From Acidithiobacillus thiooxidans ATCC 19377 (GTDB lineage: Bacteria > Pseudomonadota > Gammaproteobacteria > Acidithiobacillales > Acidithiobacillaceae): a stretch of DNA of 64,000 bases. Position 1 is the first letter of the stretch. Each line of letters opens with the position of its first letter. A model generated the notes under the pieces. That model ran no database searches. It saw only the letters and a list, made by a program, of their open reading frames with translations, and had not been told where the DNA came from. Location: the NCBI RefSeq assembly GCF_009662475.1, contig NZ_CP045571.1:680501-744500 (forward strand). The letters run 5' to 3'. The position numbers and the translations under genes are program-made. Positions 1 through 64,000 of the stretch are shown piece after piece.

Positions 1-418
1 TTCCATCCAATAGCGCGGCGGCTTTCAATGCGTGCTGCACGGCCTCTTGTGCGGCTTTCTTCCGCGACTCGCTCAATTCCAGAGCGTTTTCCTTCTCCCG
101 TAGCAGGTACGCCATGACGGACAGAAAGGCAAAGCGCGGATGCTCTCCGTTCGGTTTCAGGAATAGCAGCGCGTCATCTATGGCGGGAATACCCACGCGC
201 TCAATGTCTGGCTGGCCTTCATAGATGTTGTCAGGCGCGGGGTGCGGTTTCCCAGCGGCTTCATATATCTGCATTTGCCAGCGTGCCATAGCGCCCTGAA
301 TATAGGCGCGTGCAAAGTCCCTGTCTGAAATTTTCCCCGCAGCATGGGCACGCTCGAAGGCTTCGGCAAACTCTCGGCGCTCGTTTTCCGTCTCGTCCAC
401 CATGTCTCCGGCACTCAT
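1..418 (-). CDS. Partial unknown protein of the integrative element
   Basis: An open frame runs from ATG at 418 to the window edge without a stop (about 139 codons visible, C-terminus missing). The start overlaps the integrase stop in an ATGA arrangement, so the two are probably translated together. The visible protein begins MSAGDMVDETENERREFAEA, is hydrophilic and charged, and looks largely helical, with no signal peptide or membrane segment. I do not recognise the family. Its position directly after the integrase suggests a gene of the same integrative element, perhaps a regulator or excision-associated protein, but nothing in the sequence shows a function. Confidence 0.6.
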   Translation of the reverse strand, partial: MSAGDMVDETENERREFAEAFERAHAAGKISDRDFARAYIQGAMARWQMQIYEAAGKPHPAPDNIYEGQPDIERVGIPAIDDALLFLKPNGEHPRFAFLSVMAYLLREKENALELSESRKKAAQEAVQHALKAAALLDG

Positions 419-1485
419 GCCGCACCCCCGCCCAGCATCTTAGAGGCCACCCGCTCCGCCAGTGAAGCGGTATGCTGAGGCGACAGGTGCGCGTATCTCT
501 GAACCATTGCCAGCGTTTTATGACCGAGTAACGCGGCCAATTCGGGCAGGCTGGCCCCATTCATTGCCGCCATGGATGCAAATGAATGGCGCAAGTCGTG
601 CCAATGGAAGCCCTCGATGCCTGCCGCCTGTAACGCCTTTTCCCAAGGCTGGCGCAAGTCCACGGCCTGCTTAGGATTCACGCGGGAAGGGAACAACAGG
701 TCAGTATCTATCCGGCGCACTCTGGCCCTCAGCAGCGCCAGCACAGGGGCGGCAAGGTGCAGAGCGCGGCGGCTGCCGTTCTTGGTCTCCTCAAGCTGCA
801 AGGTGGCCCTGTTCAGGTCTATCTGTGACCATGACGCGCCCATCGTCTCAGCCTGCCTGCCGCCAGTGGTCAGCGCCAGCAGCACGGCAAGATATAAATC
901 ATCATTGGCGGATTCTTTGCAGGCTAATAGCAGGCGTTCGCGCTCATCGTCTGACAGGTAGCGCACGCGGCCACGGGGTAGGCTTGGCTTAGGTACGCGG
1001 TGCATGGGGCTTTGCTCCATCCATTCCCAAGTTTTCACGGCCTCAGACAGTACGGACGCCAAGGCCTGCCTATAGTGGGATACCGTCTGGGCGGCGCGGG
1101 GTCTGTCCGGGTGGCGTTCGCTGGGTTCCAGTGCCAACGCTTGCAATGCGTCATTGATGGCTGGCGCTGTCAGGTCTGCCAGTGTCACGGTGCCCAGCTT
1201 GTTCCGCCACCAGTGCAACAGAGGGCGGCGGTTGTGCGCTGTCTTAATGCCGGGCAACTTCTCCCGCTCGTAACGCTCGATAGCCTCCGCCAGTGTGTGG
1301 CGTTTGGCTTCCACGGTCTGGAAGTACCGACCTTCCCTTATGGCGGCCTCGGTCTGGGTGCCCCATTGCTTGGCTTTGCTGAGACTGGCGAACGTGGCGG
1401 ACTGGACAGGCTGGCCCCGTAGTCTGACCTTCACCCGGTAGGATGTTGCGCCATCGGTTCCGGTGCGCTTCTCTATGGCTGCCAT
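415..1485 (-). CDS. int: Tyrosine-type site-specific integrase
   Basis: A 356-aa phage-type tyrosine recombinase that would integrate and excise the element at the neighbouring tRNA gene. The family layout is visible: an N-terminal arm-binding/SAM-like region (about residues 1-150) and a catalytic domain with Arg210 (TTGGRQAE), a candidate Lys235, the HDLR box at 296-299, His322 in LLGHKT and the nucleophile Tyr331 in QRYAHL. All catalytic positions are present, so it is likely active. I chose the ATG at 1485 because GGAGGG lies 7 nt upstream; an in-frame ATG at 1500 would overlap that ribosome-binding site. The gene reads away from tRNA-Arg(CCT), about 430 bp distant, which is the usual arrangement for elements integrated in tRNA 3' ends. 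Confidence 0.93.
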   Translation of the reverse strand: MAAIEKRTGTDGATSYRVKVRLRGQPVQSATFASLSKAKQWGTQTEAAIREGRYFQTVEAKRHTLAEAIERYEREKLPGIKTAHNRRPLLHWWRNKLGTVTLADLTAPAINDALQALALEPSERHPDRPRAAQTVSHYRQALASVLSEAVKTWEWMEQSPMHRVPKPSLPRGRVRYLSDDERERLLLACKESANDDLYLAVLLALTTGGRQAETMGASWSQIDLNRATLQLEETKNGSRRALHLAAPVLALLRARVRRIDTDLLFPSRVNPKQAVDLRQPWEKALQAAGIEGFHWHDLRHSFASMAAMNGASLPELAALLGHKTLAMVQRYAHLSPQHTASLAERVASKMLGGGAA

Positions 1486-1487
1486 GC

Positions 1488-1544
1488 TCAAGCCCTCCAA
1501 ATGGTGAGGGCTGGCGCTGTATGCGGTAAACTGTGCTTATCCAT
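1488..1544 (-). CDS. Possible 18-aa leader peptide ahead of the integrase
   Basis: A short frame (MDKHSLPHTAPALTIWRA) starts at an ATG preceded by AAGGAG at 6 nt spacing, a better ribosome-binding site than most genes here have. It stops 2 nt before the integrase ATG, and its last codons cover the integrase ribosome-binding site. That layout would let its translation control integrase translation. It is too short for similarity to help and could be chance. Confidence 0.4.
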   Translation of the reverse strand: MDKHSLPHTAPALTIWRA

Positions 1545-1919
1545 TGCAGGCTCCTTGTCAGTTTGCCTTGGTAGGGTCGGGCGGGTGCTGATAACACCCC
1601 TCGGCCTGTTTTTTATTATAGCAACACGGCAAAAAAAGGCAACACAGGCTGAGCAAGCCCATGCTGTTACAACACAAGGCAATGATTTATATATTATCAG
1701 TCCGCCATGAAACGGAGTATGGGGCACTAGTGGGACAGTGCGGGACAAAATGGGGCACTTATCCACAGGTCAGACGGTTGTCACAGTGACACCAGAGGGA
1801 AGGTTTAAGGGTGCGGTTTGGGTTCCGGTGAGTGCCCACGGCTTGCGGCTTAGTGTCCCAAGAGTGCCCCATGACGGGGTTTTGATAGTCTGGAATGTTG
1901 CTTAACTAGTTGTTTTATT
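1545..1919. repeat. Integrase-tRNA gap with repeated 10-bp motif (putative arm sites)
   Basis: No convincing gene is present in this stretch between the integrase leader and the tRNA. The 10-mer ATGGGGCACT occurs at 1719-1728 and 1750-1759 in direct orientation, 31 bp apart, and inverted at 1863-1872. Related half-copies (gtgggacagt, gcgggacaaa) lie between them. Repeats of this kind beside a tyrosine integrase and its attachment site are typical of arm-type integrase binding sites. A perfect DnaA-box sequence, TTATCCACA, lies at 1759-1767 and abuts the second copy. The functional assignment is inference. Confidence 0.45.
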
Positions 1920-1995
1920 TGGTGCCCCGAGCGCGAATCGAACGCGCGACCTACCGCTTAGGAGGCGGTTGCTCTATCCACTGAGCTACCGGGGC
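1920..1995 (-). tRNA. tRNA-Arg (anticodon CCT)
   Basis: The minus strand folds as a 76-nt tRNA with CCA encoded. The acceptor stem is GCCCCGG paired with TCGGGGC. The D-arm contains AGCTCAGTGGATAGAGC, the anticodon stem is ACCGC/GCGGT around loop CTCCTAA (anticodon CCT), and the T-arm carries GTTCGATTC. It reads AGG codons. The 3' end abuts the integrative element, so the last part of the tRNA is the likely attachment core, and the element restores the complete tRNA sequence here. Confidence 0.95.
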
Positions 1996-2069
1996 ATGAG
2001 TCTAGTCTAGCAAAAGCAGGTTACCGGCGGCGAGTCCCCGGTTTATTCGCAGCAGCCAAGCAGATGCTT

Positions 2070-3077
2070 TCAGGTTAAGGCAAAAAAATACGTGGCATAG
2101 CACAAACCGTTTACTGCAAAGTGATAAGGACGCAGGATGACCCCACGTATGACCAGCAAGTAGGTATAAGTGCCGGCCAACAAAGTGAGTCCCGCCCCCA
2201 GCAGTACGGGGAAGGAGGGCGACCAGGGGGTGAGTAATACGCCAATGGCAGGCAGGAGGCTGCCCTGAAAAACCAGCGCACCGGTGATGTTGCCAAAGGC
2301 GAGGGTATCTTTGCCGCGCCGAATCCAGAGGATGCTGTTGATTTTTTCCGGAAGCTCAGTGGCTATGGGAACCACCAGCAGCGACAGGATCAGCGCCGAG
2401 ATGCCCAGCCAGTGGGATAACCCTTCAATACCATCCACAAATAAACTGGCACCGAACACTATCATGCCCAAGCCGATCGCCAGTTGCAGCAGAATCACCG
2501 GCATTTGCACGGGCAAACCCGCTTTGCTGAGGTATAAGGCATGACCAGCTTCTGTGCCATGACCCTCGGCAACCAGGGCTGCCGAAGCGCGTAGGGTGAC
2601 CAGCACATATAAAAAATACAGGGTGATCAGAATCAGGGCGATGCCGACTCGTACCAGGGTAATATGATGAGGGACAAACAAGGCGACGCAGGAGAGGCCA
2701 AAAGCCGCCAGAAACCATCCCAGATCACGGCGTATTCCGCTGGGTTCTGGCTGCAGGGCACCCTGCCAGCCCCGTTGCGGAGACACAAAAATGGCCATCA
2801 GAAATAAGGTCAGGGTGGATAACATCATGGGCGCGCCCAGAATGGCACCGACACCGACTTCTTCACCAAGATGGGCGGGTTTTCCCGATGCGGCCGCAAA
2901 TACCGCGACGATGGGGACCATGGCCTCCGGCAGTGCCGTGCCTACAGCGGCAAATATCGAACCGGTGACGCCTTCGGATATGCCGAGGCGGTCACCCAGA
3001 TGTTCCAGGGCATTGGTAAACGCCTCGGCCCCGGCGAGGATGATGATCAGGGCAGCAATCAGCAGGAGTATATTCAT
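2070..3077 (-). CDS. Sodium/calcium exchanger family membrane protein
   Basis: A 335-aa inner-membrane antiporter of the CaCA superfamily, the group of YrbG-type Ca2+ or K+-dependent Na+ exchangers. The two inverted alpha repeats that form the ion path are both visible: GTALPEAMVPIVA near residue 46 and PIATELPEKINS near residue 237, each with the family's acidic residue (E51 and its partner). About ten hydrophobic segments surround them. The ion cannot be told from sequence; calcium or sodium for protons is most likely. It stands upstream of tRNA-Arg on the same strand and is divergent from the gene at 3200. No strong ribosome-binding site precedes the ATG, but no better start is present. 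Confidence 0.85.
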   Translation of the reverse strand: MNILLLIAALIIILAGAEAFTNALEHLGDRLGISEGVTGSIFAAVGTALPEAMVPIVAVFAAASGKPAHLGEEVGVGAILGAPMMLSTLTLFLMAIFVSPQRGWQGALQPEPSGIRRDLGWFLAAFGLSCVALFVPHHITLVRVGIALILITLYFLYVLVTLRASAALVAEGHGTEAGHALYLSKAGLPVQMPVILLQLAIGLGMIVFGASLFVDGIEGLSHWLGISALILSLLVVPIATELPEKINSILWIRRGKDTLAFGNITGALVFQGSLLPAIGVLLTPWSPSFPVLLGAGLTLLAGTYTYLLVIRGVILRPYHFAVNGLCYATYFFALT

Positions 3078-3199
3078 GAATGGATTATGCCACAGTGGTC
3101 TGTATCCACAACGACAAAAAACAGTCGCAAGATGAGTTTCAGCGTGGATTATGTTTATACTGCAAGCATCATCTGGAATGACCGAGGCAGGAGCAGAGT

Positions 3200-3823
3200 A
3201 TGCAAAAGTTGTGCAGTTTCTTCGATCGGGATATTTACCATGTAGAAGGTGGGGGCGTACAGCCAGCAGTATATTTTATTGCCGATAAAGATGCCGGGGG
3301 CATTCTCGTCAACGCGCCGGAATATACCGAGGTATTGAAGGCAGAACTGGAAGCTTTGGCTCCGCTGCAGATATTGTTTTTGCCCAGCCATTTTGGGGCT
3401 CAGGATGTGTTGCTCTGGAAGCAGGCCGGTTGCAAGCTGGTGGCGCAGCCCGCCGAGGCCCAATTTTTGAACACGCCCATTGATATTGCCCTGGATAGCA
3501 AGTTGCGCCTGACGCGCACCATTGATTTTCTGCCCATGTCCGGCCGCACTCCCGGCAGTTGTGCTTTACGCCTGAAAAACAAGCCGGGTGCCATTTTTTT
3601 CGGTCCCATCCTCGAATGTGCCAGTCCGGACCAGTGGCCGACCCTGCTGGCCCATGCCGATGATCATTGCTGGGAAACCCGCATTTTCGGCAGCCTCGGT
3701 CTTCAGGATGTGCATTTTGAATATGCCTTCACAGATACCTTTGTGGCAGACAGGACGCCCGTTGGTCCCGGGGCAGATCTGGCGATTCAAACAGAACTGC
3801 AGGCGGCTCTCGACGCCGACTGA
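3200..3823 (+). CDS. Metallo-beta-lactamase-fold-like protein with degenerate metal motif
   Basis: A 207-aa soluble protein with the look of a metallo-beta-lactamase fold: a strand-rich N-terminus (VYFIADKDAGGILVNAP) and then LFLPSHFGAQD, where active enzymes have the THxHxDH zinc motif. Only one His and the Asp remain, so a metal hydrolase activity is doubtful and a structural or binding role is possible. The C-terminal part contains SGRTPGSCAL, matching the region after the second metal His in the family (HTPGS). GGAGCAGAGT precedes the ATG. It stands alone between the divergent antiporter gene and deaD. The assignment to the fold is moderate, and the function is unknown. Confidence 0.6.
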   Translation: MQKLCSFFDRDIYHVEGGGVQPAVYFIADKDAGGILVNAPEYTEVLKAELEALAPLQILFLPSHFGAQDVLLWKQAGCKLVAQPAEAQFLNTPIDIALDSKLRLTRTIDFLPMSGRTPGSCALRLKNKPGAIFFGPILECASPDQWPTLLAHADDHCWETRIFGSLGLQDVHFEYAFTDTFVADRTPVGPGADLAIQTELQAALDAD

Positions 3824-3916
3824 TTTTGCCGAAGCGCATTTATCGACAAGAAAACACTGCAAATTCGCGATAATTGGCGTATAGTTCTGACCCTGAATTC
3901 TCTTCCGGGTGTGTCC

Positions 3917-5785
3917 ATGTCTCAACAATCTGATCTCCGTTTTAGTGATTTTGCTCTCGCCGAACCTTTGCAGAAGGCGGTGGCGGAGATCGGCTATGAA
4001 CAGCCTTCCCCGATTCAGGAGCAAAGTATCCCGCCGCTGCTGGAAGGCCGTGATGTCATTGGCCTCGCCCAGACAGGTACGGGTAAGACGGCGGCTTTTG
4101 CCTTGCCACTGCTCAGTCGCGTCGACATCAGCCTGCGCATTCCGCAATTGCTCGTTCTGGCTCCCACTCGCGAATTGGCCATCCAGGTTGCCGAGGCCAT
4201 GCAAAGCTACGCCAAATTTCTGCCGGGTTTTCATGTATTGCCTATTTACGGTGGACAATCCATGGGCTTGCAACTGAAGCAACTGCAGCGGGGGGTACAT
4301 GTAGTGGTAGGGACTCCGGGGCGTATTCAGGATCATTTGCGCCGCAAAACCCTGCGCCTTGACCAATTACAGGCGGTAGTTCTGGATGAGGCCGACGAAA
4401 TGCTGCGCATGGGCTTCATTGATGCAGTGGAAGACATCCTGCAGCACACGCCGGATGGTCGGCAGGTGGCCTTGTTCTCGGCGACCATGCCCGATGCCAT
4501 TCGCCGGATTGCGAAAACCTATCTCAAGGACCCTCTTGAAATCAAAATCAAGTCGGCGACGACCACCGTAGCCACTATTCGTCAGCGTTACTGGCAAGTG
4601 AGTGGTACCCACAAGCTGGATGCGCTGACGCGGATTCTGGAAGTCGAAGACAGTAATGCCTGGATTGTATTTGTCCGCACCAAAACTGCGACTGTAGAAC
4701 TCGCCGAGCGTCTGGAAGCACGCGGTTATGCCTGCGGTGCCCTGAATGGTGATCTGAGTCAGGCCCTGCGTGAACAAACCATCGAACGCTTGAAATCCGG
4801 TGCGCTGGACATTGTGATTGCTACGGATGTCGCGGCGCGGGGCCTGGATGTGGAACGCATCACCCACGTCATTAATTACGATATTCCCAATGATACCGAG
4901 GCTTATGTGCATCGGATTGGGCGTACCGGACGGGCAGGACGAACCGGTGATGCCATCCTCTTTGTGGCGCCGCGCGAGCGTCATTTGTTGCGGGCTATTG
5001 AAAAGGCTACCGGCCAGACGATTACGGCTATGCATCTGCCGAGCATCGAAGATGTGGCCGACCGCCGCATGACCCAGTTCAAGGACCAATTGTCGGAAGT
5101 GATCAATGCTCAGGATTTGTCGGTTTTTGAATCGCTCATTGCCGATTATCAGCAGGAACATGACGTGGGCCTCAGTGAAATTGCGGCAGCTCTGGCCTAC
5201 ATGGTGCAAAAAGAACGGCCACTGGTGCCTGTTGAAGAACCCACCCGGCCCATGCGTACTGAGTCCTCAGGATCGGGGCGGCCAAGTCCTTCACGGCGGC
5301 GCGGCGATGACGAAAGGCCAGTGCGCAGTGATCGCGGTGCTAACCGCACACCCCGTAAACCCCTTGCTGATGATCAGCCGATGCGGCGCTTCCGTCTGGA
5401 TGTCGGCGAAGATCACGGCGCCCAGATCAAAAATATTGTCGGCGCTATTGCCAATGAGGCAGGGATTCCCAGTCGCAATATCCGCAAGGTGGAAATCCAC
5501 GGCGAGTACAGTACGGTAGAGTTACCGGCGGATCTTCCTGCGGCCGCCTTGCAGCATTTGCAGAAAGTCTGGGTGGCGGGACGGCCGTTACAAATTGCCC
5601 CACAAGAAGCTGGAGGCGATAAATCGGGAGCACCCCGTCGGTCTTCAGCACCACGTGCGCGTACCGGGGGAGACGCGAAACCATCCAGAAAGATTTTGTC
5701 GGCAACTACCAAGCCATCGAAAGGTGAGGGTAAACCGCGTGGTAACTCGGCTGGCAAGCGCAAAAAGCCAACGAGAGAGAGTTAG
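3917..5785 (+). CDS. deaD: DEAD-box ATP-dependent RNA helicase, DeaD/CsdA type
   Basis: A 622-aa cold-shock type RNA helicase that unwinds structured mRNA and helps ribosome assembly. Motifs appear in order: Q-motif SPIQEQSIP, Walker A AQTGTGKT (51-58), PTRELA, TPGR, DEAD (157-160), SAT (188-190), then ARGLD and HRIGRTGRAGR in the second RecA lobe. After a linker rich in Arg/Ser/Pro (about 430-490) comes a DbpA/CsdA RNA-binding domain (RLDVGEDHGAQIKNIVGAIA). The C-tail is basic (RKKPTRES). The ATG at 3917 is preferred over GTG at 3911, but the ribosome-binding site is weak for both. It converges on a cold-shock protein gene and shares a terminator with it. Confidence 0.95.
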   Translation: MSQQSDLRFSDFALAEPLQKAVAEIGYEQPSPIQEQSIPPLLEGRDVIGLAQTGTGKTAAFALPLLSRVDISLRIPQLLVLAPTRELAIQVAEAMQSYAKFLPGFHVLPIYGGQSMGLQLKQLQRGVHVVVGTPGRIQDHLRRKTLRLDQLQAVVLDEADEMLRMGFIDAVEDILQHTPDGRQVALFSATMPDAIRRIAKTYLKDPLEIKIKSATTTVATIRQRYWQVSGTHKLDALTRILEVEDSNAWIVFVRTKTATVELAERLEARGYACGALNGDLSQALREQTIERLKSGALDIVIATDVAARGLDVERITHVINYDIPNDTEAYVHRIGRTGRAGRTGDAILFVAPRERHLLRAIEKATGQTITAMHLPSIEDVADRRMTQFKDQLSEVINAQDLSVFESLIADYQQEHDVGLSEIAAALAYMVQKERPLVPVEEPTRPMRTESSGSGRPSPSRRRGDDERPVRSDRGANRTPRKPLADDQPMRRFRLDVGEDHGAQIKNIVGAIANEAGIPSRNIRKVEIHGEYSTVELPADLPAAALQHLQKVWVAGRPLQIAPQEAGGDKSGAPRRSSAPRARTGGDAKPSRKILSATTKPSKGEGKPRGNSAGKRKKPTRES

Positions 5786-5793
5786 AAAATATA

Positions 5794-5822
5794 AAAACCG
5801 GATGCGCGAAACATCCGGTTTT
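5794..5822. terminator. Bidirectional terminator between deaD and csp
   Basis: A perfect 11-bp stem (AAAACCGGATG / CATCCGGTTTT) around the 7-nt loop CGCGAAA. T-runs follow on both strands because the stem itself ends in A/T. It serves the convergent deaD (+) and csp (-) genes. Confidence 0.9.
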
Positions 5823-5837
5823 AACGCTGAGCCCTAA

Positions 5838-6041
5838 TTAAGCCCGGCGGACCTTTTCGGCCTGCAGACCTTTGGGTCCACGAGTGACTTCAAAGTTGAC
5901 CCTTTCACCTTCAGCCAGGGTTTTGAAACCCGTACCTTCAATGGCGGAATGGTGCACAAACACGTCTTCCTTACCATCTTCAGGTGTAATGAAACCAAAT
6001 CCCTTACTGTCATTGAACCACTTCACTGTACCAACCGCCAT
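5838..6041 (-). CDS. Cold-shock protein, CspA family
   Basis: A 67-aa single cold-shock domain that binds single-stranded nucleic acid. RNP1 (KGFGFITP) and RNP2 (VFVHHSAI) are both intact, and the length equals the family norm. The start at MAVGTVKWF is chosen because GGGGTGTG lies just upstream and the family begins here; an in-frame ATG 21 nt earlier adds an unlikely extension. Pairing with the convergent helicase deaD, also a cold-response gene, is notable but may be coincidental. Confidence 0.95.
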
Positions 6042-6146
6042 TTCACACCCCAAAATAATCAAAAATAGCCCAACCGGCTACTTTCAAGAATAGCATATAC
6101 CTGCCCCTGCGCAAGTTGCTATGCTGATCAGCCTGTTAGCGTATAT

Positions 6147-7535
6147 TCAGCTTTTGGAAATGCCGTGTTTTTCCATCAGGCGATATAAAGACACCCGCGA
6201 AATGCCCAGCTGGCGGGCAGCCATGCTGACGCTGCCGCGACTTTGTGCCAGTGCTCCACGAATACTACTGGCTTCGGCACTGTCACGGGCTTCATTCAGG
6301 GTGACCTGCATGCGTGAATTGGTGCGCCGCTCCAGACCTAAATCAACCAGTGAAATCAGGAATTTTTCACACATGACCATGGCTCGACGGACACGATTGA
6401 TGAGTTCCCGGATATTGCCCGGCCAGTCATAATGATTCATGGCATGGAGTGCTTCTTCGCTGAATCCTTTGACTCGATGTGCTTTTTCATCCGAAAAGCG
6501 CGTGAATATATATTGCGCCAACAAGGGAATGTCACCCACACGATCACGCAAAGGCGGCATTTTTATCTGCAACACATTCAAGCGGTAGTAAAGGTCCTGT
6601 CGGAAACGTCCGTCCTTGATGGCTGCTTCCAGATTAATATGGGTGGCAGCGAGCACGCGGACATTGACTTCTATATCCTGACGGCCACCAACGCGGTGAA
6701 TGGTTTTTTCCTGTAAAAAACGCAGCAGATTGGTTTGCAGGTCCATCGGCAAGTCGCCAATTTCGTCCAGAAAAAGGGTTCCGTCAGTGGCAGACTCAAT
6801 GCGTCCGATTTTGCGTTCATGGGCACCGGTAAAAGAACCTTTTTCATGCCCGAATAATTCTGATTGAATCAGGTTGGCAGGAAGAGCACCACAATTGACG
6901 GCTATAAAGGGCCCTTCTTTACGCGTGGACCTTTCATGAATAGCTTGAGCTGTCAGTTCTTTGCCCGTCCCGCTTTCGCCCGTGATGAGAACGGGCGCTT
7001 CTACGCCAGCGACTTTGCGAATTTCCTGATAGATTTTCTGCATCTGGTCACTGGCGCCAACCATCTGGCTTTCGGGATGATGGTGAAGATCCCACTGTCC
7101 GCCCTGAAAGGTGTCAGCCGTCATTTCTGCCATTCCAAATGCGTGTCCCAAGGTGATGGACAGACGCAGGGCATCTAAAGGCAAGGTGTGATAATCATAA
7201 AATGCGCTACCAATCAGCTGACGGAAAGCCGGTTGTTCAGCGGCATTGGGGGGGATCAAGGCAATCCATTTCAGCATGGTGGACTGGGCGAGCATCAGTT
7301 CGACACGATGCGCATGATCCACGAACTCTTTCTGGCTGAAGCCGACTACGCCAACCAGCGCGCCGCTTTTGCTGGCGTATTGGGGAGCCTCTGCTAAAGA
7401 GGGTGCATAAATGATACTCCAGCCTTCTTCTTTCAAAATTCCTGTAGAGGCAGCAATGATCTCTTTTTCACCCACATACAATACACTGCGTTCTATTGAC
7501 GGATCGGAGAGTTTGAGCTTGGCATTTTTGGGCAT
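6147..7535 (-). CDS. Sigma-54-dependent activator with degenerate receiver domain, VpsR-like
   Basis: A 462-aa enhancer-binding protein that would activate RNA polymerase carrying sigma-54. The N-terminal ~135 residues look like a receiver-type fold ([14 protein letters not shown]...) without the phosphorylatable Asp setting, as in VpsR-type regulators. The AAA+ domain follows, with Walker A GESGTGKE, the sigma-54 contact loop as GSFTGA (standard GAFTGA with A to S), Walker [12 protein letters not shown] and LYYRLNV. A Fis-type helix-turn-helix closes the protein ([20 protein letters not shown]). VpsR itself responds to cyclic di-GMP in Vibrio; that input is only an analogy here. GAAGGAG precedes the ATG. 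It reads in the same direction as priA, which ends 86 bp upstream. Confidence 0.85.
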
Positions 7536-7621
7536 GTTTACTCCTTCGAATTTGTTACGAGTGTCGCATAAATTTCACGCATACCCAAAATATATAGGCG
7601 CTTTTACCCATCACGCCGGAA

Positions 7622-9778
7622 TCAAAGCATGAATTGCGGGTCGACATCGACAAACCAGCGCACCCTCCGGGCTTCTGGCAGCTGCTGGCAGCAGGGTAAC
7701 CAGGTTTTAAGAGCCTTCTGCATGATCTGGCGGGTGGGTGCTTCCACCCACAGTTCAGCGCGCTCAAAACCGGCCCGTCTTTCCAGCAGTGCAGGCTGCG
7801 GTCCGCTGATTACCAGCGAATCGGGAGCGCAGGCTTTTGCCGCTTCCAGAAAGGCCTGAATGGCTGCCCGTTGATGGGCTTCAGCACACATCAGCGTCAG
7901 GGCTGTGCCGGGAGGAAGACTTGCTTGCAGGCGTTCTTCCAGGAGTAAGCGGGCGGCTTGCTGATAGTCTCCCTCACTGAGTTTCTGGATCAGGGGATGA
8001 TGGGGCAGGTGTGTTTGCAGAAGGACTCGTCCGGGTCGGTCTTCGCGACCCGCCCGTCCCGCCACTTGCAGAACCATCTGCAGCAAGCGCTCGGGAGCCC
8101 GAAAATCGGCACTGAACAGGCCCTGATCGGTGTTGACGATGCCGACCAGGGTGACGGCTGGAAAATGATGGCCTTTGGCGAGCATTTGCGTGCCAACCAG
8201 GATGGCAGGTTGGTTTTGATGGATTTGCTCCAGTACGGCGGAAAAAGCCTCCCGACCGGGTAATGCATCCCGATCAATCCGCCAGACTGGCGTATCGGGA
8301 AAGCGTTGGCGCAGGACTTCTTCCAGTTGCTCGGTTCCCTGTCCGGCAGTGATCAGCGCAGTACTGTGGCATTCCGGACAGTCTTCAGGCCAGCGTGACT
8401 CGTATCCGCAGTGGTGACAGCGCAGGCGTTGCTGGTGGCGGTGCCAGGTGAGGGCGGCACTACAGCGTGGGCAGTGCAGGACATGGCCACAATCATGGCA
8501 GAGTACGGCGGGTGCATAACCCCGCCGGTTCAAAAACAGCAGGACCTGATTTCCCGCCGCGAGCGTTTCTGAGCAGGCGTTCAGAAGATCACTGGAGAGC
8601 CCCCCCTGAAGATATTGGCGGCGAAGAGCAACAATCGTGATGCCCGGCAGGGGCGCGTTGGTAGCGCGTTGCCGTAATTGCAGACTTTGATAACGTCCCT
8701 GCTGGACATTGTAGAGACTTTCCAGAGAGGGCGTGGCCGAACCGAGAATGACCGGAATATTCTCCAGTTTGGCCCGCTGAATGGCCATGTCCCGGGCGGA
8801 ATAGTGCCAGCCCCGATGTTGCTTGAAAGAGGGATCATGTTCTTCATCAATGACAATACAGGCCAGCTGCGGCATGGGCACAAAAAGAGTGGAGCGGGTG
8901 CCGATGAGCAGTTGAATATGCCCCATGGCCGCCAATGCCCAGATGCGCAAACGTTCGGTGTCGGTCTGGGCGGAATGCAGTGCGGCGACCGCTGCCTTGC
9001 CAAAGCGGGCCTGACAGCGTGCCAGCAGCTGTGGGGTAAGACCGATTTCCGGGACGAGAATAAGCACCTGCCGACCGGCTTCCAGATGGGGACGGATTGT
9101 TTCGAAGTAGACTTCGGTTTTGCCGCTTCCGGTAACGCCATCCAGCAGCCAGCACGTAAAGCCTTGGGTAGCCCGTAATTGGGTGATGGCAATGCGCTGC
9201 TCTGCATTCAGAGGGTAGGGAAGCGGTTGCACAGTTACCCGGGGAGCGGGAAGAGTGAGGGCTTCTACCCAGCCGTTGTGAAGTGCCTGGCGAAGGACCG
9301 GACGTAAACGTGCTGGTACTTCTGTTTCAGCAGTAGGGCTTGAGGTGCTGAGCACGGTTATCAGGGCTTCCTGCAGTTTGCCGGGACGGGCAGGCGTCTG
9401 TTCATGCCGGGTGAGTTGATAAGCCTGTGCTGCGGGCCTTGGCAAAGGCCGACCCTGACGGAGTAGCGCTGGGAGGGCGGCAGCCCAGACATCGCCCAGG
9501 GGATGCTGGTAATAATGCGCACCAAAATTCAGAAGCTGCTGCAGAGATTCCGGCAGCAGGGGCCGCGTATCGAGAACAGCCTCGATGGGTTTCAGGGTGA
9601 TTTCTGGTGGACAGTGGTCATATCCCACCAGAATACCAATACGGCTTTTTTGACCAAAAGGGACACGCAGGCGTACGCCGGGAGGCAGGCGTTCCGGGTT
9701 TTCCGGCAGGGCATAGGAAAATATCCGGGGCAGATGCCCCAAAACAGCCACTTGCAGGCAGGCCGTCGCAGCGGGCAT
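7622..9778 (-). CDS. priA: Primosomal protein N' (replication restart helicase PriA)
   Basis: A 718-aa 3'-5' helicase that recognises abandoned replication forks and reloads the replisome. Visible parts: an N-terminal DNA-binding domain (FGQKSRIGILVG), Walker A DGVTGSGKTEVY, DEEHD box, GSATPSLES, and the PriA zinc region with eight Cys in four pairs between the helicase motifs (CHDCGHVLHCPRCSAAL, then CHHCGYESRWPEDCPECH). Late helicase motifs include GTQMLAKGHHFP and VAGRAGR. The ATG at 9778 is used; TTG at 9793 is possible, and neither has a clear ribosome-binding site. The upstream gap holds two DnaA-box sequences. Confidence 0.95.
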   Translation of the reverse strand: MPAATACLQVAVLGHLPRIFSYALPENPERLPPGVRLRVPFGQKSRIGILVGYDHCPPEITLKPIEAVLDTRPLLPESLQQLLNFGAHYYQHPLGDVWAAALPALLRQGRPLPRPAAQAYQLTRHEQTPARPGKLQEALITVLSTSSPTAETEVPARLRPVLRQALHNGWVEALTLPAPRVTVQPLPYPLNAEQRIAITQLRATQGFTCWLLDGVTGSGKTEVYFETIRPHLEAGRQVLILVPEIGLTPQLLARCQARFGKAAVAALHSAQTDTERLRIWALAAMGHIQLLIGTRSTLFVPMPQLACIVIDEEHDPSFKQHRGWHYSARDMAIQRAKLENIPVILGSATPSLESLYNVQQGRYQSLQLRQRATNAPLPGITIVALRRQYLQGGLSSDLLNACSETLAAGNQVLLFLNRRGYAPAVLCHDCGHVLHCPRCSAALTWHRHQQRLRCHHCGYESRWPEDCPECHSTALITAGQGTEQLEEVLRQRFPDTPVWRIDRDALPGREAFSAVLEQIHQNQPAILVGTQMLAKGHHFPAVTLVGIVNTDQGLFSADFRAPERLLQMVLQVAGRAGREDRPGRVLLQTHLPHHPLIQKLSEGDYQQAARLLLEERLQASLPPGTALTLMCAEAHQRAAIQAFLEAAKACAPDSLVISGPQPALLERRAGFERAELWVEAPTRQIMQKALKTWLPCCQQLPEARRVRWFVDVDPQFML

Positions 9779-9797
9779 TAAAGTTGCCCACAAGTTC

Positions 9798-9983
9798 TGT
9801 GGATAAGTCTGTGCATGGACCTCAGGAAAACTCGCATATGCCTAGTGCTTCAAGACCTTAGCCGGCTTGCCCAAAAAAGTGGCAAGGATAAATAATAAAT
9901 GAAAACAATTAGATGATGACTTTCAACAACAACTTAACGGTGCTGCTCTGGCTTTTGTCGGTTTATGAGTAAACTGTGTATAA
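9798..9983 (-). promoter_or_regulatory. Two consensus DnaA boxes upstream of priA
   Basis: The gap between priA and ubiA (about 235 bp) holds TTATCCACA at 9798-9806 and TTATACACA at 9975-9983, both on the minus strand and both matching TTATNCACA exactly. The stretch between them is AT-rich (around 9890-9930). It could be a DnaA-responsive control region. No other strong feature is visible in the gap. Confidence 0.4.
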
Positions 9984-10013
9984 GTTTTTCAAAAACGCAC
10001 AAGATGCTCCGTT

Positions 10014-10916
10014 TCAGCCCCAGGCTCCCGGTATGGGCAAGCTGCTTGATGGCGCTAAACCGGCCACTATTCCCCAAAACAGCACCAGCCCAATCCAGTT
10101 GTTGTGCAGAAAAGCACGAAAAGCCAGATCTCTGTCTCCCCCCAGCAAGCTCTGTTCATAAATGCCGAGAAGCAGCACCAGGAGCAAGGCAATCCAAAAG
10201 GGCCAGTACATTTGCGTGCTGACGCCAATGCCGACAAATATGCATAGCATGGTCAGTTGCAGACCGGCGATGATATGACGATCCCAGCGGCCAAACAAAA
10301 TGGCCGTAGATTTGATACCGGCCTTCAGATCATCCGGACGATCCGCCATGGCATAGGCCGTATCATAGGCGACCACCCAGCAGGCATTGGCGAGCATCAG
10401 CCACCAGCCAATAGCCGGAACGGTCCCTGTGCTTGCCGCAAAGGCCATGGGAATACCAAAGGAAAAGGCAATGCCCAGATAAGCCTGGGGAAGATGGGTG
10501 AAGCGTTTGAACAGGGGATAGGTAATGGTAATGAATACCGCGCCACCTGCCAAAGCCAGACTGAGCAGATTCAAAAAGGGCAATAAAGCCGCAGCCATCA
10601 GGCAGAGCAATACAAAAAGACGTAAAGCTGAAGCGGGACTGATAAGTCCTGCTGCCAGTGGTCGGTGCCGGGTGCGTGCTACCTGTTTATCAAAATCCCG
10701 ATCAAAATAATCATTGATGACACAGCCTGCCGAGCGCATAAGCCATGTTCCCAGGGTAAAAATCACAAACAGGCGCAGGGAAGGCGTCCCTTTGGCCGCC
10801 AGCCAGAGTCCCCAATAAGTTGGCCAGAGCAATAACAGCGTACCAATGGGGCGGTCCATGCGCATCAGCGCCAGATAGGCGGAAAAACGCTGACGAAACG
10901 GGATGAAATCATTCAT
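10014..10916 (-). CDS. ubiA: 4-hydroxybenzoate polyprenyltransferase
   Basis: A 300-aa integral membrane enzyme that attaches the polyprenyl tail to 4-hydroxybenzoate in ubiquinone synthesis. Both Asp-rich prenyl-diphosphate motifs are visible: NDYFDRDFDKQVART near residue 68 and YDTAYAMADRPDD near residue 190, with about eight hydrophobic segments. The start ATG at 10916 overlaps the stop of ubiC as TGATG, which implies translational coupling and decides the start over an ATG 24 nt upstream. Quinone supply fits the quinol oxidase encoded at 39900-44154. Confidence 0.95.
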   Translation of the reverse strand: MNDFIPFRQRFSAYLALMRMDRPIGTLLLLWPTYWGLWLAAKGTPSLRLFVIFTLGTWLMRSAGCVINDYFDRDFDKQVARTRHRPLAAGLISPASALRLFVLLCLMAAALLPFLNLLSLALAGGAVFITITYPLFKRFTHLPQAYLGIAFSFGIPMAFAASTGTVPAIGWWLMLANACWVVAYDTAYAMADRPDDLKAGIKSTAILFGRWDRHIIAGLQLTMLCIFVGIGVSTQMYWPFWIALLLVLLLGIYEQSLLGGDRDLAFRAFLHNNWIGLVLFWGIVAGLAPSSSLPIPGAWG

Positions 10917-11428
10917 CAGCGTCGACCTCGACCCGCCCAAGGGGGTAAGTCCGGCAGGAAATGTTCTTCAACCAACACTTCAGTATGACCCCGGCGTAAA
11001 ATGGAGCGTCGTCGCCAGGCGCGTTGGCCGAAGCGCGGCAAGGCCTCCATGGTGATGGAGGAACGGCGCAAGCGGCGATGCCGGAACAGAGTATTGCCGA
11101 TGGGACGGGAACCATGGCGCGCCAGGGGAAGCAGACCATGGCGCAGACCGCAAAGCGGTATGGTGGTCATAGCCCATATGGCGGGCCGATCCGGATTACC
11201 AGCGTGGAGAAGGACTTCCCGCCAGAAAATTCGCTCGCCCCGCTTTAAATGCAGGAGCCGCTGTTCACTATAAGTCGGTTTCCGGCGTCCACTCCCCATA
11301 AGCAGCGCCGTGACCCGATGGGTATGACCATAGGCGCGCTGCAGTGCTGCAGTCAGCGATGCCGGGAGCGCCAACCAGGGCCATAAATGCCTGGGCGCAT
11401 GATTCAGTGCTGCGGTTTTGTAAGCCAT
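10916..11428 (-). CDS. ubiC: Chorismate lyase
   Basis: A 170-aa cytosolic enzyme converting chorismate to 4-hydroxybenzoate and pyruvate, the first step of ubiquinone synthesis. Family features are WREVLLHAG (substrate-binding Arg), the SRPIGNTLF segment, RRSSI and a conserved Glu near the end (VLVEEHFLP). The length equals the family norm (about 165-180). A much longer upstream frame exists but lies inside the neighbouring methyltransferase gene, so the ATG at 11428 is used. It is coupled to ubiA by a 1-nt overlap. Confidence 0.9.
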   Translation of the reverse strand: MAYKTAALNHAPRHLWPWLALPASLTAALQRAYGHTHRVTALLMGSGRRKPTYSEQRLLHLKRGERIFWREVLLHAGNPDRPAIWAMTTIPLCGLRHGLLPLARHGSRPIGNTLFRHRRLRRSSITMEALPRFGQRAWRRRSILRRGHTEVLVEEHFLPDLPPWAGRGRR

Positions 11429-11441
11429 GATTCGGGGCAAA

Positions 11442-12026
11442 TCAGACCGAACCTTTGCCGTGAAAAATAAACTGATCAATGCGGGCGGGAGGTAAATTGC
11501 GCAGCACCATGGCGGGGCGTCCGCGCCGGAATTCAGTGGGCAAGCCCTGGCAGGAACTGCGGAAATGATAGGTGAACTGAATAAATACCGTGCCCTGCTG
11601 GCTGACTGCCGGCAGTTGCTGAAAAATACGATCGACGATTTCCCGGGGAATGGTGCGCAGCGGCAGGCTGGAAACAATAGCCCGGACCTTGCCACGATGG
11701 GCAATCATTTCCTGGAGTCGCGCAGCATCGCCTTCGATGACTTCCAGTTGCGGAAACAGGTGGCGCAGATGGCGGACCATCGTTGGCGCCTGTTCCACCA
11801 ACACCAGATCACTGGCATCTATACCCCGGGCGAGCAGGGCCTTGGTGACCGGCCCCATGCCGGGTCCGAGTTCAATCACCAGTCCCGGTCCGTCTGGGAC
11901 CATGGCGGCCATGCGTCTGGCGAGAAAAGGAGAGCTGGGCAGTACCGCGCCTATGGCCTGGGGGTCGCGTAAAAACTCGCGGGTAAAGTGCCAAGCCTGG
12001 GATGCCGGCCCGGAAGATCTGGACAT
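11442..12026 (-). CDS. PmtA-like SAM-dependent methyltransferase
   Basis: A 194-aa class I methyltransferase resembling the short bacterial phospholipid N-methyltransferases (PmtA) and the KsgA-like fold. Motif I is VIELGPGMGPVTKALL (about residues 50-65), followed by LVLVEQAPTMVRHL and the post-I segment AIVSSLPLRTIP. Substrate cannot be proven; phosphatidylethanolamine is the family's usual acceptor. The start at 12026 is supported by GGTGGAG 7 nt upstream; the longer frame to 12155 runs through a tandem repeat. It lies 13 nt before ubiC, so the three genes probably form one transcript. Confidence 0.75.
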   Translation of the reverse strand: MSRSSGPASQAWHFTREFLRDPQAIGAVLPSSPFLARRMAAMVPDGPGLVIELGPGMGPVTKALLARGIDASDLVLVEQAPTMVRHLRHLFPQLEVIEGDAARLQEMIAHRGKVRAIVSSLPLRTIPREIVDRIFQQLPAVSQQGTVFIQFTYHFRSSCQGLPTEFRRGRPAMVLRNLPPARIDQFIFHGKGSV

Positions 12027-12112
12027 GGATTTTCTCCACCGGATAAAGGGCAATGCACGGATTTGCGCAGAACCCATATGAACGGTCAATACTCTAGCAT
12101 GGGCGGCATGCA

Positions 12113-12140
12113 GAGCGAAACTGAGCGAAACTGAGCGAAA
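12113..12140. repeat. Three tandem copies of a 10-bp repeat
   Basis: GAGCGAAACT is repeated head to tail (12113-12122, 12123-12132, and a shorter third copy to 12140) in the divergent gap between the methyltransferase gene and miaB. Copy number could vary by slippage. It is too far from either start to be a ribosome-binding element. Confidence 0.8.
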
Positions 12141-12207
12141 CAGGGCCCTTGTCAATCCGGGTTGCTGGCCCTATCATCGTGATAAGGCCGCTTTTTCCGG
12201 AACTGCA

Positions 12208-13563
12208 TTGCAAAATCTGTTTATTAAAACCTACGGTTGTCAGATGAATGAATATGACTCCGAGCGCATGGCGGATCTGCTGGCGCAGAGTCATGGACTG
12301 AAATTGGTAGACGATCCCCAGCAGGCTGATGTGCTTTTGCTCAATACCTGTTCCATTCGCGAAAAAGCTGAAGATAAAGTATTCACCCAATTGGGATTCT
12401 GGCGTCCGTTCAAGGAAAAACGTCCGGAAGTGATTATTGGCGTGGGAGGCTGTGTAGCCAGTCAGGAGGGCGCAAAATTGCGTCGTCGTGCCCCTTACGT
12501 CGATCTGGTGTTTGGTCCTCAGACCCTGCACCGTCTGCCCGATCTGCTCGATGCCTGTGTGGCTGAACGTCATCCTCAGGTGGATGTGGATTTTCCGGTT
12601 CTCGAAAAATTTGACCGTCTGCCCCAGCGTCCCGGTCGCGATGGTGCCACGGCTTTCCTGACCATTCAGGAAGGCTGCGACAAGTTTTGTACATTTTGTG
12701 TGGTACCCCATACCCGGGGACGGGAATACAGCCGTCCCATGCCCGATATTATCCGTGAGGCACGCAGTCTGGTCGATCAGGGGGTGCGTGAAATCACCTT
12801 GTTGGGGCAAAACGTCAACGCGTATCGCGGCGCGACGGGCCTGATTGGTGAGGGCGGCCTTGCCGAATTGCTGGAAAGGCTTGCCCGTATTCCGGGTTTG
12901 CTGCGCCTGCGTTACACCACTTCTCATCCCAGTAATCTGGATGATGACCTGATTGCCGCTCACGGTTCTATCGAAAAACTGGCTCCGCACTTACATTTAC
13001 CGGTGCAGAGCGGCTCAGACCGGATTTTGCGGCGCATGCACCGCAAGCATAGTGTCGAGCAATATCTGGAAAAAATTGCTCGCCTGCGGGCGGCGCGTCC
13101 GGGTATACAGATTTCATCAGATTTCATCGTCGGATTTCCGGGTGAAAGCGAGGCAGATTTTGCGGCCACCATGGACTTGATTGAGGCCGTGCGTTTCGAC
13201 CAGTCCTACTCCTTCAAATACAGTCAGCGGCCCAATACCCCCGCCCTGAAACTCAAGGACAGTGTCCCCGAAGCCGAAAAAGATGCCCGTCTCGCCATTT
13301 TGCAGACACGTATCAACGGCTTGGCCCAAGCCTACGCCCAGAGTCTGGTGGGGACACGTCAGGCGGTATTGATTACCGGCCCTTCGCGCCGTGATCCGCG
13401 TGAAGTGACCGGAAAAACCGCCTGCAACCGCTCGGTCAATCTGCCCGGCAACCCTGACTGGGCAGGACAAATGATGAATATAGAAATTACGACCGCTTTG
13501 CCGAATAGCCTGCGTGGTCGTCTGACGCAGTCCAATCCTGCGGCACATCGTCTTGCCGTATAA
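12208..13563 (+). CDS. miaB: tRNA-2-methylthio-N6-dimethylallyladenosine synthase
   Basis: A 451-aa radical-SAM methylthiotransferase that modifies A37 of tRNAs reading UNN codons. The N-terminal UPF0004 domain carries the auxiliary cluster cysteines (C11, C48, C82). The radical SAM motif CxxxCxxC is at C157, C161 and C164 ([10 protein letters not shown]), and a TRAM domain lies at the C-terminus (residues ~375-440). The only usable start is TTG at 12208 with GGA 8 nt upstream; the protein then begins at the family's usual position ([15 protein letters not shown]). It heads the miaB-ybeZ-ybeY-ybeX-lnt operon, the same order as in E. coli. Confidence 0.95.
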
Positions 13564-13567
13564 TCCC

Positions 13568-14554
13568 ATGGAGCCTCCCAGTAAGAATCCCGCCATCTGT
13601 CATGGTGATTTTATCGCTGAGCAGGCCAGCGCCGCTGACTTGTCGGAAATGGCCGGCGAACTGGACAGTCATCTGCGGCAACTGGAATCCCGGCTGGGTG
13701 TCGTCATTCTCCCGCGTGGGGAACGTTTTCATATTACCGGTCCACAAGCGGCGGTGCAGGCCGCAAAAACCGTTCTGGCAGAGCTTCATGCTCAGGTCGT
13801 TCAGGGCCGGAAGCTTTCCAGCCACTGGGTGCATCAATGTATTCAGCGTGTTCAGGTGGAAGCCGAGTCTGAAACTCATGAAGTCTCGGAATCCCCAGGG
13901 GTGCAAACCCTCAAAGGGACCATTCGGGGTCGAGGATTGCGTCAACGCCGCTATCTGGATTCCATCCGCCATAATGACCTGACTTTTGGCATCGGTCCGG
14001 CCGGTACGGGAAAAACCTATCTGGCCGTCGCAGCGGCCGTCGAGCAGATCGAACGCAATCAGGTACGCCGCCTGGTGTTGGTGCGTCCCGCCGTCGAAGC
14101 CGGTGAACGGCTGGGTTTCCTGCCCGGGTCTTTAAGTGAAAAAGTGGATCCCTATTTGCGCCCCCTCTACGACGCCCTGCATGAAATGATCGGTTACGAG
14201 AAGGTGGCAAAACTCATCGAGCGGCAAATCATTGAAGTGGCTCCGCTGGCTTACATGCGCGGTCGGACGCTCAACGACGCCTTTATCATTCTCGACGAGG
14301 CCCAGAATACGACGCCGGAGCAGATGAAAATGTTTTTGACCCGTATGGGTTTCGGTGCAAAAGTAGTCGTCACTGGCGACGTCACCCAGATTGACCTTCC
14401 GCGTGGCCAGCTTTCCGGTCTGGTCCAGGTGCTGGATGTGCTGGATGCCATGCCGGGCGTGGAAATGGTCTTTTTTGAAAGTGCCGATGTGGTCCGGCAC
14501 CCGCTCGTGGCCCGCATTATCCAGGCTTATGATCGCTTTGGGGATAAGGCATGA
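13568..14554 (+). CDS. ybeZ: PhoH-family ATPase (YbeZ/PhoL)
   Basis: A 328-aa cytosolic protein of the PhoH family, which works with YbeY in RNA and ribosome quality control. It has an N-terminal KH-like region, Walker A GIGPAGTGKTYLAV near residue 142, VRPAVEAGERLGFLPG (family signature), Walker B FIILDEAQNTTPEQ and VTGDVTQIDLP. The ATG at 13568 is used rather than TTG at 13553; the gene starts 4 bp after the miaB stop. Its stop overlaps the ybeY start (ATGA). Confidence 0.93.
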   Translation: MEPPSKNPAICHGDFIAEQASAADLSEMAGELDSHLRQLESRLGVVILPRGERFHITGPQAAVQAAKTVLAELHAQVVQGRKLSSHWVHQCIQRVQVEAESETHEVSESPGVQTLKGTIRGRGLRQRRYLDSIRHNDLTFGIGPAGTGKTYLAVAAAVEQIERNQVRRLVLVRPAVEAGERLGFLPGSLSEKVDPYLRPLYDALHEMIGYEKVAKLIERQIIEVAPLAYMRGRTLNDAFIILDEAQNTTPEQMKMFLTRMGFGAKVVVTGDVTQIDLPRGQLSGLVQVLDVLDAMPGVEMVFFESADVVRHPLVARIIQAYDRFGDKA

Positions 14555-15048
14555 GCGGACTTTATCTGCGTCTATCTGCGGATGATTCCGTGGAGCCAGC
14601 TTCTATTCCTTCCCGCAACCAGGCCAGGACTGCCATTCTTCAGGCGCTGACGGTTGCGACTCCGCGATCCCCGGACGCAGGGCGCATGGCCGAAATCTCC
14701 CTCGCCTTTGTGAGTAATGCCGAAATCACCCGATTGAATGCCCACTATCGGCAGCAGGAAAAACCGACCAATTGTCTATCTTTTCCCCAGGATCCCCTGC
14801 CTCCAGTGTTCCGCCGCGACCTGTTGGGCGATATTGTGATAGCCCCGGCCGTGGTGCTTCAGGAAGCGGCCGAGCAGGGGAAAACTTTGTTGAATCATTA
14901 TCGTCACTTGCTGATTCACAGTACCTTGCATTTGTTGGGCTATGACCATGTCGAAGACCACGAAGCACTGATCATGGAACAACTGGAAACCCGATTGCTG
15001 GCTGAAATGGGTGTGGCCGACCCTTACCTGAACCAAATACATGAGTGA
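14551..15048 (+). CDS. ybeY: rRNA maturation endoribonuclease YbeY
   Basis: A 165-aa zinc-dependent ribonuclease that trims the 16S rRNA 3' end and takes part in late 70S quality control. The zinc motif HxxxHxxGYDH is seen as HSTLHLLGYDH with ligands H123, H127 and H133; the usual Gly after the first His is Ser here. The conserved strand LSFPQDP precedes it. The start overlaps ybeZ by 4 bp and the end overlaps ybeX by 8 bp. Confidence 0.95.
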   Translation: MSGLYLRLSADDSVEPASIPSRNQARTAILQALTVATPRSPDAGRMAEISLAFVSNAEITRLNAHYRQQEKPTNCLSFPQDPLPPVFRRDLLGDIVIAPAVVLQEAAEQGKTLLNHYRHLLIHSTLHLLGYDHVEDHEALIMEQLETRLLAEMGVADPYLNQIHE

Positions 15049-15916
15049 AGATCGAAGTACCCAGGAGCGCCCACGGAGTTGGTGGGCGCGCTTTACCCAG
15101 TCCCTGCGCGGCAATGTGGAAGATCAGGATAGTTTGCTGGATCTGATCCGGGAGGCTGGCGAGCGTCAGGTGATTGATGCCGAAGCGGCACGCATGGTGG
15201 ATGGGATTTTCCGGATGGGCGAATTGACCGTCCGTGACGTGATGATTCCCCGCGCTCAGATGGAAGTGATTGAGATGGATATGCCATTGCCGGAAATCAT
15301 CGCCAGGGTTTCGGAAGTCGGGCACTCGCGTTTTCCGGTGGTGGGAGAGGATCGCGACGACGTGCGCGGCATCCTACTGGCCAAGGATTTGCTCCAGGCC
15401 TGTCGTTCGGGCATGTCCTTGCCGCGCTTGGGAGAATTGTTACGACCGGCGACGTTTATTCCCGAAAGCAAGCATCTGGATCACCTGCTCTATGAGTTTC
15501 GCACAGGTCGCCACCACATGGCGGTGGTGGTTGATGAATATGGCGGGGTGGCCGGCCTTATTACCATTGAGGATGTGCTGGAAATCATCGTCGGGGAAAT
15601 TGAAGACGAATATGACATTGACGAAGATGTCATGATAGCCTCACGGGAAGATGGTGACTTTCTGGTGAATGCGCTGATTCCCCTGGAGGATTTCAATGAA
15701 CATTTTGTGGCGCATCTGGCAGATGAACACGCGGACACCCTGGGTGGCTGGGTGGCTACGCGTCTCGGGCATGTGCCGAGGGTGGGCGAAGTGATTGAGG
15801 AGGGTAATTTGCGACTGGAAGTGTTAAGAGCCGATCGACGCCGGGTACAAATTGTCCGGGTGTCTCCTCCGCGCAGTGCAGCGCTGCCCGAATCGCCCGA
15901 TCAGGATAGTGCATGA
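15041..15916 (+). CDS. ybeX: CBS-domain protein YbeX/CorC
   Basis: A 291-aa cytosolic protein of the HlyC/CorC group, linked to magnesium/cobalt efflux and ribosome metabolism. After a short basic N-terminus come two CBS repeats (about 65-190: VRDVMIPRAQMEVI ... HSRFPVVGEDRDDVRGIL, and ... HHMAVVVDEYGGVAGLITIEDVLE) and a C-terminal CorC_HlyC domain (DGDFLVNALIPLEDFNEHF). It overlaps both neighbours in the operon, and the lnt start overlaps its stop by 4 bp. Confidence 0.93.
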   Translation: MSEDRSTQERPRSWWARFTQSLRGNVEDQDSLLDLIREAGERQVIDAEAARMVDGIFRMGELTVRDVMIPRAQMEVIEMDMPLPEIIARVSEVGHSRFPVVGEDRDDVRGILLAKDLLQACRSGMSLPRLGELLRPATFIPESKHLDHLLYEFRTGRHHMAVVVDEYGGVAGLITIEDVLEIIVGEIEDEYDIDEDVMIASREDGDFLVNALIPLEDFNEHFVAHLADEHADTLGGWVATRLGHVPRVGEVIEEGNLRLEVLRADRRRVQIVRVSPPRSAALPESPDQDSA

Positions 15917-17433
15917 TTCAGGATTCCATCAAAACATGGGCGTTTCCTTTGCGGCTTCTGGCCGCATTAATTTTGGGTGTGCTCTGGCCTTTGGCTTTTG
16001 CCCCTTTTAATGCCTGGTTTCTCGCTATCATTCTGCTATTTGCGCTGTTCTGGTTGGCTACCACAGCTGAACGTCCCCGGCGGGCTGCCGCTTTGGGGTA
16101 CGCTTTTGGTTTCGGGGCATTTTGTAGCGGAGTCAGCTGGATATCCGTCACCCTGCACAATTTTGCCCATATGGACTGGCTACTTGCGGGTGGGGCGGTA
16201 GCGCTGCTGGCGGCTTATTGCGCCATTTATCCAGCTTTGGCCCTATGGCTGGCTATCCGTTTTTTTCGGGGAAATGCGCGTCTTGTCGCCTTACCGGTGT
16301 TGTGGATATTTGCGGAATGGTGTCGAGCCCGGTTCTTCACGGGCTTCCCCTGGCTGGCCACAGGATATACGCAGACCCATGTTTTTTTGGGTGGTTTCTC
16401 CGCCTGGCTGGGGCAGTATGGGGTCGGGCTCGCCACCGCCGGTTTTGCCACTATTTTGTTATGGATGTTGCGCGAATCCTCATCCAGACGGGCACTGCTC
16501 GGCGGCGTTTCTGCCTTGCTGGTGCTTTCCGGATTGGCTCTGGCGGCAGGGTCAGTCAGCTTCACCCATCCCGTCGGGCACAAGCTTCGGGTTAGCCTGG
16601 TGCAGGGTAATATTCCCATCACCGAAAAATGGAATACTGCAGCCATCAGCGAGATACTGCACCATTACGTACAACTGATTTTGCAGACGCCCAAAAATAG
16701 CCAGCTGGTGGTTTTGCCGGAAACCGCCTTTCCCATTTTTCAGACGGAAATTCCTCAACTGATTAGTCAGTTACAGGAATGGTCGGCGCGGAATCACAAG
16801 ATTCTGATTATCGGCATTCCCGAGTTGGCAGATGGCAAATACTACAACGCTGCCATGGAAATTGACGGGAAAGCCCCCCTGCGCTGGTACCAGAAAGAAC
16901 ATCTGGTGCCTTTTGGTGAATATATTCCCTTGCCGCACCTGCTGGGTCCTCTGGTCCACCACTTTTTACCGGGTCTGGGGAGTTTTTCCTTTGGGCATGG
17001 TCCTTATGTCCTGCCTGTAGACGGACAAAAGGCTGGCATGACCATTTGTTATGAAGAATCTTTTTCCCGTGATGTCCGTAAGGGGGTCAGAGAAGGGGCG
17101 ACTTTTTTACTCAATATCAGTGATTATGCCTGGTATGGGCATAGTATTGCTGCCGCCCAGAGTATGCAGATGGCTGCCATGCAGTCCCGTCAGGAGCAGA
17201 AACCGGATGTGCGCGATACCAATACCGGTATCACCACGCTGATTTCTCCCCAGGGCGAAATCCGCACCCAGCTTCCGCAATTTGTGGTGGGCACGCTGAA
17301 CGGCTCGGTGCAGCCCATGGCCGGAGAGACTCCCTATGGTCGTTGGGGGAGTCTGCCCTACCTGCTACTGAGTGCTTTGCTCATGCTTTTGGCCATAGGG
17401 GTTACTCGCCGGCAATCATCATCTCGTCAATGA
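15913..17433 (+). CDS. lnt: Apolipoprotein N-acyltransferase
   Basis: A 506-aa inner-membrane enzyme that adds the third acyl chain to lipoproteins. Six or so N-terminal hydrophobic segments are followed by a periplasmic nitrilase-type domain with the catalytic triad in family motifs: Glu in LPETAFPI, Lys in YQKEHLVPFGEY and Cys in MTICYEESF. A final membrane helix lies at 475-495. It is last in the miaB operon, and its last 32 bp overlap the convergent pmbA gene. Lipoproteins in this window that would need it include CyoA and the product of 53285-54031. Confidence 0.95.
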   Translation: MIQDSIKTWAFPLRLLAALILGVLWPLAFAPFNAWFLAIILLFALFWLATTAERPRRAAALGYAFGFGAFCSGVSWISVTLHNFAHMDWLLAGGAVALLAAYCAIYPALALWLAIRFFRGNARLVALPVLWIFAEWCRARFFTGFPWLATGYTQTHVFLGGFSAWLGQYGVGLATAGFATILLWMLRESSSRRALLGGVSALLVLSGLALAAGSVSFTHPVGHKLRVSLVQGNIPITEKWNTAAISEILHHYVQLILQTPKNSQLVVLPETAFPIFQTEIPQLISQLQEWSARNHKILIIGIPELADGKYYNAAMEIDGKAPLRWYQKEHLVPFGEYIPLPHLLGPLVHHFLPGLGSFSFGHGPYVLPVDGQKAGMTICYEESFSRDVRKGVREGATFLLNISDYAWYGHSIAAAQSMQMAAMQSRQEQKPDVRDTNTGITTLISPQGEIRTQLPQFVVGTLNGSVQPMAGETPYGRWGSLPYLLLSALLMLLAIGVTRRQSSSRQ

Positions 17434-18748
17434 GAATGGAAGAACAGCCGGTGTTGCCATGGATAAGCAGGTCGTTGCCGACCATCTGCATACCCTTGAA
17501 CATGGCCTGCAGGCTCCCCGCAATGGTGATCTCCTCAACCGGATATTGAATCTCGCCATTTTCTATCCAGAAGCCGGCGGCACCGCGTGAATAGTCGCCG
17601 GTGACCATATTGATCCCAAAACCGATCAGTTCGGTGACCAGTAAACCCCGTCCCATTTCCCGGATCATTTCCTGCAGTGATCGGCTGCCGGGCTCCAGGG
17701 TCAGATTGTGGACACCTCCGGCATTTCCGGTGGTCGCCATCTGCAACTTGCGGCCACTGTAACTGTCGAGGATGTATCCCTGCAGAATGCCTTCGGAAAT
17801 AATGTCGCGATTGCAGGTGGCTACGCCTTCCGAGTCAAAGCTGGCACTGCCCAGCCCCTTGGGGCGCAAAGGTTCTTCATAAATGCGAATATGTTCCGGA
17901 AACAGGGTCTTGCCCAGGCTGTCCAACAGAAAGGAACTTTTACGATATAGACTGCCACCACTGATGGCACTGGCCAGGTGTCCAAGGATGCTGGAAGCCA
18001 CCTGATTTTCAAAAATCACCGGTGCCCTGGTGGTGGGTAGCTTACGGGCATCCAGACGCCGCACCGCCCGTTCGGCGGCAATTTTGCCGATACTTTCCGG
18101 ACTGGCCAATGCGCTGGCATTGCGGGCTACATCATACCAGTAGTCCCTTTGCATGCCGCCTTTCAGATCTTCGGCAATGACTGAGCAGGACAGGCTATGC
18201 TGGGACGATTGTCTTTTCCCCACAAAACCCAGACTGTTGGCGTAAACGGAAAGGCCTTCGCTGGTGCCCAGGCTTCCCCCTTCAGAATTGTGAATACGTG
18301 GATCACTATCACGGGCAGCCGCCTCGCAACGGCGTGCCAACTCTGCGGCCGTATCGGCGTCTATTGACCAGGGATGATAAAGATCCAGATCAGGGAACTC
18401 GCGGGCAAAAAGCTCCGGATCAGCCAGGCCCGAAAAGGGGTCTGCGGAGGTGTGACGGGCAATGGTGAGCGCGGCTTCCACGGTTTCGGCAATGGCCTTG
18501 CGCGAAAAATCCGAGGTGGAGGCACTACCTTTGGACTGCCCCAGGTAGACCGTCACACCCATTCCTTTATCCTGATTGTACTCAATGGATTCCACTTCAC
18601 CGAGGCGGACGGTCACAGAAAGTCCCTTGCCCGTACTCGCTGCCGCTTCTGCTGCAGTTGCCCCCTGTTTGCGGGCGAGAACCAGAATATCCTCGCTGAT
18701 CTGGCACAGGGTTTCGGCATTCAGGGTGGAATGGGGGGCTTGGCTCAT
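17402..18748 (-). CDS. pmbA: Metalloprotease-like protein PmbA/TldE
   Basis: A 448-aa TldE/PmbA protein, the non-catalytic partner of TldD in the TldD/E complex that degrades unstructured peptides and matures some modified peptides. Family stretches are seen: GKGLSVTVRLGEVESIEYNQ near the N-terminus, the central RPKGLGSASFDSEGVATC and C-terminal MVTGDYSRGAAGFWIENGEI. TldD itself is not in this window. It ends inside the lnt 3' end. An IS256 element is inserted 73 bp upstream of the start and may have replaced or separated its native promoter. Confidence 0.95.
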   Translation of the reverse strand: MSQAPHSTLNAETLCQISEDILVLARKQGATAAEAAASTGKGLSVTVRLGEVESIEYNQDKGMGVTVYLGQSKGSASTSDFSRKAIAETVEAALTIARHTSADPFSGLADPELFAREFPDLDLYHPWSIDADTAAELARRCEAAARDSDPRIHNSEGGSLGTSEGLSVYANSLGFVGKRQSSQHSLSCSVIAEDLKGGMQRDYWYDVARNASALASPESIGKIAAERAVRRLDARKLPTTRAPVIFENQVASSILGHLASAISGGSLYRKSSFLLDSLGKTLFPEHIRIYEEPLRPKGLGSASFDSEGVATCNRDIISEGILQGYILDSYSGRKLQMATTGNAGGVHNLTLEPGSRSLQEMIREMGRGLLVTELIGFGINMVTGDYSRGAAGFWIENGEIQYPVEEITIAGSLQAMFKGMQMVGNDLLIHGNTGCSSILIDEMMIAGE

Positions 18749-18821
18749 GGGCTTGGGTCTCGCTGTGAATGAAAGAATCCCGACATCTTACTCCCAAGCC
18801 ATCCGATGTAGAAAGAAAATG

Positions 18822-20236
18822 GAGCTATAGTCAAATCTGGTGTATGAGCATTTTCTGACATAGATCAGGCGGCGGTCTGTTGATCATCCGGCAGGGTGAG
18901 GTTAGCCGGTAAGCCATCGATAAATTTCACCCCTGCAAAAAGCTGCAGGACTTTCTCTGGAGCATAAATCCCAATCCAGCGTTTTTCAGCCTGCTGCAGC
19001 ATCTTGAAACCCAATCCCAGAAAGCTGCTGCGTGATACACAGTTCTTCGTCCGGGTAGTCCGGTGGCGTACCGTAGCGAAGGTGGACTCAATGGCATTGG
19101 TGGTCCGGATATGCCGCCAGTGTTCGGCCGGAAAATCATAGAAAGCGAGCAATTCAGCCCGATCTTTTTCCAGTTTAGCCACGGCCTTGGGATACTTTGC
19201 CTGGTAATTGCGCACAAACACGTCCAGTGCTTTTTCCGCAGCCTGGCGATTGGCGGCCATCCAGATTTCCTGCAACGCTGCCTTGGCTTTGCTCTGTTGG
19301 GCTTTGGGAAGTTCGTTGAGAATGTTGGCGGTCTTATGCACCCAGCAGCGTTGCTGACCAGTTTCGGGATAGGCTTCATCCAGTGCGGCCCAAAACCCCA
19401 TGGCACCATCCCCAATGGCGAGCAAAGGGGCCGCCTCCAGACCGCGCGCCTGCAGGTCACGCAGAATCTCCAGCCAGGAAGCTTTGGATTCGCGCAGGCC
19501 GTCACTGACACTGACCAGCTCTTTCTTGCCCTCTGCCGTCACGCCGATAATCACCAGCAGGCAGATACGCGGATCCTCCTCCGCACGGAGGTTCGTATAA
19601 ATACCGTCTACCCACCAGTAAGCATAGCGCTTTCCCTGTAGGGAGCGGTGTTGCCAATGGGCATACTCTTGCGCCCACTCCGCCTTGAGACGTCCCAACA
19701 CCGCAGGTGAAAGTCCCTTGGCCTCATCACCCAGCAAAATGGAAAGGGCTTCCTGCATGTGGCCGGAAGACACCCCATGCAGATAGAGCCAAGGTACTGT
19801 AGCGGCTACTGTTCGTGATTTGCGTACATACGGAGGCGCCAGTACCGAATTGAATTTGATCCCCGATCCTGAGCGGTCCCGCACCTTGGGTACTTTGACG
19901 GGTACCGGACCCAGAGCGGTCATGATCTCGCGCTCCGGCAGATGCCCATTACGCACGACCGCCTGACGCCCATCAACCATCCGCACCGTCGCAAATTCTT
20001 CCAGCAATACCGCCACCTCTGCCTCTATGGCCTGCTCAATCAGAGAGCGTGCCGCGCGTCGAAGTATCCCTTCAATGCCCAGACCCAACTCTCCCATCCC
20101 ACCTGCTATTACGGTATTCTTTTCCACGGCGTACTCCTTATGTTGCTCTTTGAGTCGGAAACCCTTTGTAGCAACAGTACGCCACCTCATTCAAGCCAGT
20201 TGTAACGCGCCCGTACACCACTTTCGAGCATAGCTC
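18822..20236 (-). mobile_element. IS256-family insertion sequence, complete (IST2-like size)
   Basis: A 1415-bp element with imperfect 28-bp terminal inverted repeats (18822-18849 and 20209-20236; both begin GAGCTAT inward and share TGGTGTA). It is flanked by a perfect 9-bp target duplication AAGAAAATG at 18813-18821 and 20237-20245. One intact transposase gene lies inside. IS256 members make 8-9 bp duplications, which fits. The length is close to what I recall for IST2 of Acidithiobacillus. The clean duplication indicates a fairly recent insertion between pmbA and the fold-back element. Confidence 0.95.
18865..20127 (-). CDS. IS256-family (Mutator-type) transposase
   Basis: A 420-aa DDE transposase with the IS256 pattern: first Asp in YWWVDGIY, second Asp in AIGDGAMGFW, the RCWVHKTANIL block, and Glu in RTTNAIESTF with the C/D(2)H-like region between. 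The GTG at 20127 is chosen because AAGGAG lies 6 nt upstream; the longer frame to 20190 would start inside the terminal region. No frameshift or internal stop is seen, so the element is probably still mobile. Confidence 0.93.
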   Translation of the reverse strand: MEKNTVIAGGMGELGLGIEGILRRAARSLIEQAIEAEVAVLLEEFATVRMVDGRQAVVRNGHLPEREIMTALGPVPVKVPKVRDRSGSGIKFNSVLAPPYVRKSRTVAATVPWLYLHGVSSGHMQEALSILLGDEAKGLSPAVLGRLKAEWAQEYAHWQHRSLQGKRYAYWWVDGIYTNLRAEEDPRICLLVIIGVTAEGKKELVSVSDGLRESKASWLEILRDLQARGLEAAPLLAIGDGAMGFWAALDEAYPETGQQRCWVHKTANILNELPKAQQSKAKAALQEIWMAANRQAAEKALDVFVRNYQAKYPKAVAKLEKDRAELLAFYDFPAEHWRHIRTTNAIESTFATVRHRTTRTKNCVSRSSFLGLGFKMLQQAEKRWIGIYAPEKVLQLFAGVKFIDGLPANLTLPDDQQTAA

Positions 20237-20268
20237 AAGAAAATGACTGATGAATGACTGTTGAACCT

Positions 20269-20465
20269 AAAAAATGGCCGTTGGGTCTGCAGGCTTTTTG
20301 CTCCATTGTTCATTGCCTGTTGTTCTACGGCTCATCCTGCTGTCAGGAGAGAACTCGCCCTGCGGGCTCAGACAGCTCTCCTGACGGGCGCAGGATTTCG
20401 CCAAGAACAACAACGGCTCGAAACAAAAGTCGCTGCAAAGCCTGCAGACCCAACGGCCATTTTTT
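20269..20465. repeat. 197-bp fold-back element with perfect 29-bp terminal inverted repeat
   Basis: The ends 20269-20297 and 20437-20465 are perfect 29-bp inverted copies (outer end AAAAAATGGCCG, inner end GCAGGCTTT). The interior continues to pair in the same register: TTGTTCT with AGAACAA, ATCCTGC with GCAGGAT, GTCAGGAGAG with CTCTCCTGAC, and GCCC with GGGC at the apex. The whole is one long interrupted hairpin. It codes for nothing convincing. Candidates are a MITE-like or REP-type repeat or a structured RNA. It lies just upstream of the bfd promoter. No flanking duplication is obvious. Confidence 0.8.
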
Positions 20466-20477
20466 GGGGTAATGTTA

Positions 20478-20506
20478 TTGACATGCATTATCATTTGCGT
20501 TTGAAT
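20478..20506 (+). promoter_or_regulatory. bfd-bfr promoter with Fur-like box
   Basis: TTGACA (20478-20483), a 17-nt spacer and TTGAAT (20501-20506) form a good sigma-70 promoter 30 nt upstream of bfd. The spacer contains, on the minus strand, a 19-bp sequence (20480-20498) matching 13 of 19 positions of the E. coli Fur consensus, with the core AATGATAAT intact. Iron control by Fur would suit the genes, but the operator call is inference. Confidence 0.55.
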
Positions 20507-20536
20507 GCTGTGTAAGAGCTTTTGATGAGAATAGCT

Positions 20537-20764
20537 ATGTATATATGCCTATGTAACGTTGTCACCGAAAAAGACATTCATCAGGCAGTATGTGAAGGTG
20601 CCTGTTCCATGCGGGATCTACGCCAACAGTTAGGTGTGGCCTCCCAGTGCGGGCGTTGTGCGACTTGTGCCAAAGCGATTCTGGATCAGGAAACGCAGCA
20701 TGCCAAAGCCATGCAATATCCCATGCATCAGCATTCCCGGTCTACACTCAAGCGTGCGGTCTAA
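20537..20764 (+). CDS. bfd: Bacterioferritin-associated ferredoxin
   Basis: A 75-aa [2Fe-2S] protein that docks on bacterioferritin and reduces its stored iron for release. The four cluster cysteines are in the family spacing: CLC near the N-terminus (MYICLCNVVTEKDIHQAV) and CGRC about 30 residues later. The ATG at 20537 matches the family's start; TTG 20522 and ATG 20525 are in frame but give an atypical leader. The C-terminal 20 residues (Gln/His/Met-rich) are longer than usual. It lies 50 bp upstream of bfr and is probably co-transcribed with it. Confidence 0.93.
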   Translation: MYICLCNVVTEKDIHQAVCEGACSMRDLRQQLGVASQCGRCATCAKAILDQETQHAKAMQYPMHQHSRSTLKRAV

Positions 20765-20813
20765 ACACTCATTTTCTAGTCCATTAAATTAACTATTCAA
20801 CCAGGAGCGCGTC

Positions 20814-21302
20814 ATGAAAGGGGATAAAAAAGTTATTCAGTTGTTGAACAAGGCACTGGCCATTGAGCTGACGGCCATTAATCAATATTTTCTGCATGCC
20901 CGCATGTACAAAAACTGGGGACTTTTTGCTTTGGGTAAGCATGAATATGCGGAATCCATTGAAGAAATGCAGCATGCCGACAAACTCATCGAACGTATTC
21001 TGTTTCTGGAAGGCCTACCCAATCTGCAGGACCTGAATAAATTACTCATCGGTGAAAATGTCGCTGAATGCTTGGCTTGTGACTTGAAACTGGAAGAAGC
21101 TGGCCGTGCCCATTATGTTGAGGCCATCCATTATTGTGAATCGGTCAAAGACTACGTCTCGCGTGACATTCTCGTCGAAATTCAGGAGCAGACTGAAGAG
21201 CATATTGACTGGCTGGAAACCCACATTGATCTGATCGACAAAATGGGTTTACCCAACTTTATGCAAACGGCCTCGGGTCCTTTGGGTGCTGGGGCCGATT
21301 AA
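20814..21302 (+). CDS. bfr: Bacterioferritin subunit with Thr at ferroxidase position 127
   Basis: A 162-aa subunit of the 24-mer haem-containing iron store. Met52, the haem ligand, is present, as are ferroxidase ligands E18, E51, H54, E94 and H130. Position 127, Glu in E. coli Bfr, is Thr here (QTEEH, where E. coli has DEEGH with no gap). The site should therefore bind or oxidise iron less well, or the protein may work as one partner of a mixed shell. AGGAGCGCGTC precedes the ATG. Its stop overlaps the convergent DUF1826 gene by 4 bp. Confidence 0.95.
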
Positions 21303-21961
21303 TCATTCCAAAGCGCATCCAGGGAAAGCGCAATGCGCATTTTCCCTGTGCTGCCCAGGGCCGGGGAACGATGTATGATCCCCTTTCCGGCATTGTTTTC
21401 CCAGGCCTCTCCTTTGAGCAGAGCGATGGCAAATGCGGGGACCTCCCCGATGCCGCGAGGATCGCGAATTAGCCCGGATTTCAGGTCCGCCAGTCCTCGG
21501 GATCCCTCTCCCAGTTTACTGCGATCCGCATAATCACTGCTTAGCCATTGCGTGCCCGGCCCTTTCCAGGTGCACAACAAACGGATTCCCGTAAAATCTG
21601 TATGGAATCTTGGGCACATAGCCCGATCGAGAACCATCAGGCGAAGCGCGATAGCGTCGCAACCGGTTAAATCGAAGTAAAGCTCCATCAGGAAGCGTAT
21701 GTCTTTCAGTAAGAACTCCCGGCCGGATAAGTCGGGCAACAGCTCTGCAGGGAAAAGCGTTCCACGATTGAAGGATTGGCGAATTCCGCTGCCCAGATCA
21801 TTTTCGGCGGCATCCAGATAATCCAGTATTTCCGGTTGTTGGGATCTTTGCATTATGCACAGCTGGACGTCCGTATCGAAAATGCTGACAAGATCGGCAA
21901 GTTGATCTACGAACAGTATTTCATCGGTTCCTGCACCTTGTTTTAATGTGGCTTGCGACAT
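21299..21961 (-). CDS. DUF1826 protein, zinc-regulon associated
   Basis: A 220-aa soluble protein of the DUF1826 family. The conserved segments [22 protein letters not shown] and [19 protein letters not shown] resemble a cupin-like or oxygenase-like metal site (His-x-Asp, later His). Members are commonly found beside COG0523 GTPases under zinc control, exactly as here: it follows the GTPase gene by 9 bp on the same strand. Biochemical function is unknown to me. The best inference is a role in the low-zinc response. Confidence 0.8.
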
Positions 21962-21970
21962 GGGAACTCC

Positions 21971-23170
21971 TCACCATTCCGGAAATGGGTCAACAAAACC
22001 ATTCCATGCCGACGGACCCTGCTGCCACTCTGCATCGGTAAGCAAGCAATCGCTCAGAGATTGACGGATCTTGTCTTCATCCATGTTTTGTCCGATAAAA
22101 ACCAGCTCCTGGCGGCGGTCGCCCCATTCTCCCTGAAAATGTTTCTCGATAGCCTGGCGTTCTTCAGGATCTTTAGGCCAGTATTTTTTGGGGGTGTCGG
22201 CCCACCATTGTCCGGCCGCTTGATGTCGGAAAATTCCCCCGGCCTGAGACCAGAGTCCTGCGACATCCGGCCGGCTCGCTAACCAGAAAAATCCCTTGCT
22301 GCGTAATACGCTGTCCCAATTCTGATGCATCAAGTCCCAGAATCGTTGCGGATGAAAGGGGCGGCGAGCGGCAAAATGAAAACTGCCAATACCATATTCC
22401 GTACTTTCAGGAATATGTTCCCCGCGCATTTCCATCAACCATCCGGGGGCCTGGCTGGCTTCTTCAAAGTCAAAAAGACCGGTTTGCAGTACGCGACTGA
22501 CAGGAACCCGACCAAACTCGGAAATTTCAATGCGCGCCCGAGGATTGAGCGCATTCAAAATAGCCATCAAGCTCTGCTGTTCTTCCGGGCTGATGAGGCC
22601 CACCTTGTTCAACACCAGCACATTGCAGAATTCAATCTGCTCAATCAGGAGGTCGGTAATGGTGCGCTCATCTTCTGCGCCCAGTGACTCTCCACGATCG
22701 CGCAATAATTGAGCGTCGGCATATTCCCGTAGAAAGTTATAGGCATCCACGACCGTCACCATGGTATCCAGGCGCGCCAACTGTGACAGTGAGCTGCCTT
22801 GTTCATCCTCAAATGTGAAGGTTTCGGCGACGGGCAAAGGCTCAGAAATCCCCGTGGATTCAATTACCAATTGGTCAAAACGCCCTTCTTTTGCCAATAA
22901 GGCCACCTCCTCAAGCAAATCTTCCCGGAGCGTGCAGCAGATGCAGCCATTGGACATTTCAACGACTTTTTCTTCCGTGCGTGATAGTTGCGCGCCCCCT
23001 TCACGGACCAGGGCGGCATCAATATTGATTTCACTCATGTCATTGACAATTACTGCGACACGCCGGTCTTCCCGGTTGTGCAGGATATGGTTGAGGAGCG
23101 TGGTTTTGCCGGCACCGAGAAAACCCGACAACACGGTGACGGGAAGGGGAGTGGTGGAGAGCTGGGACAT
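21971..23170 (-). CDS. COG0523 metal-chaperone GTPase (ZigA/YciC type)
   Basis: A 399-aa GTPase of the G3E/CobW class thought to deliver zinc to client enzymes when zinc is scarce. Walker A GFLGAGKT is at 16-23, the metal motif CxCC is at 76-79 (GCICC), and switch region IESTGISEP is present. A C-terminal CobW domain follows ([19 protein letters not shown]). The base-specificity motif is NKVG instead of the usual NKxD. A Zur-like palindrome lies 43 bp upstream of the start, and the DUF1826 gene follows, which together support a zinc-starvation operon. Confidence 0.9.
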
Positions 23171-23212
23171 GGTAAATCCTCACAATGATAACTGAAACGG
23201 CATGCCATAATA

Positions 23213-23258
23213 TGCAACTAAGTTGCACATAACAACATGGGAATCCTGTGCAGGTCAA
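23213..23258 (-). promoter_or_regulatory. Putative Zur operator and promoter of the COG0523 operon
   Basis: The palindrome TGCAACTAAGTTGCA (23213-23227) lies between a possible -35 (TTGACC on the minus strand, 23253-23258) and the GTPase start. Fourteen of its 15 bases recur in the importer promoter at 26867-26881. Shared presence at a COG0523 gene and a metal importer is the pattern expected for Zur. The regulator itself is not in this window. Confidence 0.65.
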
Positions 23259-23362
23259 GCGAGGAGAACACAAAGCGCCCTCTTTTGTTGCCAAAGTCGC
23301 GGCAGGCCTCCGGGCTGACAGCCGGCTGGGTTCCATTTGCAGAGGTGTGGATATTACTGGTA

Positions 23363-23391
23363 TTGACTACACAAATGATAATCGTTTACAT
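23363..23391 (+). promoter_or_regulatory. Promoter of the FeoC-like gene with Fur-like box
   Basis: TTGACT (23363-23368), 17 nt, TTACAT (23386-23391). Within it, 23371-23389 matches the Fur consensus at 13 of 19 positions with core ATGATAATC. This places a likely iron-responsive repressor site across the promoter. Confidence 0.5.
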
Positions 23392-23443
23392 TAATAACCA
23401 GTGGTTGTGCTGTTTTGTCTATAAGACTTTCAAGGAGACGAAT

Positions 23444-23713
23444 ATGCTGAAAGAAGTACTCGCCCATGTGCGCCAATATCCGGGCATCACTCTGGAGTCG
23501 TTGATTGATTTACATGCTGCCGATGCGGAGTACATGTCCGCATTGCTGGCTAAACTCACCAAAAATGGTCAGTTGCTGGCGATGGAAACCGGCTGTGCAG
23601 AAAGTGGCCGTTGTCGGGAAGGCGGCAATAAACCATCCCGCATCTGCTTTTTTTGTTCGGCTGTGGATAAGGCCAACCTGGAATACAGCCAGTCCGTGAT
23701 GTTGCATTCCTGA
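23444..23713 (+). CDS. FeoC-like winged-helix protein with Cys cluster
   Basis: An 89-aa protein with the FeoC outline. An N-terminal winged-helix part (MLKEVLAHVRQYPGITLESL ... SALLAKLTKNGQL) is followed by a loop and tail carrying four cysteines (CAESGRC and later CFFC) that could bind an iron-sulfur cluster. AAGGAG lies 7 nt before the ATG. FeoC usually accompanies FeoA/FeoB ferrous transporters; neither is nearby, so this copy stands alone among metal genes under a Fur-like promoter. It may act as an iron- or redox-sensing regulator; that is inference. Confidence 0.65.
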   Translation: MLKEVLAHVRQYPGITLESLIDLHAADAEYMSALLAKLTKNGQLLAMETGCAESGRCREGGNKPSRICFFCSAVDKANLEYSQSVMLHS

Positions 23714-23886
23714 ACAGAGCCTGTTTTTTATGGGCCTTATGACATTTTTTGTGGGTGTTGGTTTTTCCGCAGACTGTTTGCCTGCTCCGAAGGCATAGTC
23801 AAACATCAATTATGTCGGTCGGAAATCATGGGAAACCTGAGCTGAACAATGACTTTTTCTTCACGACGCGCCAGCATATGGCGATT

Positions 23887-23913
23887 GGTAGCCTGAATGA
23901 GGCTACCTTTTTT
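23887..23913 (+). terminator. Rho-independent terminator
   Basis: Stem GGTAGCCT / AGGCTACC (8 bp), loop GAATG, then six T. It lies 174 bp past the FeoC-like stop. The rest of the 437-bp gap 23714-24149 shows no convincing gene; a 63-codon frame across the terminator is not believable. Confidence 0.85.
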
Positions 23914-24149
23914 ATGGTCCGCGAGCGTAACGGGTTTTAATCTTAGGTTTTCCTGGTCGGAGCGTATGGTGGCCATCAATGGGCAATTTTCCACAAAAAG
24001 CGCTGGTGTGCTGCTCCGTGTGGCATTAAAGCCAATAGTAAGGTTAGGGTATAATTAAAATTGTAGCGAGCTAACTGAATTTCTATTTTGTTACTGGTCT
24101 TGCAAAGAATTAAGATTAATGATGTGTTAATCGACACAGGAGATCGATA

Positions 24150-24341
24150 ATGGATATGCATTCAATGAGCATGCAGGCGATGACCAACAGCATGCATTAT
24201 ATTTCTGATGGGCAAACCGCTGCGGGGATCATAGTGACGGGTTTGATTGCCTTTGCTTTTTTTGGGTTGGCTGCAGCGCTGTTCATGCGCGCTGCGCGTG
24301 CCGAGGCAAAAAAAGAAGCACAAGAGGCAAGCAAGCACTAA
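24150..24341 (+). CDS. Mini membrane protein with Met/His-rich N-terminus
   Basis: A 63-aa protein: N-terminal 18 residues rich in Met and His (MDMHSMSMQAMTNSMHY), one hydrophobic helix (about 26-48, IIVTGLIAFAFFGLAAALFM), then a basic/acidic tail (RAARAEAKKEAQEASKH). By the positive-inside rule the Met/His segment faces the periplasm, where it could bind copper, zinc or another soft metal. AGGAG precedes the ATG by 8 nt. I do not recognise a family. Its position in a metal region supports a metal role, but this is inference. Confidence 0.65.
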   Translation: MDMHSMSMQAMTNSMHYISDGQTAAGIIVTGLIAFAFFGLAAALFMRAARAEAKKEAQEASKH

Positions 24342-24971
24342 AAGCGATGATGCTATTTAGAAACCTGCTGTTTGGTTTTCAAGCGTGCAAATGATAGTGC
24401 CAACCCAGTCGGATAATGGCGACGAAGGCATTTGGGAGGGTGTACCCGGGCCCATTGGCGCCGGGGTTGATGATATATTGCAGGTCGGGTTGGATATACA
24501 AATCCTTGAAAACGGGCTGTTTGAAGTTCACTTCCAGACTGGTTTCTGCAGCCCCCGTATTCGAACCGGATTGGCGTTGCCAGGCGCGGGCCATGCCCAG
24601 GCTCAGGGTAGAGCCGGGTGAATCCGGAATGAAATGTCGCAGCCGCAATCCTGCGCCCACATAGGCATTCACCGGCGAAACGGCTGCAGCATTGGGGGCT
24701 CCGCCACCTTGCAGGAAGACCCCCCAGGTCATCTGATCGGCTTTCCAGCGATACTCGGCGGTACCGTAAAATCCGCCCTGACTGGTAGAAGAACCGATGC
24801 CAATATTTTGGGTGAGGTAAGGGCCGTAGATGTGGTTGTAATAGCCTCCGGCCTTGAGCATCGCCGTGCCAGGACCGACGGGAATGCTTTGGTCGACTTC
24901 ACCATAATAAATCATTCCGTCACTGCCCCAGGGCGCACGGAAAGGATGGACGCCATCCGCACCAAACGCGC

Positions 24972-26057
24972 CTAGTGTAGTGTTGCATTCTGTTTGCTGC
25001 TTAAATGGCTGTTGGCGCGAATGACTTTTTGCAGGATGTCGCGGGCGGTTTTGGTCCAGATGAAAGGTTTGGGATGGGTGTTGTGGTGGTCGATGTACCC
25101 CTCAATGGCCTGGATGAGTTCAGGCACACTGGTGAACACCCCACGACGTAACCGCTGGGTCGTGATATCCCGAAAGAAACGCTCGACCATGTTGAGCCAG
25201 GATGCCGAAGTGGGCGTAAAGTGCATGTGAATACGCGGGTGCTTGTCGAGCCACGCCTGTACTACCGGGTGTTTATGGGTCGCATAGTTGTCGGCGATCA
25301 AATGCAGAGCCTTGTCCTTGGGCGTCTGCCGATCAATTTTCTTCAGGAACTTCAGCCATTCCACATGGGTATGGCGCTGTTGACACTGTCCGATGACCTG
25401 ACCATCCAGCACGTTGAGGGCGGCAAACAAGGTCGTGGTACCATTACGTTTGTAGTCGTGGGTCATCGTTTCTGCGCGGCCCTTTTTGAGGGGAAGTCCC
25501 GGTTGGGTCCGGTCCAGGGCCTGCACCTGACTTTTTTCATCCGCGCAGAGCACCAAGGCATGCTCCGGGGGAGACATATACAACCCCACAATATCTTCCA
25601 GCTTTTCCACAAAATGCGGGTCACGTGACACCTTGAAACCACGCAGCAGATGAGGCTTGAGGCCATGCTTGCGCCAATGCCGTGACACACTGGCGGCACT
25701 GACACCCAGTTCTGCCGCCATCCTACGCGTACTCCAATGCGTCATCGCTTCCGGCTTACTCTGCGTGGTCAATTCTACCAGACGGGCCACATCCACTTTC
25801 ACCGGAGGGGCGCCGCGCGGTAAATCGCGTTCAATGCCCGACAAGCGGTGTTCCAGATAACGCTTGCGCCAACGTGCGACTTGCAGGCGATCCACCCCCA
25901 GGCGCTCCGCAATTTCTTTGTTCTGCAAGCCCTCTGCCGCCAGCAATATCATCCGTGCCCGTAATGACAAGCGGACACTGCTTAATCGGGAGGCGACTAT
26001 ACGGGACAACTCGGACCGCTCTTCGCTGGTTAAAGTGACTGTGGGCGCAACTCGCAA
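24972..26057 (-). CDS. IS630-family transposase
   Basis: A 361-aa DDE transposase of the IS630 type. An N-terminal helix-turn-helix region (LQNKEIAERLGVDRLQVARW, then a second HTH near VSAASVSRHWRKHG) precedes the catalytic core: first Asp in LCADEKSQ, second Asp in LIADNYATHK, Glu in SWLNMVERFF. The start is TTG at 26057 with GGAG 8 nt upstream. The terminal TAG is made of the target TA plus the first host base beyond the element, so the reading end depends on the insertion site. The frame is intact. Confidence 0.92.
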   Translation of the reverse strand: MRVAPTVTLTSEERSELSRIVASRLSSVRLSLRARMILLAAEGLQNKEIAERLGVDRLQVARWRKRYLEHRLSGIERDLPRGAPPVKVDVARLVELTTQSKPEAMTHWSTRRMAAELGVSAASVSRHWRKHGLKPHLLRGFKVSRDPHFVEKLEDIVGLYMSPPEHALVLCADEKSQVQALDRTQPGLPLKKGRAETMTHDYKRNGTTTLFAALNVLDGQVIGQCQQRHTHVEWLKFLKKIDRQTPKDKALHLIADNYATHKHPVVQAWLDKHPRIHMHFTPTSASWLNMVERFFRDITTQRLRRGVFTSVPELIQAIEGYIDHHNTHPKPFIWTKTARDILQKVIRANSHLSSKQNATLH

Positions 26058-26139
26058 GGCTCGACTCCATTCATACCCTCAACATGGAGCTATTTTATCA
26101 TCATTAACCTTAAGGTTCACCAAGAATGCAACACTACAC
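24975..26139 (-). mobile_element. IS630-family insertion sequence, complete
   Basis: A 1165-bp element with perfect 17-bp inverted ends (GTGTAGTGTTGCATTCT at 24975-24991 and its inverse at 26123-26139). It is flanked by TA on both sides (24973-24974, 26140-26141), the target duplication expected for IS630/Tc1 elements. It contains one full transposase gene whose stop codon is completed by the flanking TA. It interrupts the porin gene. Confidence 0.95.
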
Positions 26140-26772
26140 TAGCATTACCGTGGTATTTCCCCAGCTCGCTGCAGCAATGGCTCCGAGACTGGAATAGGGA
26201 TAAGTGGGCGTGAAGGGAATGTTGGCCGAAATGATGGGATAAATACCATAAGAGGCATTGAACAGTTCGCCTGCTACTCCGGTATCATTGAAATAGTCGT
26301 TAGGATTGAGCAAGCCGAGGCGCAAGGTATAGTCGCCGAATTTTTGTCGATAATAAGCCTTATAAAGATGGGCCATGTGTTGATAGGGCGTAGTGAGATT
26401 GGAGACGCTCTGTAGATCACCAATGTACAAACTGTCGGGGTTGCTGCTGTCCGCAGCAAGGCCTTCGACTACAAAAAGGCCCCCCTGCCACCAACCGGCC
26501 TTACCTGTATGCAGGGCCAGTCCGCCTTTCCAGAGCCCGGTTGCGGTGCTGCCGGTACTGATGCCACCACTCAGATTGGAAACGCCTTCTACCTGACCAT
26601 GAATGACCAGGGAAATCCTCCGCCACCAGTTTTGGTGCGCTGCTTCGGGGATGGATTGCCCCGTACTGGCAGCCCAGGCGGGGGCAGTAGATGCGCAGAA
26701 AAGAATGCTACTCAATAGGATGTTGCGGTAACGGTTTTGCTGGCGAAGCATGAGTTCTCCCTTGTTTACTCG

Positions 26773-26801
26773 ATATTGACGGTAACTATTATCACTATCA
26801 A
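26773..26801 (-). promoter_or_regulatory. Porin promoter overlapped by Fur-like box
   Basis: On the minus strand TTGATA (26796-26801), 17 nt, CAATAT (26773-26778) leads into the porin gene. The 19-bp stretch 26781-26799 reads GATAGTGATAATAGTTACC, matching the Fur consensus at 15 of 19 positions, the best Fur-like site in the window. Confidence 0.55.
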
Positions 26802-26838
26802 CTGCAATAAAAGTGTTTATATCGTGGTGAAAGGCCAC

Positions 26839-26883
26839 TTGACAGACCCGGCATCGTTCCTTAATATGCAACAAAGTTGCATA
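26839..26883 (+). promoter_or_regulatory. Importer promoter with Zur-like operator on the -10
   Basis: TTGACA (26839-26844), 17 nt, TAATAT (26862-26867) is a near-consensus promoter for the importer operon. A 19-bp palindrome, TATGCAAC-AAA-GTTGCATA (26865-26883), begins inside the -10 and covers the likely start of transcription, ideal for repression. The same core is at the COG0523 promoter. Confidence 0.75.
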
Positions 26884-26935
26884 TAATATGACGCACAAAC
26901 ATGCCGTTATCAATACCACTTTTAGGAGAATCACT

Positions 26936-27892
26936 ATGTATCACACTGAATCCAATGAGTTATCGCCATCTAAACTGTTCAGGCGGCATACTGGCGCCGG
27001 GTGGCGTTTTCTGCCTTTGCTGTCCTTGTTGCTGGGTCTGGGTGCTGCACAAATGGCCGCAGCAGACACCATTCATGCCGTCGGCGTAGAAAATGAATAT
27101 GCTAATGTCATCAGCCAGATTGGTGGAAAATATGTTGACGTGAGTGCCATTGAGAGCAATCCCAACACGGACCCCCATACTTTTGAGGCGAGCCCGTCCG
27201 TGGCCAGAGAAATTGCGGCGGCCCAGTTGGTGGTCCGTAACGGCGTGGGTTATGACAGTTGGGCCAAAAAAATTCTGGCGGCTGATCCTAATTCCAAGCG
27301 GCAGGTGATTGTGGTTCAGGATCTGTTACATTTACCCGACAGCACCAAAAACCCGCATCTCTGGTACAAACCGGAAACCATGCCGGCGGTTGTCAAGGCG
27401 GTTGCGGCGAGCCTGAGCAAGCTGGATCCTGCCCATGCGGCTTTTTTCAAGGCCAATGTTCAAAAGTTTGATGCTTCGCTGAAGCCCTGGTACGCCGCCA
27501 TTGCCAGTTTCAAAGCGCAATATCCCCATACTCCGGTAGCGGTTACCGAACCCGTAGCGGATTACATGCTGCAGGCGGCAGGCTGCGATCTGAAAACCCC
27601 CTGGAATCTCCAGGCGGCGATCATGAATGGGACCGATCCGGCACCCCAGGATGTCAGCATCCAGAATCATCTGTTCAAAAATCATCAGGTCAAGGTGTTT
27701 CTGTATAACCAGCAGGTCACTGACTCCCTGACCGCGTCTTTCCTGAATAATGCCAAGGCGGCGCATATTCCGGTGGTGGGCGTTTATGAAACCATGCCAA
27801 CCGGGTACACTTATCAATCCTGGATGCTCGCAGAAGTGGATGCCCTGCGCGCAGCCGAAGAACATGGTACCTCTACGACGGTGTTGAAATAA
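26936..27892 (+). CDS. Metal ABC transporter substrate-binding protein (ZnuA-like)
   Basis: A 318-aa periplasmic binding protein of the cluster A-I metal family. A long N-terminal segment with a hydrophobic stretch (RFLPLLSLLLGLGAAQMAAA) is the export signal. Probable metal ligands are H81 (TDPHTFEAS), H141 (KNPHLWYK) and E205 (VTEPVADY); a fourth may come from GVYETMPTG. It lacks the His-rich loop common in ZnuA, and an H/H/E set also occurs in manganese binders, so the metal is not settled by ligands alone. AGGAG precedes the ATG at 26936. First gene of a four-gene importer operon under a Zur-like site. Confidence 0.9.
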   Translation: MYHTESNELSPSKLFRRHTGAGWRFLPLLSLLLGLGAAQMAAADTIHAVGVENEYANVISQIGGKYVDVSAIESNPNTDPHTFEASPSVAREIAAAQLVVRNGVGYDSWAKKILAADPNSKRQVIVVQDLLHLPDSTKNPHLWYKPETMPAVVKAVAASLSKLDPAHAAFFKANVQKFDASLKPWYAAIASFKAQYPHTPVAVTEPVADYMLQAAGCDLKTPWNLQAAIMNGTDPAPQDVSIQNHLFKNHQVKVFLYNQQVTDSLTASFLNNAKAAHIPVVGVYETMPTGYTYQSWMLAEVDALRAAEEHGTSTTVLK

Positions 27893-27896
27893 TATC

Positions 27897-28718
27897 TTGA
27901 CCAATCAGAGTCCGATTCTTGCGGTCGCCGATCTTTCTGTGGATCTGGGCGGCCGCAGTATTTTACGGGATGTCAGTTTTGACTTGTATCCCGGGCAGCT
28001 CTGCGCCCTGATCGGTGAAAATGGGGCGGGTAAAACCACCCTGTTACGTACCTTGCTGGGCCTGATTACCCAGCGTGCCGGCACGGTGCTGATCGGCGCT
28101 GCGCCGGCTCGTGAACATCGCGAGATGGTGGGCTATGTTCCCCAGAAAATCAATTTTGATCCGGATCTGCCCTTGCGCACCCGGGATCTGGTGCGTTTGG
28201 GGCTGGATGGTCAGCGTTTGGGGTTGCCGTTTTTTAATGGACGCACCCGCCATGCGGTGGATCAGGCGCTGCAAGCCGTGGGCGCGGAAGAATTTGCCGA
28301 TCAGCGGGTTGGAGAATTATCGGGGGGGCAGCAGCAGCGTGCCGTCATCGCCCATGCTCTGGTTCGCAAGCCGCGTCTGCTGATTCTGGATGAACCGCTG
28401 GCAAATCTCGATTTTGGTAGCGCCAATGCACTGGTAGATCTGCTGGGGCGTTTGATTGTCCAGCAACAAATGACGGTGCTGGTGACTGCTCATGATATGA
28501 ATCCGCTGATTCCGGTGATGGACCGTCTGGTGTATCTGGTAGACGGGCGCGCCGCCACCGGCACGGTTGCCGAGGTCGTGCAGGCGGAGGTGCTCAGCAA
28601 GCTTTACGGTTATCCCGTTTCGGTTCTGCACCATGGCGGGCGGATTCTGGTGCTGCCCGATGCCCCCGAAAATGCCGATGTGGCCAATATGAATCGTTGT
28701 GCAGGTCACGGAGTGTGA
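27897..28718 (+). CDS. Metal ABC transporter ATP-binding protein (ZnuC-like)
   Basis: A 273-aa ATPase subunit powering the importer. Walker A GENGAGKTT (about residue 40), Q-loop YVPQKINFD, signature LSGGQQQR, Walker B LLILDEPLANLD and H-loop VTAHDMN are all present. The start is TTG at 27897, only 4 bp after the binding-protein stop, with no strong ribosome-binding site; translation is probably coupled. The C-terminus (about 25 residues past the H-loop domain) ends in NMNRCAGHGV. Confidence 0.92.
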   Translation: MTNQSPILAVADLSVDLGGRSILRDVSFDLYPGQLCALIGENGAGKTTLLRTLLGLITQRAGTVLIGAAPAREHREMVGYVPQKINFDPDLPLRTRDLVRLGLDGQRLGLPFFNGRTRHAVDQALQAVGAEEFADQRVGELSGGQQQRAVIAHALVRKPRLLILDEPLANLDFGSANALVDLLGRLIVQQQMTVLVTAHDMNPLIPVMDRLVYLVDGRAATGTVAEVVQAEVLSKLYGYPVSVLHHGGRILVLPDAPENADVANMNRCAGHGV

Positions 28719-28722
28719 GCGG

Positions 28723-29604
28723 ATGTTTGCTTTTTTAAGCAGTCAGCCGGTACAGACTGCGCTTATTGTGGGCAGCTGCGCGGCGTTGGTCAGTGCCCTG
28801 ATTGGGGTGTTTACTGTGTTGCGTGGAAATGCTTTCGCCGGTCATGCCCTAGCTGATGTCAGCAGTGCCGGAGGAGCCGCTTCGTTTTTATGGGGTATCA
28901 GCCCCTTGCTGGGTTTTCTCGGCATGGCCTGGATTGCTGCATTCGGGATGGAATTTCTGGGGGTCCGCAAGGCGCGGGAAAGAGATCTGGCGACCGGGAT
29001 TGTGCTGGGTGCCGGTCTGGGACTTTCGGCGCTATTTTTGTATTTGGATGTCACTACCACCAGTACCACCGGTGCCGCTGTATCGGTGATGTTCGGATCT
29101 TTATTCGCCATTTCGCAAGGCTTGATCTGGCCAGCCATCCTGGCGGTACTGGCGGTGTTTTTGCTGGTCGGCTTGTTTTATCGGCCGCTGATTCTGACAG
29201 CGGTGGACCCGGATTTGGCGACTTTGCGGGGTGTTTCCCCACGCTGGATGGGTTTGCTACAACTTCTGGTGCTGGGACTGGCCGTTGCGGTTTGTGCTCT
29301 GGCGATTGGCGCGGTACTGGCGACGGCGCTCCTGATCGGCCCTGCCGGAGCGGCGATTCGTCTCAGTCGACGACCTGCCCAGGCTATTTTCTGGGCGATG
29401 ATTATTGCCCTGACGGCGGTCTGGTTGGGAATCTGGATGGCCTACGAAAGTTATTACTGGTTTTCCGGTAATGCCTGGCCCGTCAGTTTTTTTGTGGTGG
29501 TCCTGATTTTTCTGTTTTATCTACTGGCTATGTTCGGTTCTTCGTGGAGCCAGAAATACCAGCGCCGGGGCATTGCGTCCCTGCGCCGCCTTCAGGAGCC
29601 TTAG
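28723..29604 (+). CDS. Metal ABC transporter permease 1 (ZnuB family)
   Basis: A 293-aa membrane permease of the ABC-3 family with about eight hydrophobic segments. Family pieces are visible: LIGVFTVLRGNAFAGHALADVSSAGGA near the N-terminus and GAVLATALLIGPAGAAIRLSRRP, which contacts the ATPase. The ATG at 28723 follows GTGAGCGG and overlaps nothing vital; the ATPase stop is 4 bp upstream. It pairs with a second, different permease, so the transport channel is likely a heterodimer. Confidence 0.9.
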   Translation: MFAFLSSQPVQTALIVGSCAALVSALIGVFTVLRGNAFAGHALADVSSAGGAASFLWGISPLLGFLGMAWIAAFGMEFLGVRKARERDLATGIVLGAGLGLSALFLYLDVTTTSTTGAAVSVMFGSLFAISQGLIWPAILAVLAVFLLVGLFYRPLILTAVDPDLATLRGVSPRWMGLLQLLVLGLAVAVCALAIGAVLATALLIGPAGAAIRLSRRPAQAIFWAMIIALTAVWLGIWMAYESYYWFSGNAWPVSFFVVVLIFLFYLLAMFGSSWSQKYQRRGIASLRRLQEP

Positions 29605-29606
29605 CC

Positions 29607-30425
29607 GTGTTTTCCAGTTTTATGATCAACACCTGGATTGCGGGTACCGCCATTGCGCTGGTGGCCGCACTGGTCGGTTATTTTGTGGTAATTCGCCATT
29701 CGGCCTTTGCAGCCCATGCCTTGCCGTTGGGAGCCTTTCCGGGGGCGGCAGCGGCTAATCTGCTCGGAGTGAATCCTTTTGTTGGCCTCCTGGTTTTTGT
29801 GGGAATGGGGGTGCTGCTCTTGCGTCAATTGGCCCGTATAGGGCGGCGTGACGTGGGAACCGGACTGCTGCTGGTGCTCTTTTTGGGCGTCGGTGCGCTG
29901 TTTCTCAGTATGACCAGTGAATACGCCCCTGAGGTATTTTCGCTGCTTTTTGGTGAGATGCTGGGTGTCAGCGATGCGGATTTGTGGCCCATACTGGTGA
30001 TTTCCGCCCTGGTCACGGTGGTTATGATCACTATTTTTCGCCCCTTGCTGCTGGATTCCAGTTTTCCTGATCTGGCTGCTTTACAGGGGATTTCTGCAGC
30101 ACGCATGGATCTGATTTTTCTAAGTCTGCTGGCGCTGGTGACGGCTTCAGCCCTGCCAGTCGTCGGTGCCTTTCTGGTTTTTACCTTGTTGGTGGGGCCA
30201 CCTGCTGCTGCCCAGTCGCTGAGTATTCACCCGCTGCGCAGCCTGCTCCTGGCAGTAATTTTTGCCGAGAGCAGCATCTGGTCAGCCATTGCGCTGTCTT
30301 ATTGGACCAACTGGCCCATCGGTTTTTTTGTCGGCATGCTGGGCGCCGGACTTTTTACCCTGGCCCGCAGTTATCGTCACTGGAGTCAGCGACAACGCCC
30401 GGTCGTGCAGGTTTCTGGCTTGTGA
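29607..30425 (+). CDS. Metal ABC transporter permease 2 (ZnuB family)
   Basis: A 272-aa ABC-3 family permease, clearly related to but different from the preceding one (VVIRHSAFAAHALPLGAFPGAAAA; LVFTLLVGPPAAAQSLSIHPL). The GTG at 29607 is chosen because AGGAG lies 9 nt upstream and the preceding gene has just stopped; the longer frame to 29544 lies inside that gene. Two distinct permeases in one operon differ from the ZnuABC homodimer layout and resemble manganese/zinc importers with paired permeases. Confidence 0.88.
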   Translation: MFSSFMINTWIAGTAIALVAALVGYFVVIRHSAFAAHALPLGAFPGAAAANLLGVNPFVGLLVFVGMGVLLLRQLARIGRRDVGTGLLLVLFLGVGALFLSMTSEYAPEVFSLLFGEMLGVSDADLWPILVISALVTVVMITIFRPLLLDSSFPDLAALQGISAARMDLIFLSLLALVTASALPVVGAFLVFTLLVGPPAAAQSLSIHPLRSLLLAVIFAESSIWSAIALSYWTNWPIGFFVGMLGAGLFTLARSYRHWSQRQRPVVQVSGL

Positions 30426-30429
30426 ATCT

Positions 30430-30614
30430 TTATGCAGTAATCAGGCGTTGACGGTACTCAGGCGCAGCATCAACGACAAGCACAAAACTCCTGCTGGCCC
30501 CTCTGAGCTGGTTGCTCATCGCTCAGAACGGTTTTTACCCAGCAGGTGGGCGTTGTGGTCAATAAGATCACGTTGCTCCGGCAAAGCCCGCAAGTTGATG
30601 GCGGTAGCGCGCAT
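30430..30614 (-). pseudogene. Decayed DUF1778 (TacA-type) antitoxin
   Basis: From ATG 30614 (with GGAGG 6 nt upstream) a 32-codon frame reads MRATAINLRALPEQRDLIDH then NAHLLGKNRSER and stops. This is the N-terminal ribbon-helix-helix half of DUF1778 antitoxins. In another frame the sequence continues with SFVLVVDAAPEYRQRL, like the C-terminal segment of the same family, before TAA at 30430. An internal deletion with frameshift explains this. No GNAT toxin follows, because the importer operon ends here. A remnant of a toxin-antitoxin pair is therefore likely. Confidence 0.55.
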
Positions 30615-30624
30615 GACAGCCTCC

Positions 30625-30948
30625 TCATGAAACGCAATAGATATACAAACGGTAGAGTGGCGTATAGCTGTTGTCAATTCAAAGCTAGCGGCGAGTCATA
30701 CGGCTTAGGCATGGGCATGAGTGATGATCGGTTGAGTTGATGTCGTCTGGCACGACTATTCACCGGCCTTGATTTTGATGACAAGAGTCGGTCGCGTGGT
30801 GAATATAGTACTATAGATGCGGCTGAAAAGGTTTTGAATAAGATTCGGCTCAATACCCAAATTTTATGCAGAGAAAGGGAGAATCTGCTTGCACACTCAA
30901 AAAAGAATCTTCTAGGACAATGACCCAGGCTCAGAGTAGGAGATAAGA
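30625..30948. other. Gap without recognisable gene
   Basis: Between the antitoxin remnant and the GNAT gene I see no start-bearing gene. A plus-strand frame without a start codon (about 30736-30920, containing GEYSTIDAAEKVLNKIRLN) may be a gene remnant, but I cannot place it. AGGAGATA just before 30949 is the GNAT ribosome-binding site. Confidence 0.4.
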
Positions 30949-31377
30949 ATGGATCGTCGTTTATTGATTCGATTGTTGGCGAAGCAGGAGCTGACAATCA
31001 TTTTGCCCTTGGTACAGGTCCTTAATCCTGATGTGCTGCCCGATCTGCTCGCGCAGCGGCTTGAGGATATGATGGGGCAAGGGTATCAATGTGTTGCCGC
31101 CTTTTTGGATGATGATTGTGTCGGGGTGGCGGGGATTTGGCAGGGAACGCGCTTTTGGTGCGGTCGTTATCTGGATGTAGACAACGTGGTCGTGGATCCT
31201 GCATATCGCAGTTCCGGGATAGGACGGCAGCTTATGGACTGGGTTGAACAATATGCCCGTCAGCAAGGCTGCGAAATCATGGTGTTGGATGCGTACGTCA
31301 CCAACCATTCGGCACGCTGGTTTTATGAGCGAATGGGTTATCAGGTGCTTGGCCATCATTTTGTCAAGTCATTGTGA
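30949..31377 (+). CDS. GNAT-family N-acetyltransferase
   Basis: A 142-aa GNAT enzyme transferring acetyl from acetyl-CoA to an unknown amine. The acetyl-CoA loop is in VVDPAYRSSGIGRQLMDWV (R/Q-x-x-G-x-G/A pattern as RSSGIG), and the C-terminal NHSARWFYERMGYQVLGHHF is the family's usual finish. AGGAG lies 8 nt before the ATG. Substrate is unknown. It is not the missing toxin partner of the neighbouring antitoxin remnant: orientation is opposite and the sequence is an ordinary GNAT. Confidence 0.88.
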   Translation: MDRRLLIRLLAKQELTIILPLVQVLNPDVLPDLLAQRLEDMMGQGYQCVAAFLDDDCVGVAGIWQGTRFWCGRYLDVDNVVVDPAYRSSGIGRQLMDWVEQYARQQGCEIMVLDAYVTNHSARWFYERMGYQVLGHHFVKSL

Positions 31378-31439
31378 TCAAAGGTGAAAATTGACATATT
31401 TTGGCATGCGCTGTATGGTAATTTTAGCATTTCAGGCGG

Positions 31440-32066
31440 TTAGCGCGGTCTGGGTAAACTCCAGTGTCGGTACAAGGCCATCATGCGCAGAATAAAGGAC
31501 AGTGATGCGCCAGCCAGAGTACTTTCGATGGCGGGTAAATGCGCATAATCGCCAACCAGAGTAACTGCTGCCCCCAACAACGCCGCAGATGCATAGATTT
31601 CCGCACGCAATACCACAGGAATCTCGGCGGTTAAAATATCGCGTACCATGCCGCCGCCAATGCCACTGATCATTCCCAAAACTGCTGCCATGACCGGAGA
31701 CAAGCCATATGTCAAAGCCTTTTGTGCCCCCGTAGCAGCAAAAACACCCAGGCCGGCAGCATCAAAAAGCAGTACAGGATGGCGCAAATGATCAAAAAGG
31801 TGATGAAAGAAAAATACACCGACCCCTGCGAGAACCGCCAACGCCATGATATGCCAGTTGGCAATGGCCTCCGGGGGAATGGCACCGATCAGCAAATCCC
31901 GTAAGATGCCCCCTGAAACCGCAGTAACAACGCCCAAAACGACAATACCAAAAATATCCATTTGACTGCGCACCCCGCGCATTGCTCCGCTGATGGCAAA
32001 GGCGAATATCCCTAACAGGTTGATCAGGTTCAAGAAGAATGTTGTGGTAGAATGAGTCAACTGCAT
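31440..32066 (-). CDS. TRIC/UPF0126 family membrane protein (YicG-like)
   Basis: A 208-aa protein made of two repeats, each with about three membrane helices. The repeats carry the family motifs FAISGAMRGVRS ... AVSGGILRDLLIG and FAATGAQKAL ... GIGGGMVRDILTAEIP. Bacterial members form trimeric cation channels, and one (YicG) is reported to affect glycine uptake. The start is uncertain: ATG 32066 or ATG 32075, neither with ideal spacing. It is a lone gene on the minus strand. Confidence 0.88.
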   Translation of the reverse strand: MQLTHSTTTFFLNLINLLGIFAFAISGAMRGVRSQMDIFGIVVLGVVTAVSGGILRDLLIGAIPPEAIANWHIMALAVLAGVGVFFFHHLFDHLRHPVLLFDAAGLGVFAATGAQKALTYGLSPVMAAVLGMISGIGGGMVRDILTAEIPVVLRAEIYASAALLGAAVTLVGDYAHLPAIESTLAGASLSFILRMMALYRHWSLPRPR

Positions 32067-32320
32067 GGTCTCCATTTGTTTGGTTTTTTTATGCGTCCGT
32101 ACATTGAGCGCCGGGCGATACTATATGGTCAGTAAATCAGGTGGAAGTCATCCATCCTTTGAGGCCTTGGAACAACTGGGCGCGGTATAAATTGCCACGC
32201 GAGACCGGAGTTTGTGAAAATGCTTTATGGACGGTAGAGACTTAAGCTGGGACAGCTATCAGTGGATCAAGATAGTCGACATAGGTTTGTTGAAAGCGTT
32301 CCTTGGGCCGTTTGTTCGCT

Positions 32321-32767
32321 TCATGGCGCTTTCCGGCCAGTACCCAAGCGGCTGCGGGCCACGAGGAAGTAAGCGATGCCGGTAGCCAGCAGGGCGCCGC
32401 TGATCATGGCGTAGAATATGAGGTCATCCTGCGGGATGGTTTCTCCTCCGCCTTTCACGGGGATCAGAATCAGTTGTCGCAACAGCGTAATCATGGCGAC
32501 TTCAAAAAACACCTCGACATGAAAAATACCGCTGCGCATGAAGGTGATTTCGGCGGAAATCAGGGCTGACAGGACCCAGACAATAAAAAGCGTGCCTAAG
32601 GCGTGGAGAAAGCCAGCTGCCAGTATGTGCTCCCGGAAAGCGTCCACCACATCATGACTGAATTGGATCATGATCAATACGCTGGCAGCCGCCAGGGCGA
32701 CGGCAATAAACAGGTGAAGGGTATAATTCAGCATTCGTAGAACGCCGTTGAAACCATCATTCAACAT
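32321..32767 (-). CDS. PsiE-family membrane protein
   Basis: A 148-aa inner-membrane protein resembling PsiE, the phosphate-starvation-inducible family. Four hydrophobic segments are visible (about 17-35, 55-80, 95-110, 120-140), with the conserved Glu-containing helix SAEITFMRSGIFHVEVFFE. AAAGGAG 7 nt before ATG 32767 decides the start; an upstream in-frame ATG adds 15 residues. Role unknown even in model species. The 240-bp gap downstream to 32075 shows no gene. Confidence 0.8.
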   Translation of the reverse strand: MLNDGFNGVLRMLNYTLHLFIAVALAAASVLIMIQFSHDVVDAFREHILAAGFLHALGTLFIVWVLSALISAEITFMRSGIFHVEVFFEVAMITLLRQLILIPVKGGGETIPQDDLIFYAMISGALLATGIAYFLVARSRLGTGRKAP

Positions 32768-33023
32768 CAGGACTCCTTTGGCTGGATGCGCATGCCTGGC
32801 GACGCAGGGCATGATAGATGATAACGAGGGAACCCTGCCATTGATTTAGTCTGGCAAATAATAATAAATAAATTATAAACATATAAAAATTAATCAAGCT
32901 ACTGAACTCAGCGAATCCATAAATCCACGATCATGTTGTTTCCAGTCTCCCTCGCGAGCTAAGAGCGATGATGAAGTGGTATATTACCGCATAACCCTAG
33001 CGGAGCATTGCCCTTCCACATGG

Positions 33024-33827
33024 TTACACAAGATCATCTTCCTGATAGGGCAATAAAATCACCAGTTTCATATCCGTATGTGCCGCTGGTAATAAGGTGC
33101 TTTGTTCATACACCACGCGCCCATGCATTGGGTGCTGGAATATCCGGCGACCGCCTTCTCTTTCCACTACATCCTGGGCAGGCCAGAGCCCGGCAAATGT
33201 GCGGCTCTGACTTTGCAGTTGGGTGATGATCCGGGCCATTTCGGGATCATCCAGGTGCTTGCCAACATCGGCACGAAACTCGGCGACCAGACGTCGGCAA
33301 CGGCTATGCCAATCATCGACGAAGTTTCTGGCGCCGGGGTCGAGGAACAGAAATTCCAGCAAATTGGGAGGCTTTTCCTCGGGAACCGGACTGGCTGGTA
33401 ACCAGCCCGCAAAATGTGCGGCGGCGGCAGCATTCCAGGCAGGTACATTCCAGTAGCGATCCAGGATATAGGCAGGATATTGCAGGATTTTGAGAAGGTG
33501 GAGCAGGGTGGGCGCTACGGCAGAAGGGGGAGATTCCAGCTGGGGATCAGCCTTGCCCGCAAGATGAAACAAATGCTGCCGTTCAGCTTGGGATAGTTGC
33601 AGTGCCTTGCTGAGGCGATCCAGCGTGGGCACGGAAGGTTGTATCGGCCGCCCCTGCTCAATCCAGGTGATCCAGGTGCCACTGACTCCCGAGAGCATGG
33701 CGAGTTCTTCGCGGCGCAGCCCGGGAGTGCGGCGGCGTCCAAGCGCATTCAGGCCAGCCTGCTGCGGTGTTGTTTTTTCGCGGTGGCGACGAATAAACGC
33801 CCCCAAGGCCAAGCTGTCTCCAGACAT
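33024..33827 (-). CDS. XRE-type regulator with MmyB-like ligand domain
   Basis: A 267-aa transcription factor: N-terminal helix-turn-helix (GLRREELAMLSGVSGTWITWIE, about 37-58) preceded by the family signature RRTPGLRREE, and a C-terminal MmyB-like PAS-type ligand domain (YILDRYWNVPAWNAAAAAHF ... HPMHGRVVYEQSTLL). Members often regulate a divergent oxidoreductase or similar gene in response to a small ligand. Here the divergent gene is a methyltransferase, and the shared gap contains a clear inverted-repeat operator, so auto-regulation and control of the methyltransferase are likely. Confidence 0.88.
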   Translation of the reverse strand: MSGDSLALGAFIRRHREKTTPQQAGLNALGRRRTPGLRREELAMLSGVSGTWITWIEQGRPIQPSVPTLDRLSKALQLSQAERQHLFHLAGKADPQLESPPSAVAPTLLHLLKILQYPAYILDRYWNVPAWNAAAAAHFAGWLPASPVPEEKPPNLLEFLFLDPGARNFVDDWHSRCRRLVAEFRADVGKHLDDPEMARIITQLQSQSRTFAGLWPAQDVVEREGGRRIFQHPMHGRVVYEQSTLLPAAHTDMKLVILLPYQEDDLV

Positions 33828-33850
33828 CGGTATAATCCATGGAAAGCACA

Positions 33851-33915
33851 ATACTGGTAGTAAATATACCAGTATATATGCTCATATTGTACCAGTTTAA
33901 TGGCCTTCGTATGAT
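33851..33915. promoter_or_regulatory. Operator and divergent promoter for regulator and methyltransferase
   Basis: Inverted repeat ATACTGGTA (33851-33859) with TACCAGTAT (33867-33875), and a third half-site TACCAGT at 33890-33896. The third half-site overlaps the -35 of a plus-strand promoter TTGTAC (33887-33892), 17 nt, TATGAT (33910-33915) for the methyltransferase. The pattern fits binding by the adjacent MmyB-type regulator to control both directions. Confidence 0.7.
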
Positions 33916-33947
33916 AGGTGTATATTCTTTTGGAAGACCTAAAGCCC

Positions 33948-34709
33948 ATGAGTAATCAGCAAAAACTGGTAGAGAAGCAATTCGGTGTGGCGGCGACGGA
34001 TTATCTCCATAGCCCGGCACACGCACAGGGTGCAGATTTACAGCGTCTGCGTCGGGAGTTTACCGGACAGCCGGCCATGCGGGTGCTGGATCTTGGCTGC
34101 GGGGCGGGGCATGCCAGCTTTACACTGGCGGAAGTTGTCGGGGAAGTGTTCGCGGTGGATCTTTCCGGCGAAATGCTGCGTGTGGTAGCTGACGAGGCGC
34201 AACAGCGTGGATTGTCTAATCTCCACACCGAAAAAAGTACGGCAGAATCATTGCCTTTCGCCGATGCTTATTTTGATGGAGTGGTGACGCGTTTTTCCGC
34301 CCATCATTGGGCGGATGTCCCTGCGGCACTTCGGGAAATGCGGCGTGTACTCCATCCTCAGGGAAAATGTGTCATCATCGACGTATGCGCACCCGAAAAT
34401 CCATTACTGGATACTTTTCTGCAGACGGTCGAAATTTTACGTGACCCTTCTCATGTGCGGGATTACCGGGTTTCAGAATGGCAGGCGATGTTGGCTGCAG
34501 CCGGGTGGCAGATGCCTGATCAGGATACCTGGAAGCTGCCCCTGGATTTTGCCAGTTGGATAAGCCGGATGCGCAGCCCGGAAGAGCGCGTAACAGCGAT
34601 TAAAAGCGTATGGGCCGGGGCTTCAACCGAGGTCTGTGACCACTTTGCGCTGCAGCCGAATCATGATTTTTCGCTGGATGTGTGCTGGATGACGGCATTG
34701 CCCTTATGA
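33948..34709 (+). CDS. UbiE/YcgJ-like SAM-dependent methyltransferase
   Basis: A 253-aa class I methyltransferase. Motif I VLDLGCGAGHASFTL (about 48-62), acidic loop AVDLSGEML, motif II-like SLPFADAYFDGVVTRFSAHHW and RVLHPQGKCVIID are all present. The family methylates diverse small molecules, and substrate is unknown. ATG 33948 is favoured over a GTG 30 nt earlier. Under the operator described at 33851-33896, so likely induced or repressed by the MmyB-type regulator. leuC follows 44 bp later. Confidence 0.85.
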   Translation: MSNQQKLVEKQFGVAATDYLHSPAHAQGADLQRLRREFTGQPAMRVLDLGCGAGHASFTLAEVVGEVFAVDLSGEMLRVVADEAQQRGLSNLHTEKSTAESLPFADAYFDGVVTRFSAHHWADVPAALREMRRVLHPQGKCVIIDVCAPENPLLDTFLQTVEILRDPSHVRDYRVSEWQAMLAAAGWQMPDQDTWKLPLDFASWISRMRSPEERVTAIKSVWAGASTEVCDHFALQPNHDFSLDVCWMTALPL

Positions 34710-34753
34710 ACAACATTGGTTAATTTTGGACATGGATGTTTGAGGAGAAGCTT

Positions 34754-36166
34754 GTGGCAGCAAAAACGCTTTATGACAAGTTGTGGGAAAGCCATGTGGT
34801 GCATACGGAGGCCGACGGTGCCGTATTGCTTTATATTGATCGGCAGTTGCTGCATGAAGTCACCAGCCCCCAGGCCTTTTCGGGTTTGCGCGCGGCGGGG
34901 CGCAAAGCCTGGCGGATTGATGCCAACATCGCTACGGCCGACCACAATGTCCCGACTACGGATCGGGCGGCGGGTATTGTCGATCCGACTTCCCGTTTGC
35001 AGGTGGATACCCTGGATCAGAACTGTGCGGAATTCGGTATTGAAGAATTCGGCATGCTGGATCCGCGCCAGGGCATTGTGCATGTAATTGCTCCCGAGCA
35101 GGGACTCACTCTGCCGGGCATGACCGTGGTGTGCGGCGATTCTCATACGGCGACTCATGGTGCGCTGGGTGCGCTGGCCTTTGGTATTGGCACCACGGAA
35201 GTGGAGCATGTGCTGGCGACCCAGTGTCTATGGGCACGCAAATCCAAAAGTATGCGGGTATGGGTGGATGGCGAACTGGGTCGGGGCGTCACCGCCAAGG
35301 ATATGGTGCTGGCCATTATCGGCAAAATGGGTACGGCGGGCGGTACGGGCTACGCCATCGAATTTGCCGGACCAGCCGTGCAGGCTTTGTCGGTAGAAGG
35401 GCGCATGACCTTATGCAATATGGCCATTGAAGCCGGCGCGCGCTCGGGTATGGTTGGCGTCGATGCCATAACCATTGATTACTTGCGGGGCCGTCCCTAT
35501 GCCCCGGTGGGCAGAATCTGGGATCAGGCTGTGGCGGCCTGGAATGAACTGCATTCGGATGCGGATGCCCGCTTTGATGCGGAAATTCGTCTCCATGCAG
35601 CAGATATCGCGCCTCAGGTCACCTGGGGAACCAGCCCCGAGATGGTTGCAGAAATTAACGCCACCATTCCCGATCCTGCCCAGGAATCAGATATGGTGCG
35701 TCGTAAGGGCTGGACGGACGCTCTGGCCTATATGGATTTGCAGGCCAACACCCCGTTGTCTGCGATAGCGCTCGACAAGGTTTTTATTGGCTCCTGTACC
35801 AATGCGCGCATTGAAGATCTGCGCGCTGCTGCTGCTGTTGCCAAGGGGCATCAGAAAGCGGCTTCGGTAAAAGTGGCCATGGTGGTTCCCGGCTCGGGAC
35901 TGGTGAAAGCCCAGGCCGAAGCGGAAGGGCTGGATCGTATTTTCAAAGCGGCGGGCTTTGAGTGGCGTGAACCGGGTTGTTCTATGTGTCTGGCTATGAA
36001 CGCCGATCGTCTGGAGCCTGGAGAACGTTGCGCCAGTACCAGTAACCGGAACTTTGAGGGGCGTCAGGGAGCCGGTGGCAGAACTCATCTGGTCAGCCCG
36101 GCTATGGCAGCAGCAGCCGCGATTGCCGGACATTTTGTGGATGTACGTGACTGGTCCGTACCATAA
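34754..36166 (+). CDS. leuC: 3-isopropylmalate dehydratase large subunit
   Basis: A 470-aa [4Fe-4S] subunit which, with LeuD, isomerises 2- to 3-isopropylmalate in leucine synthesis. Cluster cysteines are visible in [11 protein letters not shown] and [11 protein letters not shown]; other signatures are [20 protein letters not shown] and [13 protein letters not shown]. The GTG at 34754 is chosen because GAGGAG lies 6 nt upstream and the protein then begins like other LeuC proteins ([14 protein letters not shown]); an ATG 18 nt earlier would overlap that site. Confidence 0.95.
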
Positions 36167-36314
36167 AAAGCGCGCCGGCTCCTGGGTGTTGCGCATCGCT
36201 CTGGGCTTATGCAGCCTGGGGATGGTGGAAATTGGCATTTTTTCGAGCTTGCGGGGTTGCTCGGCAGAAGTGGCTGCCGTGGAATATCTCGTCAAGCGAC
36301 AACTGGAGAAATAA
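36141..36314 (+). CDS. Small membrane protein between leuC and leuD
   Basis: A 57-aa frame starting inside the leuC 3' end (25-bp overlap) and ending TAATG, so its stop shares one base with the leuD start. It has a basic N-terminus (YHKKRAG), one hydrophobic helix ([19 protein letters not shown]) and a charged C-terminus ([10 protein letters not shown]). The tight coupling and a helix with inside-positive flanks favour a real gene. Small genes at this position occur in some other proteobacterial leuCD operons, as far as I recall. Function unknown. Confidence 0.6.
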
Positions 36315-36943
36315 TGGAAGCTTTTACCGTATTAGAGGCAATTGTCGTCCCCCTGGATCGTCCCAATGTGGACACCGACGCCATCATTCCCAAGCAGTTT
36401 CTCAAAACCATTGAGCGACAGGGCCTGGGCAAGCATCTTTTCGATGCCTGGCGCTATCTGGCACAGGATGGCAGGCAGGTGGAAAACCCTGAATTCATCC
36501 TCAATCAGCCGATATATGCTGATGCAAAGATTTTACTGGCCCGGGAAAACTTTGGTTGTGGTTCCAGTCGTGAACATGCTCCCTGGGCGCTGGCAGATTA
36601 TGGTTTTCGCGCCATAATTGCCCCCAGCTTTGCCGACATCTTTGCAAACAATTGTGTGCAGAACGGGATTTTGTTGATTCGACTGTCCGCAGAAGAAGTA
36701 GATCATTTGTTTCATGAAGTGGCGGCTAACCCCGGCTATCGTTTGCGCATTGATCTTCCGGCCCAGGAGGTGCAAACCATGGGAGATAGTCGCTATTGTT
36801 TCCCCATGGATGCCGGACACAAACACAAGTTATTGAATGGTCTGGATGATATTCAATTGACCCTGCAGCATGAAGGAGCCATTCGCGCTTATGAGGCAGC
36901 CCGTCGACAATCAGCGCCCTGGTTATTTCGGGATGGTATTTAA
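36314..36943 (+). CDS. leuD: 3-isopropylmalate dehydratase small subunit
   Basis: A 209-aa swivel-domain partner of LeuC. Family motifs: [16 protein letters not shown], the substrate-recognition loop [13 protein letters not shown] and [15 protein letters not shown]. Length is normal. The ATG at 36314 has GGAG 7 nt upstream and overlaps the stop of the small membrane gene; a longer frame from 36209 lies in that gene. leuB and leuA are not in this window. Confidence 0.95.
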
Positions 36944-36958
36944 GGAGATTTGATCAAT

Positions 36959-37270
36959 ATGATTCAGGATGCAGCGATAGAAGAGGAGGGCTTGCAGCCC
37001 GTTCGTGCCGATGCCGTTATCATCGAAGGGAAAACCAAACGTGGCAAGCCCTGCAAGGTCATTGACAATACCTGTCAGGTTCCCAGGCAGGAGTTGCAGG
37101 CGCTACTGTATGACCTGATCGAACAGGAACATTTCGGCCCTTCCGGTTTGAGTATGGCGGGAGGCAACAGCATTCGTATCGGGGCACCGCAATCTGCCCA
37201 TGTGCAGCTTGGCAACGATATTTATCGCATGATTCTGGTGGATTACGAGGCGCGTATTGAAGTGTTTTGA
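36959..37270 (+). CDS. Unknown 103-aa protein in the leu transcript
   Basis: A soluble acidic protein (MIQDAAIEEEGLQPVRADAV...) with a strand/helix mix and no signal peptide. Recognisable only by features: a Lys-rich turn (EGKTKRGKPCKVIDNTC) and a Gly-rich loop (SGLSMAGGNSIRIG). ATG 36959 is used with AAGGAG about 11 nt upstream; TTG 36950 is in frame but too close to that site. It follows leuD by 15 bp and may be co-transcribed. I do not recognise a family. Confidence 0.65.
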   Translation: MIQDAAIEEEGLQPVRADAVIIEGKTKRGKPCKVIDNTCQVPRQELQALLYDLIEQEHFGPSGLSMAGGNSIRIGAPQSAHVQLGNDIYRMILVDYEARIEVF

Positions 37271-37281
37271 GCCATGACGGC

Positions 37282-37938
37282 TCAGGGCATGAGTCGTTCA
37301 ATCAACCAGGCATGACTCGCGTCACCAGAACGCCGATAAACAAACCGGTCATGCAGGCGGTCACGACGGCCCTGCCAGAATTCAAAACGCTCTGGAATCA
37401 GCCGGTACCCACCCCATGCCGGGTTGCGTGGGACGTTGTCCTCAGGATAGCGCTGCTGTAATTCGGCAACACGCGCTTCCAGATCAGCACGACTGGCGAT
37501 GACCTGACTCTGGATGGACGCCGCAGCAGAATAACGGCTGCGGCTCGGGCGTTGTTGAAAATAGCTTTCGGCCGCTGCCGTATCCAGGGGTTCTACAGGG
37601 CCGTTGATGCGCACCTGACGATCATTTTCCGGCCAGTAGAATACCAGTGCTGCATGCGGGTTGGCGGCCAGTTCCTGACCCTTCTGGCTGCGCTGGTCGC
37701 TGTACCAGCAGAGCCCCTGTTCATCAAAATGCTTGAGCAGTACATAGCGCGCATCAGGATGCCCGTCAGCATCAGCCGTAGCCAGCACCATGGCGGTCGC
37801 ATCAAAATTACCCGCCTCTGTCGCGGCAGCCAGCCAGGTGGCCAATTGCTGAAAGGGATTGCTGTCCAGATCGTGTCGATGCAACTCCCCGTGGGTAAAG
37901 TCCCGCCGGGTACTGCGATGGTCGATTTCACCTTCCAT
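37282..37938 (-). CDS. pdxH: Pyridoxamine 5'-phosphate oxidase
   Basis: A 218-aa FMN enzyme making pyridoxal 5'-phosphate from pyridoxamine or pyridoxine phosphate. Visible FMN/substrate regions: ARYVLLKHFDEQGLCWYSD, RSQKGQELAANPHAALVFYW, QVRINGPVE and the C-terminal signature PAWGGYRLIPERFEFWQG...DRFVY. AGGAG 9 nt before ATG 37938 fixes the start. It precedes nothing on its strand and follows rpiA by 25 bp, suggesting an operon DJ-1 gene - rpiA - pdxH. Confidence 0.95.
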   Translation of the reverse strand: MEGEIDHRSTRRDFTHGELHRHDLDSNPFQQLATWLAAATEAGNFDATAMVLATADADGHPDARYVLLKHFDEQGLCWYSDQRSQKGQELAANPHAALVFYWPENDRQVRINGPVEPLDTAAAESYFQQRPSRSRYSAAASIQSQVIASRADLEARVAELQQRYPEDNVPRNPAWGGYRLIPERFEFWQGRRDRLHDRFVYRRSGDASHAWLIERLMP

Positions 37939-37963
37939 TAGGCACTTCTCCTTTGAGCAGGGC

Positions 37964-38623
37964 TCAGGCCTTTTTCTCAATGACTCCGTTTTCGCTACCG
38001 AAGAGCATCACATCGGCGCGCCGGTGGGCGAAAATGCCGTTGTCCAGCACGCCCGGAATCAGATTGATGACGGCCTCCATTTTCACCGGATCAGAAAAAT
38101 CCAGACCGGTGACATCAATGATGACATTGCCATTATCGGTGGTCACGCCATTGCGTAGGGTAGGGGTCCCACCCAGCTTGACCAGTTGTCGGGCGACAAA
38201 GCTGCGGGCGAAGGGGATGACTTCCACGGGTAGGGGAAATTTGCCCAGCATGGGTTTGTCCTTGCTGGCGTCGGCAATGCAGACGAACAGCCTGGCCGCA
38301 CTGGCTACAATTTTTTCCCGGGTCAGTGCCGCTCCGCCGCCTTTAATCAGCCGGAAATGCGGGTCAGCTTCATCGGCACCGTCTACATAAACGGGAATGT
38401 CACCGGTGCTGTTGAGGTCCAGCACATTCAAGCCCTGGGCTTTCAGGCGATTTTCGGTAGCAATGCTGGAGGCGACATAGCCATCCACATGAATTTTTGC
38501 AGCACCCAGGGCGTCAATGAAAAAGTTGGTGGTTGAGCCTGTACCTACGCCCACCACCATACCGGGCTGGATGTAGGCGAGGGCGGCTTCGGCCGCCATT
38601 TTTTTGAGAGCATCTGCATTCAT
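37964..38623 (-). CDS. rpiA: Ribose-5-phosphate isomerase A
   Basis: A 219-aa enzyme interconverting ribose 5-phosphate and ribulose 5-phosphate, needed for the pentose phosphate route and the Calvin cycle. Motifs [39 protein letters not shown] (catalytic Asp and Lys) and [11 protein letters not shown] are intact. Its start overlaps the DJ-1 gene stop by 4 bp (ATGA), so the two are translationally coupled. Confidence 0.95.
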
Positions 38624-39363
38624 TGCCTGTTTTCCTTGTTAGTCTGAAAAAATAATCGTTGTATAAAAGCTTCCGTCAGTGCTGCTGCCGAGGCTGGATT
38701 CTGACCACTCAGAATTTGCGCATCATCGACCACATGGCTTTGCCAGGATTCTCCGACACTAACGAGGAATCCCGCATTTCTCAAGTGCTCTTCCAGAGTA
38801 TAAGGCCAGCGGCCGGCCAGCGCAGTAGCGGCTTCTTCAGCGGCACTGAAGCAGGTGACCGGATTGCCGGAAAAGGGCGGGTCGCTGTGATCGTGCGCAG
38901 TCGCCAATAAGGCAGCGCTCCCGTGGCATAAGGTCGCCAATACCTTGTGATGATCACGGCAATGCTGGAGAAGGCGTGCAACATCGACAGACTTTGCTAA
39001 ATCCATGAGAGGACCATTTCCGCCCGGAATAAATACTCCCTGCATAAGATCCAGCTGCCCGGCCTGCAGACTTTGCAGGGAAACAGGATGCTCCAGTTCG
39101 GGTATGCAGGTGATCTGCTTCGCCAGTTCGCTGGCTTTTTGCGAGTCATGGTTGAGATTGGCAGGATCCAGACTTTCCGGATCTACTATGGGGATACTGC
39201 CGTCTAGCGTACCAATAGACAAAGTCCAGCCAGAGTTTTTCAGCAGATTCCACGGAACGACCAATTCTTCGGCCCAGAAGCCAGTGGGTACCCCGGTGCC
39301 ATCCCGGAGTTGCAAAACCCGGGCGCTACTGAGCAGAAATAGAATATAGGGCTGCTGGTTCAT
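38620..39363 (-). CDS. DJ-1/PfpI superfamily protein, Hsp31-like
   Basis: A 247-aa protein of the class I glutamine-amidotransferase-like (DJ-1/PfpI) group, closest to the Hsp31/glyoxalase III type. The nucleophile Cys is in [12 protein letters not shown], the family Glu in [12 protein letters not shown], and the pocket motif is [13 protein letters not shown]. Enzymes of this type detoxify methylglyoxal or act as chaperones. ATG 39363 is used; an in-frame ATG 18 nt upstream is less likely. It is first of the rpiA-pdxH group. Confidence 0.85.
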
Positions 39364-39899
39364 GAGAAAAGTGTAACACAAAAGTCTGCTGAAACAATAA
39401 AAATATATGTAAGGTTAATCTTGTATTTTTATAATATACAGTCGTAAATCAGGCCATTTTAAATATTAATAAAAATATAATAATATATTATTTTTTAGAT
39501 TATCTTGTTGATACATTCTAAATCTATTCAATGCGAGAGAAGAAATTATAAGCGGTTTAATACAACATTAAACATTGAAGTAATGTTTTTTAAATTTTAA
39601 TTTTCGCAATAACAAAATGATTGTTATTGATTTTTTGTAATATAACAAAATAAGAGTATTATTATATTCGTAATAAAAAATTAAATATATTCATAGCACT
39701 AATGAGACTTTTATTAACCCAAAAATATTTGTGGGGATGTTCTATTGATTTGCAGGCTTCTCTGCACTACTTTTACACCCGAGATTCGAATTAGCATAAA
39801 AAGTATAAGTTTGTATTGTTTTAATCAAAGCTGATTGGATAGTAACCGCTATCTTGTTTTATTGCGGATCATTTGTTGTCCGCCAGGGGGAAATACATA
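39364..39899 (+). promoter_or_regulatory. Very AT-rich upstream region of the cyo operon
   Basis: About 500 bp without a gene. From roughly 39380 to 39720 GC is only about 20 percent by my line counts, against about 55 percent either side. It holds several dyads, e.g. AATAACA-N7-TGTTATT (39608-39628) and many A/T runs. It separates the divergent DJ-1 and cyo genes. It may be a curved or nucleoid-protein-bound promoter region for the oxidase operon. No ORF, tRNA or IS end was found in it. Confidence 0.6.
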
Positions 39900-40865
39900 A
39901 TGGATTTAAATTGGAGGAACTGGCTGAAAAAGGGGTGGCGCGCTGCGGCGTTGGCTCCCGTTTTGTTGCTGGGTGGTTGCGCACATAACCCTTTCTGGAT
40001 ATTCGATCCCAAGGGGGTCATGGCCAAAACCGATTTGTTTTACATGATCGTGGATGTACTGATCATGGGTGCGATTGTCGGACTGACAGCCTTGCTGGTG
40101 GTCTGGTTCATGTGGCGTTATCAGAAAGGCAAGAACCGGGGCATGTATGATCCGCACTGGTCTCATTCCAACACTATTGAAGTGTTTGTCTGGGGTATCC
40201 CAATCATTGCCGTCGGATTTCTGTCCTACTTTGCCGTCAGGGGAACTTTCGAAATCAACCCTTATAATCCGACGGTCATCACCCACCATATGAAGCCTAA
40301 TGGGGACCCGGTGGAAGTGGATGTCATTGCTACGGATTGGCAGTGGTTATTTGTTTATCCGCAATATCACATGGCGGTAGCCAACGAGCTGGTTCTGCCG
40401 GTACACACTCCAGTTTTCTTTCGTCTGACTTCCAGTGCCGTGACCACAACCTTCTTCATTCCCCAGCTGGTCGGCATGATTGACGTAATGCCCGGTATGC
40501 GTACCAAAAATGCTTTGTTAAGTGATCATGCAGGTGAATATCAAGGTATTGCTTCTGACTATGCCGGTGCAGGTACTTCCTGGATGACTTTTAAAACCAA
40601 GATGGTTGACAAGGCAGACTTTGCGCAATGGGTGCAAAAAGTGCAGCAGGCCCCTGGCAGCATGACCTATGCCAGCTTTAACCGTTTCGCGGAGCCTTTC
40701 ATTAATGTCAATCACCACTTGGTTTACTTCTCTTCAGTGGAGCCGGGTCTGTTTGATCATGTCATGACTGAAGTGATGCGCGGAAAAACCTGGCCAATCC
40801 CGCCGATGATGACGGAAAACATGGTTGACTACATGAAAAAGCAAGCCGCTGAACATCGCGATTAA
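39900..40865 (+). CDS. cyoA: Quinol oxidase subunit II
   Basis: A 321-aa membrane-anchored subunit of a haem-copper terminal oxidase. A lipoprotein signal ends LLLGGC with Cys near residue 24; two membrane helices follow, then a periplasmic cupredoxin domain. The CuA ligands of cytochrome oxidases are absent (the loop reads LLSDHAGEYQGIAS, with no CxxxC), so the donor is quinol rather than cytochrome c. WQWLFVYP is conserved. The C-terminal part (NRFAEPFINVNHHLVYFSSV) is CyoA-like. ATG 39900 follows GGGGGAAATACATA. Confidence 0.93.
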   Translation: MDLNWRNWLKKGWRAAALAPVLLLGGCAHNPFWIFDPKGVMAKTDLFYMIVDVLIMGAIVGLTALLVVWFMWRYQKGKNRGMYDPHWSHSNTIEVFVWGIPIIAVGFLSYFAVRGTFEINPYNPTVITHHMKPNGDPVEVDVIATDWQWLFVYPQYHMAVANELVLPVHTPVFFRLTSSAVTTTFFIPQLVGMIDVMPGMRTKNALLSDHAGEYQGIASDYAGAGTSWMTFKTKMVDKADFAQWVQKVQQAPGSMTYASFNRFAEPFINVNHHLVYFSSVEPGLFDHVMTEVMRGKTWPIPPMMTENMVDYMKKQAAEHRD

Positions 40866-40880
40866 TCGGAGGATCATCAC

Positions 40881-42989
40881 ATGCTCGTAGATTTACCTGG
40901 GGGCTGGAGCCCTCTTCTGGGGCGTCTCGCCTGGTCGCAGATTCCCTATGCCAATCCGATTCTGGCACCGCTCTTCGTAGCGGTGGTCATCGGGGCCATT
41001 GCCATCATTGGTCTGATTACCTATTACGGTAAATGGACTTATCTCTGGAAAGAATGGTTGACTACGGTTGATCATAAGAAACTCGGTGTCATGTACATCA
41101 TCATCGGTCTGGTGATGCTGTTTCGGGGCTTCATCGATGGTTTGATGATTCGTACCCAGCAGGTCTGGGCCGTGGGTCCACATTCTTCCGGGGTGTTCGG
41201 ATCTCTGCATGGTTATCTGACCCCTTTTCACTTTGGTCAGGTTTATAGTGCCCACGGTCTGATCATGATTTTGCTGGCAGCAACCCCGTTGCTGGTTGGC
41301 TTCATGAACATTATCGTGCCGATCCAGGTTGGTGCCCGGGATATGGCTTATCCCTACCTGAATGCCCTGGGATTATGGATTACCGCTGCGGCTGCGGCGT
41401 TGATCATGATTTCCCTGTTTGTGGGGGATTTTGCCCACAACGGCTGGTTTGAATATGCGCCGATTTTTGAAATGCAGTACAGTCCGGGTGTGGGTGTGGA
41501 TTACTGGATCTGGACCCTGCAACTGGTGGCTTTGGGTACGACCCTGGGCGGTATCAACATTCTCGCCACAATCATTAAAATGCGGGCTCCCGGCATGACC
41601 TGGGGCAAGTTGCCGATTTTTGTCTGGGCCTCACTGTCGGCCAACGTCATTGCTTTGACTTCTTTCCCGGCCCTGCAGATTGCCTTGGCTCTGGTTGCTG
41701 CCGATCGCTATCTGGGTGCGCATTTCTTCACGGCCGGTATGGGCGGCAATTTGATGCTCTATACCAACCTGTTCTGGATCTGGGGTCACCCGGAAGTGTA
41801 TTTCGTAATCTTGCCGGCTTTCGGCATGATGTCGGAAATTTTCCCGACTTTCTCTGAAAAACCCCTGTTTGGTTATATCACCATGGTGCTGGCCAGTATG
41901 GCGATTGCCGGGGTGTCCTGGCTGGTCTGGCTACATCATTTTTTCACCATGGGTGCAGGCCCCTATGTCAATTCGGCTTTCAGTGTGGCCACCATGCTGG
42001 TAGGCATTCCTACCGGGGTGAAGGTGTTCAACTGGGCATTTACCATGTACCGGGGGCGCCTGACCTTCAACGCTGCCATGCTCTGGGCGATTGGCGCGCT
42101 GTTTCTGCTGCTGATCGGGGGCTTGACCGGCATGATGCTGGCCATTCCTGCCATCAACTACATGGTTCATAACAGCGTGTTTGTGGTTGCACATTTTCAC
42201 TCCATGTTGCTGGTTATCGTCTACGCCATTTTTGGCTCTGTTCTGTACTGGTTTCCAAAAGTGTTCGGTTTCAAGCTGGATGAGTTCTGGGCGAAAACCA
42301 TGTTCTGGTTGTTCTCCGCTGGCACGGCACTGGTATTCGTGCCCATGTACATGCTCGGCTTCATGGGCATGACCCGGCGTCTGGAATATGTATTCAATAC
42401 CGGATGGCAGCCTTATCTGGACGTCATGGAACTCGGCATTGTCGTTTATACCCTGTCGGTATTGGCCTTTTTCATCCTGCTTTATGTCAGCGTACGGGAT
42501 CATGCGAAAAATCGTGTGGGTGCGGACGCCTGGGGAACCTCACGTTCCTTGGAGTGGCTGACCCATTCTCCCGTGCCGTTTTACAACTTTGCAGTGCTTC
42601 CCCATATCAATGAACGGGACGAAGTGGCATGGCGCCGGCAGCATGGTATCGACAACGTCCGTCCTGAACATTACGAAGACATTCACATGCCCAACAACAC
42701 GGGTGTGGCCATCATTATGGGCGGCCTGACTTTCGTGCTCGGTTTCGCGCTGACCTGGCGCATCTGGTGGCTCTGTCTTGTGTCTTTGCTGGCCATCATC
42801 GGGTTGATGATTATCCGTTCATTCAGGGGAGACCCCGGCTACATCATCACCGGTGCCGAGTTGCAGCGGATGGAAGAAGAGGCCTATCGCCGTGAGGCGC
42901 AAATTGCCGACAGTCATCACAGCCATCCCGTCAGCGGTGGGGTAGTGGGTAATGCCATGGCCTATCAGCGCAACGATTCGTCGAAATAA
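40881..42989 (+). CDS. cyoB: Quinol oxidase subunit I (haem-copper catalytic subunit)
   Basis: A 702-aa protein with about 15 membrane helices that reduces oxygen and pumps protons. Ligands: low-spin haem His in YSAHGLIMI and VVAHFHSML, CuB His and cross-linked Tyr in WGHPEVYF, paired His in WLHHFFTMG. The D-channel Glu is in GHPEVY and the K-channel Lys in GIPTGVKVFNW. Its long C-tail (residues ~660-702) is cytoplasmic and His-rich (ADSHHSHPVSGG). It lies between cyoA and cyoC in the usual order. Confidence 0.96.
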   Translation: MLVDLPGGWSPLLGRLAWSQIPYANPILAPLFVAVVIGAIAIIGLITYYGKWTYLWKEWLTTVDHKKLGVMYIIIGLVMLFRGFIDGLMIRTQQVWAVGPHSSGVFGSLHGYLTPFHFGQVYSAHGLIMILLAATPLLVGFMNIIVPIQVGARDMAYPYLNALGLWITAAAAALIMISLFVGDFAHNGWFEYAPIFEMQYSPGVGVDYWIWTLQLVALGTTLGGINILATIIKMRAPGMTWGKLPIFVWASLSANVIALTSFPALQIALALVAADRYLGAHFFTAGMGGNLMLYTNLFWIWGHPEVYFVILPAFGMMSEIFPTFSEKPLFGYITMVLASMAIAGVSWLVWLHHFFTMGAGPYVNSAFSVATMLVGIPTGVKVFNWAFTMYRGRLTFNAAMLWAIGALFLLLIGGLTGMMLAIPAINYMVHNSVFVVAHFHSMLLVIVYAIFGSVLYWFPKVFGFKLDEFWAKTMFWLFSAGTALVFVPMYMLGFMGMTRRLEYVFNTGWQPYLDVMELGIVVYTLSVLAFFILLYVSVRDHAKNRVGADAWGTSRSLEWLTHSPVPFYNFAVLPHINERDEVAWRRQHGIDNVRPEHYEDIHMPNNTGVAIIMGGLTFVLGFALTWRIWWLCLVSLLAIIGLMIIRSFRGDPGYIITGAELQRMEEEAYRREAQIADSHHSHPVSGGVVGNAMAYQRNDSSK

Positions 42990-43081
42990 GCGGTTCTAAA
43001 TTCGACAGAATGGCTTCAGTGCGCAGGCGGCATTCAGCACAACGGACGTCTGCGCTACTCACGAATTGAGGAGTTTTAATT

Positions 43082-43717
43082 ATGAGTTCACATGCCAGTA
43101 CGGTTGATCCCAAAAAAGCGGAATTGTGGGATACCCATCATCATTCCCATGATGTGATTTCCACCCGCACCCTGGGATATTTTTTGTACCTGCTCAGCGA
43201 CGGTATGTTGTTCGCGACATTGTTTGCCGCTTATGGGGTGCTGAGTTATCAACATAGTTATTTCGGTGGGCCGACCCCTGCTGAATTCGTCAAACCCTGG
43301 TACACCTTTGCCCAGACCATCGCCCTGTTTTTGAGTGTTCTGGCTTATGGTTTCGGTATGAATGCCCTGAAGCACAAAAACAAGAGCGGCTTGATCAACG
43401 GTATGCTGGCAGCTTTTGTGCTGGGTGTGGTTTTCCTGGTTCTGGATATTCGTGACATGAGTCATCTGTATTCCATGGGTATTACCCTTGCCAGCAGCGG
43501 CGGCATGTCGGCATTCATGGTGCTGACTCAGGTGCACGCGACCCATATTTTCTTCGGCTTGATCTGGATTCTGGTGATGATTGCTCAGGTGATGACCAAG
43601 GGCTTTACCGAGGAAACGGTGGGTCGTCTGCTCACCCTGCGGATGTTCTGGCATTTGCAGGCGGTGATCTGGGTTTTTGTTTATATCTTTGTCTACTTGT
43701 GGGGATACATATCATGA
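43082..43717 (+). CDS. cyoC: Quinol oxidase subunit III
   Basis: A 211-aa membrane protein with five helices, stabilising subunit I and binding lipid. Family pieces: LGYFLYLLSDGMLFATLFAAY near residue 27 and VHATHIFFGLIWILVMIAQ, HLQAVIWVFVYIFVYLWGYI at the end. GAGGAG lies 9 nt before the ATG. Its stop overlaps the cyoD start as ATGA. Confidence 0.94.
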   Translation: MSSHASTVDPKKAELWDTHHHSHDVISTRTLGYFLYLLSDGMLFATLFAAYGVLSYQHSYFGGPTPAEFVKPWYTFAQTIALFLSVLAYGFGMNALKHKNKSGLINGMLAAFVLGVVFLVLDIRDMSHLYSMGITLASSGGMSAFMVLTQVHATHIFFGLIWILVMIAQVMTKGFTEETVGRLLTLRMFWHLQAVIWVFVYIFVYLWGYIS

Positions 43718-44154
43718 GTCACGGTGCCGCAGATCCGACCATGCATCCGGAAGTGCAACTGTCCACTTCCAAGGGCTACTTTCTGGGTTTTGCCATTTCG
43801 GCTTTCCTGATGTTGGTGGCAACTTTTCTGGTGACCTCTCATTCGGTTCCACCTTTCGGTTTGTTGATGGTGATTTCAGTGTGTGCGGGAATTGCCGTGA
43901 TTGCCCAGATTTATTTCCTGCTGCATATCGATATTTCCGAGCACAATATCTGGAATACGGTGGCCCTGGTCCTGTTTATTCCTCTGTTCCTGATTACCAT
44001 CGGACTGACCTGGTGGATGTTCTCACAGCTGTATCTGCGGACCATGGATATGTCAGTGATGTCATCGGCCATGCAACCTGCCGTGCACGCATCAGCCACT
44101 CCCGGAATGGCAGCCATGCCGGGTATGAACGCTCATTCGGATTCAGGTAACTAA
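43714..44154 (+). CDS. cyoD: Quinol oxidase subunit IV with Met-rich tail
   Basis: A 146-aa protein with three membrane helices (about 25-45, 50-70, 80-105), assisting oxidase assembly. The body matches CyoD (GYFLGFAISAFLMLVATFLV; YFLLHIDISE). It is about 35 residues longer than usual: the C-terminal tail after the last helix is rich in Met, His and Ala (MDMSVMSSAMQPAVHASATP then GMAAMPGMNAHSDSGN). That tail might bind copper. ATG 43714 overlaps cyoC by 4 bp and is chosen over a start 15 nt upstream. Confidence 0.92.
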   Translation: MSHGAADPTMHPEVQLSTSKGYFLGFAISAFLMLVATFLVTSHSVPPFGLLMVISVCAGIAVIAQIYFLLHIDISEHNIWNTVALVLFIPLFLITIGLTWWMFSQLYLRTMDMSVMSSAMQPAVHASATPGMAAMPGMNAHSDSGN

Positions 44155-44165
44155 GGAGCACGAGA

Positions 44166-45104
44166 ATGGCTACGTCCCTGGGAGCAAAGCCCGCAGTAGT
44201 TTCGGATACAACACTTCCCCACGCCATAGAAGGGGAGATGACGCCGGCGGTGCGCATGATTGGCCGGATCATCACGGCCGGTCTGCTGCTGGCGGTGGCG
44301 GCAGGTCTCTGGCAGGGTTTCAGCAGTCACGGACTGCTGAATGGCCTGGTCAACGGCCTCAAGGCCAGCGAAGTCGGCTTTGCCATGGTCCTGATCCTGC
44401 TCGGCAGCATCGTCGAAGGCTTCGGTTATGGCCTGTCTCTGGGGACCAAGTGGCCCTACACCCGCAATATTGTTGTGCTGATGGTCCGGGGTGACCCGGA
44501 AGCCGCCCATCGGGTCGTCGCCACCCTGGTCGGACTGGTTGCCCTGGCACTGGTCATTCTCGCCCCCACGGTCACCACCATCAGTGGTCTGATTCTGATT
44601 GTCGTGACCGCCCTGTTTGGCATGGGCACCCTCTACGTGCTCGCCGGTCGGGCCCCGGCTTTTGTGCACGGCACCCATGGCCTGCTGGCTTATGGCGTGT
44701 TCCTGGTTTACCTCACCGGGCTGGCCTACCCCGGTCTCAATTTCTGGACTTATCTCGGTGCCATGGGCGCGCTCCATGCCCTGCTGCTCGCGGTCTTTCT
44801 GGGGGGCATGACCACCGGACAACGCGGCTTCGGCACCGCGATCGGCGCCTTCGTACAACCCCGGAAAGCCTCGCAGTGGACCATTGCCGCCCACATCACG
44901 GCGGGCCTCATTCTGGTCGCCACTCTGGGCTACATGATGCCCGCCTACCCGATTGCCTTCTATCTGGCTGTCGGGCAGTTCGCGGTTGGATTTTTACTTT
45001 TTCACGCCGTCAGCCTCAAACCCAAAGACCCCGGCATCATGGTCGCCTTTCACCAGAGCATGGTACTGCTCATGGCCCTGGCCATTGTCCTGGTCTGGCG
45101 CTGA
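44166..45104 (+). CDS. ctaA: CtaA/Cox15-like haem A synthase homologue
   Basis: A 312-aa protein with about eight membrane helices arranged as two four-helix halves. Four His residues at the expected places are visible (AAHRVVATLVG, HGTHGLLAYG, AAHITAGLIL, AFHQSMVLLMAL), as in CtaA where they ligate haems. The sequence is otherwise divergent. If active it converts haem O to haem A, which would make the adjacent oxidase aa3- or ba3-like rather than bo3. GC content jumps here compared with cyoD, and the bias continues into ctaB. Confidence 0.75.
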   Translation: MATSLGAKPAVVSDTTLPHAIEGEMTPAVRMIGRIITAGLLLAVAAGLWQGFSSHGLLNGLVNGLKASEVGFAMVLILLGSIVEGFGYGLSLGTKWPYTRNIVVLMVRGDPEAAHRVVATLVGLVALALVILAPTVTTISGLILIVVTALFGMGTLYVLAGRAPAFVHGTHGLLAYGVFLVYLTGLAYPGLNFWTYLGAMGALHALLLAVFLGGMTTGQRGFGTAIGAFVQPRKASQWTIAAHITAGLILVATLGYMMPAYPIAFYLAVGQFAVGFLLFHAVSLKPKDPGIMVAFHQSMVLLMALAIVLVWR

Positions 45105-45125
45105 GACACGGCTACAGGAACCCGC

Positions 45126-46106
45126 ATGAAAAGTCACGTGATCACCGCTACCCCCAGCGACCCCGACGGCCTTCTGTCGGCCGCAGGAACAGAAGCCGCC
45201 CGCCACCAGAATTTTCGCCCCGGCCTCTTTCTCCATGACCTCTGGGTCCTGGCCAAAGCCCGGGTCGTCTCCCTGCTGGTCTTCACCGCCGCCGTCGGCG
45301 AAATACTCGCCCCCAACGCCCTGATCCACTGGCAGTCCGCTCTCGCCGGACTGTTCGGCATTGCCCTGGCCGGTGGTGCGGGCGGCGTGCTCAACCAGAT
45401 CGTCGAACCGGACCTCGACCAGCACATGCGCCGCACCCTGCACCGGCCGCTGGCCGAAGGCCGCATCAGCCGCCGGGGCGCCATCGTCTACGCCGTTCTG
45501 CTCATGACCGCCGCCATTGCCATTCTCGCCTGGGGCACCAACCCCCTGACCCTGATTCTGACCCTGGCCGGCACCGTGGGCTACGGCGTGGTCTACACTC
45601 TCTACCTCAAACCCAGCACCCCCTGGAACATCGTCTGGGGTGGGCTGGCGGGTGCCCTGCCCCCCCTGATTGGCTGGACCGCCATCACCGGCAGCATCGC
45701 TGCCCTCCCGGTGGTTCTGGTCCTGCTGGTGTTTGTCTGGACCCCCGCGCACTTCTGGCCCCTGGCCATCAACTGCCGGCGCGACTACGCCAAAGCCTGC
45801 ATACCCATGCTGCCCTGCACCCACGGCATCGACCGGACCCGCAAGGAAGTCCTGAACTACGCCATCCTCACCTGGGTAGTCAGCATGATCCCGGCGTTTC
45901 TGACCGGAGACTGGATTTATGGTGGCATTGCCTGGCTCTCGGGCGCCTGGTTTGTGGGCATGGCCTTGCGCCTGAAAGCCCTGCCCGAAGGCCAGGAAAT
46001 GGATCAATACGCCCGCAGCATGTTCGCTTATTCCATCTCTTATCTGTTTTTGCTTTATACTGCCCTGATCCTTGGTAAACTAGTGATGGGTTATGGCTTC
46101 TTCTGA
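45126..46106 (+). CDS. ctaB: Protoheme IX farnesyltransferase (haem O synthase)
   Basis: A 326-aa UbiA-superfamily membrane enzyme that farnesylates haem B to haem O. The diphosphate/Mg motif is LNQIVEPDLDQHMRRT near residue 98, followed by RPLAEGRIS; a second motif is AINCRRDYAKACIPMLP. About nine helices are visible. It is strongly GC-rich (up to roughly 75 percent in single lines near 45420) in contrast to cyoB and the MFS gene. It overlaps the MFS gene start by 14 bp. Confidence 0.94.
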   Translation: MKSHVITATPSDPDGLLSAAGTEAARHQNFRPGLFLHDLWVLAKARVVSLLVFTAAVGEILAPNALIHWQSALAGLFGIALAGGAGGVLNQIVEPDLDQHMRRTLHRPLAEGRISRRGAIVYAVLLMTAAIAILAWGTNPLTLILTLAGTVGYGVVYTLYLKPSTPWNIVWGGLAGALPPLIGWTAITGSIAALPVVLVLLVFVWTPAHFWPLAINCRRDYAKACIPMLPCTHGIDRTRKEVLNYAILTWVVSMIPAFLTGDWIYGGIAWLSGAWFVGMALRLKALPEGQEMDQYARSMFAYSISYLFLLYTALILGKLVMGYGFF

Positions 46107-47325
46107 AAAACGCCGTGGACGGGTGAAAGGCCCGTCCATGAGTCCGCAGGAAAAACGGGCTGTCAGTGGCCTGAGCTTTATTTATGTCGCGCGCATGCTC
46201 GGCCTGTTTATGCTCATGCCAGTGCTGGCCCTCGATAATGACCAGTTACGATACAGTACGCCCCTGTTGCTGGGTCTGGCTATTGGAGTTTACGGGCTTG
46301 CCCAGGCTGCTTTGCAATTTCCTTTCGGGGCAGCCTCCGACCGCTTTGGACGGAAAAAGGTGCTGGTTTTCGGCATCATCCTTTTTATTCTGGGCTCATT
46401 GCTGGGCGCAGTGACCCACAATATTTATGGCATTATTCTGGCGCGGTTACTGCAAGGTGCCGGTGCCGTGTCTTCGGTGCTTCTGGCTACGGCTGGAGAC
46501 CTGACCGGCGATCAGCATCGTACCAAAGCCATGGCGGCCATTGGTGGCAGTATTGCTGTTGCCTATGTGCTGGGTATTGCTATCGGTCCGGTATTTTACG
46601 GACTTTGGGGTTTGACCGGGGTGTTCCTGGTAGCGGCGGCACTGGGAGTGCTGGCGCTATATCCGCTCTGGAAAATTATTCCACCTATTGCGCACGCGCA
46701 GCAGAATCGTATGGGTAGCTGGGCGGATGCCATGAAAATGTTCCGCCATCCACCGGTACTCACGGCCAGTGTTGGAATTTTCATTTTGCAGATGGTTCTG
46801 GGTGCGAGCTTTGTGGTGCTTTCTCCAGAACTGGTCAATGCCATGCACATTCCCGAAAGTGGCATCTGGGAAGTGTATTTGCCGGTCATGCTGCTTTCGG
46901 TGCTGCTCATGCTGTTTCCGGTAATTTATGCGGAAAAAAACAAGCAACACGGGCAGATGCTGATTGTCAGCGGTCTCGCCATTGCGGTTGGAGCCCTGAT
47001 TATGGGACTGGAATCCGGAAATTTTTGGCCCGTAGGTATTGGCGCGGTTATTTTCTTTGCCGGCTATAATATTGCTTCGGCAATATTGCCTTCGATGATG
47101 AGCCGCAGCACCCTTCCCGAACAGCGTGGTGCCTCCAGTGGCGTGTATTCCATGATGCAGTTTCTGGGTATTTTTGTGGGCGGGGTGTTGGGAGGATGGG
47201 GTCTTGGCCTCGCGGGAGATCAAGGCGTGTTTTACATTCTCACCGCAGTGGGTATTATTCTGGCGATTCAGAGCTGGAATGGTAAACGCATGGCCTTATT
47301 ACTTGCTCCGGATAGTCATTCCTGA
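46093..47325 (+). CDS. Major facilitator superfamily transporter, YajR-like
   Basis: A 410-aa protein with 12 membrane helices. The MFS signature between helices 2 and 3 is GAASDRFGRKKVLVFG, and the motif C-like stretch is AYVLGIAIGPVFYG. The N-terminal region (RVKGPSMSPQEKRA) is basic. Substrate unknown. The ATG at 46093 overlaps ctaB by 14 bp; an internal ATG at 46138 in frame is an alternative. The position suggests a link to oxidase assembly or metal handling, but nothing in the sequence proves it. Confidence 0.85.
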   Translation: MASSEKRRGRVKGPSMSPQEKRAVSGLSFIYVARMLGLFMLMPVLALDNDQLRYSTPLLLGLAIGVYGLAQAALQFPFGAASDRFGRKKVLVFGIILFILGSLLGAVTHNIYGIILARLLQGAGAVSSVLLATAGDLTGDQHRTKAMAAIGGSIAVAYVLGIAIGPVFYGLWGLTGVFLVAAALGVLALYPLWKIIPPIAHAQQNRMGSWADAMKMFRHPPVLTASVGIFILQMVLGASFVVLSPELVNAMHIPESGIWEVYLPVMLLSVLLMLFPVIYAEKNKQHGQMLIVSGLAIAVGALIMGLESGNFWPVGIGAVIFFAGYNIASAILPSMMSRSTLPEQRGASSGVYSMMQFLGIFVGGVLGGWGLGLAGDQGVFYILTAVGIILAIQSWNGKRMALLLAPDSHS

Positions 47326-47344
47326 ACTTTCCCAAGCACAGTTT

Positions 47345-48175
47345 TTAGCCGCCTATCAGCAATGCCAGCGCCCCGAAACCGATGCAGTAAATTCCGAAGG
47401 GGCGCAAGGCGGTAACTTCGTGTTTGTGGAAGTAATGCATCAGAAACCAGACTGAACCCCAGGCACAAAGTCCAGCGAGGGCCCCTGCCAGGAAAATGGT
47501 TCCCAACAAGCCGCTGTGCATGTGGGCGTGAAAAAGTTTGGGTACTTCCAACGCACCGGCAGCCGCAATAATCGGTGTTGCCAGTAAAAAGGAAAAACGG
47601 GCAGAGTTTTCATAATCCAGTCCTACGCCAATCCCGGCCACCAGAGTGGCACCTGAACGGGAAAACCCGGGAATCAGAGCCATGGATTGAGCAAAGCCAA
47701 TAATGATGGCGCGCATCCAGCTTAGGTTATCCAGTGAATGACTGGGATGACGGGAGCGTAATCGGTCACCCCAGATCAGCATGATTCCGTTTGCCATCAA
47801 TGCAACGGCCGCAAAAGTGAAACCGCCAAAAAGATAGCGGATTTTATGGGCGAGAAGGAGGCCGAGAAGACCCGCAGGAATGGAAGCAACGAATAGTATC
47901 CACAATAATCGCGATTGGGGATTGCTGGGCTTGCCCCGCGCCCGTACAAAGCCACCAATCAGGGCTGCCCAGTCTTTCCAGAAAAACAGCAGGAGAGCGG
48001 CGGCGGTGGCAAGATGCAGGACCACCACAAAAGGCAAAAACCAGTCCGCGTCGCGATTGATGGGCCAGTGCAGCAGGGCCGGAACGAGAATAATGTGCCC
48101 GAGGCTGGAGATGGGAAACAGCTCGGTAACCCCTTGCAGCATGGCCAGCAACAACAGGTAGATATGATGGATCAC
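47345..48175 (-). CDS. uppP: Undecaprenyl-diphosphatase
   Basis: A 276-aa membrane enzyme (BacA/UppP) that recycles the lipid carrier for peptidoglycan. The two catalytic motifs are present: GVTELFPISSLGHIILV near the N-terminus and PGFSRSGATLVAGIGVGLD near residue 160. Eight hydrophobic helices are visible. It is last of the carA-carB-greA-uppP group on the minus strand, 24 bp after greA, and converges on the MFS gene. Confidence 0.95.
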   Translation of the reverse strand: MIHHIYLLLLAMLQGVTELFPISSLGHIILVPALLHWPINRDADWFLPFVVVLHLATAAALLLFFWKDWAALIGGFVRARGKPSNPQSRLLWILFVASIPAGLLGLLLAHKIRYLFGGFTFAAVALMANGIMLIWGDRLRSRHPSHSLDNLSWMRAIIIGFAQSMALIPGFSRSGATLVAGIGVGLDYENSARFSFLLATPIIAAAGALEVPKLFHAHMHSGLLGTIFLAGALAGLCAWGSVWFLMHYFHKHEVTALRPFGIYCIGFGALALLIGG

Positions 48176-48199
48176 GATAGGATGCTCTTAGGCTGGTTT

Positions 48200-48676
48200 T
48201 TATTCGTAGCGTACGGCGAGAATGGTGTACTCGCGGGCACCTGCAGGGGCGCGCACTTCTACCAGATCGCCTTCGTGTTTACCAATCAGGGCGCGGGCAA
48301 TGGGCGAACTGATGGAAATTTTATTTTCCTTAATGTCCGCTTCGGCATCTCCTACAATCTGATAAGTTACTTCCTTGCCTTCTGCGTCTTCCAGCTCGAC
48401 AGTTGCAGCAAATACAATTTTTCCACCGGTATTCAGCGTCTTGGGGTCTATGACCTGGGCGCGGGAGAGAAAATCCTCCACCTCACGAATGCGTCCTTCA
48501 ATAAACGCCTGCTGTTCCTTGGCGGCGTCATATTCGGCATTTTCCGAAAGGTCGCCCTTGGCACGGGCTTCGGCAATAGCCTCAATGACGGCGGGCCGTT
48601 CTACGGATTTCAGCCGTTGTAATTCTTCGCGCAAACGTTGTGCGCCGATGACAGTCATGGGGACTTTATCGCTCAT
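48200..48676 (-). CDS. greA: Transcription elongation factor GreA
   Basis: A 158-aa factor that enters the RNA polymerase channel and triggers cleavage of backtracked RNA. The N-terminal coiled coil ([20 protein letters not shown] ... [20 protein letters not shown]) carries the acidic tip, and the C-terminal FKBP-like domain has [20 protein letters not shown]. It follows carB by 18 bp, the common carAB-greA order in proteobacteria. Confidence 0.96.
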
Positions 48677-48694
48677 GTTAACCTCTCGTACTGG

Positions 48695-51600
48695 TTAGTT
48701 TTGTTGCAAATCCTGGAGACGAAGAACACTGCGCTCTTCCCGCATCAGGGCACGAATAGCTTCCGCCCCCGCAATGGCACCTGCCAGAGTGGTGTAATAG
48801 GTCAGGCCCATTTGTAAGGCAGCCCGGCGGATACTGAAGGAATCACGCACAGACTGACGCTCATCCACGGTATTAATGATGATTTGTACTTTACCATTTT
48901 TGATGGCATCTACAATGTGCGGCCGACCTTCGGTCACCTTGTTGACTGTGCTTACTTCCAGACCCTGCTGGCGGAGGTGTTCGGCCGTCCCTTTGGTGGC
49001 GATCAGTTGAAAACCCAGGTGGGCCAAGGTGCGAGCAGCAGGGGTGAGTTTGACTTTGTCGGCATCGCGGACGCTGATAAATACGGTTCCGGAGGATGGA
49101 AAATGCTCACCGGCACCCATTTGCGCCTTGAGAAAAGCCTCACCAAAGCTGGCCCCGATGCCCATGACCTCGCCGGTAGATTTCATTTCGGGCCCTAGCA
49201 AAATATCGACGCCCGGGAATTTGATGAAAGGAAATACGGCTTCCTTGACGCTGAAATGCGGAGGATTGGGGATTTCGGGTATGCCTTGGGTTTTCAGGCT
49301 CTGGCCGGTCATGCAGCGTGAGGCAATTTTAGCCAGTTGCCAGCCCGTGGCCTTCGAGACAAATGGCACGGTCCGGGATGCGCGGGGATTAACTTCAAGG
49401 ACGTAAATCCGGTCTTCCTGCACGGCAAACTGGCAGTTCATGAGGCCAACCACACCCAAAGCCAGAGCCAGTTCCACGGTTTGCCGCCGCAATTCAATCT
49501 GGATGTTTTCAGGGAGAGAGTAGGGCGGCAAACAGCAGGCCGAGTCGCCGCTATGAACGCCAGCCTGCTCAATATGTTCCATGATCCCTGCAACAATGAC
49601 CTGGCCATCCTGGTCGGCAACGGCATCGATGTCCACTTCCAGAGCATCATTGAGAAAGCGGTCCAGGAGAATGGGCTGATCGTTGGAAATACGGACGGCT
49701 TCTTCCATGTAACGCTGCAGGTCTGCTTCAGCGTAAACAATACGCATGGCCCGGCCACCCAGTACATAGGAGGGACGAACAACCAGCGGATAACCCAGTT
49801 CCCTGGCTTTGCTCAATGCTTCCGGGGCGCTGCGGGCAATGGCGTTTTCCGGCTGGCGGAGACCCAGGCGCTGCAGCAGTTGCTGAAAGCGTTCGCGATC
49901 TTCAGCCAGATCAATGGAATCCGGAGTCGTACCGATGATGGGTACGCCGGCTGCTTCAAGATCGTTGGCCAGTTTGAGAGGGGTCTGGCCGCCAAACTGA
50001 ACAATGACGCCCTGAGGTTTTTCCACTGCGACAATTTCCAGCACGTCTTCCAGGGTCAGGGGCTCAAAATAAAGGCGATCGGAAGTGTCATAATCGGTAG
50101 ACACGGTTTCCGGATTGCAGTTGACCATAATGGTTTCAAAACCATCGGCATGGAGTGCCATGCTGGCATGGACGCAACAGTAGTCAAACTCAATACCCTG
50201 ACCAATGCGATTGGGACCACCGCCCAAAATCATGATTTTGGGTTTGCTTCCAGGCTCCGCCTCACATTCCATTTCATAAGTGGAGTAAAGATAGGGCGTT
50301 GGCGAATGAAATTCTGCCGCACAGGTATCTACGCGCTTGTAAACGGGGCGAATGCCCAGTTTGTGGCGCTGTTCGCGCATTTGGGATTCACGGCAGCCCA
50401 GTAGTCGGGCCAGGCGACGATCCGAAAAACCCATGGCCTTGAGTGCCCGCAAGTGGGGTGCATCGAGGCTCGCCAGAGGCATTCCACGCAGTTTTTCTTC
50501 CTGTTGCACCAGCTCAATAATCTGTTCAAGAAACCAGGGATCTATATGTGTGATCTGCTGGATTTTGTCCTGATCCCAGCCCCGGCGGATGGCGTCGGCC
50601 AGGTACCAGAGGCGATCCGGACCGGCTATGCGCAGCTCCTGCTCGAGCTTCTGCAAGGTCTCTGGATCATTGCCCGGCAGTTTTTCATCCAGTCCATCGA
50701 CCCCGGTTTCGAGGCCGCGCAGGGCTTTTTGCAGGGATTCCTGAAAACTCCGGCCAATGGCCATCACTTCCCCCACAGATTTCATCTGGGTGGTCAGGTG
50801 CGCGTCGGCTTCCGGGAATTTTTCGAAAGCAAAGCGGGGTATTTTGGTGACTACATAGTCGATGGTCGGTTCAAAACTGGCAGGAGTGGCCTGGGTGATA
50901 TCATTGCGCAATTCGTCCAGGGTGTATCCCAGGGCCAGCTTGGCCGCAATTTTGGCAATGGGGAAGCCGGTAGCCTTGGATGCCAGGGCGGAGGAGCGGG
51001 AAACGCGCGGATTCATTTCGATGATAATCAGGCGACCATCCACCGGATTCACCGCAAACTGGACATTGGAACCGCCGGTGTCCACGCCAATGCGGCGCAG
51101 GACAGCTATGGAGGCGTCACGCATGCGCTGATATTCACGGTCAGTCAGGGTCTGGGCGGGGGCTACGGTAATAGAGTCACCGGTATGAATCCCCATGGGA
51201 TCCATGTTTTCGATAGAGCAGACAATAATACAATTATCTGCTTGATCCCGGACCACCTCCATTTCAAATTCTTTCCAGCCAATTATGGATTCTTCAATAA
51301 GAATTTCGTGGGTAGGGCTGGCCTCCAGACCCCGCGAGGCAATATCCTCAAACTCCTCGCGATTGTAGGCAATGCCGCCACCCGTGCCGCCGAGAGTGAA
51401 CGAAGGTCGAATAATGACCGGAAAACCAATATCTTCGGCAATTTGGCGGGCTCCGTCCATATCGTGCCCAAAAGCCGAACGCGCCACTTCCAGACCAATT
51501 TCCTGCATGGCTTTTTTGAACAGCCCCCGATCCTCGGCTTCGCGAATGGCTTCTACCGAGGCCCCGATCAGGCGCACTCCGAACTTTTCCAGAATACCTT

Positions 51601-51913
51601 CACGGTGCAGATCCAGCGCACAATTCAGAGCAGTCTGGCCACCCATCGTCGGCAAAATGGCATCCGGGCGCTCCATTTCGATGATGCGCGCTACTGTTTG
51701 CCACTCCACAGGCTCAATATAGGTCGCATCAGCCGTTTGCGCGTCGGTCATGATGGTCGCCGGATTGGAATTGACCAGAATGACGCGGCAGCCTTCCTCG
51801 CGCAATGCCTTGCAGGCTTGAACTCCCGAGTAATCAAATTCGCAGGCCTGACCAATGACAATGGGGCCGGCGCCAATCAGCAGGACGCTGTGAATATCTT
51901 GATGCTTAGGCAT
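48695..51913 (-). CDS. carB: Carbamoyl-phosphate synthase large subunit
   Basis: A 1072-aa enzyme making carbamoyl phosphate for arginine and pyrimidines. Two homologous ATP-grasp halves (about 1-550 and 551-935, each starting with a GAGPIVIGQ / GGGPNRIGQ loop) and a C-terminal allosteric domain (about 936-1072) are all present, with [10 protein letters not shown] and [14 protein letters not shown] 51913 is chosen with GGAG upstream; an ATG 30 nt earlier lies within the carA 3' end. It overlaps carA by 8 bp. Confidence 0.97.
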
Positions 51914-53048
51914 GGGTTTGGGCTCCGTATTGATGCATGGCAACTACGAAATCATCAAAAATGATGCTGGCATCGTGGGGGCCGGGTCCTGCTTCCGGAT
52001 GTCCCTGAAAGGAAAAAACCGGGAGGCTGTTATGGGCCATACCCTGTAAACTGCCATCAAACAGGGAGGTATGCGTAATACGCACGCAGTCCGGCAAGCT
52101 TTGGGCGTCCACCGCAAACCCGTGGTTTTGACTGGTAATTAATACCCGACCCCTGCGCAGGTCTTTGACCGGATGATTGGCACCATGATGCCCGAATTTC
52201 ATTTTGATGGTTTTGGCACCCAAGGCGATGCCGAGTAGCTGATGTCCCAGACAGAGCCCAAAAGTGGGTATTCGTGCCGCAATGATGTCGCGCATGGCTT
52301 GCTGGGCATAATCGAGGGCCTCGGGATCTCCCGGCCCATTGGAGAACAGCACCCCATCCGGGCGCAGGGCGACGACTTCAGCTGCCGGTGTTTTGGCAGG
52401 CACCAGGGTAATCCGGCAGGCGCGGTCGGCGAGCAGACGCAATATATTATTCTTTTTGCCGAAATCGTAAACCACTACATGATATTGCGGATGGCTGACG
52501 GGCCGCGCCTGATAACCCTGTTCGGGCTGGCCACTGGCCAAAAGCCATTCCGAAGATTTTTGCGCTGCCACGTCCTGCACCAGATCCCGACCCAGCAAGC
52601 CGGGAAATTCGCGCGCGGCAGCCAGGGCTTCGCTTTCACTCACCTCAGCGCCAACCAGCAAAGCCGCATTCTGAGCGCCGCCATTGCGCAGGCGGCGGGT
52701 GAGTGCGCGGGTATCGATACCGGCAATGGCGGGAATACCCTGCTGGGTCAGAAAATCGGGGAGCGTCTGGGTACTGCGCCAGTTACTGGGGGTACGAGGT
52801 AAATTACGCAGTACCAGAGCCGAGCAGAATATTTTTGATCCTTCCATGTCTTCGGGGTTGATCCCGGTGTTGCCAATATGCGGATAGGTCAAGGTCACGA
52901 TTTGGCCGCGATAGGAAGGATCCGTCAAGATTTCCTGGTAACCCGTCATCGCTGTATTAAAACAGATTTCACCGACGGCCAGACCCTTGCTGCCAAAGCC
53001 TGTACCCCGGTAGATACTGCCGTCTGCCAATGCCAGGACCGCCTGCAC
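51906..53048 (-). CDS. carA: Carbamoyl-phosphate synthase small subunit
   Basis: A 380-aa glutaminase subunit passing ammonia to CarB. The class I amidotransferase triad is visible: Cys in [16 protein letters not shown] and His/Glu in [13 protein letters not shown]. The N-terminal CPSase_sm_chain ([15 protein letters not shown] ... [17 protein letters not shown]) is intact. The GTG at 53048 has GAGGTGAG directly upstream and matches the family start; the frame extends further upstream only through the leader. Preceded by a promoter and an intrinsic terminator. Confidence 0.96.
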
Positions 53049-53077
53049 TTTCTCACCTCGTCTACCATGGAAGATGC

Positions 53078-53145
53078 AAAAAAGGGAGGGTGTCCCCTCC
53101 CGCATAGATTGCCCGTATTCTAGGGATATGCCGGGCACTGGTCAA
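53078..53145 (-). promoter_or_regulatory. carA promoter with leader attenuator
   Basis: On the minus strand TTGACC (53140-53145), 17 nt, TAGAAT (53117-53122) predicts a start near 53110. Immediately after, GGGAGGG-GACA-CCCTCCC followed by six T (53101 down to 53078) forms a textbook intrinsic terminator 30 nt before the carA start. The nearest upstream gene is divergent, so the terminator has nothing else to terminate. Attenuation of carAB is the simplest reading. Confidence 0.75.
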
Positions 53146-53284
53146 CGCAGTTGTCGGCACATTCATTCCGAAAAAAGTGGCGGCGGTAAGCATTACACAA
53201 CGATAAGTGCTTGAGTGTGTGGAAAGTGATGTTAAGCTTGTGACCATGATCAGCTGTTCATAATTCCAAAAGGAGTGGTTCCGT

Positions 53285-54031
53285 ATGCGTCGCATTCAGA
53301 GTTCGTTGTTGTTTGCTGGAGTCGTGTTGGCCCTGTCTGGCTGTGGTTCAGCGACTAATAATGGCTTGGGTCCGCAGGCCGAAAATACTTATCCTGTGCC
53401 CTCGGCTATTAGCACGCCATCCAGCTACAGTGCACCCGCGCCTACCTTGCAGGTCCCTGCCCAGCCTCTGTCGCAGCCAAAAACTTTACCCGCTCCTTCG
53501 GCCCCCAGCGTGAATTATTCGTCTACGACTTTACCCTTGACGCCTCTGGCATCCTCCACCGCAGCCATATCCAGCGCCACGCAATCTGTCACCCTACCCG
53601 TCACCCGGACGGTGGAAAATGCCAAAAATTCTGCGAATCAGGCAGTGAGTAGTGCCCAAGGCGCAGTGCAGCAGCAGCTCAATACGGCAACGTCTTCCTT
53701 TTCTGGAAAGTGGCAGCAGGATATGGTCAAAGCTCGACAGGACAGCGCAAAATGTGCTGCTTTGAGTTCGACAGCGCAAAGTGACTGCTGGCAGAATGTG
53801 TCAACTTGGGCAAAAACGCGGGCTACGCAGTATCAGAGCATGAGCGCCACGGCGACTGGTGCTCAGGCACAGCAAATGCAATCCGCCGCCAAGTTTTTCG
53901 GTGTAACTGGTGAATGGGCCAGTGCCTGTAGTTCTCTCAGTGCTCAGTCTTGCGCGGAGTCACCGCTGATCAGCAAGATGCAGCAGTGGAAGGCTTCAGT
54001 GGGCATTCCCGGAACCACTGCCGGGCAATAA
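53285..54031 (+). CDS. Ser/Ala/Thr-rich lipoprotein of unknown function
   Basis: A 248-aa exported lipoprotein: signal peptide SSLLFAGVVLALSGC with the lipid-modified Cys at position 20 (lipobox LSGC). Residues ~25-110 are low-complexity, rich in Ser, Pro, Thr and Ala, probably an unfolded spacer. Residues ~110-245 look folded with several Cys (SAKCAAL, SDCWQN, WASACSSL, SCAESP) and helical amphipathic pattern. AAAGGAG precedes the ATG. I do not recognise a family. It is divergent from carA and stands alone. Confidence 0.8.
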   Translation: MRRIQSSLLFAGVVLALSGCGSATNNGLGPQAENTYPVPSAISTPSSYSAPAPTLQVPAQPLSQPKTLPAPSAPSVNYSSTTLPLTPLASSTAAISSATQSVTLPVTRTVENAKNSANQAVSSAQGAVQQQLNTATSSFSGKWQQDMVKARQDSAKCAALSSTAQSDCWQNVSTWAKTRATQYQSMSATATGAQAQQMQSAAKFFGVTGEWASACSSLSAQSCAESPLISKMQQWKASVGIPGTTAGQ

Positions 54032-54088
54032 AATTTGCAGACTTCTGAAAATCTGCCATTCCGTTTTCTTGGCGGGGCGACGACTTAA

Positions 54089-54565
54089 ATGAACATGGAT
54101 CACTTTGCACTGGTTTCCCTGATTAGTCTGGCTATTACCCTGGCGGTAGCAACAACGGGGTCACTGTTTCGGCCGGACGCCTGGTATACGCGCCTCCAAA
54201 AGCCCAAGGGCACGCCTCCACCCTGGGTTTTTCCAGTAGTCTGGACGCTGTTGTATATTATCATGGCTTTTTCGGCAGCGTTGATTTATGTCAGCCCGGC
54301 CAGTCCATTACGAACAGTGGGTTTGTCTTTGTATGGCCTGCAGTTGCTCTGTAATGCCGCATGGTCATGGCTGTTTTTCGGGCGGCATCAGGTGCTTTGG
54401 GCCCTGGCAGACCTGGTTTTGCTCCTGCTCCTGGTGTTGGCTTGTTTCCTGGTTTTTATGTGGATCACGCCGCTGGCCGCCTGGTTGTTGCTGCCTTATT
54501 TACTCTGGCTCTGCGTGGCGTTGTATCTGAATGCCGCGACCTATCGCCTGAATCGATTCTCCTGA
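54089..54565 (+). CDS. tspO: TspO/MBR family membrane protein
   Basis: A 158-aa protein with five membrane helices of the tryptophan-rich sensory protein family, which binds porphyrins and other tetrapyrroles. Family signatures: WYTRLQKPKGTPPPWVFPVVWTLLY near residue 32 and LQLLCNAAWSWLFFGRHQ near residue 85; LYLNAATYRLN closes the protein. Its stop overlaps the next gene's start (TGATG), implying coupling. Confidence 0.93.
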   Translation: MNMDHFALVSLISLAITLAVATTGSLFRPDAWYTRLQKPKGTPPPWVFPVVWTLLYIIMAFSAALIYVSPASPLRTVGLSLYGLQLLCNAAWSWLFFGRHQVLWALADLVLLLLLVLACFLVFMWITPLAAWLLLPYLLWLCVALYLNAATYRLNRFS

Positions 54566-55293
54566 TGTGGCTCATGCGCAATCCGGAAAAAACCATGGTT
54601 CAGGTGGCTGATCTGAACCTGCAGCTGACGCGCAAGGCGGTGAAGAATTTACGCATTATGGTTTATCCCCCTGACGGGGAGGTAAGAGTCAGTGCGCCCT
54701 GGGCGATGACAGATGGAGACATTCGTGCGGCCATTCTGGCCCGTTTGTCCTGGATCAGGCAGCACCAGCAGCAATTTCAGCATCAGACTCCGTCACCGGT
54801 TCTGGAATATCAATCCGGCGAAACCCATTCCTATTTGGGACAGGACTATATACTCCGGGTGCATGCAGTGGCTGGTCGCGGCCGTATTGAATTGCGCGAC
54901 GCTGCCTTTATGGACATGTACTGTCCGCCCGAAGCGGCACAAGCTGAACGACAGGCTTTGCTCCACAAGTATTATCGTCAGGCACTAAAAGACCGCATTC
55001 CGAAAATTGTTGCCCGCTATGAACCGATTCTGGGTGTAAAGGTGGCTGAGTGGGGCGTTAAACGCATGCGCACTCGCTGGGGTACCTGCAACATCCGCGC
55101 GCGGCGCATCTGGCTTGGCCTGGAGCTTGCCCGCTACGCAGAAATTTGTCTGGAATATGTGGTGTTACATGAAATGGCTCATTTGCTGGAGCGCCTGCAC
55201 AATGATCGTTTCAGGAGCATCCTCGATGCGGCCATGCCAGACTGGCGTCGGGTGAAAAATCAACTCCGCTCTGGTTCTGCCCCTTTTTGCTGA
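54565..55293 (+). CDS. YgjP-like zinc metallopeptidase domain protein
   Basis: A 242-aa protein of the YgjP/M48-like group (DUF45). The metal motif is HExxH in VVLHEMAHLLERLHNDRF, with the preceding family segment RMRTRWGTCNIRARRIWLG. The N-terminal part is strand-rich (LRIMVYPPDGEVRVSAP). Members occur near nucleases in some species; the biochemical role is unsettled. The ATG at 54565 overlaps the tspO stop by one base; a longer frame to 54361 lies inside tspO. An alternative internal start is ATG 54595. Confidence 0.88.
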   Translation: MWLMRNPEKTMVQVADLNLQLTRKAVKNLRIMVYPPDGEVRVSAPWAMTDGDIRAAILARLSWIRQHQQQFQHQTPSPVLEYQSGETHSYLGQDYILRVHAVAGRGRIELRDAAFMDMYCPPEAAQAERQALLHKYYRQALKDRIPKIVARYEPILGVKVAEWGVKRMRTRWGTCNIRARRIWLGLELARYAEICLEYVVLHEMAHLLERLHNDRFRSILDAAMPDWRRVKNQLRSGSAPFC

Positions 55294-55383
55294 AAACTCT
55301 TGATGCTTACTCTGTGATAAATACTATAATTCTTGAACTACCAGCATTATGGTGGCTCAGGTAATTAGCAAGAGGGTAAAATC

Positions 55384-56058
55384 ATGCAAAACAAGCGTTC
55401 AAAACAATTACTCATCATTTCCATCAGCTTGGGTCTGGGTTTGGGGATGATGCAGGAAGCGGCCCAGGCGGCGACAACGGCGCCGGCCACAGCTGCGGTG
55501 GGGCACTACCACGCGCTGACGGGTAACCCGAGTGGCACCTATCAGATTGATCCAGAGCATTCCGCTGCTTATTTTACCATTGGTCATGTGGGTATTGGCC
55601 CCTTTAGCGGACGTTTCAACAAGATTTCCGGTACTTATACCGTTAACACTCAGGATCCGGCCAAAGACACGGCCAAAATTGTCATCCCGGCGGCCAGCAT
55701 TTTTACAAACTTCGCCCCTCGCGATAAATATCTCCGCAGCCCGACCTTTTTTGATGTCAAAAAATATCCTGACGTGACTTTTGTCAGCACCCGTTATCAG
55801 CCGATCAGCAAAACGACGGGCGATCTCTATGGCAAGTTGACCCTGCATGGTGTTACCCGGGCGATAATGTTTCGGGTCAGGGAAACCGGCGCTGGCGATG
55901 TGAAATATCTTCCCAAGCCTTGGGGGGGGTATTTGTCCGGATTTGTCGCCGTTACTACCATTCAGCGCAGTAATTACGGCATGAAAGCCTATCTTCCCGA
56001 AGGACTCTCCAACAAAGTCCATATTCGGGTAGAAATTGAAGGTAAAAAAATCGCCTGA
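55384..56058 (+). CDS. YceI-family periplasmic protein
   Basis: A 224-aa exported protein with signal peptide (QLLIISISLGLGLGMMQEAAQAA) and a lipocalin-like YceI barrel (YQIDPEHSAAYFTIGHVGIGPFSGRF ... FFDVKKYPDVTFVSTRY ... LYGKLTLHGVTRAI). YceI members bind isoprenoid quinones or other lipids. In several bacteria they are acid- or stress-induced. GCAAGAGGG precedes the ATG weakly. It stands alone and is followed by a terminator. Confidence 0.9.
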   Translation: MQNKRSKQLLIISISLGLGLGMMQEAAQAATTAPATAAVGHYHALTGNPSGTYQIDPEHSAAYFTIGHVGIGPFSGRFNKISGTYTVNTQDPAKDTAKIVIPAASIFTNFAPRDKYLRSPTFFDVKKYPDVTFVSTRYQPISKTTGDLYGKLTLHGVTRAIMFRVRETGAGDVKYLPKPWGGYLSGFVAVTTIQRSNYGMKAYLPEGLSNKVHIRVEIEGKKIA

Positions 56059-56071
56059 CGGATCCAAACAG

Positions 56072-56127
56072 AAATCGGCGTAAAGCAAAGTCGCTGTAAT
56101 GCGGCTACGCGAACTGCCGATTTTTTT
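56072..56127 (+). terminator. Terminator after the YceI gene
   Basis: Outer stem AAATCGGC (56072-56079) with GCCGATTT (56116-56123), an extra GCGTA/TACGC pairing inside, and a T7 run to 56127. The 36-nt interior can fold further. Confidence 0.7.
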
Positions 56128-56128
56128 C

Positions 56129-56157
56129 TTGCAATTACTTAGATAGCTAAGTATAAG
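56129..56157 (+). promoter_or_regulatory. marR-emrB-uspA promoter with palindromic operator
   Basis: TTGCAA (56129-56134), 17 nt, TATAAG (56152-56157). The spacer contains the palindrome ACTTAG-ATAG-CTAAGT (56137-56152), ending at the first base of the -10. This is the expected site for the MarR-type product of the first gene, giving autorepression. Confidence 0.75.
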
Positions 56158-56194
56158 GTTGCGAACTATATAACCAACAAGCCAGGAGTGGGCC

Positions 56195-56638
56195 ATGTCA
56201 GAAGAACAGATACAGCAGGATTTTGCTCTGGCGCTCCATGATACTGCGCGAGCCTGGCGACACGCTTTGGATCGCCGTCTGAAAGGGTTAGGTCTGAGCC
56301 AGGCCAGCTGGTTGAGCATTGCTTATCTGGCGAAAGCACCCGCACCAATGACTCAAACCGAGTTGGCCCACTGCTTGTCGGTAGAACAACCAACCGTGGT
56401 GGCCATGCTCGACCGTCTGCAGCGCGCGGGACTGCTGCGCCGGGAAATAGACGCCCATGATCGTCGTATTCGCCGTGTACTGCTCACGCCAGAGGGTATT
56501 GAGGTGTATGCGGAAGTTCGGCGCGTGGCGATGGACTTCCGCCATGAAAAACTCAAAGAACTGGACGTTGAGGTACTACGCCAGATAACAGAAGTCCTTC
56601 AGCAACTGCAAAGGACGTTGGAAGATCCCATTCCATGA
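56195..56638 (+). CDS. MarR-family transcriptional repressor
   Basis: A 147-aa winged-helix dimer. The recognition helix region is MTQTELAHCLSVEQPTVVAMLDRLQRAG and the wing has REIDAHDRRIRRVLLT (the family DxRxxR motif). Such regulators release DNA on binding phenolic or other toxic compounds. AGGAG lies 9 nt before the ATG. Its stop overlaps the efflux pump start by 4 bp, so the regulator and pump are coupled, as in EmrR-EmrB type systems, but no EmrA adaptor gene is present. Confidence 0.92.
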   Translation: MSEEQIQQDFALALHDTARAWRHALDRRLKGLGLSQASWLSIAYLAKAPAPMTQTELAHCLSVEQPTVVAMLDRLQRAGLLRREIDAHDRRIRRVLLTPEGIEVYAEVRRVAMDFRHEKLKELDVEVLRQITEVLQQLQRTLEDPIP

Positions 56639-58173
56639 TCTCGACATCTGTTCCCATGGGTGCTGCAGGGCTGAACCGTCCGCTGATTACCCTGGCCATC
56701 ATGCTCGCCACCATCATGCAGACGCTGGACAGCACCATCGCCAATGTGGCTCTGCCCCATATGCAGGGCAGCTTGTCAGTTTCGCTCAATCAGATCGGCT
56801 GGGTGCTGACATCCTATATTGTCGCCACCGCCATCGCCACACCCTTGACCGGCTGGCTGGTAGACCGCTTTGGTAAGCGCAATATTTTCCTGGCCTCAGT
56901 GGCCGGTTTTACCCTGGCCTCCATGTGGTGTGGTATTTCCACCTCCTTGTTCGAAATTGTCATTGCCCGGGTTTTTCAGGGCGTATTTGGCGCTGCCCTG
57001 GTGCCGCTTTCACAAACCACCTTGTTGGATATCAATCCCCGGGAAAAACAGGGCTCGGCCATGGCATTGTGGGGTATGGGGGTCATGGTGGGTCCGATTG
57101 TCGGCCCGACTCTGGGTGGCTGGCTGACTGACAGCATGGGCTGGCGCTGGGTATTTTTCATCAATGTTCCAGTAGGTATCCTGGCACTTTGGGGTATCTG
57201 GAAATCGTTTCCGGCCGATACGCCGGGACGCAGCATGCGCTTTGATATGGCTGGCTTTGTCAGTCTCAGTGTGGCCATTGGCGGTCTGCAATTATTGCTG
57301 GATCGGGGGCAGCAACTGAACTGGTTCAGTTCGGTGGAAATCTGGGTGGAAGCCTATCTGGCCGGTTTCGCAGCCATTTATTTTATCTGGCATACCTGGC
57401 GCACTCCACCCGAGCACTCTTTTTTTGATTATCGTCTGATTTTGAATCGCAATTATGTGACCGGATTACTATTCATTTTTATCGTAGGGGTGGTGCTTTT
57501 TGCCTCGCGTGCCCTGATTCCCACCATGCTCCAGGATCTGATGGGTTACACGGCCGAGGCTGCCGGGTGGGTAACGGCCCCCAGTGGTTTAGGCACCATG
57601 CTCGCCATGCTCATTGTAGGTCGGCTGGTGGGTAAGGTGGATTTGCGCCTGTTGCTGGCTATCGGCTTTGGCATAACGGCCTTTTCTCTCTGGGAAATGC
57701 AGGGTTACAGCCTGGTGATCAGCCAGGGTGAGGTGATCTGGCCCGGTGTCTGGCAGGGCCTGGGTATTGGTCTGGTATTCGTGCCATTGAGCACGGCTAC
57801 TTTCGCCACGCTCAGTCCCCAGATGCGCGCCAATGGTACGGCCATATATAGTCTGGTACGCAATGTCGGCAGCAGTCTGGGGATTTCCTTGGTGGAGACC
57901 CTGCTGACCCGAAATACCCAAATTGCGCACGCTACGCTGGCCGCGCATATTGATGGCCGCAATCCGGGTTATGGAAACCCTGCAGTCGCAGAACTGTATA
58001 ATCCCCATTCAAGTATGGGGCAAATGTTGCTCAATAATGAAATTACCCGGCAGGCCAGTATGATTGGCTATATTGACAACTTCTGGTTGATGATGGTGAT
58101 GACGCTGGCGATTTTCCCTTTGTTGTTGATTATTCGTACACCAAAGCGGGAAGCGGCGGCAAGGAGAAGCTGA
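56635..58173 (+). CDS. Drug:H+ antiporter-2 (EmrB/QacA type) efflux pump
   Basis: A 512-aa MFS protein with 14 membrane helices of the DHA2 family. Signatures: motif D1-like LDSTIANVALPHMQGSL near the N-terminus, WLVDRFGKRNIFL between helices 2 and 3, and motif C AMALWGMGVMVGPIVGPTLGG. It would export hydrophobic toxins using the proton gradient. Without an EmrA-type adaptor encoded beside it, either it works alone in the inner membrane or the partner is elsewhere. uspA starts in its stop codon. Confidence 0.92.
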   Translation: MISTSVPMGAAGLNRPLITLAIMLATIMQTLDSTIANVALPHMQGSLSVSLNQIGWVLTSYIVATAIATPLTGWLVDRFGKRNIFLASVAGFTLASMWCGISTSLFEIVIARVFQGVFGAALVPLSQTTLLDINPREKQGSAMALWGMGVMVGPIVGPTLGGWLTDSMGWRWVFFINVPVGILALWGIWKSFPADTPGRSMRFDMAGFVSLSVAIGGLQLLLDRGQQLNWFSSVEIWVEAYLAGFAAIYFIWHTWRTPPEHSFFDYRLILNRNYVTGLLFIFIVGVVLFASRALIPTMLQDLMGYTAEAAGWVTAPSGLGTMLAMLIVGRLVGKVDLRLLLAIGFGITAFSLWEMQGYSLVISQGEVIWPGVWQGLGIGLVFVPLSTATFATLSPQMRANGTAIYSLVRNVGSSLGISLVETLLTRNTQIAHATLAAHIDGRNPGYGNPAVAELYNPHSSMGQMLLNNEITRQASMIGYIDNFWLMMVMTLAIFPLLLIIRTPKREAAARRS

Positions 58174-58598
58174 TGTTCCAGAAAGTGATGGTCGCTTACG
58201 ATGGGAGTGCTTCAGGTGGTGTCGCTCTGCAGCAGGCGACAGATATTGCAGGTCTCACACAGGCTGAACTGCATTTGTTTGGCGTCATTGTGAGTACGGG
58301 CGGTATGGCGATGGCACAAGCTGCAGGTGCCGAAGACATGCTGGGTAGGGAAGGGGAGGCTATACGTACCCGGCTGGACGAGGTCGCTACAAAACTCCGT
58401 GAGAATGGCCTGTGCGTGTATACTCAAGCGGTTGAGGGGAGTCCCGCTGAGGCCATTGCCCAATATGCCCGACAAATCCACGCTGATTTACTGGTGATTG
58501 GTCATATTCCCCAATTTTCCTTTGGTCACTGGCTGGAAGGATCTGTTGCCAAAGCCCTCCTGAGAAGTTTGCCCTGCAGTATTCTGGTCGCAAAATAG
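58173..58598 (+). CDS. Universal stress protein, UspA family
   Basis: A 141-aa single-domain Usp. Family features are VMVAYDGSASGGVALQQAT at the N-terminus and the C-terminal nucleotide loop region VIGHIPQFSFGHWLEGSVAKALLRSLPCSILV; the G-2x-G-9x-G(S/T) ATP loop is not exact (second Gly is missing from the usual place), so ATP binding is uncertain. ATG 58173 shares one base with the pump stop (TGATG). Last gene of the marR-pump operon. Confidence 0.9.
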   Translation: MFQKVMVAYDGSASGGVALQQATDIAGLTQAELHLFGVIVSTGGMAMAQAAGAEDMLGREGEAIRTRLDEVATKLRENGLCVYTQAVEGSPAEAIAQYARQIHADLLVIGHIPQFSFGHWLEGSVAKALLRSLPCSILVAK

Positions 58599-58757
58599 AT
58601 CTGATAAAACATCCAAATGGATGATCCTTTATGTGATTAAAGAACATCTAACATTTTGTTTGGTAAGTGGTTAAAATCAATGGAAAGAAATGCTTGCATG
58701 CATTAAAGCAAGCATTGGCCATGATTCCGTTGACTACTGAATAAGGAAACAAAGTGT

Positions 58758-59210
58758 ATGATCCTGCAGAAAGAATCGCTTGAAACGAATAATAGGATGA
58801 AAAATTATGACCGTCATTTAATGTCGGCAGAAAAACGTACATCAGAAAAACTTAAAATTAAACATCGATTATGGTTAAGCAGTTATTTGCTGATGGGTTT
58901 ATTTTTTTCTCAAGGATCAATGGCCACGCAATATGCTACTTCATTCGACTATGCGACTGCAAATACCGTAACAGAACAGGTGATTTGCAAGGATCAAAAA
59001 TTGGCAAGCCTGGATCTGCAATTGTCTCAGGAATATAATGAATTAGTGAACAATATGAAAAAAAGTGGAAATCATAAAAAAAATCTCAGTTATCTCCTTG
59101 TCTCTCAGGAAAAATGGAAAAAAGAGAAGATCCAGTGCAAAGGTGATAGTTTCTGTATAACAGATGCTTACGGGAAACGTTTAGCCGAGCTGGGCGCCTG
59201 TTATCATTAG
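58758..59210 (+). CDS. LprI-type (DUF1311) exported protein
   Basis: A 150-aa exported protein with signal-type segment (RLWLSSYLLMGLFFSQGSMA, about 37-56) followed by a lysozyme-inhibitor LprI-like domain: SFDYATANTVTEQVICKDQK, EYNELVNNM, QCKGDSFCITDAYGKRLAEL and a final Cys. The first Cys normally in SFDC is Tyr here, so one disulphide is missing. In-frame ATGs at 58797 and 58821 are alternative starts and would give a more usual signal peptide. Its C-terminal half is strongly similar to residues ~105-128 of the next gene, indicating a tandem duplication. Confidence 0.8.
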   Translation: MILQKESLETNNRMKNYDRHLMSAEKRTSEKLKIKHRLWLSSYLLMGLFFSQGSMATQYATSFDYATANTVTEQVICKDQKLASLDLQLSQEYNELVNNMKKSGNHKKNLSYLLVSQEKWKKEKIQCKGDSFCITDAYGKRLAELGACYH

Positions 59211-60059
59211 AACTATAGATTTTGCACCTTGAGGATCATCAGTGGCGCTTTGTTTGGCCACTTTTGATATTCCATGGGCCTTGTGAAATATTGCGCTCAG
59301 ATCTGAGGAATACAATTCATGAGATATGGAGTCTATAAAGACAAGCAGGAATTTTTCTGTAAATATCGGCAACATTTGCGTGGGGTATTGCTGATAAGTA
59401 TTTTTTTCTCCCAGCTTGCACATGCAACTCAATATACCACTTCTTACAACTGTAAAACAGCAAAAACTGAAACTGAAAAAGCGGTTTGCCAGGATGCGCA
59501 GTTGGCAAAAATGGATCGACAGGTATCCCATGATTATAATCAATTGACGAATAGAATGGAGAAAGAAGGAAATTATCATCAATCTTTAAATAATGTGACT
59601 ACAACTCAGTCTAAATGGAAGGAAGAAACTCTCCAGTGTAAAGGTGATGTTTTTTGCCTAACGGATGCCTATGGCAAACGACTGGCTGAGTTGAATTATT
59701 GCTACAGAAGTGACAAAGCCATTGCAGTAGCTGCAGTTGCAGACTGTACCCCGCTGGACCGGGTGGATTATCATTTTATTCAAAAGTCCGAAGGCATGAT
59801 GTATGATTTTTATGTGCCCGGGGCGTTTGGGACCAATGTGGAGACAGGAGAGAATCTTGGACCGCGATACAAGAAAGATAAAATAACGGGAGAAAAAATC
59901 CAGAAAGCCATAGGCAATAGTGGTGTTACGGTAGGTGAAGGTGTAGATCTGGGACAGCAGACTATTGAAGGGTTGAGACGTTATATGGAGATTGAGCAAA
60001 AGAAATATGGTAAGCCTGATGATGTAGATATTGAATATATAATAGATACAGCAAAACCT

Positions 60060-61361
60060 GGTTCCTCGTCATTTCAAGTGGGTAGCCTGAGATCCAGCTT
60101 ACCCAAGATCAGGTAGGCCATATTGATAAAGTTCTTGTGGGTACGGTAACCCCGAGCTTTCGCCTTGGCGGATTGAATGAGGCTGTTAAAACCTTCCAGA
60201 ATTCCATTGGTGATCTGGCTCTCAAACCAGTGGAGCACACCATCCCAATGATTCATGATGGTGTAGGCAACCTTGACGATAGGCGGCAGATCGCTGGTCT
60301 TGGCGTTTTCCAACCAGGCTTTCAAGAGGGTAGCACCCTGATGGCGATTCTTGATCGTGAAGATGTCCTGAAAGGTCAGGCGGAATTGGTAGGCCTGCGC
60401 CGTCTTGAGGTTCTGGTCTTTGAGTAATGCCTGCAGCTTTTCTTTCTGCTTCACCTTGAGTTTCCGTTCATTCTTGAGCCAGAGCCAGCGGGTCTTTTTG
60501 AGGTCTGGCTGGGTAAATGCTTCGCTCCTGCGTACCGCGTCCACGGCCTCGTTGACGAGCTTCATGAGGTGGAAACGATCAAAGGTCACCTGGGCGTTGG
60601 GAAGATGCTCTTTAGCCCCTTTCTGGAAGGCGGGAGACAAGTCCATGCTGACGTCCGTGACAGCTTCTGCGCTGCCCCCATGGGCTTCAAGGTCTGTGGC
60701 AAATCGCGCAAAAGTGGAGACGTCCTTACCGGGGGTGGCAAACAGCAGTCGCCTAGCTTCCAGATCTACGAAGAGCGTGATGTAGTCATGGCCGCGCCGA
60801 CTGCTGGTTTCATCGACGCCGACGGCATGGACATGGGCCATATCCACTCTGGTACGGGCTTCGGGCACATAGTGGTCAATCACCCGCCACAGGAGCGTGT
60901 CGGTCTCGCCGATCAGGCGGGCTACTGTCAATACCGGCATCTCCCGCACCAGGGTCATGATCAGCGCTTCAAAGAGCAGGGTGAAACGCGAGCCTTCCCG
61001 CGCCCAGGGAACAGGGATCTGATGCACCCCATGTTCCGGGCACATCACACGGGGTACGCGGGCGTGGAGATAGGCTTCATGCTGAAAGAAATCCATGTGC
61101 CGCCAAGTATGTTCACGGGTGTCATGTACCGGACACTCCTCACCACAGACGGGGCAAGCAAAGCGACTGCCCTTGGGAAAGTTGATGTGCAGATCCAGGC
61201 GCTTCTCCTCCACTTGGAAGGTCACATCGTCCACCAACCACGGCGGTACCAACCCTAACGCGAGAGAAAACAGCTCTTCTGGGACCATCAGCTAACTCCT
61301 ATTCGGGACACAACTGCTCCGCTGCATTGTAAACCCTACCCACTCGATCTGACGAAGAGCC
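60060..61361 (-). mobile_element. ISL3-family insertion sequence, complete (ISAfe1-like size)
   Basis: A 1302-bp element. Its ends (60060 inward GGTTCCTCGTCATTTCAAGT; 61361 inward GGCTCTTCGTCAGATCGAGT) share an imperfect inverted repeat of about 26 bp ending GTGGGTAG. It is flanked by a perfect 8-bp duplication CAAAACCT (60052-60059 and 61362-61369), the ISL3 standard. The length is close to what I recall for ISAfe1. One intact transposase lies inside. Confidence 0.95.
60074..61288 (-). CDS. ISL3-family transposase
   Basis: A 404-aa DDE transposase. An N-terminal zinc-finger-like region (FACPVCGEECPVHDTREHTW and VMCPEHG) is followed by the catalytic domain: first Asp in AVGVDETSSRRGHDYITLFVD, second Asp in AVTDVSMDLSPAF, FDRFHLMKLVNEAVD, and Glu in ITNGILEGFNSLIQSAK. 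This is the order seen in ISL3 members. No frameshift. The stop lies close to the left IS end. Confidence 0.93.
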   Translation of the reverse strand: MVPEELFSLALGLVPPWLVDDVTFQVEEKRLDLHINFPKGSRFACPVCGEECPVHDTREHTWRHMDFFQHEAYLHARVPRVMCPEHGVHQIPVPWAREGSRFTLLFEALIMTLVREMPVLTVARLIGETDTLLWRVIDHYVPEARTRVDMAHVHAVGVDETSSRRGHDYITLFVDLEARRLLFATPGKDVSTFARFATDLEAHGGSAEAVTDVSMDLSPAFQKGAKEHLPNAQVTFDRFHLMKLVNEAVDAVRRSEAFTQPDLKKTRWLWLKNERKLKVKQKEKLQALLKDQNLKTAQAYQFRLTFQDIFTIKNRHQGATLLKAWLENAKTSDLPPIVKVAYTIMNHWDGVLHWFESQITNGILEGFNSLIQSAKAKARGYRTHKNFINMAYLILGKLDLRLPT

Positions 61362-61897
61362 CAAAACCTTTTATTGGGAAGAAAAAAAATAATGCTATAA
61401 GTGCGTTAAATGATTATTATATAAGTAGAAATAAAAAATATCCGCAACTATCGAAATCCGAAGCAACATTTATATCAGAAGCGGTGCGCCACGGCTATGC
61501 TGAAGACACATCTGTTCTCTTTGATAAAAATGCCCAGCATAAAATGAGTTTTTGGAAGATGCCTATGTCAGTTCAAACAGTGCTTACAGACATGAAGTAT
61601 CATTCTTATGTTTCCAGCGTGAGTCATTATTTGTATCAAGCAGACTGGTTGGGTGCAGCAAAAGAGCTTGAAAAATTGGCTGTTGGGCAGTACGCAAACT
61701 ATAAAAGTCGTTTTCTTGCGCGGGCACAAATGTTGCGCGATGCTATTAATTATCATTACTTGCCATCGCAGGGTGACCCTTGTGCACCAGCCAAAGTGCC
61801 TCTGGCCTATAACGAAAATCTGGTCTGGCACCGTGTCTTGCGATATCTAGACTGGGCATAGCACTTTGAATTTATAATAATCTGGAGATCACAATAG

Positions 61898-62875
61898 ATG
61901 AAAATATTATCTTTTATAGCGCAAGTTACAGCTTTGCTTCTCAGTTTGAGTAGCGTGGCGCATGCGGCTGTTGACTCCTTGAATTGTCCAGCTATTGCGG
62001 CAAATACTTCAGATAATTATGCGAAAGGCTGTATAGCACCGCTAAGCCCTCTGCGTGAGGCTATATGTCACTATAAGCCCAAAAGATGGGTGGATAATCT
62101 GAGGCTTTTTGATAGTACATTGGGCAATTATTATGTCCGATATTTGCGATCAGCTGGTGTTGGTACATCTGTGTGTAAGCAATTGCTCAATGGTCATCAA
62201 GCCTACGAAAGTCAGATAGAACAATGTGGTAATCATGGTGACTGTGTTTTAAAAGTTATGGATGCTTGGTCTCAAAAGCTGTCAACAATAGAAAAATCCC
62301 TGCGCGTACCCATTAAAATGTCCAGTCTGCAGCAGTTTGCGGGTAAGGCATATATTCAGGATGGGTCTAAAACGGTTCCTCTGCTGGAACGGCTGAAGCA
62401 AGGGATGGATTTATTTCCTCTGCCCCGACTCGCATTGAAAAATGGCAACGAGTTAATCTGGGGTTTCCAGCCGCATAATGCACAAGTGCAGTCCCTGATG
62501 ATTCTTAATCATCAGGGCGATGTGCAGGTCATGGGTCTGGTCGATAACCTTTATCTTGGTATGTCTGGCGGGCAGGCCCCTGCTGGCTTGGACCCCGAAG
62601 CTCGACTATCACTTTTAGTCAGGAATCCGGCAGCTCTCAGCGAAAATCTTCCTGCCATTCATGCCTGGGCAGCGGCGAGTCTACTGGGTTTTAATCAGAC
62701 TTGTCCCGGCAAGGATCAACAGGCTTGTCAGGCTGCCATGGCGCAGACACTACCCATCAAGGCATACAATCTGAACTGTAAGGTCAAACCTCAGGGGAAC
62801 ATCTTGGTGGATCATTGTACCTTGCCATTGCCCTCCGTAAAAAACGATGTTTCTCCAGGCTTATTCTGGCAATGA
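61898..62875 (+). CDS. Exported Cys-containing protein of unknown function
   Basis: A 325-aa protein with a clear signal peptide (ILSFIAQVTALLLSLSSVAHA, cut before AVDSL). The mature part has about ten Cys, including pairs suggesting disulphides (CGNHGDC, NQTCPGKDQQACQ, NCKVK ... DHCTLP). No family is recognised. GGAG lies 11 nt before the ATG. It follows the muramidase fusion by 36 bp on the same strand and shares its low GC in the first part, so it may be a partner or a dedicated protective protein; that is inference. Confidence 0.75.
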   Translation: MKILSFIAQVTALLLSLSSVAHAAVDSLNCPAIAANTSDNYAKGCIAPLSPLREAICHYKPKRWVDNLRLFDSTLGNYYVRYLRSAGVGTSVCKQLLNGHQAYESQIEQCGNHGDCVLKVMDAWSQKLSTIEKSLRVPIKMSSLQQFAGKAYIQDGSKTVPLLERLKQGMDLFPLPRLALKNGNELIWGFQPHNAQVQSLMILNHQGDVQVMGLVDNLYLGMSGGQAPAGLDPEARLSLLVRNPAALSENLPAIHAWAAASLLGFNQTCPGKDQQACQAAMAQTLPIKAYNLNCKVKPQGNILVDHCTLPLPSVKNDVSPGLFWQ

Positions 62876-62930
62876 TGCATGTCTTCTGAGCCTATTTGAT
62901 TGAGTAAACCCAGATGACTTTGCTCAAACC

Positions 62931-63962
62931 TTACTCCGGCAGCTGCATGGTTACGCAGTGCAGGCTGCCATGTTGGCGGGCAAGTTCCAGACAGGGGATA
63001 GACACAATCTGACGGTCCGGGAAAGTCGTTTGAAGACGCTGGACGGCAATATGATCCGCAGGATCATCATAGACGGGGAGTAAGACGGCTCCATTGAGGA
63101 TCAAAAAATTGGCATAAGTCAGAGGCAAGCGGTTGTCCTCCTCATCCCATTGCGCCTGTGCCCAGGGGAGGGGAATCAGATGGTAAGCCTGCCCATCATG
63201 ACTGCGCAGGGCGCTGAGTTCCGCAGCCATTTGCTGCAAAGCCGCAAAGTGACTGTCGTTGGGATCATCACAACTTTGATAAGCGATGGTATGCGGATTG
63301 CAAAAGCGCGCCAGAGTATCGATGTGTGCATCGGTATCATCGCCTTCCAGATGCCCACTGTGCAGCCAGAGTACGCGCTGCATGCCAAGCTGCTGGCATA
63401 AGGCGCTTTCAATTTCCGCAGCTGACCATTGTGGATTGCGATTGGCGGAAAGCAGGCAGGCGCTGGTCGTCAGCAAAGTACCATGACCATCACTTTCAAT
63501 ACTGCCGCCTTCCAGCACCATTCCCGAAATTTCCAGGGAACATTTGCCAAAAGCCTGATGGGCATGGAGATGACGCGTAATCTGATTGTCCAGGTCGGCG
63601 CGAAACTTGAGGCCCCAGGCATTAAAGCCAAAATCCAGCAATTTGCGTTCCCCTGCTGAATTCTTAAGGGTGAGTGGTCCGTGATCACGCGCCCAGGAGT
63701 CATTGCTAGGCACCAGATACAGATGGCAGTGGGACATGTTGGCGTGGACATTCTCCAGGCGCCGTTCACAATCCCGTAAACTTTCGCGGTCATGGCAGGC
63801 CACCAGCAGATGCTCGCGCAGACTGATTTCCCTGGCAATCTGCACAAAAACCGGAAGGACCTCATCCAGCCGGAGTGCCCAGTCACTTTCTGGATGGGGC
63901 CAGGTCAGTTGTACACCCCACTGCGGAGCCCATTCGGCGGGGAGTGTATAGTTGGTCTGCAT
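62931..63962 (-). CDS. aguA: Agmatine deiminase / peptidylarginine-deiminase family
   Basis: A 343-aa enzyme of the guanidine-modifying superfamily, converting agmatine to N-carbamoylputrescine. Catalytic features: SNDSWARDHGPL and GMVLEGGSIESDGHGTLLTT (substrate Asp/Glu), HSGHLEGDDTDAHID (His), and the nucleophile Cys near the end in GSLHCVTMQLPE. Length is slightly below the usual 365 aa but all motifs are present. No neighbouring aguB (N-carbamoylputrescine amidase) is visible; it may lie beyond 64000. The start at 63962 has GGAAGGAATTCACT upstream. Confidence 0.93.
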   Translation of the reverse strand: MQTNYTLPAEWAPQWGVQLTWPHPESDWALRLDEVLPVFVQIAREISLREHLLVACHDRESLRDCERRLENVHANMSHCHLYLVPSNDSWARDHGPLTLKNSAGERKLLDFGFNAWGLKFRADLDNQITRHLHAHQAFGKCSLEISGMVLEGGSIESDGHGTLLTTSACLLSANRNPQWSAAEIESALCQQLGMQRVLWLHSGHLEGDDTDAHIDTLARFCNPHTIAYQSCDDPNDSHFAALQQMAAELSALRSHDGQAYHLIPLPWAQAQWDEEDNRLPLTYANFLILNGAVLLPVYDDPADHIAVQRLQTTFPDRQIVSIPCLELARQHGSLHCVTMQLPE

Positions 63963-64000
63963 AGTGAATTCCTTCCAGAGGCGATGCCTACATCATAGGC

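Follow-up and report, generated by a model that had tools for sequence, protein, structure and literature searches.

A hairpin element of Acidithiobacillus, very probably a MITE with IS1380-type ends, with co-changing arms and a probably constrained core

The long interrupted hairpin beside bfd in Acidithiobacillus thiooxidans ATCC 19377 is, as judged by sequence comparison, very probably one copy of a non-autonomous MITE of Acidithiobacillus with IS1380-type ends. This reading follows from its dispersal, the 204-bp gaps at empty sites, the 5-bp duplications and the similarity of its ends to those of insertion sequences. Taken as a whole, the data are probably best explained by such a MITE, with template switching acting on its arms and constraint acting on its core.

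The hairpin at bfd

Positions are those of the window, a stretch of 64,000 nucleotides (680,501 to 744,500 of contig NZ_CP045571.1). The preliminary description had reported a fold-back with nested complementary blocks at 20269-20465. The fold-back was recovered, with the 29 bp inward from 20269 and 20465 perfectly complementary and with inner helices inside the hairpin, and the true unit proved slightly bigger. Its parts at this site are as follows.

20266-20468, no strand: the whole element, an interrupted hairpin and putative MITE copy (from the fold, the arms and the dispersed matches)
20266-20292, plus strand: left arm or terminal inverted repeat CCTAAAAAATGGCCGTTGGGTCTGCAG, 27 bp here, complementary to 20442-20468
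20293-20441, plus strand: conserved core of 149 bp, the part inverted between species (from the match among copies)
20342-20385, plus strand: apical hairpin with the enclosing stem GTCAGGAGAG/CTCTCCTGAC, three pairs of which are compensated in related species
20352-20374, plus strand: apical motif AACTCGCCCTGCGGGCTCAGACA, common to repeats of some other Gammaproteobacteria
20442-20468, plus strand: right arm or terminal inverted repeat, complementary to the left arm

The complementarity of the arms extends over 32 nt (20266-20297 and 20437-20468, 97% complementary). Folded as DNA, 20260-20475 reaches -71.4 kcal/mol (z = -10.1), and none of 200 shuffles folded equally well. The element had also been described as lacking coding capacity. 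No recognised gene was found in it, but ORFs of 72-84 aa do cross it. The possible starts of bfd (20522/20525) lie 53-56 bp beyond the element end, and Pfam supports the identity of both bfd (Fer2_BFD) and bfr (Ferritin). The original gene to the left is pmbA, whose transcription runs away from the element. This copy is located between divergent genes (pmbA / bfd-bfr), a context in which no role for bfd itself is claimed, and it lacks a clean target duplication.

An IS256-type insertion sequence (18822-20236, Transposase_mut) lies between pmbA and the hairpin, flanked by the 9-bp direct repeat AAGAAAATG at 18813-18821 and 20237-20245. At the orthologous site in the related genome G010 (L031) the hairpin is present and the insertion absent, so the hairpin is older. 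The earlier suggestion of a barrier protecting bfd-bfr from the IS256 insertion is thus not supported. The position between pmbA and bfd-bfr would suit a local transcription barrier that arose at bfd, but this explanation has a negligible probability and is contradicted by the greater age of the element and by its copy number, with 37 other strong copies in the same genome and more in relatives. Elsewhere in the window, a 361-aa frame (24972-26057, minus strand) resembles an IS630-type transposase and may be one.

A dispersed family

The A. thiooxidans genome (G000) contains 38 strong copies including the one at bfd, plus fragments; one of the strong copies is only 116 bp long. Of the 30 genomes searched, this one included, 8 gave matches; seven belong to the genus and the eighth to a different GTDB genus within the family. 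The 7 carriers among the 29 other genomes are all Acidithiobacillus as far as identified. A core-pattern scan of named genomes returned Acidithiobacillus and one MAG labelled Proteobacteria among the 80 matches listed of at least 120 stretches. In G004, 29 of the 30 copies show at least 86% identity; after the copies, the complete list for this genome passes to fragments shorter than 50 bp, with almost no half-decayed copies. Viral contigs searched with exact patterns, and plasmids and phages searched with the 216-bp element, gave no match.

The preliminary description had proposed a mobile MITE-like repeat, and its dispersal, the empty sites, the duplicated targets and the IS1380-type ends all speak for it. 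Far from being single-copy and free of compensatory changes in relatives, the element is the opposite on both counts. Among open-licence PMC papers, searches for Acidithiobacillus together with MITE or miniature inverted-repeat returned nothing relevant, and a wider search listed none on this element. The main text of a paper on insertion sequences in the genus (PMC10214660) does not use the word MITE. The presence of about 40 long hairpins in Acidithiobacillus gene gaps matters for annotation, and the hairpins may influence where transcripts end.

Altogether 150 copies were gathered, of which 138 had arms alignable at 18 or more of 25 positions and 12 were left out. Copies in G001, G003, G004 and G010 were first taken from a ranked list of about 26 scored per genome, which favours conserved copies, and most but not all listed copies in relatives were used (5 of 10 in G017). 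The complete G004 list changed neither the set of 19 two-sided orthologous pairs with G000 nor the core divergence of 4.7%. Orthologue counts exclude one-sided or odd flank matches, and 4 of the 73 orthologous pairs were left out of the arm and core divergence counts.

Empty sites, target duplications and ends

The unit measures about 199 bp (25-bp arms and a 149-bp core). Empty sites were aligned using 20 stretches at ten sites where another genome has no intact copy. The largest gap was exactly 204 bp in 7 of these empty or remnant stretches and 205 bp in one, the remaining ones being complicated by remnants or additional indels. For the sites L024 and L014, the 204-bp difference consists of the 199-bp unit and one copy of TTTAT or TTCAT. 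Clean empty sites have neither arms nor any palindrome; the arms therefore belong to the mobile unit, and insertion of the core into pre-existing palindromes is ruled out. Exact 5-bp target duplications flank 21 of the 138 copies, against 1.6 expected from shuffled flanks, and are AT-rich (e.g. TTCAT, TTTAT, TTAAT). The element thus has what is expected of a bacterial MITE (it is short, carries no transposase, is dispersed, and has terminal inverted repeats and a target duplication), together with IS1380-type ends and a duplication of the same 5-bp length and type.

The MITE end CCTAAAAACGGCAGTT differs by 1-2 of 16 bases from the ends of IS1380-family elements near PF13701 transposases in the genus. 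Since every IS end found shows such differences, these elements are candidate partners at most. The ends found were CCTAAAAACAGCAGTT, or CCTAAATTCGGCAGTT / CCTAAAAAAAGCAGTT. The form CCTAAAAACAGCAGTT, compared here with the MITE end, comes from left-type ends, of which L039 has two and L185 one, and the right-type ends CCTAGAAAAAGCAGTT and CCTAAAAAAAGCAGTT differ more than the left-type ones. In G011, all 7 listed IS1380-type copies have matching 5-bp flanks (e.g. ATTAT, ATCAT, TTTAT). In many MITE copies, L025 and L055 among them, the arms have drifted away and do not resemble the IS end. The 216-bp query gave only chance-length matches to the insertion sequences in L039 and L041.

The MITE, with its CCTRAAAACGGCAGTT-like ends and 5-bp AT-rich target duplication, would have been moved in trans by an IS1380-family transposase. 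A partner transposase was not found in every MITE-bearing genome: PF13701 gave no match in G001 or G016 and sub-threshold matches only in G010, and conversely G011, G013 and G014 possess a PF13701 transposase and no MITE match (several of the genomes compared are drafts). Past transposase activity would suffice to explain the MITE-bearing genomes without a partner. The sole PF13701 match above the cut-off in the A. thiooxidans genome is a 354-aa frame; the genus also has longer ones, such as an open frame of 533 aa in G011. At L039 (1193-3645; G000:C1 ~2415933-2418385), a second, inverted copy of the IS1380-type left end stands about 2.4 kb from the first (75 and 72 nt, 84-88%). The two ends enclose the transposase frame and a 210-aa frame that by eye resembles a fragment of a membrane transporter, possibly forming a composite unit.

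Changes in the arms

Within a copy, left and right arm agree at 91.5% of positions (95.8% over the inner 17; 138 copies), against 54% between different copies (inner 17 positions 56%), and the 138 copies have 97 distinct inner left arms. At orthologous sites, 180 of 1380 arm columns changed on both arms and 100 on one. One-sided changes dominate in G000-G004, the closest well-sampled pair (38 vs 14), and slightly in the small sample from G000-G001 (3 vs 2 co-changes). In the other 10 genome pairs co-changes outnumber them, e.g. 5 one-sided changes vs 23 co-changes in G000-G010. This order, one-sided changes first and co-changes in remoter pairs, matches mutation followed by homogenisation. Arm divergence is 16.7% (bootstrap 12.5-21.4%), near that of fourfold sites (15.2%).

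Arm mismatches show no wobble enrichment, with 31 G-T vs 37 A-C in the inner 17 positions and, for copies flanked by tandem genes, 9 vs 15 on the strand that is transcribed. G-U mismatches being no commoner than their A-C mirror, there is no sign that RNA wobble selection maintains the arms, and this idea was rejected; template switching accounts for the arms better than RNA-stem selection does. An inserted hairpin would extrude during replication, and the polymerase may then switch template between the arms. This one process could re-equalise the arms after mutation, flip the core through exchange inside the arms and sometimes delete the middle. Such a deletion would run from one 6-bp direct repeat (TGCCGT) to the other and leave behind a palindrome of about 28 bp. 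Template switching is the likely driver of arm homogenisation, core flips and scars alike.

Template switching has been reported to homogenise arms and invert spacers (PMC8604942) and to take part in the upkeep of paired stems (PMC8794818). The likeness to the present case lies in these three features. The published hairpins were described in yeast genes and RNA genes, whereas here the process is inferred for a dispersed bacterial element at many independent sites.

Core inversion and deletion scars

Orthologous copies often have the core in opposite orientations relative to the flanks: 33 of 73 pairs do so, representing 23 of 44 sites. At the bfd site it points one way in G000 and G010 and the opposite way in G003 and G004. 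Of the arm base differences that could be followed across flips, 7 at the outer ends stay with the flank and none swaps, and one inner case swaps; 36 others were homogenised in the second copy and 10 were ambiguous. Given the outer arm bases, the exchange most likely happens inside the arms.

A dedicated invertase, i.e. a site-specific recombinase flipping the core between the arms as a phase-variation switch, would also produce inversion at so many sites, and near-perfect inverted repeats do flank the core. It is nevertheless very improbable: the arms differ between copies and so offer no constant recombination site, the mismatched outer bases stay with the flank and most other cases are homogenised or ambiguous, and the flipped product would have nearly the same shape, leaving little to switch.

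A palindromic deletion scar is the classic product of slippage across a hairpin. Searches of ten genomes uncovered five such palindromes of about 28 bp, at L042, L045 and L047 in G000 and at L415 and L417 in G001. Each consists of the outer parts of both arms joined together, at the direct repeat TGCCGT in four cases and at a looser match in the fifth. Three of the five are found at sites where another species has the full element. These scars fit the template-switch picture.

Compensatory stem changes are usually read as a strong sign of functional RNA. At the 44 interspecies sites the stems covary, flip and scar without wobble preference, suggesting that DNA replication can mimic RNA covariation. 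The family is a natural test set for bacterial template switching and a caution for RNA-family discovery.

Constraint on the core

In every genome pair orthologous cores diverge by 2.7-6.1%, compared with 10-51% at fourfold sites. The longest comparison rests on one pair, the site L067 (G010) / L150 (G016), where the arms are largely different but paired and the core has diverged by 2.7% at a fourfold divergence of 51% (147 sites). In G000-G004 the core (4.7%) is barely below the adjacent flank (5.1%). Over all pairs, core divergence is 4.7% vs 5.7% in the local flank or 9.2% measured 8-48 bp outside the arms, and the core is the less diverged in 43 of 69 pairs. Constraint is therefore clear against fourfold sites and over longer distances, but not against the near flank in G000-G004. 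The core probably keeps a selected function.

The structured RNA that the preliminary description also proposed is a rather unlikely alternative: selection at the RNA level would keep the closing stem of a non-coding RNA paired, and mobility would be incidental. In its favour, the core is nearly invariant across species, the substitution rate differs strongly between columns so that variation is confined to a few of them, and two U-G pairs are retained on the plus strand in 125 and 137 of 138 copies. In a set of 38 diverse cores the proportion of cells that pair is 97.6%, and both sides changed in 9 pairs (54 cells); neither count of changes was reached in any of 500 shuffles, and slid controls gave at most 5 pairs and 11 cells. 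Template switching itself can create compensated changes, however, and further pair types were no more abundant than in shuffles (23 vs 22.7; 287 of 500). The arm mismatches lack G-U enrichment on any strand tested, the plus strand folds better than the minus strand in only 6 of 138 cores, and core orientation relative to the neighbours flips freely. A promoter-like site was looked for inside the element and none was found, and Rfam gave no match up to E = 1 in window positions 18000-24000.

Homogeneity of the core could alternatively stem from ectopic gene conversion among copies of a functionless, purely selfish DNA, which is judged unlikely as well. In 69 tests the core nearest to a given one was its orthologue only 22 and 16 times, as conversion would predict, and the differing arms would limit conversion tracts to the core. 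Against it, conversion is not expected to produce the strong rate differences between columns, in 62 of 69 pairs the distance to the orthologous core is smaller than the mean distance to non-orthologous ones, and the core consensus is conserved across two GTDB genera. In addition, L150 has an A-type core like its orthologue L067, although 6 of the 8 copies read in G016 are B-type or intermediate.

Genomic placement

Gaps between convergent genes hold 59 of 108 assigned copies, compared with 52 of 286 control gaps (Fisher p ~6e-12, a test that counts orthologous copies separately although they are not independent). Gene context was assigned by a simple longest-ORF rule, which placed 108 of the 138 copies and left 30 unassigned. 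G000 taken by itself has 18 convergent copies among 31 assigned, and 13 of the 108 overall lie in divergent gaps. A stop codon is no more than 20 bp from the element end in 104 of 154 cases, and a start is equally close in 8 of 62. AT-rich TTNAT-like target words, which can include reversed stop codons, together with the loss of harmful insertions, may explain part of this.

The likeliest function, offered as a tentative suggestion somewhat short of probable, is that the core may act as a two-way 3'-end hairpin between convergent genes, serving as a terminator or as protection of mRNA ends. Such a symmetric role would explain why flipping of the core is tolerated. Intrinsic terminators are short GC-rich hairpins with a U-tract behind them, at which transcription stops. 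In many copies the arms end in GCCGTTTTT when read outward, on both strands. A terminator scan, the loop limit of which (3-8) cannot detect this hairpin, gave nothing above chance at the element. A terminator role makes little sense for the copies between divergent genes, the one at bfd included.

Comparison with known elements

The element represents a MITE family that is new but belongs to a known kind; its template-switch record is unusually clear and its core probably constrained. It is set apart from Correia elements and QMITE by their descriptions. ISEcp1 is the best-known relative in the IS1380 family (PF13701). Insertion sequences of that family resemble the present element in their ends and 5-bp AT-rich target duplications, and differ from it in carrying a transposase.

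REP, BIME and REPIN sequences are dispersed palindromes often located near gene 3' ends, in which respect they are similar; the REP/REPIN type is marked by a REP-type tag and a TnpA-REP partner. REPs are 20-40 bp long (PMC3733652). At about 199 bp, with target duplications and IS1380-type ends, the element falls outside the REP/REPIN group.

Correia elements have Correia-type ends and a TA duplication. The Acidithiobacillus element, set against them by description, has ends CCTAAAAACGGCAG and 5-bp duplications and is not a member. Correia repeat enclosed elements of Neisseria are likewise small MITEs, and their inversion in place has been reported (PMC10969869, citing Elbeyioglu 2017). They are located mainly immediately upstream of genes and carry promoters (PMC10969869), whereas the Acidithiobacillus element, again by description, prefers gene 3' ends and convergent gaps and has IS1380-type ends and arms that drift and change together. 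QMITE of Coxiella burnetii, also compared by description, is a MITE of similar dimensions (inverted repeats 23-29 bp, core 113-145 bp, predicted transcript fold -113; PMC10969869). Its direct repeats are 7-9 bp long rather than 5 bp, and the account of QMITE in that source mentions neither inversion nor arm covariation.

The apical motif outside the genus

A covariance model of the core, run under stricter filters on 274 genomes of the class, detected only the A. thiooxidans genome itself and the distant genome G278 (partial apical matches). The strict apical pattern was present in 3 of 398 genomes of the phylum, A. thiooxidans included. The looser pattern AACTCGN{6,9}CTCARACA occurred in 45 of 274 genomes and its reversed control in 34, so single matches are at chance level. 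Multiple matches are another matter: 36 in A. thiooxidans, 14 in G076, 11 in G278, 9 in G131 and 4 in G212, against 0-3 per genome for the control. In these genomes the inner stem differs yet remains paired (GCCC/GGGC, GGGC/GCCC, GGCC/GGCC), and several of the motifs lie within larger hairpin repeats. A search with the 44-nt apical hairpin gave weak matches only (E 2 to 9 among the matches listed).

Multi-copy hairpin repeats with AACTC-[variable hairpin]-TCARACA were found in other Gammaproteobacteria (L327, L329, L336, L337, L341, L345, L360, L383). Several of them start with a module CTTTTCTTTG...CAAAGAAAAG...CAAAAGAAAG, which alone also matches Aeromonas, Pseudoalteromonas and Pasteurella plasmid records. 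Searches of open-licence PMC papers for the literal motif strings gave no hit and no name for these repeats; the intrastrand triplex motif of PMC4666352 is a different one, from E. coli.

The apical motif may be shared by homology or by convergence. The constrained core and the recurrent motif together point to a possible unnamed structural module in Gammaproteobacteria. Much more speculatively, and on balance doubtfully, the core, and most of all AACTC-[variable hairpin]-TCARACA within its variable stem, could be an unrecognised structured nucleic-acid module, spread through Gammaproteobacteria in otherwise unrelated-looking multi-copy repeats and recognised by a host factor, either as RNA or as folded DNA. 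An IS1380-type MITE would then have turned it, in Acidithiobacillus, into a portable, orientation-blind 3'-end device, its stem being kept perfect by template switching and not by selection on stem sequence.

In a scan of 11 apical-motif loci, no Rfam family exceeded its gathering score at the motif itself. Near one apical-motif site in another gammaproteobacterium (L369, 1317-1413, minus strand), the Rfam family AaHKsRNA22 was detected above its gathering score.
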